Below, piece by piece: positions 1-64,000 of a stretch of DNA of 64,000 nucleotides. The notes under the pieces were generated by a model, which had not been told where the DNA came from, searched no databases, and saw nothing but the letters and a program-made list of their open reading frames with translations. Each line of letters starts with the position of its first letter. The stretch's first letter is position 1. A program made the position numbers and the translations under genes. Source of the DNA: Syncephalis fuscata (lineage: Eukaryota > Zoopagomycota > Zoopagomycetes > Zoopagales > Piptocephalidaceae); NCBI GenBank assembly GCA_025786725.1, contig JAHLTZ010000008.1, forward strand, positions 620,001 through 684,000, read 5' to 3'.

Positions 1-2878
1 CGTATTTATTACAGCCAGCTAGTAGAGTCGAGAGATGCAGCTACAGCCGATCTACGAGAGCAAGTATTTAGAAACTATGGCCAATTCGTAGTTATTTCCA
101 AAGAAATTACCAATATCCTTGTTATACTTGTCAATAACTAACTGGCAGAGTGGAGATATGTAATAGCCTTAACTCGTCTTTGATACAGCTGGAAAGTGAT
201 ATGTTAATGTTACGCGATGCTATTACAGAGCTTAAAGACATCGGAGAAGAACTGAGCAAAGAAGGAGAACAGCAGGTGGAATGTAAGTAAAGACAGTGGC
301 TATGTAATAGTTTATTTACAGGCTACACACATAGCACATAGTAAATCGGGTCGTAAAGACAGATCTTCAGATAAAGTAAATAGTTATACGATAATTGTAT
401 ATTTAAAATATTAATATTGAATTAGAAAGATAAAACGGGTACAGACAACCAGAGTGACGAAACACCGGCTGAAATGCGTTGGATGGGTGATCTTTCTGAT
501 GAACTGGATGTTTATATTGCTCATCGGGAATTTGATGATGCTGTTGAGTGTGTCGAGAATGGTAATTGGTCATTATTGTAAAGTGTAATAGTAATGTTAA
601 TTATAATAGCTCAACACACGTAATGGCTTGGGAGAAGGAAGGCAAAGATTTTGATGAGATTACTGATAAAATTAAAGAAAGAAGCGAACGATTGAGTACA
701 ACTATTTGTGAGGATTTTAAAAATCCACTACTGACCCGCCAACAATTACAGCAACGTATTCAATGGCTATTGAGGATTGGATATAATGAAAAGGTAAAGA
801 GACGGCAAAGTATTAGATGAAATGTTAATATGTAATAAAAGGCACGTAGCAGCTTTTTATTCACTCGTACAGCTTTGATACGCGAAAGAACACGGTAAAT
901 ACAAGAGATGAATAGAATCAAGTTGAATAAATTAATGCTAACTACTATTATTATTATAACAGACAATTGTATCAACAGATGATGTGCTGTTGTATACTAG
1001 CAATTTGACAGTTATGCTATTTACATTGATTAAGCATAGCTGTTCGTGGTATAATCAGCTATTCCAGGATACGTCTACTGCCTCAGGTAAATGAGTCGTA
1101 ATAATATAGTTGTATCAATTGGCTGTAATGTATGTAAATTTGGTTTAGAATTTATGAAATGGGTTCAGTTGGAAATGGATTTCTTTGCAGAAAAATTTCG
1201 TCGACGAGTCTTCTTTGACCAGCAACCGTTTGATGTAATTGCTGAATGCATAAAATGCGCTTTAACTGAATGTGCTAAGGTTGGTTTATAAATACACAAT
1301 AAAATGACTATTGTTAACTACGACACTACCATATGCTATAGCTGCAAGATATTGGATTAGATATTTCTTTTCTGCTTGAACAGCTGTTAGTGAAGAATTT
1401 GAGTGAAGCCATTGAGTTGTATGAGAAGGTGTGCACCGATACATTGACTAGATCGCTACTAGAAGACCGATTCCGTATGACAGGTGTTGAGGTTGATGGC
1501 AGTAAGTTGATTTATTGTTCGATACAATGAATAATAATAATAATGGCAATAGGTACTGCTGTACAATTGACATCCAGTACGGCAAAACTGTATAAATTAA
1601 TCAATGACTTTTCTCGTGATATGAGTCTACTCTCCTCTGTTCCCGTAAGTAGTGGTCAATGACTAGAGACGCATGTTTGACGGTATTTTATGATAAATCC
1701 ATTGTCTGTAGATTTACAATACGGTGGTGAGCAGTATTTCTACCATCATAGAGCGATATCTTAAGCATATGCTGGCCACGTGTGAGGAATTGGAGCTCGA
1801 TGATCAACAGGTAGGCGATTATATAACAACATATGAATTGGTTAATGAACTGATAAATATATAGCGATTTGGTGTATTGGCCGATGCCGGATTTGTCCAA
1901 GAATACTTTTTGCCTCGTATTATTGCACAGGTCTCGGTAGGTTCAAACGACAAAGTTAAATACATACTAAGCCAACGATGTGATATAGAAAATGTTCCAT
2001 CGACCTGCACCAGAATTGCAGTCACTTAGAAACAGACTAGGTGGTAGGTATAACAGACATTAAAAATTGCCTATTTATATTTAACTATATGATTTATTAG
2101 GATTTCCATCGACATTGCAGGAAGTACTGTGTGTTCGAAAAGCTGCCATGCTATTGCGCAAAGCATATCCATTTGCCAGTGTCGATTATTCACAGGTAAA
2201 TATAAAGTTGCCTCATTTTAACAGTTTAACTGAAGTGTATTTGCGTATAAAGATGGAACCCGACGATAACTTTGGCAAGCCTACCAAAGATATTCACCAG
2301 CTAATTCATAGCTTACACAAAATGGCACTTGAAATTCGTCGCCATCCATTGGCTATGGATGCTGTAATGGCCAATGTATTGGAAGAGTTTTTCCGAGGTA
2401 TCGGTGATAGTAAGTAGTCGATTTAATACGGCCAAATAGTAAGATAGGTAGAATATAACGACACTAACCAATGCTGTCGAATAGCGGCATTTTGGGAAAC
2501 GGACAAAGAACCACGAAAATTTGGTTATGCTGGAGTGCAGCAGTTCGTACTGGATATACACTTTTTGTTAAAAGTGTGCGATGCGTATATATCAGACACG
2601 GCTGCTAGTGCCGGTAATGTCGTATGTGAACGAGCATTACGGCTGTATTTTGCACAGAATCGTCACTCTAAACGTACACTTCAGGTAGGTGCACATAATA
2701 ATGGCTATTTTATGGTGCCCTAACATCGATGTAATAGACGGGCGATTGGTATGACACTCATGTAAATGAGGCTATCCAAAGTTCTGGTAAAGGTGGGTAC
2801 AATAGTACAAGAATGAATTCGAGTCAACTAACCGCCACAGCTATAGAGGTGCGGCGTTTTGGAGAAGAAGCTATTTAG
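1..2878 (+). CDS. EXO84: Exocyst complex component Exo84, C-terminal part (5' end outside window)
   Basis: Subunit of the octameric exocyst, which tethers secretory vesicles to the plasma membrane at growth sites. The first visible exon reads NYGQFVVISKEIT followed across an intron by LESDMLMLRDAI, the coiled N-terminal segment of the Exo84 family. The exon near 430-560 contains DLSDELDVYIAHREFDDAVE, matching the start of the Exo84 helical C-terminal domain. About 610-900 continues with the helices ending in ARSSFLFTRTALIRERT. Roughly a dozen short exons follow, including 2115-2417, and the stop is TAG at 2876-2878. Introns are short and AT-rich. The 5' end is cut by the window. The family is clear; exact exon borders in the 3' third are less certain. 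Confidence 0.85.
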
Positions 2879-4092
2879 TAGTAATAAATGATGTTTTTTA
2901 ATATTACTTATTGATATACGTAAATAACTAATGTGTGCTTTATTGTTTTAACACAATTGTAATCAAGATACATGTGATTGATTATTGATCATTCTATTAT
3001 GCCAAAAACAACCTGCATGAATTGCGTATAGAGTAAAAAAGTCGATCTATTCGATGTAGCAGATACTTGATCAATAAAAATAGCCATTAAATATTCAATG
3101 CTACGTGCTACTGTTTACAATGAATAAATATATCTACAGTTTATTCAGATTGCAATAATATAGCGATATTTAGAATTATATATTATGTTAGCCTTTTCAC
3201 ATATAATTAAACAATAATGCGTAAACAAAGGTTGATTTGGATATATTATGTATTTAGCCTTAGTGTTTACACTTTATAATATGTAAAATATTTATTTTTA
3301 TCAAGTTAATGGTTTGGAATTGTTTTTTATTATATCTGGTATAAGCATGCCTCTATACGATTGTAATTACTACATTTCTGTATTTAAAAATAATACTAAT
3401 AAACATTTGTATTTGTGTAACACCAATTTACAGCTTTTTGCCTTGTTCTACTATCTTGAGTGTCAAATATGATTTAAAACTAAAAATATTGCTGATACTA
3501 CAAAGAATAGAATTTTATAAATAAAATCTCGTCATAGTTTATTACTAGTTGGCGCTATACACAAGGACGGCGTATTTTAAATATAGTACAAATGACTGGG
3601 GTCAATTACAGGTTAGCTGGTTATGCTGTATTGCCTACTATTTGGTTTGAAATATAATCCCAAAAACCTAAGGCAAAAATATCTCATTACTGTGTAACTA
3701 AATTGTATCCTTAATGTTTTAAAATACTAGACCTATTCTGTAACGCCATAACATATAGACAATGACACAAGGACTGCGTAGAATATTAGCGAATACTTTG
3801 CATGAAAATGGTCTGGGTCTTAGGCTGACTAGTAAGGCCTAACTCACTTTGGGGTCATCAATAATGCAACAGCAATCGATACTGGCTAACGTCGTAATAA
3901 AATTTGCATTATTGTCATTTCAAATCTACTTGTATAAAACCAGGAATAATTGTTTAATTTAAAGAAACCAATACGCACAACAACAACATTCTTGCCGATA
4001 ACAGCTGTGGCCACCACTGGTATAACGTCTATTGCCATTCCTTGCTTTAACAAAGCTATCTTGATTTTAGTTATTCTGCCAAATTTACCATC
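2879..4092. other. AT-rich intergenic spacer
   Basis: About 1.2 kb without a credible coding frame on either strand. It holds the 3' flank of the Exo84 gene and the promoter of the ML protein gene. A TATA-like box, TATAAAA, sits near 3933-3939, about 155 bases before the ML start codon. Confidence 0.6.
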
Positions 4093-4680
4093 ATGAAGTT
4101 TTCATCTGCCTCTATTACCGGCCTTCTTGTCGCCGCCTTCTTCGCCGTCTCCACCAATTCTGCCGCGGTTCTGCCGTCATCTACCGATTTATCTTTGCCC
4201 AATGCTTCCATCCAACCGCTTGATCTGGGCCTAGCTGAAGAAGCCGATAGTTCTGAATTGGACCTATCCAGTTTTGCTTCGGCTAGTGGAAATATCGACT
4301 TTTCACCATGCGATTCTGGAAAACAATACGCAATCAAAGTTCAATCCGTCTCGCTAGATCCAAATCCACCACGTTTCAACAGCCTCCTTAAGGTAACGGT
4401 CGGTGGCGACATCCAGACCGCAATTAACAATGGTGCTACAGCCTATGCCGAGGGTAAAGTTGGTTTGATCAAGTTTACCAAGGTTATTAATGTGTGCGGA
4501 GAGGCGCAAAAGAATAACGGAATCAGCTGCCCGATTGCTCCAAGTAATCGACAAATCACCGTCGGTGTTCAATTACCAAAGGTTCTGATTTCCGTGACCG
4601 CCAATCTTCAAGTTAAGGTTGTAAATCCTGGCAATCAGGAGTTATTCTGCTTCAAAACCAAAGTTCACATTAAGCATTAA
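4093..4680 (+). CDS. Secreted ML-domain (NPC2-like) lipid-binding protein
   Basis: A single-exon 195-residue protein. Residues 1-24 form a typical signal peptide (MKFSSASITGLLVAAFFAVS, then Thr-Asn-Ser-Ala). From about residue 76 the ML fold is recognisable: a first Cys in SPCDSGKQY, LDPNPPRFNSLLKVTVGG, then GVIG-like KVGLIKFTK, a Cys in NVCGEAQ, SCPIAPSNRQ, and a last Cys in LFCFKTKV. These cysteines match the disulfides of fungal phosphatidylglycerol/phosphatidylinositol transfer and NPC2 proteins, which bind sterols or phospholipids in the vacuole or outside the cell. The segment between signal peptide and domain (about 25-75) is acidic and Ser/Leu-rich and may be a propeptide. The exact ligand cannot be told from sequence. 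Confidence 0.88.
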   Translation: MKFSSASITGLLVAAFFAVSTNSAAVLPSSTDLSLPNASIQPLDLGLAEEADSSELDLSSFASASGNIDFSPCDSGKQYAIKVQSVSLDPNPPRFNSLLKVTVGGDIQTAINNGATAYAEGKVGLIKFTKVINVCGEAQKNNGISCPIAPSNRQITVGVQLPKVLISVTANLQVKVVNPGNQELFCFKTKVHIKH

Positions 4681-5156
4681 GAAGTATATATATATATGGC
4701 TATACAATAACATTTAATAAACAATGTCTTTTGGTGCCAAATATTAATTAATAAAATTATAATTATAATTATAATATGGTTTAATACAATGGAATTGATC
4801 AGTTTTAACAAAATTCAAATAGTGTGTAAAATATTTGGTATAAATAAATGCTTTACAGCCTGGATCAGTGCTGTTAGATTAGATATGTAACAAATGGTAT
4901 TGATAGTCATGTAATAAACTATCGTCTATTTATTCTTGAATACTGTATATACAAGAATTGTTTAATCAATATTATAATTACTCATAATAATTAGTACATA
5001 TTGCTATAAGCAATCTAGCTATTGATGTCAAAAGTTTAGAGAATATGGTATTATTAAGTTTTAAAAGAAATTTTATTGCTGTTTTACTATTATTAAGCAA
5101 AAGATTATTTTCTTTGGAGCATTGGTATGTAGTATTATATGGAACACATTGCAATG
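4681..5156. other. AT-rich spacer between convergent genes
   Basis: Contains simple AT repeats (tatatatata near 4686 and an (ATAATT)n-like stretch near 4750-4776) and AATAAA-type polyadenylation signals near 4717. No coding potential seen. It separates the 3' ends of the ML gene and the MFS transporter. Confidence 0.6.
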
Positions 5157-7221
5157 TTACTCTGCCTCTGAAATACTGTTATTAGCTTGCACTTCTGACC
5201 AGCGTCGAGGACGAATAAAGCAACTTCCAACACCGGCAATAGCTGTACATGGAATCAAAGAAAGAAATAATAAATGGAAAGCTTTGACAATTCCATGAAT
5301 AGCTGAAGCTCGAGTGTCTGAGGGAAGGTTGTTGATATCGTCCAACGATCCAGCTATACCACTGCCGCCCTATATCTTTATTAATTATATTTATTTACTA
5401 TTACTAATTGTTAAATACCGAATCAGCCGTAGAAATATTTAATTCTGGAGCATATTTTGCCACTGCATTATCAAATACAGATCCTGATATAGCCAAGCCA
5501 ATGGTGGCTCCTATAACTAGAAAAAACGAGCAAAGCATAGTAGCCACTGCAATATCTGTGCTGCAATGTTAGTCAAAAGCAACATAAATAATACTCTAAA
5601 TTACCTTTACCGTTGCAGGCAGCTTGTGCTGCAAGATATGTCGATTGAACGAGCATTCCAATCCCAATACCGCCCAGGATTAAAATGCACATTTCTGATG
5701 CCATTTTTGGTTTTTCCCAAAATGTCATGGTTAGTCCCATTGTTATAGTTAGAATAAAAAATCCACTAGCAAGTGTAACTGGAAAAATCCATGCTCCTAA
5801 TCGGCCAATTCCAATTGTAGTCACAGCCGTAAAGATACAGCTAACAATCATAAGCGGAATTAATATGATGCCAGCCTGCGTGGCTGTTTTATTGCGCACA
5901 AGCTAAATAGAGCTGAATTAATCGGTATTTAATTTACAAACTGCATCAAGTTCTGAAATTACCTGGTAAAACAGTGGAATATAGTAAACTAATGTGAACT
6001 CGACCCAACCTGCCATGAAAGATGACACCATGCTTATTGCGACACTTCGCGACTTAAGGATAGAGCCGGGAATAAATGGTTCATTGGCATACCATCCTTC
6101 AACCCAGATAAACGCTACGCCTACGACAGCGGAAGCGCAAAGAAGCCCAATAATTACTGGCGAATTCCATGAATATTGGTTTCCGCCCCATCCAAGTGCT
6201 AAAAGTGCCGATGAAACAGCCATAAATAGCAGAATAGCTCCCAGGTAATCGATACGTTTTAATTTTGATCGAATGGATCCTTGTATTGGAGGTGTATCGA
6301 AACCAAATATGATTATCAATAAAGAAATTGCACCAATGGGCAAATTAATGTAAAACTAGTATTTTAATTTAGTGTAGTCAAATGGCACCATCATTAGCTA
6401 CTTACCGCCCAGCGCCAAGTTACGTGGTCTGTAAAAATTCCGCCTAAAAGTGGACCAAAAGAAGCACTGATCGCAAAAATGGCTCCGATCCAACCTTGCA
6501 ACATAGAACTGCGCTGTGGTGTAAATAATGCTATTATTAAACACAAAATAAATAACAGTAGATGGTGCAAAGAAGTAGCTAGATTACCTGTTATTATAAG
6601 CAATGCCAAAGCATACATACTTTCGCCACCAATACCTGAGACGGCGCGAAAACCAATTAACATCTCCATGCTGGTCGATAAAGCACAGCCTAACGAGCCA
6701 CCCAAAAACATAACCAAGGAAAATATAAATATCGGTTTCATACCAAAGATATCCGTTAGTCGACCGTAGACCGGTGTTACCGCTGCTGTGGTCAAAAGGT
6801 AGACACTACCGATCCAGGAGACGTTTCCCAAGCTGTTGAAATCGGATGCAATTCGTGGGATGGCCGTGGCAACCACTGTCTGGTCAAGTGAGCAAAGAAA
6901 TACGGCAAGCGCCAGTCCAGCAAAAATAATAAAAGTGCGTCCAAGCGATATTTCCTCTTTACTCAACTGTTGCTGTTTCTGCTTTTCTCCACTTTCCAAG
7001 GATAGCTCCCAGTTGAGACTTAACGCCGATATTCTGTTTCCGGTGCGTGATGAAGTTAAGGGCATTCCAGCAACCGAGACAAAGCTATGCCCAGCCCCAA
7101 TTTGTGCGTTGTCACTAACAAGCGTGGCATGATTTGGGGTTTTATCCAATTCAATAGAGCTGATCTGTATTGTATTGGATGGTGATTTGGTTTCTCCTTC
7201 ATTATTAATAATTTTGGACAT
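5157..7221 (-). CDS. DHA2-family MFS multidrug transporter (14 TM), six exons
   Basis: Drug:H+ antiporter of the plasma or vacuolar membrane. Six exons on the minus strand join cleanly: 7221-6588, 6530-6406, 6355-5963, 5902-5605, 5555-5419 and 5369-5157, giving about 599 residues. All five introns are 49-60 nt and GT-AG. The hydrophilic N-tail of about 110 residues precedes TM1 (FIIFAGLALAVFLCSLDQTVVATAIPRI split here as a motif around SLDQTVVATAIPRI, the DHA2 motif D1). GRLTDIFGMKPIF is motif A, and RWAFYINLPIGAIS crosses the second splice junction. The 57-nt first intron keeps the frame open, so an unspliced reading would insert 19 residues. The start Met at 7221 is chosen because an in-frame Met at 7260 lies in AT-rich leader. 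Substrate is unknown. Confidence 0.9.
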
Positions 7222-7941
7222 AATCTGAAAAATAAAGATTATTGTTTTAAAATTAAGCAACCAATAGCTTTGTTCGTGATAATAAATGTTTCGTGATTAA
7301 TTACAAAATAAAATAGTAACAGTAATGCTGATTAAGCTATTTTAAATACTATTATTGCTATTTACCACTTCTTATTGGTATGTATAGACGCGGTTAAAAC
7401 CGCTTGCCGCTATACTAGCTAAACAACCAAATATGCAAATGCTGTACTAAATTAAATATTTGTTCAAGAAAAACAACGCTTTGGTATAAAATAGGGCCTA
7501 TTAAACCATTAAATCACTGTTGCAATTATGAATAGAAACAAAATCAAATAGTCAATGGTTAAAAGCGAGCTACAATTGTGCCACTTATACATATTTACTT
7601 ATATGTTTTCGAATTAAAAATTTGAGGTTAGCAACGAATCGTTTTAATAATACACGAGCAAAAGTAATGATTGGTTCGACTTTTACTATAATCCCGGAAA
7701 AGATGCGTGCACGCTTGGCATACCAAAGTGATAATATAAGTAAATATGAATTTTCAGGCAATATCGATTATTTCGGCTAAATATTCCCATAAAAGATATA
7801 GCTATGCATTTGGTATTAAACATTGGGTATATTATTGTAAATCAGTAATTTAATCAATAAATCGGCAACAATAACAATTCAATAACATTAATGTGATTGC
7901 CATTATTATGCGTTTGCTTGTTTACAATAGTAGTCTAATGT
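7222..7941. other. AT-rich spacer
   Basis: Promoter side of the MFS gene and 3' flank of the kinase gene. No coding frame, RNA gene or repeat was recognised. Confidence 0.5.
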
Positions 7942-9186
7942 TTAGATTCTTGCTCCCATCATTTGCTCATAATGTACTCCAATCTGACTGATTATTTGCT
8001 CAGGGATCATTCTGTTAGCTTGCAGCGGTTCAAACAGCTTGTCTATTGCTCTACGTAGTACTGGGAATTGTTCCTGGTAGATGGAGTGCAATTCCTTGGT
8101 GGATTTTTAAACTCTGGATAGTAATGCTTGTTATTACTCTGAACCCATTCTAGTCTTCTTTCGTAGTCGATCCGTTCCATTGAAGTACCGCCGTTAGGGC
8201 CGCCGCCACCGTATGGAAATATGCCGTTCAAATAATCGTACATTGTAACTGCAATTGCCCACGAATCAACCTTGCGCCAGTCTCCTGATGGTGGATTGCC
8301 TAAAAGTGTTTCCGGGCTACAGGTTCCAAATGTATTGCACTTGAGTTTGCCTACGTGTGTAATAGCCATGTCTACCGATAAATCAAAATCAATTATTTTG
8401 ATATAAGGAGTACCATCCTCGTCTTTATAAACAAGAATATCTATTATATGAATTATAAGCTTTATATTCGAGACTGCTAAAAATAACCTACTTTCCAATT
8501 TAATATCGGCATGTGCAATTTTCAAGCAGTGTAGATAAGATATGCCTAAATAAGCTTGGTAAGCCACGTTTACAGTATAATGAATATTTTGTGCATTTAC
8601 CAACTGTTAATTGCTGAAATATGTGCATTGCATATTTATAGCGATCTACGGGTTTTTGTAAAAAATGAAACGTGAACAAATCCATCATATCATGTCGACT
8701 AGATGTAACAGTACAGCCGTAATTATTTTCTGTCACAAAACTGTCGTATAATTTCAAAAAAAGTCTATTGGTCCAGGTTGGCAGATTGCACTTGAATGAA
8801 CTTGATATAGCTGTTTCTATCCTCTGTTCAAAGCATTAGTGGTGTATTTCAATCGTTTGTTGTTAACATACCTTCAGAAACTTCAGCTCAGTTGTGTACC
8901 ATTCGCTTTCGCGTATACACTTTATAAAAGCAGGCTTGCTGTCTATGTCTAATTTGGCCGTGTAAACGCCATTTTTCTGCGCGGCCCAGCCTTCCTTGGG
9001 TATATAAAGTCTATTGCTGATTATAGGTAAACTTTTGTAAGTTGGATCGTCATAGCGAAGAGTTTTAAAGGGCGATTCTAATGGTGTACTTTTTCCAGCA
9101 TAAGTATTTGGAATATTTCTAAGTAGTATGAATGATGTGATTACGACGGTGGAAATTGAAAAAAATATGCGTCGCATGGCTAACAT
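7942..9186 (-). CDS. Signal-anchored protein-kinase-like protein with HAD/DFD catalytic motifs
   Basis: Exons on the minus strand are 9186-8872, 8823-8601, 8545-8492 and 8440 onward, with introns of 48, 55 and 51 nt. The N-terminus (MLAMRRIFFSISTVVITSFILL) is a signal peptide or membrane anchor, unusual for a kinase. The C-lobe shows GISYLHCLKIAHADIKLEN: the usual HRD is HAD, while the Asp, Lys and Asn are kept. IKIIDFDLS replaces DFG by DFD, followed by an FGTCSPE activation-segment end. I see no clear glycine loop. The frame breaks after ...EFKNPPR near 8095. Either one G is missing from a G run, or a 50-nt intron 8144-8095 with a weak GTTCAG donor is removed. Both lead to the same C-terminus (ELHSIYQEQFPVLRRAIDKL, ending at 7942). 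Function unknown; catalytic activity uncertain. Confidence 0.75.
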
Positions 9187-9250
9187 AACGGAAAAACAGA
9201 TTTAGCTGCAAAAGCGGTGTATAATAAAGCTACAAACCCCCCATTAAATT

Positions 9251-9266
9251 GCTGCTATTTATAAAA
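9251..9266 (-). promoter_or_regulatory. TATA box of the kinase-like gene
   Basis: The minus strand reads TTTTATAAATAGCAGC about 65 bases before the first Met of the kinase-like gene. The same TATAAATAGCnGC-like core occurs upstream of the two Cys-rich secreted genes. Confidence 0.5.
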
Positions 9267-9711
9267 AAACCTCGCTTGGCAGTGATCTCTAAGACTATAT
9301 TTTTATATTTATTTTCTGGACTCCGTTATCAGAATACAAAAGATAAGGAAGTGTGATTGAAATTACTCCAGTCTTAAACGAGAATTGGGATAGTCTTTTT
9401 TGTTAAAAGTCCGCACATCTAGAAATCGTCATTAAAAAGCAGCATGTTTCTCCACGTGGAGCTCTACAGCTTTATAAAACAGGTAATTGTCCCAGTTAAA
9501 GAAAAGCGTGCTAACTTCATAATAAATTAAGCATGGCCAAGTTTGATGGCGATGTGCATACGGTATTGAGAAAACTAAACAAGCTGATAGGCTGCTTTTT
9601 GTCATAATCTAATTATGAATTTAAATGATGCAATTGTTTTGCCGTAACTTTTTCAATTTTCATGCAATAAATGTTGAAAAATAAACGTGGTTTATTACGG
9701 ATAATATTGAA
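9267..9711. other. Spacer upstream of the kinase-like gene
   Basis: AT-rich sequence between the kinase-like promoter and the 3' end of the PLC-like gene. Nothing further recognised. Confidence 0.45.
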
Positions 9712-10745
9712 TTACGATTTGGCATATCGCTTCACATTGCGCTGATTAAGATCGTTAATAACATTCATAAACATGTCATAATCATTAAAATAGTAATCGA
9801 TTTTAATGCGGTGAATCGAATGAAATATGTCGTCATATATGTCGGCCACTTCTTTCAAACGAGTATTTGCATTCCGTGCAAGTGATTCAAGGCAGATATA
9901 CGGTTTTCCCTTTGTAAAAAGATCGATCAAAGCTTGTATGACATTAAAATCATATCCATAATCAATACATTGCCAAAGTTTAACATCTGGAGCTGTTGTC
10001 TTGGCATGTTCTCTGTAGGCATTAACCAACTCATCGACATTCTTTGTTCTACGCGTATATCCCCAGCTTCCTTCAAAATATTCAGTTCGATTAAGTGCCC
10101 AGCGTGGACGTTGGCTCATTTCAATGCCAGATAGTGCTTTGCCAAAAAAGACGACCACCTGTTTGTTGCTCTTAATCATCTCTCCCAGAGTCGGCCATGG
10201 TTCATTGGCATTCAAGCGTTCAAAAAGCTTTCCGGGCAGGTACTGATTAAGTTTAGCCATAATACCTTGAATTGTTGTTTTTTCATTACCATCGTAATCG
10301 CCATACTCCAAAATAATCACTTCATTTGGTTTTTCACAAGAAATTGCTTTACATGTTGTAGATGTTCGTCCAGTGTTGTTCCAAGTGCACGTGTCCCCTT
10401 CTCGCCATGACAAGTAAGTACTTCGTTATTGCTGGCGACACAGGTATCAATATCAAATAAGCGGATGCCATCATTCAATTGTTCACGAAGAAAATATCTT
10501 GGCTGGTTTTCCCAAAAACAACTAGCAAATGATTTGCTCATTCCTTCGCATTTTCCAGTCATAGGACAGCCGACGTGTAAATCATAAGCGGCAGAGTTGT
10601 GCGTTCCCGGGAAAGTGTATCGATTAAATGGCAAATCACAATAGTCGGCTGATCCATTACATATCATGGGCACATTAGCAGGTTCGACTAAACTGGTCAG
10701 GGATAGAACTGTTGCTGCCAACACAAACAAACTAAATGATTGCAT
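9712..10745 (-). CDS. Secreted PI-PLC X-domain phosphodiesterase-like protein, one frame break
   Basis: The start Met at 10745 opens a signal peptide (MQSFSLFVLAATVLSLTSLV). The PLC X-type barrel follows: FNRYTFPGTHNSAAYDL carries the first catalytic His (THNS motif), and LFDIDTCV and VLTCHGE carry the second His. After QFLVKN the frame shifts near 10327-10335 (sequence AAAAACCAAATG on the minus strand). One more base restores the conserved PNEVIILEYGD, so the two halves form one protein of about 344 residues. The C-terminal half has VVVFFGKAL and a Tyr-rich tail. Family members cleave phosphoinositides or glycosyl-PI anchors without calcium. The missing base is probably a sequencing deletion rather than true inactivation. 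Confidence 0.82.
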
Positions 10746-11629
10746 GTTAATATCGTTATTCAAAAAGTGCTGCGTAAATTTATAGAGATAAGTAAAATTA
10801 GACAAACCAAGGCGTCGGGTGTTCATCGAAGCTGATATTAATGAATATAAAATAGCGACAAGGCATCGGTACATTGTAAAAAGAGGCACGTTGTTCCACC
10901 GATGTTTCATAGGCATATTTTCTTCGTTAACCAAGAACTTTTACTCGTCAATTAAACCTGCCAACAAGCAGAAAATTACCGAATAATTAAGGGCTATTGC
11001 CGTAGAGCGATATGATAAAACGTCATAGAATTGCAACAGGCCGCTACCCTTTCGCGTATTTGCTTAATAATCCCATAAAATTTACACCAACAAATTGTAA
11101 ATAAAGCATGTCTAATAGCAATTCACTGTTTTGTTTATTTATCGACAAGCCTGCTATTTCATTGTATTTGTTATTGTTTACAAACACGAATGTAATATAG
11201 ATATTGTAAATCATATTAATTGTAAACTAGGAAAGCACACTCAATATGCGTCCCCTTTTCATTGATTATTCAGTCGATACTTAATCATAAATTGTATTCA
11301 TATTGTAAATATTGCGCAGCACTTGTTATAATAATTATATTTTTATTGGATTAAACTCTATCATAAGTTTTTATGATTGTGTAATATGTGTATCAAATAT
11401 TCGAGTTTTTTAATTGTTTTGTATTTATGTTTTATTTGTTAAAATTGAATTATCATGGTGACCATCATCTTTAATTTATAAACGCATACAATTATTCATT
11501 AGTATAAATACAAAAATGCAATAAAAATCAAAATAGCTATAGATTAACCAAGCATAAATCATATTGCTACACACTGTATATAATTAATAAAACTCTTTAT
11601 AAACGATATAATACACAGTAGTCATAAGC
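10746..11629. other. AT-rich spacer
   Basis: Promoter of the PLC-like gene and 3' flank of the YEATS gene. About 73% A+T by eye, with no coding frame or recognisable RNA gene. Confidence 0.5.
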
Positions 11630-12540
11630 CTACTTGCTTGACGAAGGAATAAGACTTTGTAATTGCTGTTCTAATTTTTCCAACTGCTCATCACTAAGTC
11701 GTTCTAGATCCACAGTAAATTCATCTATTAAAATCATTTAGTAATTAATTAACAACAACAAAATAAAACTAGCCACCGACCTTGTTTGTCAGAAGACGAA
11801 TTAACCAAAGCATCGTTTTCCTCAAGAAATTTCGTAACATTTGCTAATGCTTCATCCGATAACTTTTGTAGCTGAGTCTCTACAAGATCCAATAATTTCT
11901 AAATATCCATGAATTAGTGCCAATAATCACGACTATACTATAGATTCACCTTTCGTCCCCCATAAGCACTACTAGACACTAGAGATGTTTTTGGTGTTTT
12001 CCTAGCTACTTGGTGATGTTTACAAGGTGGCGATGACGCATCTTCCGAATCACTTGTCTCACAAACATCCTCATATTCCTTAATATTATTAAGTCATTAG
12101 TTATATCTATAGATCGATAGGTGCTATCACTTACCAATTCAATTGATGACTCGTAGACACTATAGTCAAAACGTAGATCATGAATAAATGTAAATGGCCG
12201 AACATTGCCATGAAAGAATATAGATATGGGCACTTCAAATCCGCCCCAGCCAATCTCCTCCACTTTAAACGGCGACTGTGTCGCACCTATACTGCTAATA
12301 AGCTGCCGCTACCATCAGCTAATAAGCACTTACATCGATTTGGTCGGTCAAAATCTTCATGTAACGAAAAACAACTTTACTAACAAACGGCATTCGATCG
12401 TCTAACCGACCGCCTTCCGCTTCAAATAAAGCGATCTGCCATTTTCTCCATGGAAATTGCTCAGCAAAGAATTCTCGGTCGGTCAAGATGTCATTCCGTG
12501 TAATAACGTGTATTTTCTTACGAATGATACGTGATGACAT
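11630..12540 (-). CDS. TAF14: Taf14-like YEATS-domain transcription factor subunit
   Basis: Five exons on the minus strand (12540-12334, 12275-12135, 12078-11950, 11898-11781, 11724-11630) give 229 residues with all frames matching. The YEATS domain occupies residues 1 to about 120: RIIRKKIHVITRNDIL, FPWRKWQIALFEAEGG, VFRYMKILTD, then PFKVEEIGWGGFEVPISIFF, the signature GWGGF strand. A Ser/Lys-rich linker follows, then a C-terminal NET-like helical region (LERLSDEQLEKLEQQLQSL) as in yeast Taf14, which bridges TFIID, TFIIF and chromatin remodellers. YEATS domains read acyl- or crotonyl-lysine on histone H3. The gene is head to head with the kinesin gene; only 128 bp separate the start codons. 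Yaf9/GAS41 is the alternative, but the C-terminus fits Taf14 better. Confidence 0.85.
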
Positions 12541-12668
12541 GATGTAAACTTAATAGAAACAACAGCAAGTAGAATCAATGTTGCAACACAGTAACTTGTA
12601 AACAAAACACGTGCAATTAAATGTTGTCTCGTTTAGTGGAGCTCATTTCTTTTTCTTTCTCCTCTACA
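12541..12668. promoter_or_regulatory. Compact bidirectional promoter TAF14 / kinesin-7
   Basis: 128 bp between two divergent start codons. The segment must hold both promoters; no TATA box is obvious. Confidence 0.45.
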
Positions 12669-15600
12669 ATGTCACAAGTTAAAATTCGTGTCGCAATTCG
12701 TATACGGCCACTGAATGAGTCGGCAGACCGAGGTGTCTGCCAAGTATCCTCGGATACGATTCAAATAGACGACGGTCGCGGCTCTACCAATAGTACACCA
12801 TTCACTTTGGTAAATAGGTTTTGGTATCTGTAAAGCGTGTCACTAATACAATCGATATATCAATAAATAATAGATCGTATATTTGATGATAAATCCAAGA
12901 CAATTGAATTGTATGATAGCCTGGCACGCAATATTGTTTCCAGTGCACTTGATGGAGTCCATGGTAGGATAAATATGGCAATATTAATAGTAGCAATAGT
13001 ATATACTTAATTAATATATCATATGATTAGGCACGGTATTTACATATGGGCAGACCTGTTCAGGAAAGACTGTAAGTAGATGATGATGATGATGACGATT
13101 AAGCCATAACTTATACATAATAGTTTACTATGTATGGTACACCGCCGGAAGAACCAGGAATCATTCCTCTGGCCGTACAGGATATTTTCCAACAAGTTAA
13201 AGAAGTCAGTAATTGTGACAATATCATGGCGATCATTAATAATGCATTACGATGTGCAGAAACCTGATTGTGAATTTCTGTTCAAGGCTTCATTTCTCGA
13301 AATATATAATGAAGTGATTCGTGATCTATTAGAACCGACTCGAGTCAATTTGAAAATACATGAAACGCCCAATGTAAGTGAATGGAATAATAATAATGTT
13401 AATCATAGTATTAATGGTATTGTATGATTTTAGCGTGAAATATTTGTGGGTAATTTGTCAGAAATGCCCGTTTATAGTGCAAGTGAAGTGATGGAATTGT
13501 TGAAAAGGGGTGAATGTACGTAGATTATTATATTAATTATATTAATTATGATTAATGTTAAGCTTATTTTTACTAATGATAGCAAATCGCAGTATTGGTG
13601 AAACAAATATGAATGAACGGAGTAGTCGTTCTCATACTATATTCCGTATGGTAAATTATACATCCAATTAGATTGATACAATAGTTATAGCTATATGATT
13701 CATACAGGTTATTGAAAGTCGTGCTCATCAATCCAATACAAGCAAACCAAAAGCTACTCGTATCTCTTGCTTGGTACGTTGATGCATAGCATATTTATTG
13801 TACAATTAGCTTGTTTTAATGATATTATAAAGAATTTGGTGGATTTAGCTGGATCAGAACGAGTTGGATCTACCAAGGCTGAAGGATTACGATTAAAAGA
13901 AGGAGCACATATTAATAAGAGTTTATTAGCACTCGGTTCAGTTATTGCTCGTTTAGCAGAACAAGGTGGAGATAGGTGGGGCTTATATTGATACTGCTAA
14001 ATAGATTGTACTAATGAATAATAATAATAATAATAATTATAGTCGAGGCCATGTTCCTTATCGAGATTCAAAATTAACACGTATATTACAAAACTCATTG
14101 GGAGGCACGGCAAAAACATCCGTTATTTGTACCATAACACCAGCAGCTATGTTTGTTGACGAAACAATAAGTACATTAAAGTTTGCTCGACGGGCAATGA
14201 TTATAGCGAATAAACCGACTGTTAATGAGGTAATAATCCATATATTATATGGTATGAATTACTTAGTATAAATTAGGTCGTGACTGATGCGGCGAAACTT
14301 GAGCGTTACCGTGTGGAGATACGACAATTAAAACAGCAAATCCAAAAGGTTTGTTGTATTATAGCATCAAATAATATATTTACCATCATGATTAGATGGT
14401 CACTGGTCAAGTGGAAAGTAAAAAACGAGTAAGTTAACCAATATAGTCAACAATGACCATACAATCATGACCATATAAATATAACTATATAATTATATTA
14501 GAAATCGTTGGAAAGTGTTCAATCGGTAAGTTATGAATAAATGACTATTAAATAGTCAATTAATATTTTATATTATAATAGGTTGACTTCGATGAAGAAG
14601 AAAGTAATATATCATACGAGGAAACAAGCAATAAGCGAGGCAATAAATATTCTCGAGTAGGTATTTGTATAATAAATAAGAGTACTAGATGAAAACTTGT
14701 CGCTAGTTAAGTGATGGTTCGCGGCAGTTAATATCCCAGGTAAGATATAATAGTAATAGAATTTAACAGCTATTTATTGTTATATATAGGGAAAGGAACA
14801 TACGTCTAGTAAAATGGCCGTCGATGTTCTACTTAAAGAGCGTCAAGTATTGACAGCATGGTTACAATCACTGGTTGAAGGTGATCGATTGTCAAACATA
14901 TCTATTAGTGATACAATTATGGTAATCATTATAGCCTATATTATTCAGTATATTTATTTTACTTATAGGGAGAACCTATGGAATCTGAACTATTAGTGGA
15001 GGTAAATGGTCAATTAATCAAGGTATACTAATCCAAGTAATAGTTATAATTATGTTAATATTTATATAACACATTAGCTACTAGAAACATTACAAGATAC
15101 GTATCGCAGCTTACAAGATCAGTCGAATGATCTTTCAAGTCAAATGGATGTGATGAAACTAAATCAAGTTAAATACCAAGAAGCATTATCTATTATTGGT
15201 CAGAAATTAAAGATCGAGGATTTGGAAGAAGGGAAAGAATTGGAACAGCTTGGCTTACTACAAGAGACCATTAATCATTTATATTCTCGTCAAAAACAGG
15301 TAAATAACGATAAAGAGCAATGATAGCGTTATTAAGTAAAGTAGATGCAGTTGGATGTTGAAGAGAAAAACACTGAATTACACGCCGTTTTAAACCAATT
15401 ATCAGTACTACAACAATTACACGATAAATTAACAGATACACTTGAACAAACTCGACAAGATGCAGCAATAGCACAGAATGTGGCACTTGAAACAATAGAG
15501 AAGCATCGATTGGATGTAGTAAGTCTTCAAACGCAATTAAACGATGAAACGCAACGGGCCGATTTAGCAACATGTCAAATAGAAACGATTGAAAAGGCCA

Positions 15601-18600
15601 ATCTTTGTATTCAATCGGAACTAGAAGAAGCACGTAAGAATGAAATGAGTGTTTCAGATGAACTTCATGATGTAAAAGCGCAAATGATCAAACAAGAAAG
15701 GTTAATGCTTACTGAACGGGATACTATGAAGGCAACTATACAGCAACATTTGACAAATATTGAGCAGTTGGAGAAACAAGATCAAAATGGCCAAGTAGAA
15801 ATTGCCCGTATTAATAATGAACTAAGCGCTTCAATGAGTGAAATTGATGATTTAAAGCGACGGCTAAAGATGAAAATGGAGTTAATAGCTAAATTACAAG
15901 ATAGTATACAATTAGAAGCGGAAAAGGCTGACCATTTAAACAATAGACTGGAAATAGAAGCAGGGACAACGGCCAAACTTCAAGAACAGCTTAGAATAGA
16001 ACAAGATAGGATTGCAGCATTTGAAGTGCGTATATCAGTTGAAACGAATGCAGCAACGCTACTTCGAGAAAAATTGCAAGCTGAGACAAATGCATTAAAT
16101 CTACTTAAAGAAGAGCTTTTAACAGAAAGAGAGCAGTCGGCAAAGATGAAGACACAATTGCAAACACTTGACGCTAAAGCAATACAATTGGTAGAACTCG
16201 AACAAAAGTATGAGGCACTTAATGATCAGTATACTAAAATGATCACTCGACATACTAGTGATGAAAAGGAGCATGAAACTCAGGTAGGTAGACCATAAAA
16301 ACTAATTAATAATATTAATAGTGGTATTGAAATAGAAAGAAGCATTGGAAGCATTACTGACCGAACAGCTAGTAGTTATTGAAAGTAATCGTGAACATGC
16401 AGAGCAATGTTCGAGAGAATTAAATGATACGGCCGAGCAATGTCAAGCACTAAAAATGGAGCTGCATACACTTCAAGATGTTATTACGCTGCAAATGAAT
16501 AAGAATACTGAACTTGAAGAACAACATGTTAATAATGCAAAGGAAATAGAGACACGTACTTCTCAGGTATATAGCAATGTTATATAGAAGATAGATGAAT
16601 CTAATTATTACGATAGATATCTTCATTGACTGAACAGATTCAACTATTTGAACGTCAATTAATACAAGTAAATTCAACAGCACAACAAGCAAACGAAGAT
16701 GCCAAGACATGTATCACAAGTTTAAATGGGCAACTTGAAGCAGTCCAACAGAAACATACTCTCTTGGAAACAGAATGGCAGGCTCGTCTAACTCGTCAAG
16801 AAGAGGAAGCACAGGCTGAATTAACACGTTTAAACGATACAAACACTCAATTAGAAGGCGTAGTGACTCAGAAAGAGCAGCAATATGACTTGGCCTTAAA
16901 AGTGAGTTATTCATCATTGTATGGACCATCGTTATATCTAACGATACTTATTATTATTATTATTATTATTAGACATATAATGAAGAAAAGGAACAGCTAC
17001 ATCAGAAACACAATAAACTGCAAAGTAAACTACAGCAATTGGAAATAGAAAAGAAAGCAATGCTAGAAACGGCAGCCAGTGAAGCAAATGATCAACTAGA
17101 ACAGCAACAAAAAGCTATTCATCAATTACGCAGTGCATTAGAAATAGCCCAAAGTGACTATGCCCGATTACAAACAGGTAATTATATAATACTAATACTA
17201 ATAACTAATAACTAAAGTTAAATAAATAAATTATACTGTAGATTATCATCAATTACGCAGTAGTCAACATGAAAAGACAGAAAGCGAACCATCAACGCAT
17301 ATGCAAGCAAAATTGGATGAACAACAAACAGCAATGACCCGTTTATCTAATAACATGGCTAAACAGCAAGCATTAGTAAGTATAGTCAGCATTAAATGCC
17401 CATAATGTAGCTATATTAATGTCCATGCCATTTGTATTAGACGAAGCAAATGCAAGTAACATCCCGTACATTAGAACGCGAAAAGGCCCAATTACAAACC
17501 CGTGTCAATCAACTGGTAGTGTATTAATAGAATATCATTGGCTCATTATATTTATTCATTTATACCACAGGAGGCAGAACGGCAACCGATGATAGAGAAA
17601 TTAAGACGATTGGAAAAACAGTGTAGTAAAAGGTAACAATTGACACTATAATGATTCATCACCAAAAACTGATGGTTTTGCCGAATAGTGTTACAGCAAA
17701 TACGCCGAAAGTGACTTGTATCGAATGTGACCAGCATTTACAGGAAACGGCGGCAACACAGGCGGTAAACACGATAATAGTAATATCGTAAAGACGATTG
17801 TTAATAGATAAGCACTGCTATATAATTACCATTTTAGTATCTGCGCATTGCTATGGATGAGTTAAAGACTATGACTGAGGTGACATCCGAAGAAAAAAAT
17901 GACGACACAGCGGTAATATGCATGGTTCATTTCAGCTAAACGTGCCATGTTTGACATAGCTAATCCTTTGTATCTCCCTATCGTTTATTCCTATTTAGAT
18001 GCAAATGGCCCACGCATTAACGACGCATTTGTCAAGATTACGTGGTACTTTACAATCGATGCCTAAACCAGTGGTAGAAGAAGAGAGGCAGCAACTACCG
18101 TTGAACAGCAAGGATGGACATGTCGACGTCAAAAGGTGCAATAATGATGCATCAATAGATGGATATGATTCAACATCTGCGACTGTACCCCTGTCCAATG
18201 TTACAAATCATCAACCGTCGTCATTATTGACACCTATGACAGGTGCAGCAGTGACGACGACGGTACCAACAGCGTCAACGGCGTCAACATCTTTAACCAC
18301 TGCACCTCATCCTTGTCAAATGACAAATGAACAAATGACGATACAATCCATGCAGAGCAATGCAGTGATGCCCATGTCATTAGTAGCACCGCGAGAAAAT
18401 GAAAAGGAAAATGCGCCCCATCCTGCTACTGCTACTGCAGCTACTGATACTGCAGCTACTGGTGCAGCACAGCGTACGCGTGTTGTCAAAAAGGTAGGCA
18501 TTAGCAAATAAGGTTTAATCATAACTGGTTTATTGCAATTAATCATGGCTTGTGCATGTCTATCATTAGTATCGGGCCGGTCCGGCAATGGATATCACCG

Positions 18601-18638
18601 AGGAGGCCAATGCTACAGGGCAATGTAATCAACAATAA
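12669..18638 (+). CDS. Kinesin-7 (CENP-E-like) motor protein with long coiled coil
   Basis: A plus-strand gene of more than 20 exons. The motor domain starts [16 protein letters not shown] and continues [17 protein letters not shown] (P-loop), [28 protein letters not shown] (switch [14 protein letters not shown] is typical of CENP-E), NLVDLAGSE (switch II) and [17 protein letters not shown]. The rest, about 14280-17900, is a long heptad-rich coiled coil with many Gln/Glu/Leu, followed by a Ser/Thr/Ala-rich tail. The P-loop has Cys where Gly, Ser or Ala is usual. The start at 12669 puts Met just before the motor; a Met at 12621 would add 16 residues. The end at 18638 assumes a last intron 18495-18571; without it the frame stops at 18511. 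Plus-end-directed motors of this class work in mitosis or microtubule-based transport. Confidence 0.85.
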
Positions 18639-21295
18639 GGATGGACATGGCTGCCTTATTATTGTTATTATCAGTGTTGTTTAGTGTTGTAATCATATCA
18701 GGAATAAGGAGTGTGGAAGGAATTAGAAAATAAAAAGTGACTACCCCGAATACACAGGGTTTAGTACAAACAAAAAAAACAAGGCGAGATAGATGGTGGC
18801 ACGGCAGTATGTTGTGTATGTGTATTCTTTGGGGATAAATTTGTGTTTTTTTGGGGGGAATTGAAAGCTTCTATACAGCACGTAAAATGATACAACGCTT
18901 ATCGAAACTAAACTATAATTGAATTGCGATACTATTTGTATTAGTATATCAAAATATAACAGTATTCTGTTGATGTAATAACATACAAATCGTTAATAAA
19001 GTATAATGTACTGAGCCATTTAGAACGTAGAAAAGTAAGCATAATTATATTGTAATTATTAGTATAATTGTAATTTTAATTATAAAGCAATTAATTGCCT
19101 TTAATACTATACTGCCAGCTATACTGCTTTTATCGTCATTGTTCAACAATCATCCGCTTTAATCTAAAATAGTTATATATATATATGATATTTTTATTGC
19201 TATTTCAATATGTTAAAATATCACAAATTAACCATTCATATGGATAAATACTATAACGAATCAGCGAATCTTTTTTATCAGTAAATAGCAATTAATTGAA
19301 TAGTAAATAAATCAATATCGCGTTGTATATCAATATTAGCCTACTAGTATGAATTCATCATTATAGTTGCTATAATATCATTAATATTAGTAATTGGGTA
19401 TTACATTTAATATTTAGAAGCTAATCAATCATTATGCTAATGACACCATTATAAAGAAATCGAATTTAATAATAAAAATAACGATACAACACGTGGCCTT
19501 GCTACAGCGTGGTTACACTAATCAAGGACAACACGTAGCACGGCAAGAACTAAAGTCATTCTAGTTCCTATCTGATAAATTCATGCCGATAAGCAATGTA
19601 GTCAACCATACCTATTCCTACTGATAAGCTGACCTTTAATTTTAGCAATTTCTATAGAATAGTACGGCAATACTTTTTAAATGGAATCATGCGATTTAAC
19701 TAGACGCTTTGTAGTCCGCTGTTGATGCATTAATGTGAGGTTACATTTCTGGTATTGTCCTATATATAGCGCTACACAGTCCTCAAAGGCAATACCCTCA
19801 AGTAACCCACCGTGTTATGCGATTCGTCCATTTTTTCAAAGCTGCAGTACATCTTGTCCGGATTTACCCCACATCAATACCGGTCACACAAAGATAGGCC
19901 GCTTGTATCGACGGTAAAAAATATGCCTGTAACACCGAAATAGCAGGTTGCCCCAACGAACTGTTTCGTTTAAGTAGAGGAAACTATTGGATAAGAAAAG
20001 CACGAGTGTGAGATGTTACGATAAGCTTTATGTTTAACTAACTACTAACTAACTACTAACTATACACACATATACAAACATATACAAACAGATACAAATG
20101 AATTATTTTCCCCTTCTTGGTCATATCTATTCTAAAGATGGAAGACTCGTGTTAAATCGTCATAAATAATAAAATATGTATTTATTTATTGATATTACAA
20201 CAACAAAAAATAATAATAATCATTATTGTCATCGTTATTGTCATCATTATCATCTATGTATTAATAATAATGTTCATCCTTAGTTTATTCTTTTGTTTGA
20301 TAGGTGTATCAGTGGCCTTTGACTCGACTCATGTCATCCTTGCTATTCTATTAGCATTTTTTATATCTGCACCGTGCGCGCCTATGTACCGTCAACGCAT
20401 CGTATGCGTACATACATATTTGTTCATTCATGCGTACGTGTCTTCGGTCTTTACGTCTAAATAGATTGTTCTAGTCCATTGATTGGTGTCCAGCATTGTA
20501 TCAGCCAATTGTGGATGGTAGCAGTAGCACACACACACGCGCACGCATGCTCATCTCTACTCACGTTTTTTTTGTTTCCCGCGCTTCTCCTATCATTATC
20601 TTTTTTCCACGTTATAAATTCGTTGATAACGACTTTGCTCTTATCTGTTACAATACAGAGTTGTAGGTTATCAAGCTTTCTCCACTTGTTTCTTCTTTCT
20701 CTTCCTTGTCCGCTATCCGTTATTGTTTTATAGCGTTTTCTTTTTCTTTTTTCCTCCGTGTGGATTATCTTTTATATTGCCTTGTTCATACTACGCCAGG
20801 GCAACAAACAGGAATACCACGGCCTACACCTTTTATCTTTACCTCTCACACCTCCTCTACACTTGTCTACTCAAAAAAGAAACACACGCCCACCTTCCCC
20901 ATTAACTGTTGCTACTGATATACGCGTATCACTAACACGATATTCGGTCTATTGCCTTGCTGTATAGCTGTAAGTAGACAAAACAACAAGCTTTATCAGT
21001 TATCTTTTGTTGCCTATCGATCACGCCATCCTCACACTATCTTTGCTCTTTGTAACTTTGCGTGTGTGTGAGCGTGTGTGAGTAAGCAAGACTATTTTTA
21101 TTGCCACCACACACCCAATCGTTGATTATTGTCATTAACAACAACATTGTTAGTAACATCATCATTATTATTGTTGTTACGAGCCATCCCCATTGATTGA
21201 TTAGTGATTGGTTCATTTACATTAATCATTTTATCCTTTTTACCAAGTGGTGTGTATTTTTATTTGGGTGTAAGTGATAAATATCGCTACATCCA
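18639..21295. other. Long spacer and leader of the PP1 subunit gene
   Basis: AT-rich to about 19670. At about 19680-20000 lies a more GC-rich island without an intact frame (see findings). Short TAAC repeats (ctactaactaacta) lie at 20035-20060. From about 20480 a pyrimidine-rich stretch with (AC)n runs leads to the start codon at 21296 and probably contains the promoter and a long 5' leader. ORFs inside it (for example 20189-20464 and 20479-20733) are low-complexity hydrophobic readings of T-rich DNA and are not called. Confidence 0.5.
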
Positions 21296-24200
21296 TTGGC
21301 CATGCCCACAACTACCACGATTTCTACGACAAGTACAACGACCACTCTTTCTTCTTTAAAATCGCTACTGTCTCCCTCTATCACCACTACCAACAACAAC
21401 AGCACCTCTAATAATAACCCGTCTACTTTTGCCACAGCTGCATTATCTTCCCCTGTTTTGCCGTCTGGTCTTTCTTCTGTGTCTACTACAACTACTACAA
21501 CTATTACTCCTTCTTCTACCAACACTTTTTGTTTTTCTAGTTTTTTATCCTTGGACCGCTGTTCTCCTTCACTAGAGAACTCGACACTTTTGCAGATTAA
21601 GTCGCGGCAACCTTTAGATTGCACAGTTAAGGCAGTTGGTGCTGAAACACCCACTTGCCCTTGTAGTTCTAGTAGCTGTTATTATTTACCATCAAGACGT
21701 GCCGTTATTACGGCTAATCAACCAATCACTACACCTGTTACTGTAGAGCCTGAATCTACACTCGGTTCTACTTCTTTATTGTCGCTGTCCTGTATTACTA
21801 CCACTCCTTCTTCCACCGCTACTATCGACACCACCATGACAACACCGGTGGCCGCTGCCAAAACGACGGGCACTACCACCACTACTACGACAATGAATAA
21901 CACGACCACATGGGGCTCTCGACGCGTACGTCTAGTAGCAGTAAAACCTAGTCTGGCGCAGGCGCCTCCCAAAAAATCAGCTGGCATGGCTAGTAGAGAG
22001 GCTGTCCTACATCCACTGGTCAATGGTAGTACTGACTCGCAAGTATTGCCTCTTTTACCTTCCCCCCCTTCATCAGAAGCAAAGGATACAGCCACAGTTA
22101 ATGCTGTTGTGCCAATTAGACAGCCACCTGTATCGGCACCGGCTGTTATGCGTCGTCATCGATCTGCCAGTGAAGCAGTAACACCGGCTGATATTTCAAC
22201 ACAGCTTCAATTAAAGAATGCACCATTAGCTGTCCGTCCATTGGCTGCCATGGGTTTCAATTCGCACTCGTCGTCGTCGTCGTCGTCGTCGTCGTCATCG
22301 ATATTTGGTCGTGAACATAGTAGCAAGCATAGTAATGGCAATACATTAAATCATTCATCACCAGTCGATCATCGCCTGAATGTACAGCACCGGCATCCAC
22401 GCCATTTAATCTAGATGACGGTCGTCCAGGTCTTTGGGCTCGTCGCCGTAGCCTTGTTACTAAAAAGAGTGGCGAGATTGTTAAGCCATCGCTTAAGCTG
22501 AAGAATCGTGGCGTTAAACCACGTAGCAAATCTGAACCGACTACACCTACGAAATTTGTACATTTTGATGCTCAGATTTGCCGTGTACGCTTTTTCCGTC
22601 ACGTTGAATCACCTCGTTCTGTTGCTGGCACTGAATCTGAAGGAGAAGATACCGATGATGATCGTCACAATGACAATACGGCTTTCAAGCAACAAGGAAT
22701 GATGTCATTATCATCATCATCAGGTCGTCGATCCAAGTCGGATGTACTCGATGATTGTAATCGAGCTATTGAAGAGGCACATGGATTGCGCTCTGGCCAA
22801 TTCCATCTACAGCTTGTTAATCTACCTGAAACATCGGTATTTCATCTTACAATGCGTCCTATATCAATAGAATGGATTCGCTTAGCCGATAAATCACGTC
22901 ATCTACGTGTATTGACTTGTTGTCAGAACTTGGCCTTCCAGAAAACAGTACTGGTCCGCTACACACTCGACAACTGGCAATCACACGATGATGTGTCTAG
23001 CGAGTTCTATGATAGCATTAGCAATGGTAACTTTGATCGATTCTTAGCTTACATTCCATTTGATGCTTCTAAAGTTGGATCGGCCGATTACAGTTCAAAC
23101 AACTTGAAACCATTGACTATTGAAATCTGTATACGCTACATAGTTGATGGCAAAGAGTTTTGGGACAACAATCGTGGCAATAACTATCGAGTCATTATAA
23201 GCCGGCTGCCTAGTATCAGCGATAATAACGATAATGCCACTTTGGCGCCGAGCCACGATTACTTTTCATTGCCAGCGACCGATGAAGTACCAGAAGACAA
23301 TCAGAGTACTAAACAAGAACATCAAACAATTCAACAAGAAGCTGAGAAAGCCTGGCAGCAAGTATTGCTGAAATCGCGCATTGACGGCGAAGGTGACGAT
23401 GATGAAGATGAGCAACAACAGCGCCATGGCAGTGCTAAGCTGGCGACTGTTGGTCAATCACCCGACAACTGGCTACTTACACCACGTAAGCCAGTTAAGA
23501 AGAATGGTTCATTTGCTAGTAGGTACGATTTTGGTGCATCATTAAAGGCAGCAACACGAAGTGGCCAACGGCGTCCATTGCGTCGTATGACCTCTTCATC
23601 GTCTGAAGATGAAGAGGGTGAAGTGGAGGAGGCGCCAGAGAACAAGCCTATGGTCGAGGTCGATAATAGCAATTCAAGCACAACATTGTACAAAAAACAG
23701 ATTGGATTTACTTTGCCGACCACGCCACCTGTCTCAGTAAAAGCCAAGACGGCAACAACGACCACAACGGCTACTTCACCTGATGCTAATCCTTCTAGCA
23801 CAGTAGCAGCAACGACGACGACCACTACAACACCCAAGTCGACCTCGGCATTAAGTCGGGCCATTAGTGTGTCTAAGCCGTTGTCATCATCGCCAATAAC
23901 TGTGCCTAGTACGATTAATACATCATTATCGTCTCCAGTTCTTCCATGGTCACGTTCGCATTCACCAAAAAATACCACCGGTCCAGCAGTTACTGCAGCC
24001 CCTGTATCGCCTCATTTCTCGAATAAGAGCTCTATTGGGCGATTTGCTTCCTCTCCTTCAGTTCTATTTTTGGATGAAGGCCTACGTTCATACACAACGA
24101 CTGCAGCTACCACGGTAACGACCACGACCACTACAGCTGCCACCGCTACGCCGACTACCACTGCTAATGCTAATGCAACAACTGCAGCTACCCCTTACGC

Positions 24201-24591
24201 ATCAACACCGTACCACTCAATGATGATGACATCATTCGGTACTTCTCCTAGCTTTGGCAGTGCCTCCTTTGGTTTTTATGGCGGTGGCAATTATGGCGGT
24301 GGCTATACAGCTGGCCATAGTAGCTATTTGGGCGATTACAAAGATGAAATGTCGTATTACGATGCAGCTAACGCTTTATCTTCACCTAAAACGACGACCT
24401 CCTTATTCCGTTCATCGAACACTGCTTTCTATCAGCAGCAGCAGCAACAGCAGCCACAACAATCGTCACTACACTTTGACGATAGTCGCCATACTGGCAA
24501 TCATGGTCGACCAACCCATACAAGCTCACCTTTCTCTGATTCGCCACTTTCCTCGCCATCCACCACGCCTATGCCGTGGATTAGAGGATAA
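21296..24591 (+). CDS. PP1 regulatory (glycogen-targeting) subunit with CBM21 domain, one frame break
   Basis: Targets protein phosphatase 1 to glycogen or related substrates, as yeast Gac1/Pig2. The Ser/Thr-rich N-terminal 350 residues run from 21296 in one frame. Between about 22335 and 22378 the frame shifts by one base and continues with RPGLWARRRSLVTKKSGEIV and KFVHFDAQICRVRFF, which contain the PP1-docking RVxF motif (KFVHFD). The CBM21 domain at about 22880-23200 has the classic NLAFQKTVLVRYTLDNWQSH, LTIEICIRYIVDGKEFWDNN and NYRV segments. The C-terminal half is a disordered Thr/Ser/Gln-rich region with a Gly/Tyr patch (GFYGGGNYGGGY). Total about 1,098 residues if one base is restored. 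No intron with good sites resolves the break, so a missing base is the simplest reading. Confidence 0.85.
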
Positions 24592-25235
24592 GCTATAAGC
24601 GTATGTTTATTTCTACGCATTTATATACTTTTCAAATCTGCGTTTACTTTTTTCATTCTACACTTTTATTCTATCATTACCATGATTCATTTAAAGATAG
24701 AATATTAGCTTGATATTGCCTTATTGTTTATTCGTGCGCGATTATCCGGTTTCTCTGCGTAATTTCTGTATTCTTAACAACACACACACACTTTCATTAT
24801 ATTTTCTCTTGTTCAATTGCGATGAAGACTCAGCATTTATTGAACCTTTTTCATGTTTATAAAGATGGATTTGATTTTATTTTACTTTTTATAATTCATG
24901 CATGTTTCAATCATTGTTTACTGTTAAATGAATGAAGTGATCCATCTTTTCAATTAAAAAACGGAGCTACTGTACTTTGGCTCTACAGTTTTATTCATCC
25001 ATTTTACACCTTCACTTTTAAATACAATTAAACATCTATTCATCACTATAACATGTATAATATTATATCCAACGTTAATTAATTCATGCGTAATTATCAA
25101 TACAATAATGTAGTTAATTAGTTATCTTTATTGTAATTTATGATATTAATTGTTCAAATGCCATTTATTTAGTCAGATTAGCTATAGGAAAGTGACTGTT
25201 TAACAAACGACTTTTATAATAATTATATTAATCTT
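24592..25235. other. AT-rich 3' flank of the PP1 subunit gene
   Basis: No coding potential seen. An imperfect inverted pair (aacggagctactgtactttggctctacagtttt near 24960) might form a short hairpin. Confidence 0.4.
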
Positions 25236-25575
25236 AATCTTACATCACAAATATGTCCAAAATACAACAGTAGAATATTAGAAAATAGAAGAGACCATTA
25301 AGATGCAATACTCCATACTGTACATAGATGCAACAGCAACAATGCGGAATGACATGGAATCGCAATCATATGGCTTTTATTAATATTAATTAATCTTTCT
25401 ACACATAGCCAGTAACAACAATGATCGGCCTTAAATGTTTCAATGAAATCAAATAGTATTTACGTTATTTATTTAAATTAATTTATTAAAATAATTAATA
25501 AAAAGCAATATAATATGTTACGAATAGCAGTAGAACTTCAATTAAAACGAAGTTTGCTATAGGATTCAAAGTAAA
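25236..25575 (+). repeat. Dispersed repeat family R1, copy A
   Basis: Shares long near-identical stretches with 30195-30525 (inverted) and 39986-40275 (direct): CTTACATCACAAATATGTCC, AATATTAGAAAATAGAAGAG, ACCATTAAGATGCAATA, and AACAATGATCGGCCTT. No protein is encoded. Probably a short non-autonomous or 3'-truncated mobile element; class unknown. Confidence 0.75.
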
Positions 25576-25689
25576 ATGGAAAATTTTAAAAAAGCCCCTT
25601 TTTCAGTTTTGATTTTTAAAAATGCGCCATAATAAATTACAAATTTAAATAATCATGAATAAAATATTAAAATATTAAAATTTTTATCA

Positions 25690-26270
25690 AAAAAACACAT
25701 CTAATTGTTTACCAAATTATTTAAGAAAGCCATGTTTATTAGTATCAAAGAACTGAAAATTGTTGCTGATGAGTTTAAACTTGTTAACAGTTGCAATTTT
25801 AAGAGTGAAAATGGTGATTCAACAAGATTACAGCTTATTTGCCCTCATGAAGACCATTTTAGCAACAAATATCGTTTTTTTACTGCCAGAAAGCAGAAAA
25901 CTGGCTTATTAAAAATTGTTTAATGCAATATTAAACATTTTAATGGTTGTTTATATGATTCTGGTAATAATACTATTAAATCTATTACTAAATATATTAC
26001 GAGTGGTGTCGCTATATTTTCAAATGTAAAATCAACAGATGTACAAGTAAAAGTATTAAGTACATATTTGATTATTTAATATACACAAACAATTGTAATA
26101 ACTCAATAGATGTTATTTTTTATTATAGAATTTGATCATCTTTTGATTCAATAAAAAGAATGGCAGTGTTGCAACAACAGTAATAAAATAATGCAAGTTT
26201 GACCAAGCAATCAAAGAAAGAAAAGTAGTAGAAAAAATAGCTTATTTAAATGTTTTTGTTGAAAAACAAA
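25690..26270 (+). mobile_element. Relic of MULE-like transposase N-terminal zinc-finger region, copy 1
   Basis: The reading frame at 25705-25923 ends in a stop, but similarity continues beyond it. The protein has LQLICPHEDHFSNKYRF and, after the stop, HFNGC. The inverted copy at 36600-37160 has CPHEYRSRNKC and HFNGC, giving a C..C..H..C pattern like the WRKY/FLYWCH-type finger at the start of Mutator-like transposases. Copy 1 has lost the second Cys and carries a stop. No DDE catalytic core is nearby, so this is a dead fragment. The class assignment is inferred from the finger pattern only. Confidence 0.5.
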
Positions 26271-26290
26271 TATAATGGCGCAATGTTAGG

Positions 26291-26608
26291 CTAGTATGTG
26301 GGTTCGCACGAAGCACTGCCACATTGGTGACAGTTATATGGTACTATGACGCATTTCGTGTTAGAAGGACAAGGTGGACAGACGAGAGGAAGACGAGGGC
26401 ATTTCTTACAACCTTTTTTAGGTACACATTCTCGCTTTGGACACGTCGTAGCAGTACCAGGAGTGTCGACACAAGTAGTATATTCAGGACAGCTATCACA
26501 ATTAATCAAAGCAAGCGGACATATGATGTTTGGCTTTGCGTCGGCGGCAGATAAGCTAGCCAGACAGACGAAAAGTCCTACGGTAGCGAGGGCAAGAATG
26601 GAACGCAT
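26291..26608 (-). CDS. Small secreted Cys-rich protein, Opy2-like repeats (paralog 1)
   Basis: A 105-residue single-exon protein. It has a signal peptide (MRSILALATVGLFVCLASLS, then Ala-Ala-Asp-Ala) and a mature part of about 80 residues with many cysteines in CP-x-C-x(5,6)-C units: CDSCPEYTTCVDTPGTATTC, CKKCPRLPLVCPPCPSNTKC. The pattern resembles the extracellular N-terminal domain of the fungal membrane anchor Opy2, but there is no transmembrane segment, so the product is probably free outside the cell. Its paralog lies about 760 bp upstream on the same strand. Role unknown; a wall or host-contact protein is possible. Confidence 0.82.
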   Translation of the reverse strand: MRSILALATVGLFVCLASLSAADAKPNIICPLALINCDSCPEYTTCVDTPGTATTCPKRECVPKKGCKKCPRLPLVCPPCPSNTKCVIVPYNCHQCGSASCEPTY

Positions 26609-27369
26609 GGTGTTGGATGGTCAATAAAGTATATTCACTACTTGAAAGGATGGGCCAGATATGGTATGGTATACAGCTTGCTTGTTGCTTTGGATATAGT
26701 ATAATGTGGATAATTGTGAAAGATAGAATGTTGCTGATGTTGGAGACGAATATCTGTCATTAGCAGGCCGCTATTTATTTTACAAAATGGCAAGGAAAAA
26801 TACAAGTTTTTCGCACGTTATTTTTAAATGCAAAGTCGTAAAAGCGATAACAGCTGCATGTCTGTTTTTACTTATGCAAGTGCCATTGAAGTGGTATTAC
26901 GACCAACATTACACATGATGGAGTCTATATTTATCATGCATAATCGTGCGACTAAAAGGTAATTTTCTCTGATGGTACATATGTTAGGTAACCCACATGG
27001 ACCGATAAACCAATAGATGGTATCAGCAGATGCGTATTTCGCGGTTTATAATGGTCACAATCACATTGCCGACGCTGGCTTTGCAATTTAGAACGACAAA
27101 GTAACAAAGGTTTATTGAAGAATAGTAGTATGCTATGAATATGGAATATATTAAACAAAATACAAGTAAAAACCTAATTCATAATAAAATAGTATGCTAT
27201 TTTAGAATGATTTATTGACACTTTACGTTATATTGCTAATAAACCATTTATATTATATCAAAATGAATAGACCAAAACAATAGCTATTTTAAACCTTTTT
27301 ATTAAATATGCCATTGATATAGCAAATATAGACACTATTTCAATACAGCGCCTAAAGGGCATTACCAAA
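26609..27369. other. Spacer between the two Cys-rich genes
   Basis: Contains the promoter of the 26291-26608 gene and the 3' flank of its paralog. No convincing coding frame. Confidence 0.4.
26767..26782 (-). promoter_or_regulatory. TATA-like box of Cys-rich gene 1
   Basis: Minus strand reads TAAAATAAATAGCGGC, about 160 bases before the start codon. The AAATAGCGGC core is repeated upstream of the paralog. Confidence 0.5.
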
Positions 27370-27681
27370 TTAATAGTAGGCCTTGCAAGTAACAGTGGCA
27401 CAGCTTTCACAAGTACTTGGCGTACGTACGCAACGCTGGCCAAAAGGGCAATATGGGCAAGGCAGGAAAATATCTGGGCAGATACGGCACGTAGTAGGCA
27501 TACACTTTCGTGTCGGGCATGAAGTGGCAGTGCCGGGTATGTAGGTACACTTGGTATTGGGAGGACAGCTGTAGCAAGAAGACGGAATCATTGGGCAAGC
27601 AAGTTGGTTATTATATTCATCGGATCCGCTTGCTGAATAGGCCAAGAGTCCTACAATGGTTAGAGCAATGATTGAACGCAT
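27370..27681 (-). CDS. Small secreted Cys-rich protein, Opy2-like repeats (paralog 2)
   Basis: A 103-residue paralog of the 26291-26608 product. The start is placed at 27681 because MRSIIALTIVGLLAYSA aligns with the signal peptide of paralog 1 (MRSILALATVGLFVC). The upstream in-frame Met at 27813 would add a non-matching leader. The mature part keeps CYSCPPNTKCTYIPGTATSC and the closing CESCATVTC. The two genes share strand, size, signal peptide and Cys spacing but differ strongly elsewhere, as expected for a tandem duplication under diversification. Confidence 0.82.
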   Translation of the reverse strand: MRSIIALTIVGLLAYSASGSDEYNNQLACPMIPSSCYSCPPNTKCTYIPGTATSCPTRKCMPTTCRICPDIFLPCPYCPFGQRCVRTPSTCESCATVTCKAYY

Positions 27682-27828
27682 GTTGACTGGTAGTTTGGTG
27701 CTTGGTATGATAAATGAATCGAACGCTAAAATGCTGGTGGCTTGTTTGACTTGTGCTATGAAGGCTGTTGCAAAAGAGTAGAGTACTGATGTTGTTGATA
27801 TTGACAACGCCAACTTGGTGCTATCATA

Positions 27829-27847
27829 GCCGCTATTTATTCTATAG
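27829..27847 (-). promoter_or_regulatory. TATA-like box of Cys-rich gene 2
   Basis: Minus strand reads CTATAGAATAAATAGCGGC about 150 bases before the start codon, matching the element in front of paralog 1. Confidence 0.5.
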
Positions 27848-28456
27848 AGAATGTCGTTGAACTCGATATATTATACTCCATACTCTCACATGCATCATAG
27901 CATCATCATCACCATCATTATTCATTTCGAATGCTAAACTAACATTAATAACACTGTTCACAGCATGTAATAGACATGCATAAATCAATGAACTTTTATT
28001 TTTGTACAGACAATATTTACCACGCTATGAACAACTAGACGTCATACTAATTTTAAATCTACATCATCCATAGTCTCGTCCTTTACAGTCAGACTAAGTA
28101 ACTTACCTAAAATCGCACAAATACGGCCATTGTCAATTGGTGTAACTCACTGGCCGTTATTTTTGCGAAACGGGTCGTTGATGCATTGCCACAAAGGCTA
28201 TGCTGTATAATAATCGGATACACTGCATATTAGTACATACTACTCACGCTCATTCAGGCTATTGATTGACATAACCACCATATGTATATATATATATATA
28301 TGCATGCTTAAATTAGACCAAATGATTTAAAAATAAACGAATGCTTTATAAACAGTTCACTGAGTATTAAAAATAGACATTCGTGCATGTAAAAGGAGAA
28401 AAACATAGATATCAAGTAAATATATGTATTAAATAAAGTCATACAATATAAAAAAG
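27848..28456. other. Spacer
   Basis: Contains (CAT)n and (AT)n short runs (near 27900 and 28286-28303). Nothing coding recognised. Confidence 0.4.
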
Positions 28457-29753
28457 CTATCCTAGAATATGCGCATAATGGCCAGGAATACGTGCCAACA
28501 CTGTGGACAATCTTGTCGATAGCCCATAGAAAACTTGGATTCAGTCGATGGCTTTGATATAGATGATGCTATCCTATCCTGTAGGCTATCCTTGTTATCT
28601 CTGTTATTAGGCGGTGCTGTTACAAGCTCTGTAGCGCTAATGGCCATTATTGTATTGTCTCTATTATAAGTATCGAAAGTGGACGATACAGAGGCTAAAG
28701 ACTGAGCTGATTGCTGTTCCAATAACCAGCTATTATTAGTAGGCAATTCGTCATTGCGTGTCGGTGTGGCTGGCACGTTCGACATATTGCTAGCAGGTTT
28801 ATGCCAATCTATATTCATATTGGCTGCATTATTTTCTCGATTGTTGTTTTCCGTCATCGCCATTGTATCTTCTCCAAAGCGATGCTTTTTCTACAATATA
28901 TCATATTAAATTAAAATATTAACCACAATACTGTATAATTTAACTTGACATTATAAAAGATGGCAGATTGCCCACCATGCGATATAACGTTTATTCACAT
29001 TCCAAGCATATGTTTATATTCACGCGATATAAATTACTTTTATTTAATTTTGTTGGAATAGATGGTAATTGGAATTGATTATTGTTTATTAGAATAAAAT
29101 ATGGTTGACTTATATATTGAAAATAAGGGAGTAATTATAGGCGTGTGTATTACATTGTAATGTACAATGTAATATAATGGGGGTATGTGTAACGTTAAGA
29201 TCGGCCTTATTGTGATCAATGTAACATTGTACATGTTACAGTAATTGATGTCAGGCAATTGCCTGACGATCAGGGCCTTAGGCAAGTTGAATGAATGCGG
29301 GGTAAACGCATGCATTATTTCAATAAATTTACTTACCCGTATATGTTCCACTGCCAATATACCGTGACTACCAGATTCGTTGCGATCATTATTATTAGTG
29401 TCAATACTATGATGATTACTTGGTAGACTGGCAATATCTTTACTGTAGCTCATGCTATCAATATGAACGTTATGATAATGGTTAAGAGGAGGTGATGGCG
29501 GTAAATGAATAGTAGCAGTAGGTTCAACAGAATCTACCGGATCCAATCTTAAACGTTTCCGTCCTTGATTGTCACTCAAATTGTTTGGCATAATGGTATT
29601 AGTGGTGACAATCATGAACTGTTGAGAAGAGAGTAAAACGCGTGGCTCGCCGTCTTCTCTACTCTTAATAGTCGGTGTCACTAACGAATTAGAGAAAAAC
29701 AGCTTTGTTTCACTATTGTTTGACCATGGTAGCCTGTCGTGCATAGTGTGCAC
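28457..29753 (-). CDS. Fungal protein of unknown function, two exons with a 446-nt intron
   Basis: Exon 1 runs from Met at 29753 to 29337 and exon 2 from 28890. The intron 29336-28891 has a perfect GTAAGT donor and a TTGTAG acceptor, and its length is extreme for this genome. The first exon is Ser/Pro-rich with a basic GRKRLRLDP patch (possible nuclear signal) and ends VEHIR. The second continues KKHRFGEDTMAMTENN and ends KFSMGYRQDCPQC. As read the frame then stops at 28462. In the frame one base over, the end reads IPGHYAHI with a stop at 28457. I recall a GYR-DC-C-PGHY ending from other fungal proteins, so one base is probably missing near 28480. A nuclear regulator is possible, but I do not recognise the protein. 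Confidence 0.6.
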
Positions 29754-30194
29754 ACCACAAGTATAGTAAGAAGAAACTAAAGATAGAGGGATACGAGCAA
29801 GGAAGAACCAGCAGTGAAATACATAAACTTATAGAATGCCAACAGAAGGAAAGAAAGAAAGAGTGAGCAGTCAAGCCAAGTCATAAATAAAACAAATGGC
29901 ACTACTTATTAAAGCGTGACGTTCAAGGAAAAAACGCTTTGGTTAACATCTACTCTGACCCCCCAAAGCAGCAAATTATTTTACGCAATCGATCGTAATG
30001 AGCTGATTAGATTGATTTGTGTTTAAATAATCATTAATAATAAACATTAATGTAATATCATCATTCACAATAAACATTAGTATAATGTAATAACATTATC
30101 ATTTTCATAAAATACAATTAAATGTAATAGAACATTGTATTAGTAATAATATTATACATTTAAATAAAACTTACATTCAATATCTGAAAAGTCC
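29754..30194. other. Promoter region of the 28457-29753 gene
   Basis: Purine-rich (ggaaagaaagaaagag near 29847) then AT-rich with tandem-like aataaacatta segments at 30030-30080. No gene seen. Confidence 0.4.
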
Positions 30195-30525
30195 AAAAGT
30201 AAAATTCGTTTTAATTGAAATTATGCCGTTGTTATACATATCACAATTATATTGCTTTTTATTAATTATTTTTAATAAATTAATTTAAATAAATAACGTA
30301 AAATACTATTTGATTTTTTTGAAACATTTAAGGCCGATCATTGTTGTTACTGGCTATGTGTAGAAAGATTGATCGAATATTAATAAAAGCCATATAATTG
30401 CGATTCCATATCATTCCGCATTTGTTACTGTTGCATCTATATACAGTATGGAGTATTGCATCTTAATGGTCTTTTCTATTTTCTAATATTCTACTATTGT
30501 ATTTTGGACATATTTATGATGTAAG
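30195..30525 (-). repeat. Dispersed repeat family R1, copy B (inverted relative to copy A)
   Basis: The minus strand matches copy A nearly end to end, including the AT-rich stretch with ACGTTATTTATTTAAATTAA and the AATATTAGAAAATAGAAAAG segment. The two copies lie 5 kb apart in opposite orientation and flank the Cys-rich genes and the 28.5-kb gene. Confidence 0.75.
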
Positions 30526-32198
30526 ATACCCGTCTATGGTGACAAGAAGGTAGGACAACTAGCGTTCTGATGTTCGCCATTTTCTTGAGTATTTTCAATA
30601 TCAACTTGGTAGATGCAGTTTATTTGCCAACCAGCAATGAAGCAAATGACCTTCATTATATGCAATAATGATAGGTTGAGTGTCTTTACCAGGAAGATTT
30701 TGTGGCAACAGTTGTAACCAAAATATACGGCATGCCGTTGAAGTTACTTGAACAGGTGGTGATGTAAAATAAGAAAAATAAGGACTAGGAATTGAATAGT
30801 TTTTTTTATTGATGTTAAAATACACACACTATTTACACTGTTATATTTGGCATTATTATGTATTATATTACTGAAGAGAACAATAAGATAATAATAAAAA
30901 AGACAGTAAAATGAGTAAATAAAAAGAAGTGAGAGTTAAAGTAAAAATGACTTGATCATGTAAGTATTGCGCGCTCAATCCAATCTAATGTTTTACTTTA
31001 ATATATAGATATATAAATTTTACTAATGGTCAATAAATGAAATTAATCTGTCTTTTTATTATTAAAATAATGTATAATGTTAGCTGCTTACTTTAATAAA
31101 TAACTAGATTAAGTCTTATAATAGTTGGCTTAGTTGGTGACTATATAAATGTAAGTATATAAGAAGTTACAATGCGATTGTAAATATTTATCCGTACAAA
31201 TAACCAGAATTATAAATTATAGCGGCAACAATAAGTTATCTAAGTACTAAACTTGTTAATTCAAGTTTATTTATATATCTCTTTATTTTCAGTGCGTTAT
31301 CTCGGTTTAACGTTGCCGCTGTTCTGATTGCATCAACAACAGCCAACTTTTGATAAATGTAGTCCAGCTTGACATAGCTATAATGATTTGCTATAGATTA
31401 AACCAGTAAGCCTTTGAGCTACCGATTTCTTTTCATTGGTTTCTGCTTTGGCTTGTCAAAATTGGTTTCAGAAATGTAAGCAGCACTTAGGCCTTGGATG
31501 ATTACCAATTGATACGCAATCCGTTGACATTATGCGCTCGAATTGCTGATATTTGGTTAAAACTTTTTATTGTGTCTAATCTAGTGTCTGCATATCGTAA
31601 TGTGTGTAATTTAACCGATACAATCTAGTTTACAACTGAAAACTGATGAAGAAAATGACTTGTTGGAATGTTTTATTGCTCAAAATGCTGTAATGCATCA
31701 TGATACAGACAGTATTTGTTGTATAATTGATTTTAAATGATTCGGATTAGCCGCCATTTGAATGGTGGTAGTCGCACAACATGTAGCATGATATGTCTGG
31801 ATGTGATGCATTTGTGAATTCAAAGCAGTGATTACCCTTATAACAATGGGCATAGTGTCGAATGAGATGCATGCATGTACCAATCAGCACACTTTATAAT
31901 TTGAAAACTACAACTGACCTATTTATAGCAGTAAAAATTTGTATAAAGTATCAGTTTGATACATTAAACTAGTTTTTGTATCAGTGCTGTGTGTTATTTT
32001 GGATGCATGCAGATATTGAGAACCGAATCGGTAGAAATAGTAGTAAAGACATTATTATAATTTTTACAAAGCCAAACAATATACTTGCTTTTACCAAATA
32101 GTTAGACCGTGTAACATAAAATACAGAATAATGTACATGGATTTATCACATATGTACTGCTCATTGGAATTGCCGCGTCATTTGCGTAAATGCCGAGG
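30526..32198. other. Spacer with unassigned segments
   Basis: About 1.7 kb, AT-rich to 31250, then a slightly more GC-rich part at 31290-31900 without an intact frame. No RNA gene recognised. Confidence 0.4.
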
Positions 32199-32282
32199 AG
32201 ATTGAAGTAAAGGCTGGGCAGGTTAAAATCAAGACCGGACAGGTTAAAATCAAGATTGAGTAGGTTGAAATCAAGGCTGGGA
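32199..32282 (+). repeat. 21-bp minisatellite, four copies
   Basis: Four consecutive 21-bp units of the type aggttaaaatcaagaccggac with 2-6 differences each. The period is a multiple of three, and read on the minus strand it gives a seven-residue LDFNLxx repeat, but no good gene surrounds it. It lies about 280 bp upstream of the microexon gene start. Confidence 0.75.
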
Positions 32283-32418
32283 AACATGATATCACACCAT
32301 GAATTTATTGGTACATGTGCACCTCAAACCATTATTTGGATTGTTTTATTGGTTCATGCTACACATCAATGGTATATATCTTATGCTACGGTATACTAGC
32401 ATCTCAGTAAACCATAAG

Positions 32419-32430
32419 TTTAAATAGCCC
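32419..32430 (+). promoter_or_regulatory. TATA-like box of the microexon gene
   Basis: TTTAAATAGCCC lies about 130 bases before the start codon at 32559, resembling the AAATAGCGGC cores of the neighbouring secreted-protein genes. A CT/AC-rich leader (about 32457-32530) follows it, typical of a highly used promoter. Confidence 0.5.
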
Positions 32431-32558
32431 ACAAAATATACACAACCAACTGCGATATCATCATCACACTCTACTTCTTGCTAAACACACACTACTCTAC
32501 TTTATATCAACCACACTCTATCTCTTTTATTTGTTTGCCTTAACAAATCAATATCGCC

Positions 32559-34918
32559 ATGAAGCTTTCTATTGCCGTCGTTTGCACCATTGCCGTGGTT
32601 CTTGTGGCCAGTACAGCCATGGTGGATGCTAAACCAGCTTTAGTTCGTCGTGATGGTATGTTACAATATCACTAAATATAATAGCATTTGTTTATTAACA
32701 GTATTTTTAATTAATGACTATAATAGAGCGTAAGTTATATTGTATATCAATTGATTACTCACTAATTATATACCATGTACTGTGTCCATCAACAAATAAA
32801 TATCAATAGGTGGTAGGTTGTATTACATATTAATAGAACATACAATAATTACATACCATTTACTTTATTCATTAACAACTTAATATTAGCGGAATGTAAG
32901 TTGTATTGTATATTAATTGAACATTGACTAATAATATATTGTGAATTGTGCGTACCAACAACTCAATATTAATAGGTCGTAAGTAACATTGTATATTGAT
33001 TGACTATGTACTAACCACGTATTACGAACCATGTGTATCAACAACTTAATACTAATAGGCAGTAAGTTATATTGCATATTAACTGACTATGCACTAATTT
33101 TATACCATGCATTGTGTATATCAACAAATTAATACCAGAACAATGTAAGTTGTATTGCATATCACTTGATTATTGGCTAATTATATATTATGTGTTGCGT
33201 GTATCAACAACTTAATGTTAATAGGTCGTAAGTAGCATTGTATACTAACTGACTATGCACTGACCACGTGCTATGCATTATGTGTATAAAAACTTGATGA
33301 AATAGTTGGTAAATAGTATTGTATATTGCTGACTTATAAATTAATTATATACCATGTATTGTGCGCATCAACAAATTAATATAATAGCTGGTAAGTTATG
33401 TAGTATATGAATTAATTACTCGCTAATTATGTGTCATGTACCGTGTGTATCAACAAATTAATGATATAGAATGTAAGTATTATTGTACATTATTGGCCTA
33501 TGCATTAACTATGCTATTTACTGATTGTACCAATTAATTAATATTAATAGGCGGTAAGTTGTATTGTGTATTAATTATTATTTACTGATTGTACTAATTA
33601 TTTGATATTAATAGCTTGTAAGTGGCATTTTATATTAGCTAATTGTACATTAATCATGCTATTTATTGATAATATCGATTATTTAATACTAATAGGGCGT
33701 AAGTGATATTGTATATTAACTGACTATACATCAACTATGCTATTTATTGATTATACTAATTATTTAATATTAATAGCTCGTAAGTTGTATTGTATATTAA
33801 CTGGCTATACATTAACTATGCTATTTACTGATGGTATTAATTATTTAATACTAATAGAATGTAAGTAATACTATATATTAACTGACTATATATCAACTAT
33901 GCTATTTACTGATTGTGCCAATTATTTAATATTAATAGGCTGTAAGTGGTATTGTATATTAGCTGATTATATAATAACTATCCTATTTACTGATTGTGCC
34001 AATTATTTAATATTAATAGATTGTAAGTGTTATTGTATATTAGCTGACTGTACATTAACCATACTATTTACTGGTTGTGCCAATTATTTAATATTAATAG
34101 ACAGTAAGTGCTATTGTATATTAACTGACTGTTCACTAATTATATATTATGTACTGTATGTATCAACAAATTAATATTAATAGAATGTAAGTTATCGTGT
34201 ATTAATTGGCTATGTACTAACCGCATTCTATTTATTGTATGTATCAACAAATCAATATTAATAGGTTGTAAGTTGTGTTGCGTATTAACTAACTATTCAT
34301 TACTTATATACCATGTATTGTGTTCATCAATAACTTAATATTAATAGTTTGTAAGTGGTATTGTATATTAATTAATTACTTACTAATTACATGTTATTTA
34401 CTGTATCCATCAAAAACTTAATATTAATAGACAGTAAGTTGTGCTTTATATCAATAGAACATGCGCTAATTATATACTATGGATTGTATTCACCAACAAT
34501 TTGATATCAATAGATTGTAAGTGGTATTGTATATTAATTGATCACTCATTAACTACATGTTATTCACCATGCGTATCAACAACTTAATACTAATAGGTCG
34601 TAAGTAATATTGTATAGTTTTAAATTATAAATTAATTATATATCATGCATTGCGTATATCAACAACTTAATGCCATAGTTGGTAAGTTGTATTATATATT
34701 AGCTAACTATATACTAAGCACATATCATATTTTTGCCTATTGACAACTTAATATCAATAGGCAGTAAGTAGTATTGTATATTGCTAACTTATAAATTAAC
34801 TATAATATTTACGGACTGTACCAATTGTTTAATATTAATAGTTTGTAAGTAGTATTGTATATTGACTAACTATGCATTAATTATATGACATATAATATCT
34901 TTATTTACAAATACAGAA
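32559..34918 (+). CDS. Secreted six-Cys peptide encoded by one normal exon plus 27 microexons of 3 or 6 nt
   Basis: Exon 1 (32559-32655) encodes a signal peptide (MKLSIAVVCTIAVVLVASTA, to about residue 24) and a short pro-segment with a dibasic site (KPALVRR|D), and ends in phase 1 before GTATGT. Microexons start at 32727, 32810, 32890 (6 nt), 32976, 33059, 33139 (6 nt), 33225, 33306, 33388, 33470, 33551, 33615, 33696, 33777, 33858, 33939, 34020, 34101, 34184, 34265, 34348, 34431, 34514, 34597, 34679, 34761 and 34842. All others are 3 nt. Each lies between an intron ending AG (mostly ATTAATAG) and GTAAGT, GTAGGT or GTAAAT. Joined, they read without a stop; the last T plus AA at 34917-34918 makes TAA. 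The 61-residue precursor has Cys at 37, 41, 45, 50, 54 and 58, a symmetric C-x3-C-x3-C-x4-C-x3-C-x3-C pattern suggesting a disulfide-linked helical hairpin. Biological role unknown. Confidence 0.85.
32730..34916 (+). repeat. Tandem array of 27 intron-microexon units, period about 81 bp
   Basis: Each unit is an intron of 77-80 nt (one of 61 nt, the last of 72 nt) plus a 3- or 6-nt exon. The intron bodies are clearly homologous (GTAAGTnGTATTGTATATTAA at the start, AATATTAATAG at the end), while the triplets between them vary from unit to unit. Two intron subtypes occur: one with TATCAACAA(C/A)TTAAT before the acceptor (about 32730-33469 and 34104-34760), the other with CTATTTACTGATTGTACCAA (about 33473-34100 and 34764-34841). 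Confidence 0.92.
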
Positions 34919-36599
34919 TAATTGATGGTTTCAAGACGTTAGTATTGTTAGTGCAATCGAACCACTATTCCAATACAATTTAGGTATATATTCGGTAAAA
35001 ATCAAGATTATTTGACAACTACGCCGTCCAGTCTATTTATATATCAAGTTTTGGCCAATGCTCCGGTTTATCCAGTCTTTAATCAATAGAATCATTATGT
35101 TACCAACAAACTTGTATCTAGTTGTTTCTATTCAACTGTGCAAGCTTATAGTAATAAACCTATGGTTCCATTTTAATTATATACAATCAAATTGCTATAT
35201 CTATAATTATGTTCTATTTACATTCAATGATTAACTATTAATCAAATAGTTAAATTAACAAAATGTCTATAATCGTATCGTCTAAGCTAATAGGCATATA
35301 TTGGTATGGATAGTAGCAAAGCTATTATTATCGTATAGCCAAATAATAGTATGCTGAAATTAAATAAATACGCTTTTCTAATAAAACATGACAATAAAGC
35401 ATAGAATATATAAAGGAAAATAGATAGATAATTTAGATACATGAATATTGATAGCGAAACTATATTGTATGCAATTAACTAAGAGTCATGAACGAAATAA
35501 AGCAAAATTTACTAAAGAAATAAAGCTAGTAATAAACTTTTAGATTTTGTTAATATAGTTTTCTATAACTTACAATGTTAATGATATAGATGGACATATA
35601 GTATATGTATGTGGGATAGATATGTACAGTCCAATAATAATAATGATAAGTAGATAGATTAATGACCAATGACACTCAACAGCCAGTTTCATCTTCAATA
35701 AAGCGGATATTTAGTTTAAATACGTGGTTATTATAGCTATTTAACTGCCAAATCACATTAAACAACCAATAGCATGCTCAATATTGTGGAAAAAGTGATC
35801 TTTATTTAGTTAATAAAAATATCATAAGATTTATACAAATCAAGTGGTTTAAATGATCCGTCACAGCACCCTCTTAAGCTTCTTTCGCCATGTTCCACAA
35901 CTCTTTTAAATTGAACATTGGAGCGACTACTGCGACATTTAAAATGAACGTTACAAGTAGATTGTTCTAGTTTATCAATGACAAATGCATGTTGACGGTT
36001 TTATTTTGCACATCTTCACTCTTGCTTGATACACCAACTAATTAATTAAGTTGATCAAAGCAATAACACTTTTATGTAATTCGGAATTATTTAATTGCTA
36101 TATCTGATATTCAAAATACTCTAAACCAATCTAATCTTATTTGTTGGTTAGATTTAAATCTAAAATATTTATTAATTAAACAGTTTTTGTTTGCATTACA
36201 CTTTATTTATTTTGATAGTTACTTCATTAGCAATTTGTATTTATTCAATAAAAAACGTTTATTTCAGCACAACCACTGTTCAACACAATTATGCTAATCT
36301 TTACATAGATGTTTTTGTATATGTTTTTTAGTTGCATTTACTACAAGTATATTTTGAAAGTTTTTTGACAGATAAAACACAATTGGTACTGCTGTTAATA
36401 TTGCTACAGTTAACTAAACTACGTTAATAAACAAAGTTTTAAATTAAAATTTGTTACATTTATTGTAATTGCCTTTTTTCTTATCAGGCATTTTTAGCTT
36501 TTTCAAAATTTATACAATTACAATCTTTGCTATAAATATGCTAATTTGATCTATTGTTATAAGCGAAAATCACTTAATATTAATACTATTTTTTTATTA
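34919..36599. other. 3' flank of the microexon gene and degenerate AT-rich DNA
   Basis: The start is the presumed 3' UTR of the microexon gene. Around 35850-36000 a slightly GC-richer part contains a broken minus-strand frame with spaced cysteines, possibly another transposon relic. Otherwise nothing recognisable. Confidence 0.4.
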
Positions 36600-37160
36600 A
36601 ATTGATATTAAAACATTTACGTTATTATTTCTATTTATTTTCCTCTTTTAATTACATGGTCAATATTACATCATTTTATCACTATTGTTATAATAATGCC
36701 ATTATTTTATTGAATTAAAAGCAGATTAAGCTTTGCAATAAAAAATAATAGCACTTATCAATTTATTATAATTGTTGGTGTGTATTAGATAATTAAACAT
36801 GTACGTAATGCTTTTATTTGTATATCTTTTAATTTCATATTTGAGAATGTAGCAACATCATTTGTAATAGATTAGTAATGGATTTAATATTATTATTACC
36901 AGAATTATACGAACAACCATTAAAATGTTCAATATTGTACTAGGTAATCTTTACTAGGCCAGTTTTTTGCTTTTTGGCAGTCAAAACAAATTGGCATTTA
37001 TTTCTGGAACGGTATTCATGAGGACAAATAAGCTGTAATCTTGTTGAATCACTATTCTTACTCTTAAAATTGCAATTGTTAACAAGTTTAAACTCGTCAA
37101 CAGCAATCCTCAGTTTGCAATACTGTTAAATATATCTTTTTAAGTATTTTGGTAGACATT
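36600..37160 (-). mobile_element. Relic of MULE-like transposase N-terminal zinc-finger region, copy 2
   Basis: The minus strand is clearly homologous to 25690-26270 over more than 400 bp, both in the finger-coding part (LQLICPHEYRSRNKC ... HFNGC) and in the non-coding DNA after it. This copy keeps both finger cysteines but has several stops and frame changes. A further fragment similar to the tail part lies at about 37255-37340. Together these indicate an old element family in this AT-rich block. Confidence 0.5.
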
Positions 37161-37488
37161 TGGTAAACTTTTAAACGGTGTATTTCAATAAATAAAGCTA
37201 AAAACAGCTTATTGTTACTTATTAAATAAATTTAATAAAATTGAAAACAATGCATTTTTCTATTTTTCCTTAATTTTATGGTCAAGTGCCATATGATCGA
37301 TAATATTGTCGTTATTGTTAGCCATTCCATTAAACACTATGACTATTCATTATCTAACTAACAAGTCTCTTATAAATACTAAACATTACCTTATTCAATA
37401 AAAAACAATAATTCTCAATAACTTCTCTAACTTTAACATCAAATGTTTTACCAATTGAATCTGTCTTTAAATACACTTTTATTTGTAT

Positions 37489-39498
37489 TTGCCAAACAAC
37501 TCAGCAACAGCGTTGAAAGCTAGACTTAACTCGTCCATATCCCTAAATGCGATATCCCAATTTTGATGTACAATCTCTATGCTATCATTATCATTCTCGT
37601 CGTAATGTATCGTACCTTCATATCCTTCGTGATCAATAGCCACGACCACTGGGACCACTTGTCATAATTGCTTCCAAAGTAGCCTAGCTGTCACTGGAGC
37701 TGGGACATAGATTAATTACATACACCGCAGCACAGCCGTAATTTGGGCGTATTTTTCGGCACGACGACATTGCTCATCAAATACCGCTTCGGTCGCATCA
37801 ATTATCAATTTAAGCCGTATTTAGGTCTGTTGCGGCCATTATGTACGAGAATGTCTAGTCTTCCATTGTCTTGGCCGCGATTCTTGGCTTCCAGGAAGGC
37901 TCTGTAGCCTAATCCTGAGTACGCTCTTGGGAGCAGACTGTTAAGGATAATGCCAAACTCGGCTTGAAACGCATAGTCTGACGGAAATCCGCCACGTTCA
38001 AGGATTGCCTAGCCCAAAGGCGCTGAATAGACAGTTCTGTATAAATAGCATTGACCAAACAAATGTCAATATCAATCCATTGTCAATGAGCTTATACTAT
38101 ATATACAACACTCACCTTAATTATATGTTTAACAACCACCGAGGGTCAAGTTCATCCACGTTCGGTGGCCCTTCAGATAGCTCGATTTCCCGTATAGTCA
38201 TTGTTTCCAGCATCAAACTGCGAAGAATAGACGCACTGCACTTGGCTTGTTTGGTTGATCACAATGTTACTATCAAAGATTACGAGGTATACCTCGAAAT
38301 CTTCCACGGGGCTACCAGTAATCTCCAGAAACTTATTCGGATGCTCGGCGAACCACCGCAACAGTGCGTAGCAAAATGTGGATTTGCTACTCTGACGATG
38401 ACCATCGTAGAGAATAAACCTGCGCTTGAGGAGGTTCTCTCCAAAGTCCTGGACTTGTCTGGGCTCAATATAGAAGTTACTATCCGGGAATACTTCATTA
38501 GCGTGACCAAAGTGACGCGGCCCTGTAAAAACCAGCGAGTGATTGGTTAGACAAATTCGCATCCAGTACAGACCACGTTGCTAACAATAACAGCCAAATA
38601 ACTTACTGTTTAAAATAAGAAAATTGTACACATGTTCATATTCTTGTCTTAGGCGAAGTACTGATCTCTCGTCATAGAAAGCACCCATTCGTTTGAGTAA
38701 AAGACTGCCTGTAGAAAAAATAGGATAAAGTGTGAGAAGAGCTGATAACATTCATAACTAGTAACCTGGCAATATCGCGCCTGCACTACTTACTGGAAGG
38801 AGGTGGCGCTACAACAATCATGGCGTCCTCTTCCTATCGCCCTTCCCGGTCTCAATAAGCTCTGAAAGTGGAGTATCTTCTTCAATAGGCTCTCTCTGGT
38901 TGGTAGCATCTTCGTCGTTGTTGTAGACTTTTAGGTCGGACGAGGCTATGCCATCAAGCTTGTTTCTGAAAGCAACATCGGTGATAAGTGTTTTGCGGAG
39001 GTTGGCAATATCATTGCTTTGATTGGGATTTGTGATTTTATCAATGTCCAGCTCCGCAAAGCGTGAACTGTTTGGTGCAGCTTGAAGAGCTTGACCCAGA
39101 CTTTGATCACTGTATTCGCTAGAGCGGCTGGAGCAGCTGTGACGACTGGAGCGGCTAATCCCCACAGGTGGGGCCGGTGAAACAAAACGAATGAGTAAAC
39201 GAGTGAGGCACGTGTACGCAAACGAGAAAAGACGAGGAAGGTGAGAAAAGAGAGAATGACAAGAGCCACTTAGGCTCATGATGCGCCAGCCTGACAGCAA
39301 TGACAAGTAGAGAGGCATGTGAGACACGAGGCGGCTCATAGTTCCCTCTTTGATGCCTTGCAGATGTCACAATAGGTGCAGAGCAGATAGAAATTGTATG
39401 GGGAGGAGAGAATATGTGTCTATTGCTGTCGGACTGAGCTTACCTTGGCTGGTACATAGCACTGTTCCAAGAAGTTGTTTAATCTCTTTAAAAGACAT
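37489..39498 (-). pseudogene. Crinkler (CRN)-like protein gene with P-loop NTPase and REase-type nuclease domains, frame broken
   Basis: On the minus strand from Met at 39498 (MSFKEIKQLLGTVLC) a spliced gene can be followed to a TAA at 37489. The N-terminal part has the CRN header around LDIDKITNPNQSNDIANL and DLKVYNNDEDATN. The middle has LRLRQEYEHVYNF and a P-loop-like YDGHRQSSKST, in which the Gly before Lys is Ser. The C-terminal part has ERGGFPSDYAFQAEFGIIL and GRLDILVHNGR, a PD-(D/E)XK-type core. At least three one-base breaks and some doubtful introns (about 39452-39345, 38118-38010) interrupt it. CRN proteins are NTPase-nuclease effectors or conflict proteins of oomycetes and early fungi. 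Since other genes here show the same one-base losses, the gene may be intact in the organism. Confidence 0.6.
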
Positions 39499-39985
39499 TG
39501 TACAGAATTGATAGAAAGATGCCAACGGTACCAAACATACTAGAGGAATTGAAGAGGCTAACGGGAGTGAGGATGAGGTGAGGTGATAGAAGCTGATAGC
39601 GTGTAAAAGTGGATGAGACGAGAAACAAAAAGAGAAAGAGCCGCGCGTGACGAAACGCGACTTGGCAAAGGAAAAAAAGTTTATGGCAGATCTCTATCAA
39701 TCCTGCTACTGGTTGGTTTATCACAATGCGCAATCACTATATTTAGGATTACGTCATTTTACTAATAGGTAGCGATTATGTTATTGAGCTATTAGATTTT
39801 AAAAAGTAGAGAATGGTGATTTACTGGACGTCATCTCCCTTATAGTCTCAATTGTCCCATGTCCTTGCTACAGTAATTACTATTTCACTTTAATCTGTCA
39901 ACTCGTCCAGTTAATAAACAAACGGGCCCAACGCCTTTTATTATTTTCTTTTTTATTTACACATTTTACTTCCTTTTTCTTGATC
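39499..39985. other. Promoter side of the CRN-like gene
   Basis: No coding frame recognised apart from low-complexity minus-strand readings. Leads into repeat copy C. Confidence 0.4.
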
Positions 39986-40275
39986 TTACATCACAAAGAT
40001 GTCCAAAATGCAATAGTAGAATATTAGAAAATAGAAGAGACCATTAAGATGCAATAACAACAAATGCAAAATGACATGGAATTACAATTATATGGCTTCT
40101 ATTAATACTCGATCAGTTTTTCTACACATGGCCAGCAACAACAATGATCGGCCTTGTGAATTGCAAAGTAGTCAAATAAAAACATTATAACTATGTTTTT
40201 GTACAATAACAGTGCGACTTGAATTGGAACGAATTTTGCTTTGAGGACCCCAAATGGTAGAAGTCAAAGTAAAAT
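39986..40275 (+). repeat. Dispersed repeat family R1, copy C
   Basis: Same orientation as copy A. Shares CTTACATCACAAAGATGTCC, the AATATTAGAAAATAGAAGAG block, AACAATGATCGGCCTT and the AACGAA.TTTGCT end, but lacks about 50 bp of copy A in the middle and has diverged in the AT-rich part. Confidence 0.72.
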
Positions 40276-40593
40276 CAACCAAACGGCTATACACTTGGTT
40301 AATAAAAAGCATTGATAATACACAACATTAGTAACTGTTGTAGACAATTATTTTATTTTGTTGAAATCAGAACCTTGCAATAAAATTTATCTAAAGCAAA
40401 ATCTGAGTCTATAATTGTTAGCATAATGAATCCAGGACCGATTCAAGCTATTTTACGTCATCATGAAACATGACTATAATTGTCTCAGTCAGCAGAATGT
40501 TTCACGTCTCAGCGAGGTTTGCATATATAGTTTGTTATCGTGTACGAGCCAGTTACAGTCGTCACGATTATTATTCCTTTATCATTGTTCAAA
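40276..40593. other. Promoter and leader of the small RNA-binding-like gene
   Basis: No gene seen. The ORF at 40463-40669 overlaps the next start codon in another frame and is not supported. Confidence 0.4.
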
Positions 40594-41106
40594 ATGCAGT
40601 TTGATCCACATCGTTCAAATTCAACTGACCATCACTTATCGCGGCAAGTACTTTTGTTCATCTCACTAGCGTAATTGTTTTATTTGTAATAACACCTGAC
40701 TGCTTAGCAACGGTGGTGATATTCGTGGTATCCCAAAGAAAGATGGTGCCGGCAAGCATAACTGGGGCAGCTTAGAAAATACCACGGAACGAATGGAAGG
40801 TATTAGCGCATCGGCCGCGCAACGCGTTGCCTCCAATACTGGCCCTCCATTGACTGGATCGTCTTTGTCGAGCACAACGAAAGAAGCGAGCCATAGCACG
40901 GCTAGAACTGGTGGCAATGCTAAGCAAAAAGAGATGGATACACGCCCTGGAACAAATAGAGATACAAAGATTCAGGTAAGTGTGCGTGCGTGTGTATGAC
41001 TACAGGGATGGTGTATCATTGATGCTAATAATTTAATGCATTTGGCATCGCGTAGATATTGGACGAAGAGGCATTTGAACAATTACGCCAAGCTATGAAA
41101 TCGTAA
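40594..41106 (+). CDS. Small HABP4/STF2-like protein with a GC-AG intron
   Basis: Three exons (40594-40643, 40708-40975, 41056-41106) give 122 residues. The diagnostic stretch is NGGDIRGIPKKDGAGKHNWGS, the (K)KxGAGKxNWG motif of the hyaluronan/mRNA-binding family and of yeast Stf2/Tma10, small disordered proteins linked to ribosomes or stress. The rest is polar and disordered, ending in a short helix (EEAFEQLRQAM). The first intron only keeps the frame if it starts with GC: donor GCAAGT at 40644, acceptor TTAG at 40707. GCAAGT is the known consensus of GC-AG introns. The second intron is an ordinary GTAAGT one. Confidence 0.78.
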
Positions 41107-42030
41107 TAAATTGTTCAATATCTTTGACTGATATTGCTAGCGATCATCCAAGGATACTTGCTTCTTTTGATGATAAATAAAAATTAACTACAATTGCAAT
41201 ATCTCAGTATTTCCAAAAAAGCTACTTTTATCAACTAAAGAACTATTATATGATAATAATAACAACAGTGAGTGAAATGGTATTGTAATCATAAATGGCA
41301 TGCCAATAAATACTGGTACATTAATCATACTAAATAAAGTTTATTGCCATAAATTGTATATTGATCGAGGATGTAATTTATATTATTGTCTATTGTAGAA
41401 TATTATAAAGCGCCTTTATAACTACTTGAATATAAGGGCAAAATATAGATACAATAGTAATGAGATTGACGATAATACTGGCTATGGTGCAGTGTAAGCA
41501 TTAGTGCTTATAGCACAGTAATAAACAGCTAATTATAAAACTTGAATATTACTGCATTCTGTTGAGCAATGATATGCTTATTATCAAATATTAGAATTGT
41601 AATGTTGCAGCTGTGCATTTCAATTGAACTAAGTAGGAAAGAATAGAATAATTATGATTGCCAAACATGGTAATGACATGCGCAGTCGTGTACTATAGCA
41701 CTATGAGTAGAAAAGAGTAACAATCATGTTACTCCTTTCCTTTCTACTTGCGCTCACTATTGTCCATATTGTTTATCATTTAGCACTTTTAACACAAATA
41801 TATATAGCCAGCCATGCGCTTAAGCGCTTATGATGAAAGTTTTGACAAAACCAAGACATTTTACTGTATTTATGTCGCTTTATTGAGAGGCAAGAATTAG
41901 CACTCTTTGCCGCCAGTTGTCGATTTATTTACCAGGTTATAATTAATCGACCTGATTATTGGGAAAAACAGTATAGAAAAACATTTTGTTTTAGAAATAA
42001 GCGAAAGCAAGAATGGCTTACATGGTATAA
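41107..42030. other. AT-rich spacer
   Basis: Nothing coding seen. Contains a hairpin-like inverted repeat at 41706-41748 (see findings). Confidence 0.45.
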
Positions 42031-43950
42031 TTGGAAATTAATGCCACAATAGAAGCAAAAGAGTCTGCATCTAATCTAAACAAGAAAAAACAAAAACGTT
42101 CCTTGTCATCTATCATTACAACTGTTGATGGCGATGATGATAAACATACACTCTCTATTAACGACTTATCATGTATCAATAGTTTTGATACTGTTAATTG
42201 GTTCTACACATATTATCGGCGCAGACATACTGATTTAAACTTATGGCGGGTTGGTTTAGAAAGCAAACAAGTTAATTGCTAGTTCGCAAACACACTCATC
42301 TGGAGCTAGTTGATATAAACCCTTGGTATGGATTGGTATTTGACAGGCAGTAGTCCAAGATTTGGTTAATTCAACTGATGTCATTAGCAAAGAATTTGGA
42401 CACAGCATGGAATTGGACTGGAAAAAATTGACCATCTTGTCACCATTTTTATTTAAACGAGATTTTCAAATCAAATCTGTTTATGAAACACAGAAATTCG
42501 TTGTAGCTGATATTTCATCAGTACATACGATAATATATGGAGTGTTGATATCGGGGGTAAAATAGGTAACTACCAAGTATTAATACTAATAATTATATAG
42601 ATTATTTATTAATACTATTAACAATAAATAGTTTAACTAAAGTGGAAGCGCTGTACATACCAAATGGCATTCTAGATTATACTGATTTAAATGAAAAATC
42701 TGCTGTTTCTTTAATTACTGCATCTTTAGAGATGCAAGAAACTCACATGCGAGATGTCACTGTAGTATGACCTATTACCAGCAATGCTTTCTAATATCAT
42801 TGCCTTGAAGGCAGAGAGAAACACTAGCCACGCTTTTATCCGCCAAAATTAACGAATACGCATGATAATTGGCTGCTTTTACGAACGAAATATAGAAAAG
42901 TTTCAGAACAGCAATTTGATTTAGTTGATTTAAATAAAACCCAACTTATAGATGGTACAATATCGCTTCAAAGAAATTCTTGCGCTTGCATTCAATTGAC
43001 TTTCCGCGACTTATGCCAATTTTTAACATGAACAATAGTGCGTGACTCTGCAGAAACTAAATATGGTTTTATGTCTACTACTACTACTGAAAACTCGCAA
43101 CCAGTCGGTAATAGCAGTCGATCAATGCACATTCAATAAGAGTTATCCGGTTTTGACAGGCACCAGTATTACTTTAGAAGGATACTATTAGGCCAAATCA
43201 CTATTCCATATTGCCCAAACGGTATAATCGAAGTCAAGACATATATCGAAAAAATGTGCTTAATCACCGCATTTCATTCATTCAATGAAAAAAATGACTC
43301 CGATGAAGGGGAAATCATATTAATAAAAAAACAGCAATATCGACGAGGAAAACGACAATAATGATGAAGAAGTGACACTCTTCATGAACCATCTAATGTT
43401 TTACTAGTGATATTTGCAATAGGAAAGTATTTGACAAATAACTCAGCACAATCGTTATTTGATGCCAGCGATTACGGCCAATTAAAGCCAATTGATAGCT
43501 CTAAGCAAGGACGTATATTATGGAGTCGATCCATATACAGTATTTGTATTACAAAGTTATATAGCAAGAAGCTGATTGTTGCCGAAATGATAAAACATTT
43601 GATGCGTTAGATGCGTTAGATGCAAATTTATTGCGTTCAATTGCATGTCCATTTCACTTTAAGCTAACTCCGTTTCTTGGACCTTTATGTGTAACGCTCA
43701 ATGATAAAAACGGTGGAAGCTGATTTGTTGATATGAAGACTGGCTGCACCTGCAAACCACCAAGTTGCCTTACTAATGAATAGTTTGAAGAAGGTACTAA
43801 ATATAAGCCATTAGGCGCTATTGAAACGAAGCCACCAGTCTCAAGTAGACATGCGATTTTTGAAAGTTCTGGCTATCTATTATCAAGTACTGTTATTGGT
43901 CGAATAGATGCAAACAGCAACGGTTTATATCAAGCATATTTTTTATGAAT
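42031..43950 (+). pseudogene. Decayed protein gene of unknown family
   Basis: Coding-like stretches occur in changing frames: 42031-42282 (MEINATIEAKESASNLNKKK), 42362-42565, about 42640-42770 (VEALYIPNGILDYTDLNEKS), 42860-43020, 43407-43610 and up to a LYQAYFL end near 43947. They are interrupted by many stops and shifts, more than the one-base losses in the sound genes of this window, so true decay is likely. I recognise no domain. A host-gene duplicate or a mobile-element protein are both possible. Confidence 0.45.
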
Positions 43951-44095
43951 AAAATGCCTTGTTTACAGGTATTTAAAATATTAAACAATTTATTAATAGT
44001 TTAATATAATTTGACGTTAAATGACTATATTTAATAACATTTAATTTATTGAACATGATGGGTGGTGAATGACATCAAAGTCCAAAATACTCATC
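43951..44095 (+). repeat. Dispersed inverted-repeat element family R2, copy 1
   Basis: Begins AATAAAATGCCTTGTTTAC and ends TTGAACATGATGGGTGGTGA. It matches both arms of the element at 50618-50820 and segments at 58205-58320 and 58500-58590. The characteristic core is CAAATGAC...TTTAAT...TATTGAACATGATG. Likely a MITE-like element. Confidence 0.6.
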
Positions 44096-44530
44096 ATCAT
44101 AGATTTATTATTTAGTATACATATATTCAGTATACATATATCCTCTATTCACCTATGCCATTTCTATACTTTCCATACTACTAATTATCATTTTATGGCC
44201 TACTGCCCATACGCTATTAATAAAAGCTATTTTTATTTCTAACTATATTTGCTATAATTTAATTTAACTAATTCATGCTCAATCAATTGTATATCCTATA
44301 ACTTTATAATCACTCTTCGTGTATTTCCTTTGTATCTTTATTTAAATTTATGCCATTTTAATAGCTTACAGCTACATCAAAGTCAATAAAAAGCAAACTT
44401 TATTTATTAGCTCTTTATTTTCAAATGGTATCAACTACGTCTAACTGAATAATGTGACGTGTTCAGATGTTTACAAAACTATGTTGATAAACAAGCCGGC
44501 TTTTCCATTTTCACACTTTGTATTAACATC
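44096..44530. other. Spacer upstream of IPK1
   Basis: AT-rich, with a tandem pair of agtatacatatat near 44113-44144. No gene. Confidence 0.4.
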
Positions 44531-46312
44531 ATGACAGAACATTCGCTTTCGCAAATTAGTGAATATATGCTTTCGCTGTCAAAGCTGTGTGCGTCAGACT
44601 GGAAGTATCGTGCGGAAGGAAATGCCAACATATGTTTTGCGTATAGCGGACACGATCACCAACTGGCAAGTAGATACACTTAAGCAATGCCCACAATTTA
44701 GCTTATACCTACTGAACAGCGCGGTACACTTCTTCGTCTGCGAAAGCGTGATGTATCCAAAGAAACAGCTTTCCAATTAGCATCTAACGAGCAATCTGAA
44801 TATGACCCACTGCTAGAGCTATTTTACCGTCAAACGGTTATTGCGCCTTTGTTAGGAACTGAATATGTCGGCGATATGGTAATATTGTAACTACTTTGAC
44901 CGATATGCATACTGATTGGTGTATACTGCTAATCTAATAGCGTCTTGTATCAGTGCACACAGAATTTCTAAACGAGCTAGCTCAAATATGCAATCATTTA
45001 CGCCCTCAATCGCGACATGGCAAGGAAATAGACACTAGCCAGCCATACGGCCTACTTACACTTGATCACGCAACGTTTATCTCTATGGATACACCGACCA
45101 TAACATTTGAACTAAAGGTAAATGAGATAACAACATACATACATCGCATACTTATCCAACTTAGCCAAAATGGGGATTTCTACCGAAAGAAACATCAGAA
45201 TACGCACAGGAAATACATCCAGAAAAGTTTCGAGCTTGTAGATTCTGTATGCATCAACACTTGAAAGCAGAGAAGCATTTGATGGCACAGAGTAAACAAG
45301 CTAATACTAGCGTATCTGATTGGCTACCAAGTCACTACTGTCCGCTTGATTTGTTTTCAAGTGATCGTCAACGAGTGCAGACTGCACTAAATGCGCTTAT
45401 AGCATGTCCACAGAACAATCTACGTGTTTGGAAAACAGTGTTAGAAACTGATAATCAGAGTCCAGTAAGTTGAAAGCATAAGTCTATAGTCAGTCTAATA
45501 AGTTGTGTTAGGACAAGATATTGGTTGTAGGCAATACAGGCATTGGCCAGAAAGACAAACAGCAACAACATAGCAATGCAAGTAATCATCAGGATGAATT
45601 GGACCGGTTAGTTATAACAACGTATTTGCTGGCATGTAATAACCATTATTGGCATGTAGTTTATTAGAAACTGTTGTTGATATTCTGCTACATGATAATC
45701 ATTATCTCGTCTAGCACAGCATCAACAACAGCTCGACAATCCAGGAATTGAAGTGATAATGCGATATTATCATGAATTATTGGAACTAAAACAAAAGCAA
45801 GCAGTAACTAATGAAACAGCAACTCGATTAAGCTGTATACCTTCTACACACAACGAAACTATAAGTATTTGGCAAAATGCATTATGTAGCTACCAACAAC
45901 AGGCAGCATCGATGATTTCTAATAATAGCCATGATGAAGAATTGCAATGCTTATTACAGCTGCATAAATATTTATTCAGTGCTACTCTTAAAGATTGTAC
46001 TATTTTATTAACCATTGGCTCTACTAGTTCGTGTACACAAGTGAGGTAAATTACCATTTTGGATGCAAATCTACTATTAATTAACTATTACTACAAAGCG
46101 ATCATATATTTACCGAACATATACGCTCCTTCCCACCAACTACATCCGAGACGTCAATGGCAACGCAACCTAACGAATCTGGCTACCATTACAAACTAAG
46201 CATTATTGATTTGGACATTAAACCATTGACACGTATTACCGACTATCACAAGTTGGATAGGGACATTTTGGACGCGTATCTACGCAGTAATGTGCGTCGA
46301 AATTGTCGCTAA
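44531..46312 (+). CDS. IPK1: Inositol-pentakisphosphate 2-kinase, one frame break
   Basis: Makes InsP6 (phytate) by phosphorylating the 2-position of InsP5; needed for mRNA export in yeast. The N-terminus WKYRAEGNANICFAYSG and the next exon GTLLRLRKRDV match the IPK1 ATP-binding start. FELKPKWGFLPKE is the conserved EIKPK-type motif across an intron (45118-45164), followed by FRACRFCMHQHLK. The C-terminus SIIDLDIKPLTRITDY also fits. Exons: 44531-44665, 44720-44878, 44941-45117, 45165-45464, 45512-45606, 45660 on, and 46099-46312. The first intron, 44666-44719, needs a GC donor (GCAAGT). Near 45704-45708 one base is missing: the frame before ends HNHYL-like and the frame after resumes RLAQHQQQLDNPGIEV. 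Probably intact in the organism. Confidence 0.87.
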
Positions 46313-46704
46313 TTACTCGTGTAATATTATAATCAATGTGAAAATAAAAAAGCTAATCTTATCTAGTTAATAAAATCTGACTATCTATAATAGTAACACT
46401 TTAAACTAATCAACATCGTTATCTGACAACTAGTAATAAATAAAATTAAAACAACACTATTTTATGCTAATTGAGAAAGAAAGGCAACACACACGCTTAT
46501 GCAAAATGTAGTATGCAACCTCGACACATAAACATATACGTATACGAAACAACATAATCTCAAATATAAACCAACAATAGCAAGAACAAACGTCGTCTTG
46601 CCACACTACTACAATTACCCGATTAGCAAAATAAAATGAAAAGACTGCAGCGTAACCAAAAAAGTCTCTCTTTCTATTCTTTCGTATTTTATATACCGTG
46701 GTAC
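46313..46704. other. Spacer between convergent genes IPK1 and NoxR
   Basis: 3' flanks of both genes; no coding potential accepted. Confidence 0.5.
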
Positions 46705-49039
46705 TTAGTCGAAGCACCATAGTTCCATTCGATTGACCACATTATTGCTATCGCCGAAATTACCGCGAGCAATATCAAGATCTTCGTTATCGCTCACTTG
46801 GACAAGTTCATTGTCTTCATCTTTGTATTTCAGCTGCATTAATCGTCGACCGCTAAATTTATCTGTGACACGCATGCGTAATTCACTAAAATCAACATCA
46901 GAATCCACCATCAAATAGCGTGTATCATCCTTGTAATGGCACTTTAGTTTAATCTAAGTGATTTAATTAGTCAGATTTAATCAATTGATAATGTGTATTA
47001 TTCATAACTACCTTGCCAGCTGGAATATTCGCTGCTGCTGCTGTATTATTCCATTGGCCACTGTCATTTTTATGATGGCCTGGTTTTGTACCATTGGTCG
47101 TTTTAATGCTGTTATTACGCGGCATAGGAGGCGACGTCATTGGTTCTCGATGGCTCATTTGACGTCGTATAGGCAGACTTCCTTGGCTTGAAGCGGGTGA
47201 TCGAGTAGTAGGACTGTGGGATTGTTCGCCCTTACCATTGGTATTTGGACTACGACGATCAAAGCTATTTTGTCGAGCCAGTGCTAAAGCGTGTGATCTT
47301 GAATCGCTACGTGACAATTTGGCTGCATTGCCTGTTGCTAGATTTGTTGTAGCAAATGATCCAACCGATGAACCATCCGGCGAGTGTTGTAGATACCCTT
47401 CGTAGCTCTTTTTTGCCTGCAGCATTTTTGTGTCAATACGTGGTGGTGGGTGGCCATCTGTATTACGTCGAGTAATTGGCGAAACAGGACCGTTATCCGT
47501 TGCCAGCGTGGAGATACTGGACGCTGATTAGGTGGATTGGAATTAGGAGGACGTAGTCGATTCGCCGGCCCACCTGTACTAGGACGTCGCTGCATACCTT
47601 CACCAAGTACATTTGTACTTAGTACGTCATTTGTAGCGGTACGTACCGACATATTGCCAATATGTGTATTATTACGCGATAATCCGTGACCAGCAGGACG
47701 ATTACGAATATCTGCTGTTGGCCCATCAAGTGTTGACTGTAAAGCATTAGAGCGTGGAATAGGCGCGGTAGTCTTTTCACTTGTAGCCTATATCATTGTA
47801 TTGATTAATAAACGATTTATACGACATTCATTAATGTATAAATACTTACCTTGCGCTCTGCCGTGCCAGAGAATCCAGTCTCGGTATCTTGCACATCATG
47901 CGACGCAATTAACTTTGCCTTGCCCAAATAGTCGACCTTTTTAGAGTTTTTTAATTTAGATTCATCCGGGCGGAACAATTTTCCCCGTGGCAATTTAAAA
48001 ATAGGCTGTGTCTAATCGTAGTAATTGCCAATAATGTTAATCATTATAATCACCGAACACTACACCATACGAATCATCATCAATTTACCTCCCAGCCGCG
48101 TGAAATTGCCAAATCGACACGAGCATGATCGGCCAGTTGTTTTTCTTGGCGCGCTGTCTCAAAATCTTTACGGCCCATATCATCCTCTTCCAACTGCATA
48201 TAGCATACACCTCGATTGAATAGCACCTCGCATGAGTATAGTTTGTAATCAAGTCCCAATTGTTTGTAGTCAATAAACAGATTTCCTCTTAGATACTAAT
48301 AAGACATTAATAAACATTAATAAACATTAATAAATATTACTATTTATAAATAATAGATTACAAACCACTTACCAGTAAAGCATCATTAAAATCATCAAAT
48401 GCTGCTTCCCAGTCACCTAGCTTTGCATTGGATACACCCTTTTGGAAATAAGCAATTGCAAAGTACTGGTCAAGATACAAGGCTGAAATATAAGATTTAA
48501 TCTAAATATACATCTATTAATCATCATAACAAAGCAATATCAACCTAGACGCCTTACTGCCGATTCATGATCACCAGCTGCGGATAGAATCACACCAATG
48601 TTAAAGTGGATTTTGGCCGAGTCTGCAATAGGCTATATAGAATAAAGTAAAGTAAATACGCACATCATAGACCCCAACAGTAGTTGCAGTAATAGTTAGT
48701 ATATGTATGATTACCAACAATAGCACATCAATTAGAATGACAAATAGGAACAATGCATAGTATTATTAACAAATACAATGGATAAGGAGCTAAAGATAAA
48801 CATAAAGGAAAGCTTACCTCAAATAGATCCAATGCAGTATTATAATCCTGTTGATCGTATGCCTGGGTAGCCTGATCCCATTGTTCTAATGTAGCCTATT
48901 GATAGCCATAAAGTAACAATGGTAAATGATATAATGGTATTATAGTGGCATAGTAACAACAACAATAATAATAATAATAGAATTAATCGTCAGTCACGTC
49001 AGGTTATTCAAAACACACAATACATACCTTTAACGCCAT
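46705..49039 (-). CDS. noxR: NADPH oxidase regulator NoxR (p67phox-like), TPR and PB1 domains
   Basis: Activates fungal NADPH oxidases with Rac, controlling reactive oxygen, hyphal tip growth and development. The minus-strand gene starts with a 12-nt first exon (Met at 49039, MALK) and a 132-nt intron. Then come TPR helices: QAYDQQDYNTALDLFE, KIHFNIGVILSAAGDHESAV, FAIAYFQKGVSNAKLGDWEA, LGLDYKLYSCEVLFNRGVCY. A disordered Ser/Pro-rich middle follows, and the C-terminal PB1-type domain (ELRMRVTDKFSGRRLMQLKY, with acidic DEDNELVQVSDNEDLD) ends at 46705. Around 47505-47520 one base is missing: PNQRPVS must pass into the frame ISTLATDNGPVSPITRR. An activation-domain motif was not identified with confidence. 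No SH3 domain is seen, as in fungal NoxR. Confidence 0.87.
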
Positions 49040-50617
49040 CTGTTACACTATTAGGTAAATGCATAAATAGATCAGTATAAAGTTAGTTTGGCTGCATAAC
49101 ATCAGATGTGAAACATATAATCGTGCAGGTCAACGTCGATCTTCGTTTGGGTTTCAGTCCTCTAACAGTCAGCTACACTTACCTGAACTACAAATTTAAT
49201 AGTATAAACCACAGCACGCCAGGTGTAGATAGAAGAACAGATAGAACTTTTTGAACAACAGTTCAACGTCAATAACGTACGTAGACACACTCACACGTAC
49301 AAAGACAACTAGAATGATGTGGTTAGAAGGTGGTAAATAAGGGAGAACAGAGAAAGAAGTAAAGCTAGAAATGACAAGAGAGTGACCTTTCTGCAGTTAT
49401 AATATAGCAAGGGAGTGTTGAGTGAGTGGATATGTGTGTGTGTGGATGAATGAATGATGTTGATGTTTGTGTGTTTGTGTGTGTGAGTAAATGAAAGTGC
49501 GTGATGGCTTCGATCCACACGTGAACAACAATAAATGGATAGAACAACAAGTAGCTAATCAAAAGATACTGGTTATTACAAGAATGACATCTGTGTAGAG
49601 TGTATCGCGTGATATGTGTTGTTAGAGAGCTTTTGTTATTTGCCGTAGAAGCAGTTGAAAGCGTGTGCGGTAAAAGGAGAAATGTGTGTATGATGTGTGT
49701 GTGTGTGTGTGCGTGTGTGTGTTGATATGCAGACCGGCTGGCAGTATCTATAATGCAGATAATGTTTGTATTGCTTTTGTTTTGTTATAGTAATCAATTC
49801 TTCTATAGTGCTGTAGAGCAATCAGTAGCGCTGCCCTAGTTTAACAGAAAAATTGACCGCTATAACGTGAAAGTAAAGTAGCAGCGGCAACAAAAGTCGA
49901 AAGAAAGGCTAAATGTTCAACAGCCAATTCAAAGAAAATGAATAACTTTATATCGATGATGCTATTATTGCGTCGTTGTTTCCATGTCTATTGTTAGATT
50001 ATCCTTCTGTAACATAGGGAGTATCTCCTTGTTTAATTGGCGACCTATCACCCAAGTAGGAGTTGGCCTGTTTGTCCTATCAATATGTTGCGACTTTCTA
50101 TGACATCGTCTCCTAAAAGTTCTTGCTGCCCCGTAGTATGTCGTAAGTGCATGTGTTTGTACGCCCGCTCTTCGGCGTATCTTTTACTCTTTTGGGCATT
50201 TTAGTTTATGCGTGACAAAAACACCGCTACCTTGTTTCCATTTTAAACTTGTTTATGCCGCATGTTCTATCAGATTGAATTTTATACAGAATATTCAAAT
50301 TCATTCGCAAGCATTTTGTTAAAACAAAGCCTGCTGCTGCTCTCACTATGTGGACTAATAATAACACGAATAATGATATTAATATTAAAAACTATGCTTA
50401 TCTTTGTTGTTTGTTGTCTATTTTTCTCATTACATTCATTGTTCTACTGGTGACATGTTCTATAACCTTGCTTGGTTTTATGCAATTGATTTTATTCGTT
50501 GTTTTATTCCATCACTTGAACAATTCTTTTATTTGTATTTCATTTTATTCATAATATTTATATGTACAATGTTGTTTAATTTATGGCTGTATATCATCTT
50601 ATTTATTACTTAAATAA
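49040..50617. other. Long spacer upstream of NoxR with microsatellites
   Basis: Contains (GT)n-rich blocks at 49430-49495 and 49684-49722 and a probable long leader. Minus-strand ORFs through the GT runs are low-complexity (His/Thr repeats) and not called. Confidence 0.5.
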
Positions 50618-50820
50618 AATGCCATTTTTGCAACATTAAACAATTCATTAACATTTAATGTGATTTGGTATCAAATGACTGAACTTGATAATGACTTTAC
50701 AATAATGAGTATCTGATGATTGATGCCATTCACCATCCACCATCATGTTCAATAGATTGGATGTCATTAAATATAGTCATTTGACTTCAAACTATTCTAA
50801 TTTGTTAATAAACTATTTAA
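50618..50820. repeat. Dispersed inverted-repeat element family R2, copy 2 (both arms)
   Basis: Left arm AATAAAATGCCATTTTTGC... with GTATCAAATGACTGAAC; right arm CATCATGTTCAATAGATTGG...TAGTCATTTGACTTCAAACT. The arms are imperfect inverted repeats of each other, and the right arm is the reverse complement of copy 1 at 43985-44090. A foldback structure like this is typical of MITEs. No target duplication could be fixed. Confidence 0.6.
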
Positions 50821-51174
50821 CGTTAATGTATTAAAGATAATACAAATAAATCACTATTATTATTAAAATAAATAGTGTCAATGTAGCTATAATAAATGTA
50901 ACTAACTGTAATATGTCTGTTTATTTTTTAATTGATTAAGATATATGAATAACATATTATCACTATTCTACTAAAGTAAAATAATAAACACATTATTAGC
51001 GCTACATTAGTCTTGAATAATCTATAATAAATATTGTTAATGGTTGATAATACTAATAATGACACTAATAATGCTAGCCATACATTTCTATTAAAATAAA
51101 CGGTAATTTAATCATAACCAAATCAATAGCTACGCACAAGACAATGTATTGAGAAGAAAAAGGAAATAGAGTCA
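50821..51174. other. 3' flank of CTP synthase
   Basis: AT-rich; no gene seen. Confidence 0.4.
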
Positions 51175-52959
51175 TTATTGACGTGGATGATGTTCCTCGA
51201 GCCATTCACCAAGTAGACCGCTGGCTGCAGTAATAAGGCCAATAAACGGCGGTGATGGCTTAAGTGGACGAGTCAGATACTCGGGATGATATTGTACACC
51301 GACCATATACGGATGATCGACCACTCGATAATCTCCATACGGTCACCTGTTTCATCACGTCCAATAAAGCGAAGTCCCATCTTTTCTAATTGTGGTACAT
51401 ATTCGGGATTGACTCATATCGATGACGGTGACGTTCGTCGACGACGCGGTCACCGCCATAGAGGCGACGAATGACCGACTGGTCGCTGTCATCGGTAAAT
51501 AGCGTTTGACGAGAGCCAAGACGCATTGTGCCACCTAGATGCGTTTTTGATATTTCTGGCATGTAGATGACCACTGGTGTATTCGTGTCTGGTGCAAGTT
51601 CACTGCTATTGGCATCAGTGAAGCCACGACGTTGCGGGCAAACTCGATGACAGCAACCTGCAGTCCAAGGCAGATACCAAGATATGGTATTTTATTTTCG
51701 CGTGCCCATCGACAGGCAGCTACCTTGCCTTCTGTGCCACGTTCGCCAAAACCGCCAGGGACAAGAATGCCATTGGCTGAACACAGTCCTTGCCACGCTT
51801 CGTGGAACTTGATAGGCGATGCTGTGCTAGTTTCTTCTTCAAGATCGATGCTTCAATCCATCGGATATTCACCTTACGACCACAGGCCATACCTGCGTGA
51901 TCGAGTGCCTTAACGACAGAAATGTACGAGTCTTGCAAGTTGGTGTATTTGCCAACCAGAGCAATAGTGACCGAGTCGTGAAGACGCTCACGTCCCTTGG
52001 CCAATGCTGACCAATGCTTATGCAGCTCTTGACCGGCCATTTGCATTTGGGGAGAAATGGTCAACTTGTCAAGTTGCATGCGCTTGGTCAGTACATTAAG
52101 CATACCTTGCTCGATCAATAGCAAAGGTACGTGGTAGACTGACGAACAATCACGGACAGCCAGTACTTGTTCGGGTGCTACGTGACAGAACATAGATATT
52201 TTGCTCTGTACCGATGGATCCAATTGCTGCGAACAACGACAGCAATCAAATCTGGTGATAGACCAAGTCCACGCAAGTCACGTACACTTGCTTGTGTGGG
52301 CTTGCTCTTCTGCTCACCGACCGATCCAACGACTGGCACCAACGAGACGTGGATTAAGAAGAAATTACTTGGGCCAACTCGGAACTGGAATTGACGCATA
52401 GCCTCTACGAAAGGTGCCGATTCGATATCACCGACTGTGCCGCCAAGTTCAATAATACAGACATCGGGCGACTCGTTACTGTCGTCTACTGGTATTTTCG
52501 CCACACGTTCAATCCATTCTTGAATAGCGTCGGTTATATGCGGCACAACTTGAACAGTTTTGCCCAAATAATCGCCCTTGCGCTAGAGCATACAGTCAGT
52601 AAAATGATCGGTATCAAACAGTATATGTTAAGGCAAATGCAGCAACTTAGACTTACCTCTTTCTCAATGACGTCACGGTAGATTTTGCCGGTCGTAATAT
52701 TGTTGTCACGACTAAGTCTGACGTCTAAAAAGCGTTCGTAGTTGCCCAAATCCAAATCGACCTCGCCACCATCGTTTAGAACAAACACTTCACCATGATC
52801 GAGCGGAGAAAGAGTACCGGCATCGATATTAAGATAAGGGTCGATCTTGATAGCCGTAACTCTTAAACCAAGCGTTTTAAGCAAAACACCAGTTGACGAT
52901 GCAATGACACCCTTGCCAATGCCGGAAATGACACCACCGGATACAACTATATACTTCAT
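51175..52959 (-). CDS. URA7: CTP synthase, several one-base frame breaks
   Basis: Makes CTP from UTP, ATP and glutamine. Exon 1 (52959-52657) has [20 protein letters not shown] (the P-loop-like start), [20 protein letters not shown] and [12 protein letters not shown] 74-nt intron (52656-52583) is followed by [26 protein letters not shown] and [10 protein letters not shown]. The glutaminase part has [15 protein letters not shown], the nucleophile region [19 protein letters not shown], and the C-terminal [26 protein letters not shown]. At least five places each lack one base: near 52230, 51840, 51612, 51411 and 51330. Most can be read as one base lost from a doubled base (GG to G). Because the enzyme is essential and all motifs are kept, sequencing deletion is far likelier than pseudogenisation. 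The gene is head to head with SYF2. Confidence 0.9.
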
Positions 52960-53343
52960 GGTTACGTGCTAGAGTAGGCTGGTTGGCTTGGTGCAGATTG
53001 TACGTGCTAGCGGTGTATGCGAGTGCCCGATCGTCAGCGAGTTATAATAAATGAAGACGGGGGAAAGAAAAAGAGAAGCGGAGGGTCGTGGCACCCATTT
53101 TATTTTCTTTTATTCATGTCCGCGTGTATTTTTTCTTTTTTTTTGTTGGCCAATAGTTATTTTTTTATTAGGACTTATTGGGCAATAGTTAATAACGTTA
53201 TATTAGCGTAAATGTGTTCTATGGGTTGATCATTTGACACAAGATGGTGTGGCTCGTTTCGTACAGTGTATAGCTTTTTCCTATTTACAGCATCTTTTTT
53301 CCGTCACACCCCACGCATCTATACAATTATTATCGATTCTACG
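52960..53343. promoter_or_regulatory. Bidirectional promoter region CTP synthase / SYF2
   Basis: 384 bp between two divergent start codons. T-rich (ttttctttttttttgttgg near 53127); no clear TATA box on either side. Confidence 0.4.
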
Positions 53344-54304
53344 ATGGATGAACGGCTTAAGAAGCTGCAAGAGTTGCGGGAACGACAGGTAGGTGGCGAG
53401 AGATGATAGCAAGATCGCCACTAAGACAAAGTAGAGTAAATCAAAACAAGATAATCGCAAGGATGTTATGCAAGAATTCCAACGTAGTAAAGAGAATCCC
53501 AAGCAAGAGGCGCGGCTAGCACGTCAGAAGGAAGAGGCACGCAAACTGACCGAGAAGCAGGTAGGTAGTAAGCTGGATGATTGTAACTATGGAGCTATAG
53601 AATGGTATAAAATGCCATATAGTCATTGAATAATAGCTAAAGTCACGCTAATTATAGGAAGCAGAAGAACGTGGCGAAGATTATTTAAGAGATCGCTGTT
53701 GGGATTGGTCGGTTGAAGATGTAGAGCAATGGAATCATAAACAGGCAGAAAAGGCTGAGCGAGCAGATATTGAATTTACAGGTAAATAAAATAGTTTATG
53801 ATAAATGAATTCAATTAAAATATAATCAAATATAGATCATAATCAAATGGCAGTTAAAAAGTATAACAAGATAATTAAAGAGCTAAAACCGGACATGGCA
53901 GGATATCATGAACAAATGTTACGTTCTGCACTGTCTAAGGATGGTACACATGTAGTGCGATCGGCCGAGGAATGCTATCTCGATGCAAACTCGTTGGACT
54001 ACGCTAATGTCGATAATAAGCCGTCAAATGAAGCAATTGATCGACTAGTGGCCGATGTGAACAAACAGTAAGTTAGCTGATCGGCCAATTATCCATATTG
54101 CACATTTCTAATGACGTATACACCTTTACAAACTATAGGATTGATAAGCGTGCCAAATTCTCCAAGAAACGTGTACAGCGTGAGGATGAAGACGTCACCT
54201 ATATTAACGATTCAAACAAACAGTTCAATCGTATGGTATCCCGTGCCTACGATAAATATACCTCGGAAATACAGGAGAACTTGGAACGAGGTACTGCATT
54301 GTAG
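53344..54304 (+). CDS. SYF2: Pre-mRNA-splicing factor SYF2
   Basis: Component of the Prp19/NTC complex that stabilises the active spliceosome. Five exons: 53344-53388 (MDERLKKLQELRERQ), about 53461-53560 (DVMQEFQRSKENPKQEARLA ... KLTEKQ), about 53659-53780 (EAEERGEDYLRDRCWDWSVE ... EQWNHKQ), about 53836-54068 (MAVKKYNKIIKELKPDM, YEQM-like GYHEQM, NKPSNEAIDRLVADVNKQ) and about 54140-54304 (IDKRAKFSKKR, VTYINDSNKQFN, ENLERGTAL). The C-terminal order KQI-KR-K-S-RR, DI-YIN-N-FN, YDKYT, I--NLERGTA is the SYF2 signature. No frame break. The donor of the first intron is GTAGGT. Confidence 0.93.
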
Positions 54305-55760
54305 CTGTTTTCTAATGCTTTTTGTAAGCAACTGTTTTCATTTTTATTCTCGTGTGTTTGTGCATGTTAATAATAAAACAAACACAGTTTAATGTACACT
54401 AAATATACTATTTACTAGTTTTAATTGTATAGTATTAACATATTGCTTTTGCATACTTGTTTATTTATATTTAAGAATGTTTAATCACATTTCTATTGAT
54501 GGCTTAAGAGTAAAGCGAGACATTGCTAATCCAGTATCTAAAATAGTTTGCTGGCTATAAAGATCATAATAGAAATGTAAATAACAATAAAATTTATAAA
54601 TAAAGATGTATAATAGCTGATATAGAGTGAAGTAATTATAGTAAAAAGTAGAAAGTAAAAATAAAGTAATTAATATTTTTGCATCAATACGCTATGCATA
54701 CTAATAGCGTTGTATTAATGCTTTGACAGTTTACGCTTTTCTTGCTCTATCAATTATATTTCAAGTACTGATTCTTCAGTGTGATGCAGCTAAATTGCAG
54801 CAACCTCGGCCAATTTTTCCGTAACTGGTTTCGGTTAAATTCGGACATGATGGATGCTGATAGGCTGGCATGTGCCATTTCATTTCATTTTTCAATCCTA
54901 ATAAAAAGCATCATTCCAATGACTAACACTGTGAAGATATAGTTTGCTATGGAGAAATATACCACTTGGCGATGCTATTTAATCCTTTGCATCATCCCTA
55001 CTACTACTACTACTACTACTACTAGATAGCAATTAGCAATACGTAGTAGTTGAGTGGCAGCTAATAAATTATATTATTCATCGAAATCGAGCAATTAGTT
55101 GTTGTACAAATAATAGAGAAATATTAAGCAGAACGTCATTTCCAAAGTAGCAATATATTGAAACAAACATATCATAATATGTAATTAAAGTTATTAAATT
55201 TAATTTTTATTATCATATAATGTAACTAAATTTAGCTAGTCGACGCTTAACCATTAGCCGTTAGCGGCATTACCAATAGACGACTGTTTGCTTTACATAT
55301 TAACCAATCGCAACTATTATTATACCGTCTATCGCTTTAATGAATCCAAATCAGCCAGCTATATTACTATTATTGCTTTTTCGACAACTGGTATACAGTG
55401 CCTTATTGCAGACACAAAAATAGAAATACAATTATCTGCATGTATCCAGATATACATATACGAAAGCATACACGCCATCGACTGCCTATAGTCAAATGGC
55501 GTATGCGGGAGGACAGTAGTCGACTGCTTCAACGCCAAGACCTTGGGATTCTAAAAATAAGCGATGCTCCCACTGTGCAGACCAATTCATCCACTTTTAC
55601 ACACACACACATAATACCAGACTGAAAAGGGAAATTGACCATGGCCATTTCTCAAACGTTCTAACCTTTCCTCACATTATTTTCTTTTAAATAACTCAAC
55701 CGCAAAATCTGGCCATCCCCTGTATTTACGCTCTTATGAGCGCAATTCCAGATTGCCAAT
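54305..55760. other. AT-rich spacer with (ACT)n microsatellite
   Basis: Contains (CTA)n at about 54999-55024. ORFs at 55288-55491 and 55398-55625 lack coding character. The final 150 bp are likely the leader of the next gene. Confidence 0.45.
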
Positions 55761-57521
55761 ATGAAGTTGCGTAAATTTCTGCATGACCTAGTAATTCCCT
55801 GTAAGCGGCAATTTCTTTCCCGTGTACAGGCCAAAACAACTTCCATTCCGTGCCAGAATAATTCAAGCACTAGTCCTCACCACCATCACTATCAACAACA
55901 TGCTACGCCGCACCATGTTCATAAGCTGCACCATCATCCGCGATCGATCGTTGAGCTGCTACGTGGTCCAGCACATCAAACACGCTGTATATCCAGCCAT
56001 GCCTTTGGATATCATCCAGGTTTTGGACAATGGCAGCACAGGATGATGGCCGGCATGCTTCGTTCGGCTCTACTTGGCCCACAACAACATAGTGTCTGCT
56101 CACCACTGCTACAGCTATTACGTGTCCGTCTTGTGGCATTGGCCAATCTATTTTCCCAAACTCATCAAAATGCTGTACGTGACAATGCACGTCAATTTTG
56201 GATAAAAGCACAGCATCATGGCTGTATAGACAAGACTATATTCCGATCGCCATTCGGTGCTGCATACAAGCGCAACACTTGTATATTGTCTCGTTTGGCA
56301 GAGATGCGTCAAGCTGCCATGACCACTGGTGTTCCCCGTGGCTATGCGACTGCCGTAGCACGCTGTCAAGCTATGCCTCAACCTGCCAAAGCTGCCTTTT
56401 TTGCCGGTCGTCTATTTGCCACTCCTTTTGCATCAGTTAATGCTAAAGGCTTAAGTTCTAGTAAGAATGAAGAGCAGGATTGTGACAGCCAAGATCAGCT
56501 TCGATTCCGTCGCCGGTTCATACGCACTGTTCGTCCAAAACGCTCCCAGAGATTTGCTGGCGCAGCCATGGAGAATAATCGTGTGGCCGATGTAGCTATT
56601 CGTCCAAAGTCTATTCATTGTGAAGCAGCTGTCTTAAAGAAGATGCAGTAGATCCAGTGGCCGATGAAAAAGTTGCAGCTACACTTATCGTCGATCTCAA
56701 TGTCCACACAAATGAAGCTCAACAGTTGAACGAAGAAATAATGCAAACGGTTGAAAATGTAGCTGCTGTGGCCGATTCATACACTGAAGAAGCGCAAACG
56801 CAGCTACTTATGCCACCGACTTTGCACCAGAACTTGAAGTAACCGACCATGATTCAAATACAACAGTAGATTCACTACCAACCAACAGTCGCTATTGTGT
56901 AGCATTTTTACTGCCTGGCCACCTCTCTATGATTATTTGATGCTTGATAACGGCAGTGGCACCGGCTCTAATGGCAGTAATGGCTCAGTAGTTGATGAAT
57001 CGTTCATGCGTCGTTTGACTGAAGTCATGGGATTGAATCGTCGCCAATTGGAATTGGTATCGCAAGCTTTATCTTTGCTGCGTGAACGCATTCCTCGTTT
57101 GGATGTGCGTCTTGAAGGCTATGAAGTGCGTGTATTTATGCCATTGGGTACGCCAGTAGCCACAGTGCGTCATTGGTTGTATGAAGCTGGACTACGTGAA
57201 GGAAAGCAATACATTTTCGAAAGTATATCGTCGTTGCGTGCTGCTGCTGCTACTCAACACGGTAGCAGTCGTATGTCTCATGGCAGTTCACCACGATCAC
57301 TTTCACCGCCAACTAGCCAGCCAAGCTTTGCCAGCACTAGTACAAAAGCTGCTGGAAATCCAGCGCGTGATATTCACTCATTCCTTGCTCAGGCTGATTC
57401 TATGGCCCAGGACACTACGGCATTTTCGAAACAGCCTGCTAATACTCGTCAACGCTGTACGCCAAGTGTTCGTTTGGCCGCTGCTCGTTCCTACAGTGTG
57501 GCCATGAACTACGTTTTCTAA
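55761..57521 (+). CDS. Conserved-looking protein of unknown function, about three frame breaks
   Basis: Reads from MKLRKFLHDLVIPCKRQFLS through a His-rich stretch (HHHHYQQHATPHHVHKLHHH) and an Arg-rich part to VLKKMQ at 56651. The next frame gives EDAVDPVADEKVAATLIVDL at once, then DFAPELEVTDHDSNTTVDSL, then the frame of 56895-57521. That last frame has SIFTAWPPLYDYLMLDNGSG, a helical LTEVMGLNRRQLELVSQALS and EVRVFMPLGTPVATVRHWLY, which looks like a structured domain, then a Ser-rich tail. Each transition needs one extra base (near 56640, 56818 and 56900), as in the other genes here. The basic N-terminus (RKFLHDLVIPCKRQFLSRV) could be a mitochondrial targeting sequence. I do not recognise the family. 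Confidence 0.6.
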
Positions 57522-58204
57522 GCTATATTGCTTGTAGTTAACGGCCATAATCATTCCTACTACTAGTATGGGTTTTTTCTTTCCCAGCTATTTCTATCTT
57601 TCGTATGCTAGTGGCCCATTTCCTGCATACCGTATTTGCACTTGCACTTACTATAGTTGCTATCAAGATGTCGTTGCTGCCACTAATGCTACATTTGTAT
57701 TAGATGGCTACAATCATTTATTATTCTTTGCGCTTCATTATTTTACAGCACATGCATCGATTTATTATTTGTATGTGATTCAAGCTATTTTTTTAGCTGT
57801 TTTTATTTTACTTTCTGCCACGACTAATAATGATAACACCAATAGTGAAATTCAACTTTACGACATTTCAACAGTGACAGTATGCAAATATTTTTGTTTG
57901 GACGGGCACTTTGCCATTATCTTTTTTCCAATAACCTATGATTATTATTATATTCAAATAAACATTCATTTATACTTGAATTTAATTTATTCGTTCAAAT
58001 TTATAATGCAGTATAGTGAATATATAATGAGTAGTACGATTAGTAGTGGTAAAGCTACAGCGATACAATACAATGATTGGAATGAATAAAGCGTATTAAA
58101 GTATATAATAAACATAATATGTTTAATATATAGTAGTGTAGAATAAAATGGGAATTATATATATATATTGAGTATATACATACTGGATAATGAATCTACA
58201 ATGA
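57522..58204. other. 3' flank of the unknown gene; one long hydrophobic ORF not accepted
   Basis: AT-rich. A 173-residue open frame at 57568-58089 is mostly Tyr/Phe/Ile and looks like read-through of T-rich DNA; see rejected items. Confidence 0.4.
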
Positions 58205-58600
58205 TGTATTTTAAACTTTGATATCACTCACCACATAGATCCATGTTCAATAGATGGAATGTCATTAAATTTAGCTATTTGACATCAAATCACAATAAAT
58301 TATCAATGCATGCATCAATAGTATTAACGTTGTACCATTTAATATTAATAATCAAATCATTAGATTATATTATGATTTGGAAAACAAATGACTGTTTTTA
58401 ATAACATTCCGTAATTGAGCTACATTTTTGTTCTATTGAACATGAGAACAAGTGGTGAGTTTTATTCAATTAGCACATCATTACACTATAGTATTGTTTT
58501 GATGGTCAAATGACTAAATTTAATAAAATTCAATTTATTGAACATGATGATGGGCGATGAGTGACATTAAATACAATTATAATGCTTTGAATACTCTACA
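58205..58600. repeat. Dispersed inverted-repeat element family R2, copy 3 (two arms)
   Basis: Left arm ATCCATGTTCAATAGATGGA...TAGCTATTTGACATCAAATC, right arm GATGGTCAAATGACTAAATT...TATTGAACATGATGATGGGC. They are inverted relative to each other and match the copies at 43951 and 50618. An additional half-copy (about 58370-58460) lies between them, suggesting nested insertion. Confidence 0.58.
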
Positions 58601-58851
58601 ACAATGTTTTATTTTATGTAATTATGTGTGTTTTGTATTGAGTGTATTAATTGTGCATTTTGAACATAGCAATAATGTATACATTAAAACACAGTAGCTA
58701 GTCGAATTCATGCAATACAATTGATTAATTGTAACATTATTATTAAAAAATTAACAGGTATACTAACAAAAATTAAATTGTATAAATAAATAGTTTAATG
58801 GCAAGAATTTTTATTGGTATATTATACACTATTATTAATGCCAAAATTTCT

Positions 58852-59205
58852 TTAGAGGATTCCTCCTAAGACTTTATCGACGTTGATACCCTGCGTAGTA
58901 TCAGTTAAATTGTCGACGGCATCAGTATTTAGCTTGTCAGTCAAACCATCCGTGGTTTTAGTTAGACCCTTCTTCATAGTGCTTGTTTTATCGGTGACTT
59001 GATGGGTAGTTTTGAAAACATTGTCAGTGACAGGTGCAGCAGTTTTGGTGACAGGCTTAGTAGTGTCGGTGACAGGCTTAGTTAGGCTGCCAGCATCGAT
59101 TCCTTCAACTGGTGCCAAGGCAGGCAATATAGGAATGGCCTGAACATTAGCCAGGGCGACTAGCACAACGACGGCGGAAAGGGCAACGGCGGATAGTGGG
59201 TTCAT
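58852..59205 (-). CDS. Small secreted Thr/Lys-rich repeat protein
   Basis: 117 residues, single exon. Signal peptide MNPLSAVALSAVVVLVALAN, cleaved about Ala23. The mature part is cysteine-free and carries imperfect repeats of the type (K/A)PVTDT or TKPVTKT: SLTKPVTDTTKPVTKTAAPV, then TTHQVTDKTSTMKKGLTKTT. It ends DKVLGGIL. The composition (Thr, Lys, Asp, Val) suggests an O-mannosylated extended wall or mucilage protein. Function unknown; no paralog in the window. A TATA-like CATAAATATGCC lies about 175 bases upstream (59379-59390). Confidence 0.75.
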   Translation of the reverse strand: MNPLSAVALSAVVVLVALANVQAIPILPALAPVEGIDAGSLTKPVTDTTKPVTKTAAPVTDNVFKTTHQVTDKTSTMKKGLTKTTDGLTDKLNTDAVDNLTDTTQGINVDKVLGGIL

Positions 59206-60574
59206 GTTGTTGTAGTTATTATTTAAAAGATATTAAGTAAAAACAATGATTAGCGATAGTGCTAGTTTACTAGATGTGTAATTAACAACAACAACAATAG
59301 CGTGTTAGAAGGATAATAGATTATACGAGTAGTATTGGCGTGTGGATGTCTGGACAAGAGTAACGGTCGATATACTAGGCATATTTATGCTAAACTGTTA
59401 TTGCTACAAGTCTATGCAGTAGGCAGGTTTGTAAACACCTTCCATTAGCGGCATGGCGCTAAAGACACACTTGATAATGCGCACCTCATGATGTAATGTT
59501 TTGACCATAACTTGTTTTCTACAAACCCTGCTACTTTGGCCAGCTACAGTCTTCATGTGGTCTTGTTCTACCAAATGCACCTATTAGATCATTGTATTTA
59601 GTCAGAAACGGGATACAGCCCCATACTGCGGAGCCCATTGATTTGCGTGCAAGTTTGCCTAATATCCAATAAGATTAATGTTGGTGTAACCAACGATGGC
59701 AGTAACCGCATGATAGTAGAGAAACAATGACATAATTTCTGGCAATACAATCAAAAAAGACAAGGCCGTTTACCATGTGTATGGGCGTGTAAGAACAATG
59801 TAGCTACTGCCAAAGGAAGATGGGCCAGTTAAGCTCCACAGGTGACTAGCCCATATAGAGATGGTCATAAACCAATAAGCACCATTATTTGAAGCTATGG
59901 ATGTGAATTGGCATCGTACAACATAGGCCACGCTGTTTTCTATCTCGGCTTATGGCTGGTAATTTGAAATTCAGCGCCAGTCTATCATGGATGAATATTG
60001 AATGATAGACAAGATAACACAAAGCGATCGCAAACTCACGCATGTGGAATGTTCCTTGCATTAGTACAATATAGCAAATTGGTGTAGCAATATCATTTAT
60101 CCGTAACGTCATCCTTTTAATAAAAACAGCTATTATTCTTGTTAATTGCTTGTTAAAGTTTATATATATATATATATTATATAGTTATAAGAAATAGAAC
60201 ACATTTGATTTACGATAGATCTACATAATTGATGTATGATTAAATATCAACTTATTATGGATTAATTACACAACAATGCTTTATTCTGAACTATGGCATT
60301 ATACTGCTAAATAAATATTAAACGCAATCAACAATCTATACATGGTCACAACTATAACTATATAGCTATTAATTAATTATATCTCTGTCTAATAATGGTT
60401 TTCTTTACAGAAGCTATTTATTTGCACTAATTAAATTAGTTAACAAGTAGCAAAGGTCAACTAAAAAACAATGATTTGATCATTACTTACCAGTAAATAT
60501 CAGTCACGTGTTTTGTAACATTATCTTTTCTTTTTCTTTATTTTTTGTATTTTTGCACGGTAAATTCCACTTCA
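59206..60574. other. Spacer with a GC-richer, fragmentary coding-like block
   Basis: 59206-59400 is promoter of the Thr-rich gene. From about 59400 to 60115 base composition is more balanced, and minus-strand frames of 60-75 codons occur (for example 60112-59885 and one reading MVKTLHHEVRIIKCVFSAMP near 59500), broken by stops. I cannot assign a family. 60116-60574 is AT-rich with (TA)n at 60162-60176. Confidence 0.4.
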
Positions 60575-62038
60575 ATGTCGACACCTAAGGGAAAGAAGCC
60601 ATTTACTGGCGGTAATGGACAAAGTAAACGAAATACTAACAGTAATTGCAATGGAAAACTTCAGAAAACAGCAAATAAGAATACGAATGGTGCGGCAAAG
60701 AAATCTCTACAACAAAAGCCAACAATAAAGCCTATAACAAAACAAACAGCAACAACGCCGCAAAAAACAGCAAACTATCCAATGTTAATACAAATACTGA
60801 AAAGAAAATTATTGAAGTTATTGATTCAAAAAAGAAATTAATAAATGAACCAGTCTATTTGGGCTATCCAGACATTGAGGTGGAAAAGAATGATGCTACC
60901 GCAGATGCACAACAAACCTACATTGGTGGACATCCAGTAAGTATTAATTATTGCTAACGATTTAATCAATTAATTTGTTAATTTTAATATAGATTTGGCT
61001 AGATGACACACAAATGCCAGACAATCAGATAATTAAATGTGGTGGCTGTGGCAATCCAATGTATTTATTAGTACAATCCTATGCACCATTAGAACATCGT
61101 CCCCATGAACGTGTACTCTATGTATGGGGCTGTAATCGTCGACAGTGTATGCGTAAACCCAATAGGTAATTATACTATTCTACATATTACTATATAGATC
61201 ACTCATTCACTGGTAATATATAGTTTTCGAGCATTACGTGCCGTTCAAATGAATCAATCCTATGCACGGAAATTAGCTGCCAATAAAGAATCACGTAAAA
61301 AATCCACCGCCCCACTTGTCAATTCTCATCATTCTGCAACCAACAAAACAGCCATGCAATCCACTTCACAGTCATCTATGGGATTTGGTGTATCAACACA
61401 AAGTACGAATACATTTTCTGTAAGTTAATATAGTCATAAATATCTATTTATTAATAGTTAAAATTAGTTAGGTGACTTGTGGAATACCAGTACTGAGCCA
61501 TCATTAGTATCCAACATTCTATTTAGTGAACAAAATAATGAAGCAGATATACTAGTGGAGGTAATGTAAATACATTTACAAATAACCAATATCTAATTTA
61601 TAGTAGAAATTAAATAGTATAGCACTTGATTCTTTACCAGAAATCAAATTAAAAAGTTAGGCAAGTATATAGTAGATAGGCTATAGCTATTATGCTTATT
61701 ATGATATACCATTTAGACACCAAGCATGAATGGCCAACAAAACTACCTGCTTTTAAGCACTACTGGATAGATATTGAAGAAGAGTTTTTAGAACAGCACT
61801 CACTTGATAAATTAAAAGAGAAATACGCTAAATATATGGAACTCCAATCGATGGAAGAATCAATCGATGATAATCATGGACATGAAGGCACAGACTGGGA
61901 TCCAGAACCATACGAGAAGAGCTGGAAACCCAAAGGGTTTGATAAGGCATTTAAGAAGTTTACTGAAATTGTCCAAGAGAATCCAGAACAATGCATTCGG
62001 TAAATAACGCTATTTAACCAGTTAATCACTCATTTAAC

Positions 62039-62080
<42 letters not shown>

Positions 62081-62490
62081 TAATTGATTGATTGATTAAT
62101 TAATTGATATCTAGTTATCAATGGAAAGGCAACCCGCTATTGTATACCCAACAAGATGAAACAGCAGCTCTTTTACACAGTGCTTTATCGTCATCGTCGC
62201 TTGTTCCACCGCCCTGCCCCGTATGTGGTGCACCGCGCATCTTTGAACTACAACTTATGCCTAATCTATTGAGCGCACTTGCTACCTCCACGTATCGTCA
62301 ATCGAACCGTAACGATCAACACAGCGATAACGCCGACCCACTTGATATGGGCATGGAATGGGGTACTATTTTTGTATTAACTTGTGAACAGGATTGTTTC
62401 AGTCGTGATAGTGCCATTGAAGATAGTGCCATTGAGGATGGAGCAGTTAGATTTCATGAGGAATTGGTTTTACTACAACACGAAATATAA
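60575..62490 (+). CDS. TSR4: PDCD2 / Tsr4-like ribosome biogenesis protein, one frame break
   Basis: PDCD2-family proteins are dedicated chaperones of ribosomal protein uS5 (Rps2) and are needed for 20S rRNA processing. The basic N-terminus (MSTPKGKKPFTGGNGQSKRN) leads to YIGGHP|IWLDDTQMPDNQIIKC. The zinc-binding part is CGGCGNPMYLLVQSYAPLEH ... RVLYVWGCNRRQCMRK. Further exons carry a polar linker, then GFDKAFKKFTEIVQENPEQC, YQWKGNPLLYTQQDE, CPVCGAPRIFELQLMPNLLS and MEWGTIFVLTCEQDC, the full PDCD2_C signature. One base is missing near 60767-60773: QKTA must pass into the frame KLSNVNTNTEKKIIEV. Upstream in-frame Met at 60545 is in the T-rich leader and less likely as start. Confidence 0.9.
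62041..62080 (+). repeat. (TAAC)n microsatellite within an intron of the PDCD2 gene
   Basis: About ten copies of ctaa/taac precede short ttga repeats in the last intron. TAAC is also the core of branch-point sequences, so branch-point choice may be loose here. Confidence 0.6.
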
Positions 62491-62780
62491 AGCATTTTCT
62501 ATTGACTAATTCTACACTTCTATCGTTACATGTTACTGTTACATCTATTATTGTCACCATATCCAAATAAGCAAAGGATGTATCGATGGAAGGGCACGTG
62601 ATATTGCTGGTCACCTTTACCCTGATCCTTTGCAGCCGTACCTTTCGTGCCCGCCTTAGGCACCATTAGTGTATTCAATATCCATAATATCTATTGTGTG
62701 TGTGTGTGTGTGTGTATTTATGTGTGTAGGAGTAAGTCAGCGTTTCTTCTTTTATTACACTTTTGATTGTTTCTATTTGA
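62491..62780. other. Promoter and leader of the RhoGAP gene
   Basis: Short spacer with a (TG)n run at 62694-62715; no gene. Confidence 0.45.
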
Positions 62781-64000
62781 ATGCTATTGGTAATGCTTGA
62801 ACCAAAGGGTGGTGACGCTTTACAAAGCGACCAACAACAACAACAACAACAAGAACAACAAGAACAGCAATTACCAGAACAGAAACCACCAACAAGTCAG
62901 CACAGCGATAACGAAGACAGCACTAAAGATACTACTAAAACACTTGTACCTATACTATCTTTACCGCCACCACCACCACCGTCGTTTTCACAGCCAGTAG
63001 CAGCTTTATCTCGTCGTAGTGGCCCTACGCTATCACTTGCTACAGTAACCGCCGCAGGTATTGCCGTATCACCTAGTGAAGAACACAATGACCCATTGGC
63101 GGCCGACCGATACACTCAACTATCCGATGATAGTCCAATGGGTAGTGGCTGTGTCACACCGGGCAGTCCCTCGAGTGTTTGCACTAACTTCTCAGCTACT
63201 GCTGGTCCATTGGGATTAGTGGCGGGTGGTGTGGTCACTCGGATACAAGCACTGGCCCAACGACAACCCGCTCGACCATTACGTGAAAAGGGGCTAGCCC
63301 AACGAGTGGAGGATTTAGCCGCTAGTGCTAGAGAAAATGTAGCGGGATGGAGTGCTCGGGCTCAAGTGGCCGGCAGTGAACTCGGTCTAGCTGTTGGTCA
63401 ATGGACCCGCGGATTACGTAAAGGTAAATAGGATAATATACACTACGTAACTATATTAATTGACGATTAGATGAACACCACCACCATCATCATGATAAAT
63501 CACATTTAGATGATGGATCTGAACATCATTTAAACAAGGATGAAGGCAGTGCATCGATGCCATCTACATTAAGTCATGAACATCAATTAAAAGAAGGGGT
63601 TATATTTGCTGTACCGCTCGAAGTGGCAGTCAGTGTGTCATCGATTGATGCTGACTGGCAAGTACCCGCAGTACTTATTCGATGTACAGAATTTCTTGAT
63701 GAGCACGGACTTAATGAAGTCGGTCTATATCGAATACCTGGTCGTTGGAGTGATGTCACTAGATTACGGCAACATTTTGATCGAGGATTGGATTTTGATT
63801 TATTAAATCCATCGATGGGTGAATCATATCATTTTGACGTAACTACAATTACTGCCAATACAGTAGCGACTTTATTAAAAATGTATTTACGTGAATTACC
63901 CGAATTATTATTTACACACACGCTACTGCCTTTATTTAATTCAAAATTACCTTGTTCAGCCTCTGCCGAATCAGATACCACGACTGACGAAGAATTAAAG
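62781..64000 (+). CDS. RhoGAP-domain protein (3' end outside window)
   Basis: GTPase-activating protein for Rho-type GTPases controlling actin and polarity. Exon 1 starts at 62781 (or Met 62796) with a Gln-rich stretch, PPPPPPSF and a disordered Ser/Thr region, then a helical ARENVAGWSARAQVAGSELG segment. A 47-nt intron (63424-63470) is followed by a His run (DEHHHHHHDKSHL) and the RhoGAP domain. GVIFAVPLEVAVSV is the domain start, VLIRCTEFLDEHGLNEVGLY RIPG carries the arginine finger (GLYRIPG), and TANTVATLLKMYLRELPELL contains the conserved KxYLRELPEP-like helix, with Leu-Leu where Glu-Pro is usual. The window ends inside the domain. Confidence 0.88.

Follow-up and report, generated by a model that had tools for sequence, protein, structure and literature searches.

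Can the mature part of a secreted peptide be spliced together from exons of a single codon? This question is raised by a locus on the forward strand of the window, the 64,000-nucleotide stretch of DNA analysed here (G000:C278:620001-684000 of the 28.95-Mb, 299-contig Syncephalis fuscata genome). The species is placed in the Zoopagales, Zoopagomycota, and Syncephalis is called mycoparasitic (PMC10386755). An earlier note on the window had read a signal-peptide exon followed by 27 microexons of 3 or 6 nt, together spelling a secreted six-cysteine peptide. Having compared the sequences of its relatives across the genome, we consider it very probable that the locus is a functional member of a large S. 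fuscata family, whose triplets are serially spliced into a secreted, disulfide-rich peptide. The window gene by itself is statistically not decisive; the family is.

Structure of the window gene

The segment 32100-32558 (+) holds the upstream region and 5′ UTR and, by alignment with the intronless relative L011, is common to other family members including L011 itself. Exon 1 (32559-32655, +) encodes the putative signal peptide and the pro-part MKLSIAVVCTIAVVLVASTAMVDAKPALVRR and ends in phase 1 at GTATGT, as given by direct reading, by the splice-site decoder and by a genome pattern; its signal-peptide-like character and the dibasic site that follows were both read by eye. The array (32656-34916, +; decoder) comprises 28 introns, each 61-80 nt long, with 27 microexons between them. 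This architecture, as first described, was found again on direct re-reading and was recovered by the decoder, which is blind to frame and stops. In order along the forward strand, the decoder places the microexons as follows: 1, AGC (32727-32729); 2, GTG (32810-32812); 3, CGGAAT (32890-32895); 4, GTC (32976-32978); 5, GCA (33059-33061); 6, AACAAT (33139-33144); 7, GTC (33225-33227); 8, TTG (33306-33308); 9, CTG (33388-33390); 10, AAT (33470-33472); 11, GCG (33551-33553); 12, CTT (33615-33617); 13, GGC (33696-33698); 14, CTC (33777-33779); 15, AAT (33858-33860); 16, GCT (33939-33941); 17, ATT (34020-34022); 18, ACA (34101-34103); 19, AAT (34184-34186); 20, GTT (34265-34267); 21, TTT (34348-34350); 22, ACA (34431-34433); 23, ATT (34514-34516); 24, GTC (34597-34599); 25, TTG (34679-34681); 26, GCA (34761-34763); and 27, TTT (34842-34844).

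Twenty-five of these measure 3 nt and two (3 and 6) measure 6 nt, a total of 87 nt lying between 32727 and 34844; the introns sum to 25 times this length. Codons span the introns, the last base of one exon being completed by the first two of the next, and the decoder finds one phase throughout all 27 microexons, as in intact relatives. The stop codon, T|AA, is formed across the last junction at 34917. The terminal exon (34917-35173, +; direct reading and decoder) finishes the stop with its first two bases and continues as a 3′ UTR containing the family stretch TGGTTTCAAGAC. It carries an AATAAA-type signal at 35153, and its end is placed, presumptively, just past this signal by the start of the A-runs in the intronless copies L041 and L043. 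The fully joined message has a coding length of 186 nt, and its product is the signal peptide, LVRR and then DERAECRKQCLAECAWPQCYYKCFYNCLGI and a stop. The cysteine spacing of this peptide, C-x3-C-x3-C-x4-C-x3-C-x3-C, agrees with the earlier note. Elsewhere in the window we note a Cys-rich frame at 27370-27870 (-) with an Opy2 domain match (E 2.7e-9) and, at 4051-4680 (+), a frame matching the ML (lipid-binding) domain (E 1.4e-19).

Order of the triplets

The decoder relies solely on weights for donors and acceptors and on penalties for length, and was applied to 38 loci. Versions that lacked GC donors and had strict acceptors missed exons or read on through introns and were rejected; once GC donors were added, units were regained and a C-x2-C-x3-C motif emerged unasked in L016, L018 and L024. 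As the null, exon order was shuffled within each run, which keeps the triplets and destroys the joins. Over all 38 loci, 3 of 992 codons are stops against 49.3 ± 5.3 expected by shuffling, and 168 Cys are encoded against 88.3 ± 6.7. A one-per-subfamily set of 24 genes with 715 microexons (L032 dropped by hand) has 1 stop in 709 codons against 35.9 ± 4.6 (minimum 21 in 5000 shuffles), and its 124 Cys are about twice the expectation of 63.9 ± 5.7. For the window gene alone the values are 0 stops against 2.1 ± 1.0 and 6 Cys against 3.9 ± 1.3 in order-shuffled arrays. The non-randomness claimed for the joined sequence thus stands for the family, while the window gene alone does not decide it. Comparing frames alone was rejected as weaker than shuffling; triplets read as codons give 4/745 stops and the third frame 56/709.

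Neighbour joins in the same 24 genes contain 1 stop in 676 (35.6 expected). Stops number 42 of 643 at skip-1 joins (33.8 expected), 34 of 610 at skip-2 (32.2), 37 of 577 at skip-3 (30.6) and 22 of 544 at skip-4 (29.2), the last being slightly low. Because stops are avoided at neighbour joins and not at skip-1 to skip-3 joins, selection appears to act on the full ordered join. Genome comparison shows this predicted joined order to be what selection sees. The order-dependent lack of stops, lost at the skip joins, supports a secreted six-Cys peptide built from 3- and 6-nt exons.

Size and make-up of the family

The window gene belongs to a large S. fuscata family of genes for small, predicted secreted peptides. 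A 17-base pattern for the start of exon 1, with one C/T choice, has 172 matches in the genome (control 0). The strict site TTAATANTAATAG-N3-GTAAGT occurs 1137 times genome-wide (control 0); with N4 or N5 spacing it occurs once, in L010, where the exon is of 4 nt. A looser site, TAATAGNNNGTAAGT, is found 2716 times (control 5) and catches 678 of 1010 decoded microexons, so the genome would hold about 4000 microexons if the fetched genes are typical.

We classified 115 copies, made up of 40 scored copies (from 273 candidates) and 75 further start-pattern places. Overall, 83 are arrays, 24 are intronless and 8 are other. The scored copies comprise 37 arrays and three intronless members (L011, L041, L043). 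The further places, viewed over 190-460 nt only, comprise 46 with at least one array site, 21 called intronless on a closed frame of at least 50 codons and no donor, and 8 other. Decoding reached the conserved 3′ end at 22 of the 38 loci and stopped short of it at 16; 13 of the 22 are intact by a strict rule, and the other nine include odd-length exons and early stops. A divergent member, L135 (G000:C1:574700-577200; MKFSIAVVCAILV...), has the same one-codon-exon array design.

The longest decoded array, L046, has 49 microexons and four GC-AG introns. A mirrored set of sites lies near C1:610000. Two array genes 19 kb apart, at C2:225326 and C2:244718, have nearly identical triplet series, pointing to a segmental duplication of recent date. 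In each of L014, L015, L022, L023, L024, L031, L034, L039, L045, L047 and L077, one array intron holds a SINE-like insert in antisense orientation, about 400 nt long and seemingly with tRNA A and B boxes (by eye). It is present in 10 of the 40 fetched copies, and the array continues beyond the insert where read further.

A genome search with one decoded peptide, run with no positive control, gave no match. Protein searches returned only S. fuscata rows, among them six hypothetical proteins found with an intronless member, and none of the nine annotated proteins returned is a decoded array peptide. The annotated tails of P0008 and P0009 (NCBI, S. fuscata), RKLYCILTDYALIACY..., resemble array-intron read-through. 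Two annotated proteins thus appear to read through array introns, a blind spot of annotation.

Splice signals

The median family intron is 78 nt long, and the window array repeats in tandem with a period of about 82 nt. GTAAGT is the donor at 884 of 1020 array sites, possibly because a 3-nt exon of free sequence helps U1 snRNA little. A CTRAY element lies 15-60 nt upstream of AG in 827 of 964 array introns, a count made with no chance control. Borders are GC-AG in 25 of 1058 array introns and GT-AG in the rest. With these borders and the branch-site-like element, the array introns have the features of spliceosomal introns, and in close pairs their donors and acceptors vary less than the rest of the intron.

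The earlier suggestion that special or recursive splicing may be involved finds no support here. Array sites are GT-AG or GC-AG, with borders like those of two ordinary introns of the window. These introns, in an MFS gene and a kinase gene, are of 50 and 51 nt (splice positions read by eye) and have the borders GTAAGT...ACTAG and GTAGGT...AATAG. It therefore appears that the array uses similar signals in longer introns. Recursive zero-length exons were sought as GTAAGT at 0 nt after TAATANTAATAG and were found at none of 535 sites; the distance is 3 nt at 483 of these, and 46 have no GTAAGT within 40 nt.

Intronless relatives

Twenty-three contiguous members (20 distinct mature parts; L043 excluded) were compared with 23 decoded arrays, using 200 order shuffles each. 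The protein match to intronless members beats all 200 shuffles for 14 of 23 arrays, or 12 of 19 without L010, L013, L037 and L040, in whose reading odd units were left out; it fails to do so for nine, including the window gene. The DNA match beats all shuffles for three arrays (L044, L016 and the window gene) and stays below that mark in 20 of 23. The window gene has a protein score of 44, with 3 of 200 shuffles as high, and a DNA score of 31 (0/200). The best pair, array L016 (PAQCAACVENCKRRTGLDWGKCRNGSCRTIC) and intronless L082 (PADCKACIKDCTRWWRLDYDKCRYKSCRDYC), shares 16 of 31 residues ungapped and scores 94 against a shuffled maximum of 46. In the reverse test, intronless L041 matches the joined L044 microexons at 35 of 44 nt (0/200 shuffles); the scores of L079, L011 and L078 are equalled by 3, 5 and 197 of 200 shuffles. 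Genome comparison thus shows that intronless members match the microexons in their predicted joined form, in protein and in few cases in DNA, which lends the spliced six-Cys peptide further support.

A flank tree (promoter, exon 1, 3′ UTR) pairs L041 with L044 as sisters (87/80, not starred). Lying about 20 kb apart, array L077 and intronless L079 have nearly identical flanks (100/99) and related mature parts, ALEPCWRPRRPLWCP and GWKPCWPRPWC. For L011, L041 and L043, homology between intronless and array genes breaks off at the donor of exon 1 (94-97 of the coding sequence); for L078 (91) and L079 (78-81) it does so just before that donor. It restarts within 13 nt of the decoded terminal exon in most top matches; the exceptions, L047 and L040, both have poorly decoded ends. 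Upstream, homology reaches 525-576 nt before the ATG in L011 and L041 and 99 nt in L043, where it is confined to -99 to +470. In L041 and L043 it ends at an A-run (7 and 5 A) just past an AATAAA-type signal; the signal was located in 11 of 14 array genes tried, and all 11 continue past that site with no such run.

L043 (G000:C253) is intronless, is without the usual start codon and is flanked by the near-repeat TACACTAATGTG / TACACTAGTGTG. Neither arrays nor intronless members match its mature part better than shuffles do, so its parent may have been an intronless gene. All three marks of retroposition (no shared promoter, an A-run, a flanking duplication) are present in L043; L041 has the A-run and a shared promoter, L011 shares both flanks and L079 shares the part fetched. 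In sequence, L043 has the look of a spliced message that was retroposed, and L041 resembles one joined to a genomic promoter. Simple retroposition as the one origin of all intronless copies was rejected: it suits L043, but in L011 and L041 the promoter is held in common with array genes over 525-576 nt. On a small flank tree that includes three intronless rows, the arrays fall to one side with support 81. Once L078 and L079 were included and L043 was omitted, the intronless rows, now four, do not form one clade (p-AU 2.5e-5). A tree of exon 1 with 106 rows proved too short for direction; it gives 12 changes, at least two forced by starred branches.

How arrays change

Array genes align unit by unit, with whole units as gaps, in an alignment that has no null and whose best path inflates identity. 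Within a gene, introns close to each other are more similar than those far apart, at 0.779 for lag 1 and 0.734 for lag 20 in 18 genes. Where two units have the same triplet, their downstream introns are 0.784 similar (n = 444) against 0.747 (n = 8995) in 22 genes, the permutation maximum being 0.764. In L044, units 14-21 are copied to 24-31; seven introns are at least 0.94 identical ten units on, six of them with the same triplet. Shorter copied blocks are seen in L034 (offset 13) and L037 (offset 11). In-frame block duplications of the predicted codon-plus-intron units therefore exist.

L016 and L024 have identical residues over the microexons, despite intron differences at 68 of the 1853 places aligned. 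In five close pairs Cys is conserved at 20 of 20 positions, and 32 of 372 microexon places have changed against 325 of 8083 in introns. Synonymous (0.080) and non-synonymous (0.077) rates in these pairs are equal, and positive selection is therefore not claimed. Pooled rates of 0.163 against 0.060 come from 8 of 15 pairs picked after they had been seen.

The peptide

The decoded window peptide has no Pfam match. Decoded L016 scores 21.7 bits against Toxin_2 (gathering cut-off 25.1; E 2.5e-4); with L016 below the cut-off and the window peptide unmatched, membership of this scorpion short toxin family was rejected. L082 is likewise sub-threshold against Vanabin-2 (15.2 against 25). Both matches probably reflect Cys spacing. 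The six-Cys pattern, which was written after the peptides had been seen, occurs in 9 of 23 arrays, where 1000 rounds of shuffling give a mean of 0.00 and a maximum of 1. It is seen in 8 of 19 arrays once the four copies whose odd units were read past are set aside, and in 3 of 4 intronless members. AlphaFold2, run on the single sequence of the annotated member P0007, modelled the mature part with three helices (block pLDDT 74-80, mean 66.3, pTM 0.44). The model offers a hint of a three-helix mature fold. A PDB sequence search with the mature part of L082 returned two matches (E 1.5 and 7.4), taken as chance.

Proposed mechanism and alternatives

We propose that the pre-mRNA opens with a signal-peptide exon, behind which 27 exons of one or two codons stand in tandem between short introns, and that the ordinary spliceosome would remove all of these introns by intron definition. 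Removal would most likely be serial, 5′ to 3′, each triplet joining the growing upstream exon before the next cut. Full inclusion would give a secreted peptide, presumably rich in disulfides, probably cleaved by Kex2 and probably helical. As intact units carry whole codons in one phase, copying or loss of units keeps the frame, and recombination between similar introns could lengthen, shorten or shuffle the peptide in this way. The intronless members would most simply be spliced messages copied back into the genome, a presumed route of intron loss. By analogy, the peptide may have a role in mycoparasitism. A stronger version, in which the gene is a set of codon cassettes with about one codon per exon (about 4000 exons in an estimated hundred or more genes), constitutive inclusion and introns serving as recombination handles, seems to us evenly poised between right and wrong.

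Other readings have to be weighed. The array could be one long intron or repeat DNA, its triplets meaningless and exon 1 joined to the 3′ end. It is indeed an approximately 82-nt tandem repeat, and the window gene alone fits chance for stops; this reading is nonetheless scarcely credible given 1 stop where 35.9 are expected in 24 genes, a signal that vanishes once joins skip one, two or three exons, similar peptides spelled by intronless members, and spacing that is N3 genome-wide and not N4-5. If instead the triplets are joined in varying combinations, skipping of symmetric microexons could yield many peptides, as has been proposed for schistosome micro-exon genes (MEGs), and skipping any 3- or 6-nt exon would keep the frame. 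Stops, however, are avoided only at direct neighbours (skip-4 being slightly low) and skipping products are not visibly under selection, so we judge such a gene improbable.

That the arrays are decaying relics, only intronless copies being functional, would agree with the existence of broken arrays and with the SINE-like insert in 10 of 40 fetched copies. It is very unlikely in view of the residues that L016 and L024 retain despite 68/1853 intron differences, the 20/20 conserved Cys in five pairs, and the excess of arrays (83) over intronless copies (24) among the 115 examined. Intronless genes might also be ancestral, an introner-like element having inserted introns between codons. The flank tree with three intronless rows, in which arrays fall on one side with support 81, can be read in this sense. 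Such a history would need same-phase insertion at nearly every codon, and against it stand the failure of four intronless rows to form one clade (p-AU 2.5e-5), the position of L077 beside L079 (100/99), the A-runs of L041 and L043 at the poly(A)-like site of the family, as in cDNA, and the copying of units together with their triplets. We regard it as unlikely.

Should the codon-cassette version hold, a fast-evolving secreted peptide could gain, lose and copy whole codons with its frame unbroken. Twenty-seven successive one- or two-codon exons, with almost no room for exonic signals, would take exon and intron definition to its limit, and the family makes it testable how the spliceosome orders dozens of 3-nt exons.

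Comparison with known systems

By its architecture, this is an extreme micro-exon gene family that probably evolved independently. Literature searches, with most subscription papers outside their coverage, found neither tandem one-codon exons nor Syncephalis microexons. The exons of schistosome MEGs are mostly several codons long and of varied length. MEGs encode secreted parasite proteins, have the greater part of their coding region in very small symmetrical exons and show accelerated evolution (PMC4350168). The likeness, one of architecture, lies in tiny symmetrical exons and, as predicted here, in secretion. Unlike MEGs, the S. fuscata genes have internal exons of nearly always one codon, near-equal tandem units and intronless relatives, and the exon skipping proposed for MEGs has left no clear trace in the arrays.

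Aphid bicycle genes have exons tens of nucleotides long. They are described as fast-evolving putative effectors with about 17 exons on average and many small internal exons, almost all of which begin at codon position 2 (PMC9168663). Many small internal exons starting at codon position 2 are likewise found in the S. fuscata arrays. The bicycle genes as so described differ in being an insect family with about 17 exons, and are likened here by architecture.

Exons as short as those of the arrays have been reported from spliced messages elsewhere, with 1-nt exons in Arabidopsis APC11 and Fusarium CYP621A and a 3-bp exon in Drosophila homothorax (PMC4674806, PMC12940212, PMC7392893). There, one tiny exon of 1-3 nt interrupts an otherwise ordinary gene, whereas in S. 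fuscata dozens build the mature domain. Introners put introns of nearly the same sequence into many sites, and when introns are gained through tandem duplication, the piece duplicated carries splice sites. In contrast to both, each copied S. fuscata unit brings its own codon-bearing exon. The family offers a natural experiment on why micro-exon genes evolved more than once for parasite-secreted proteins.
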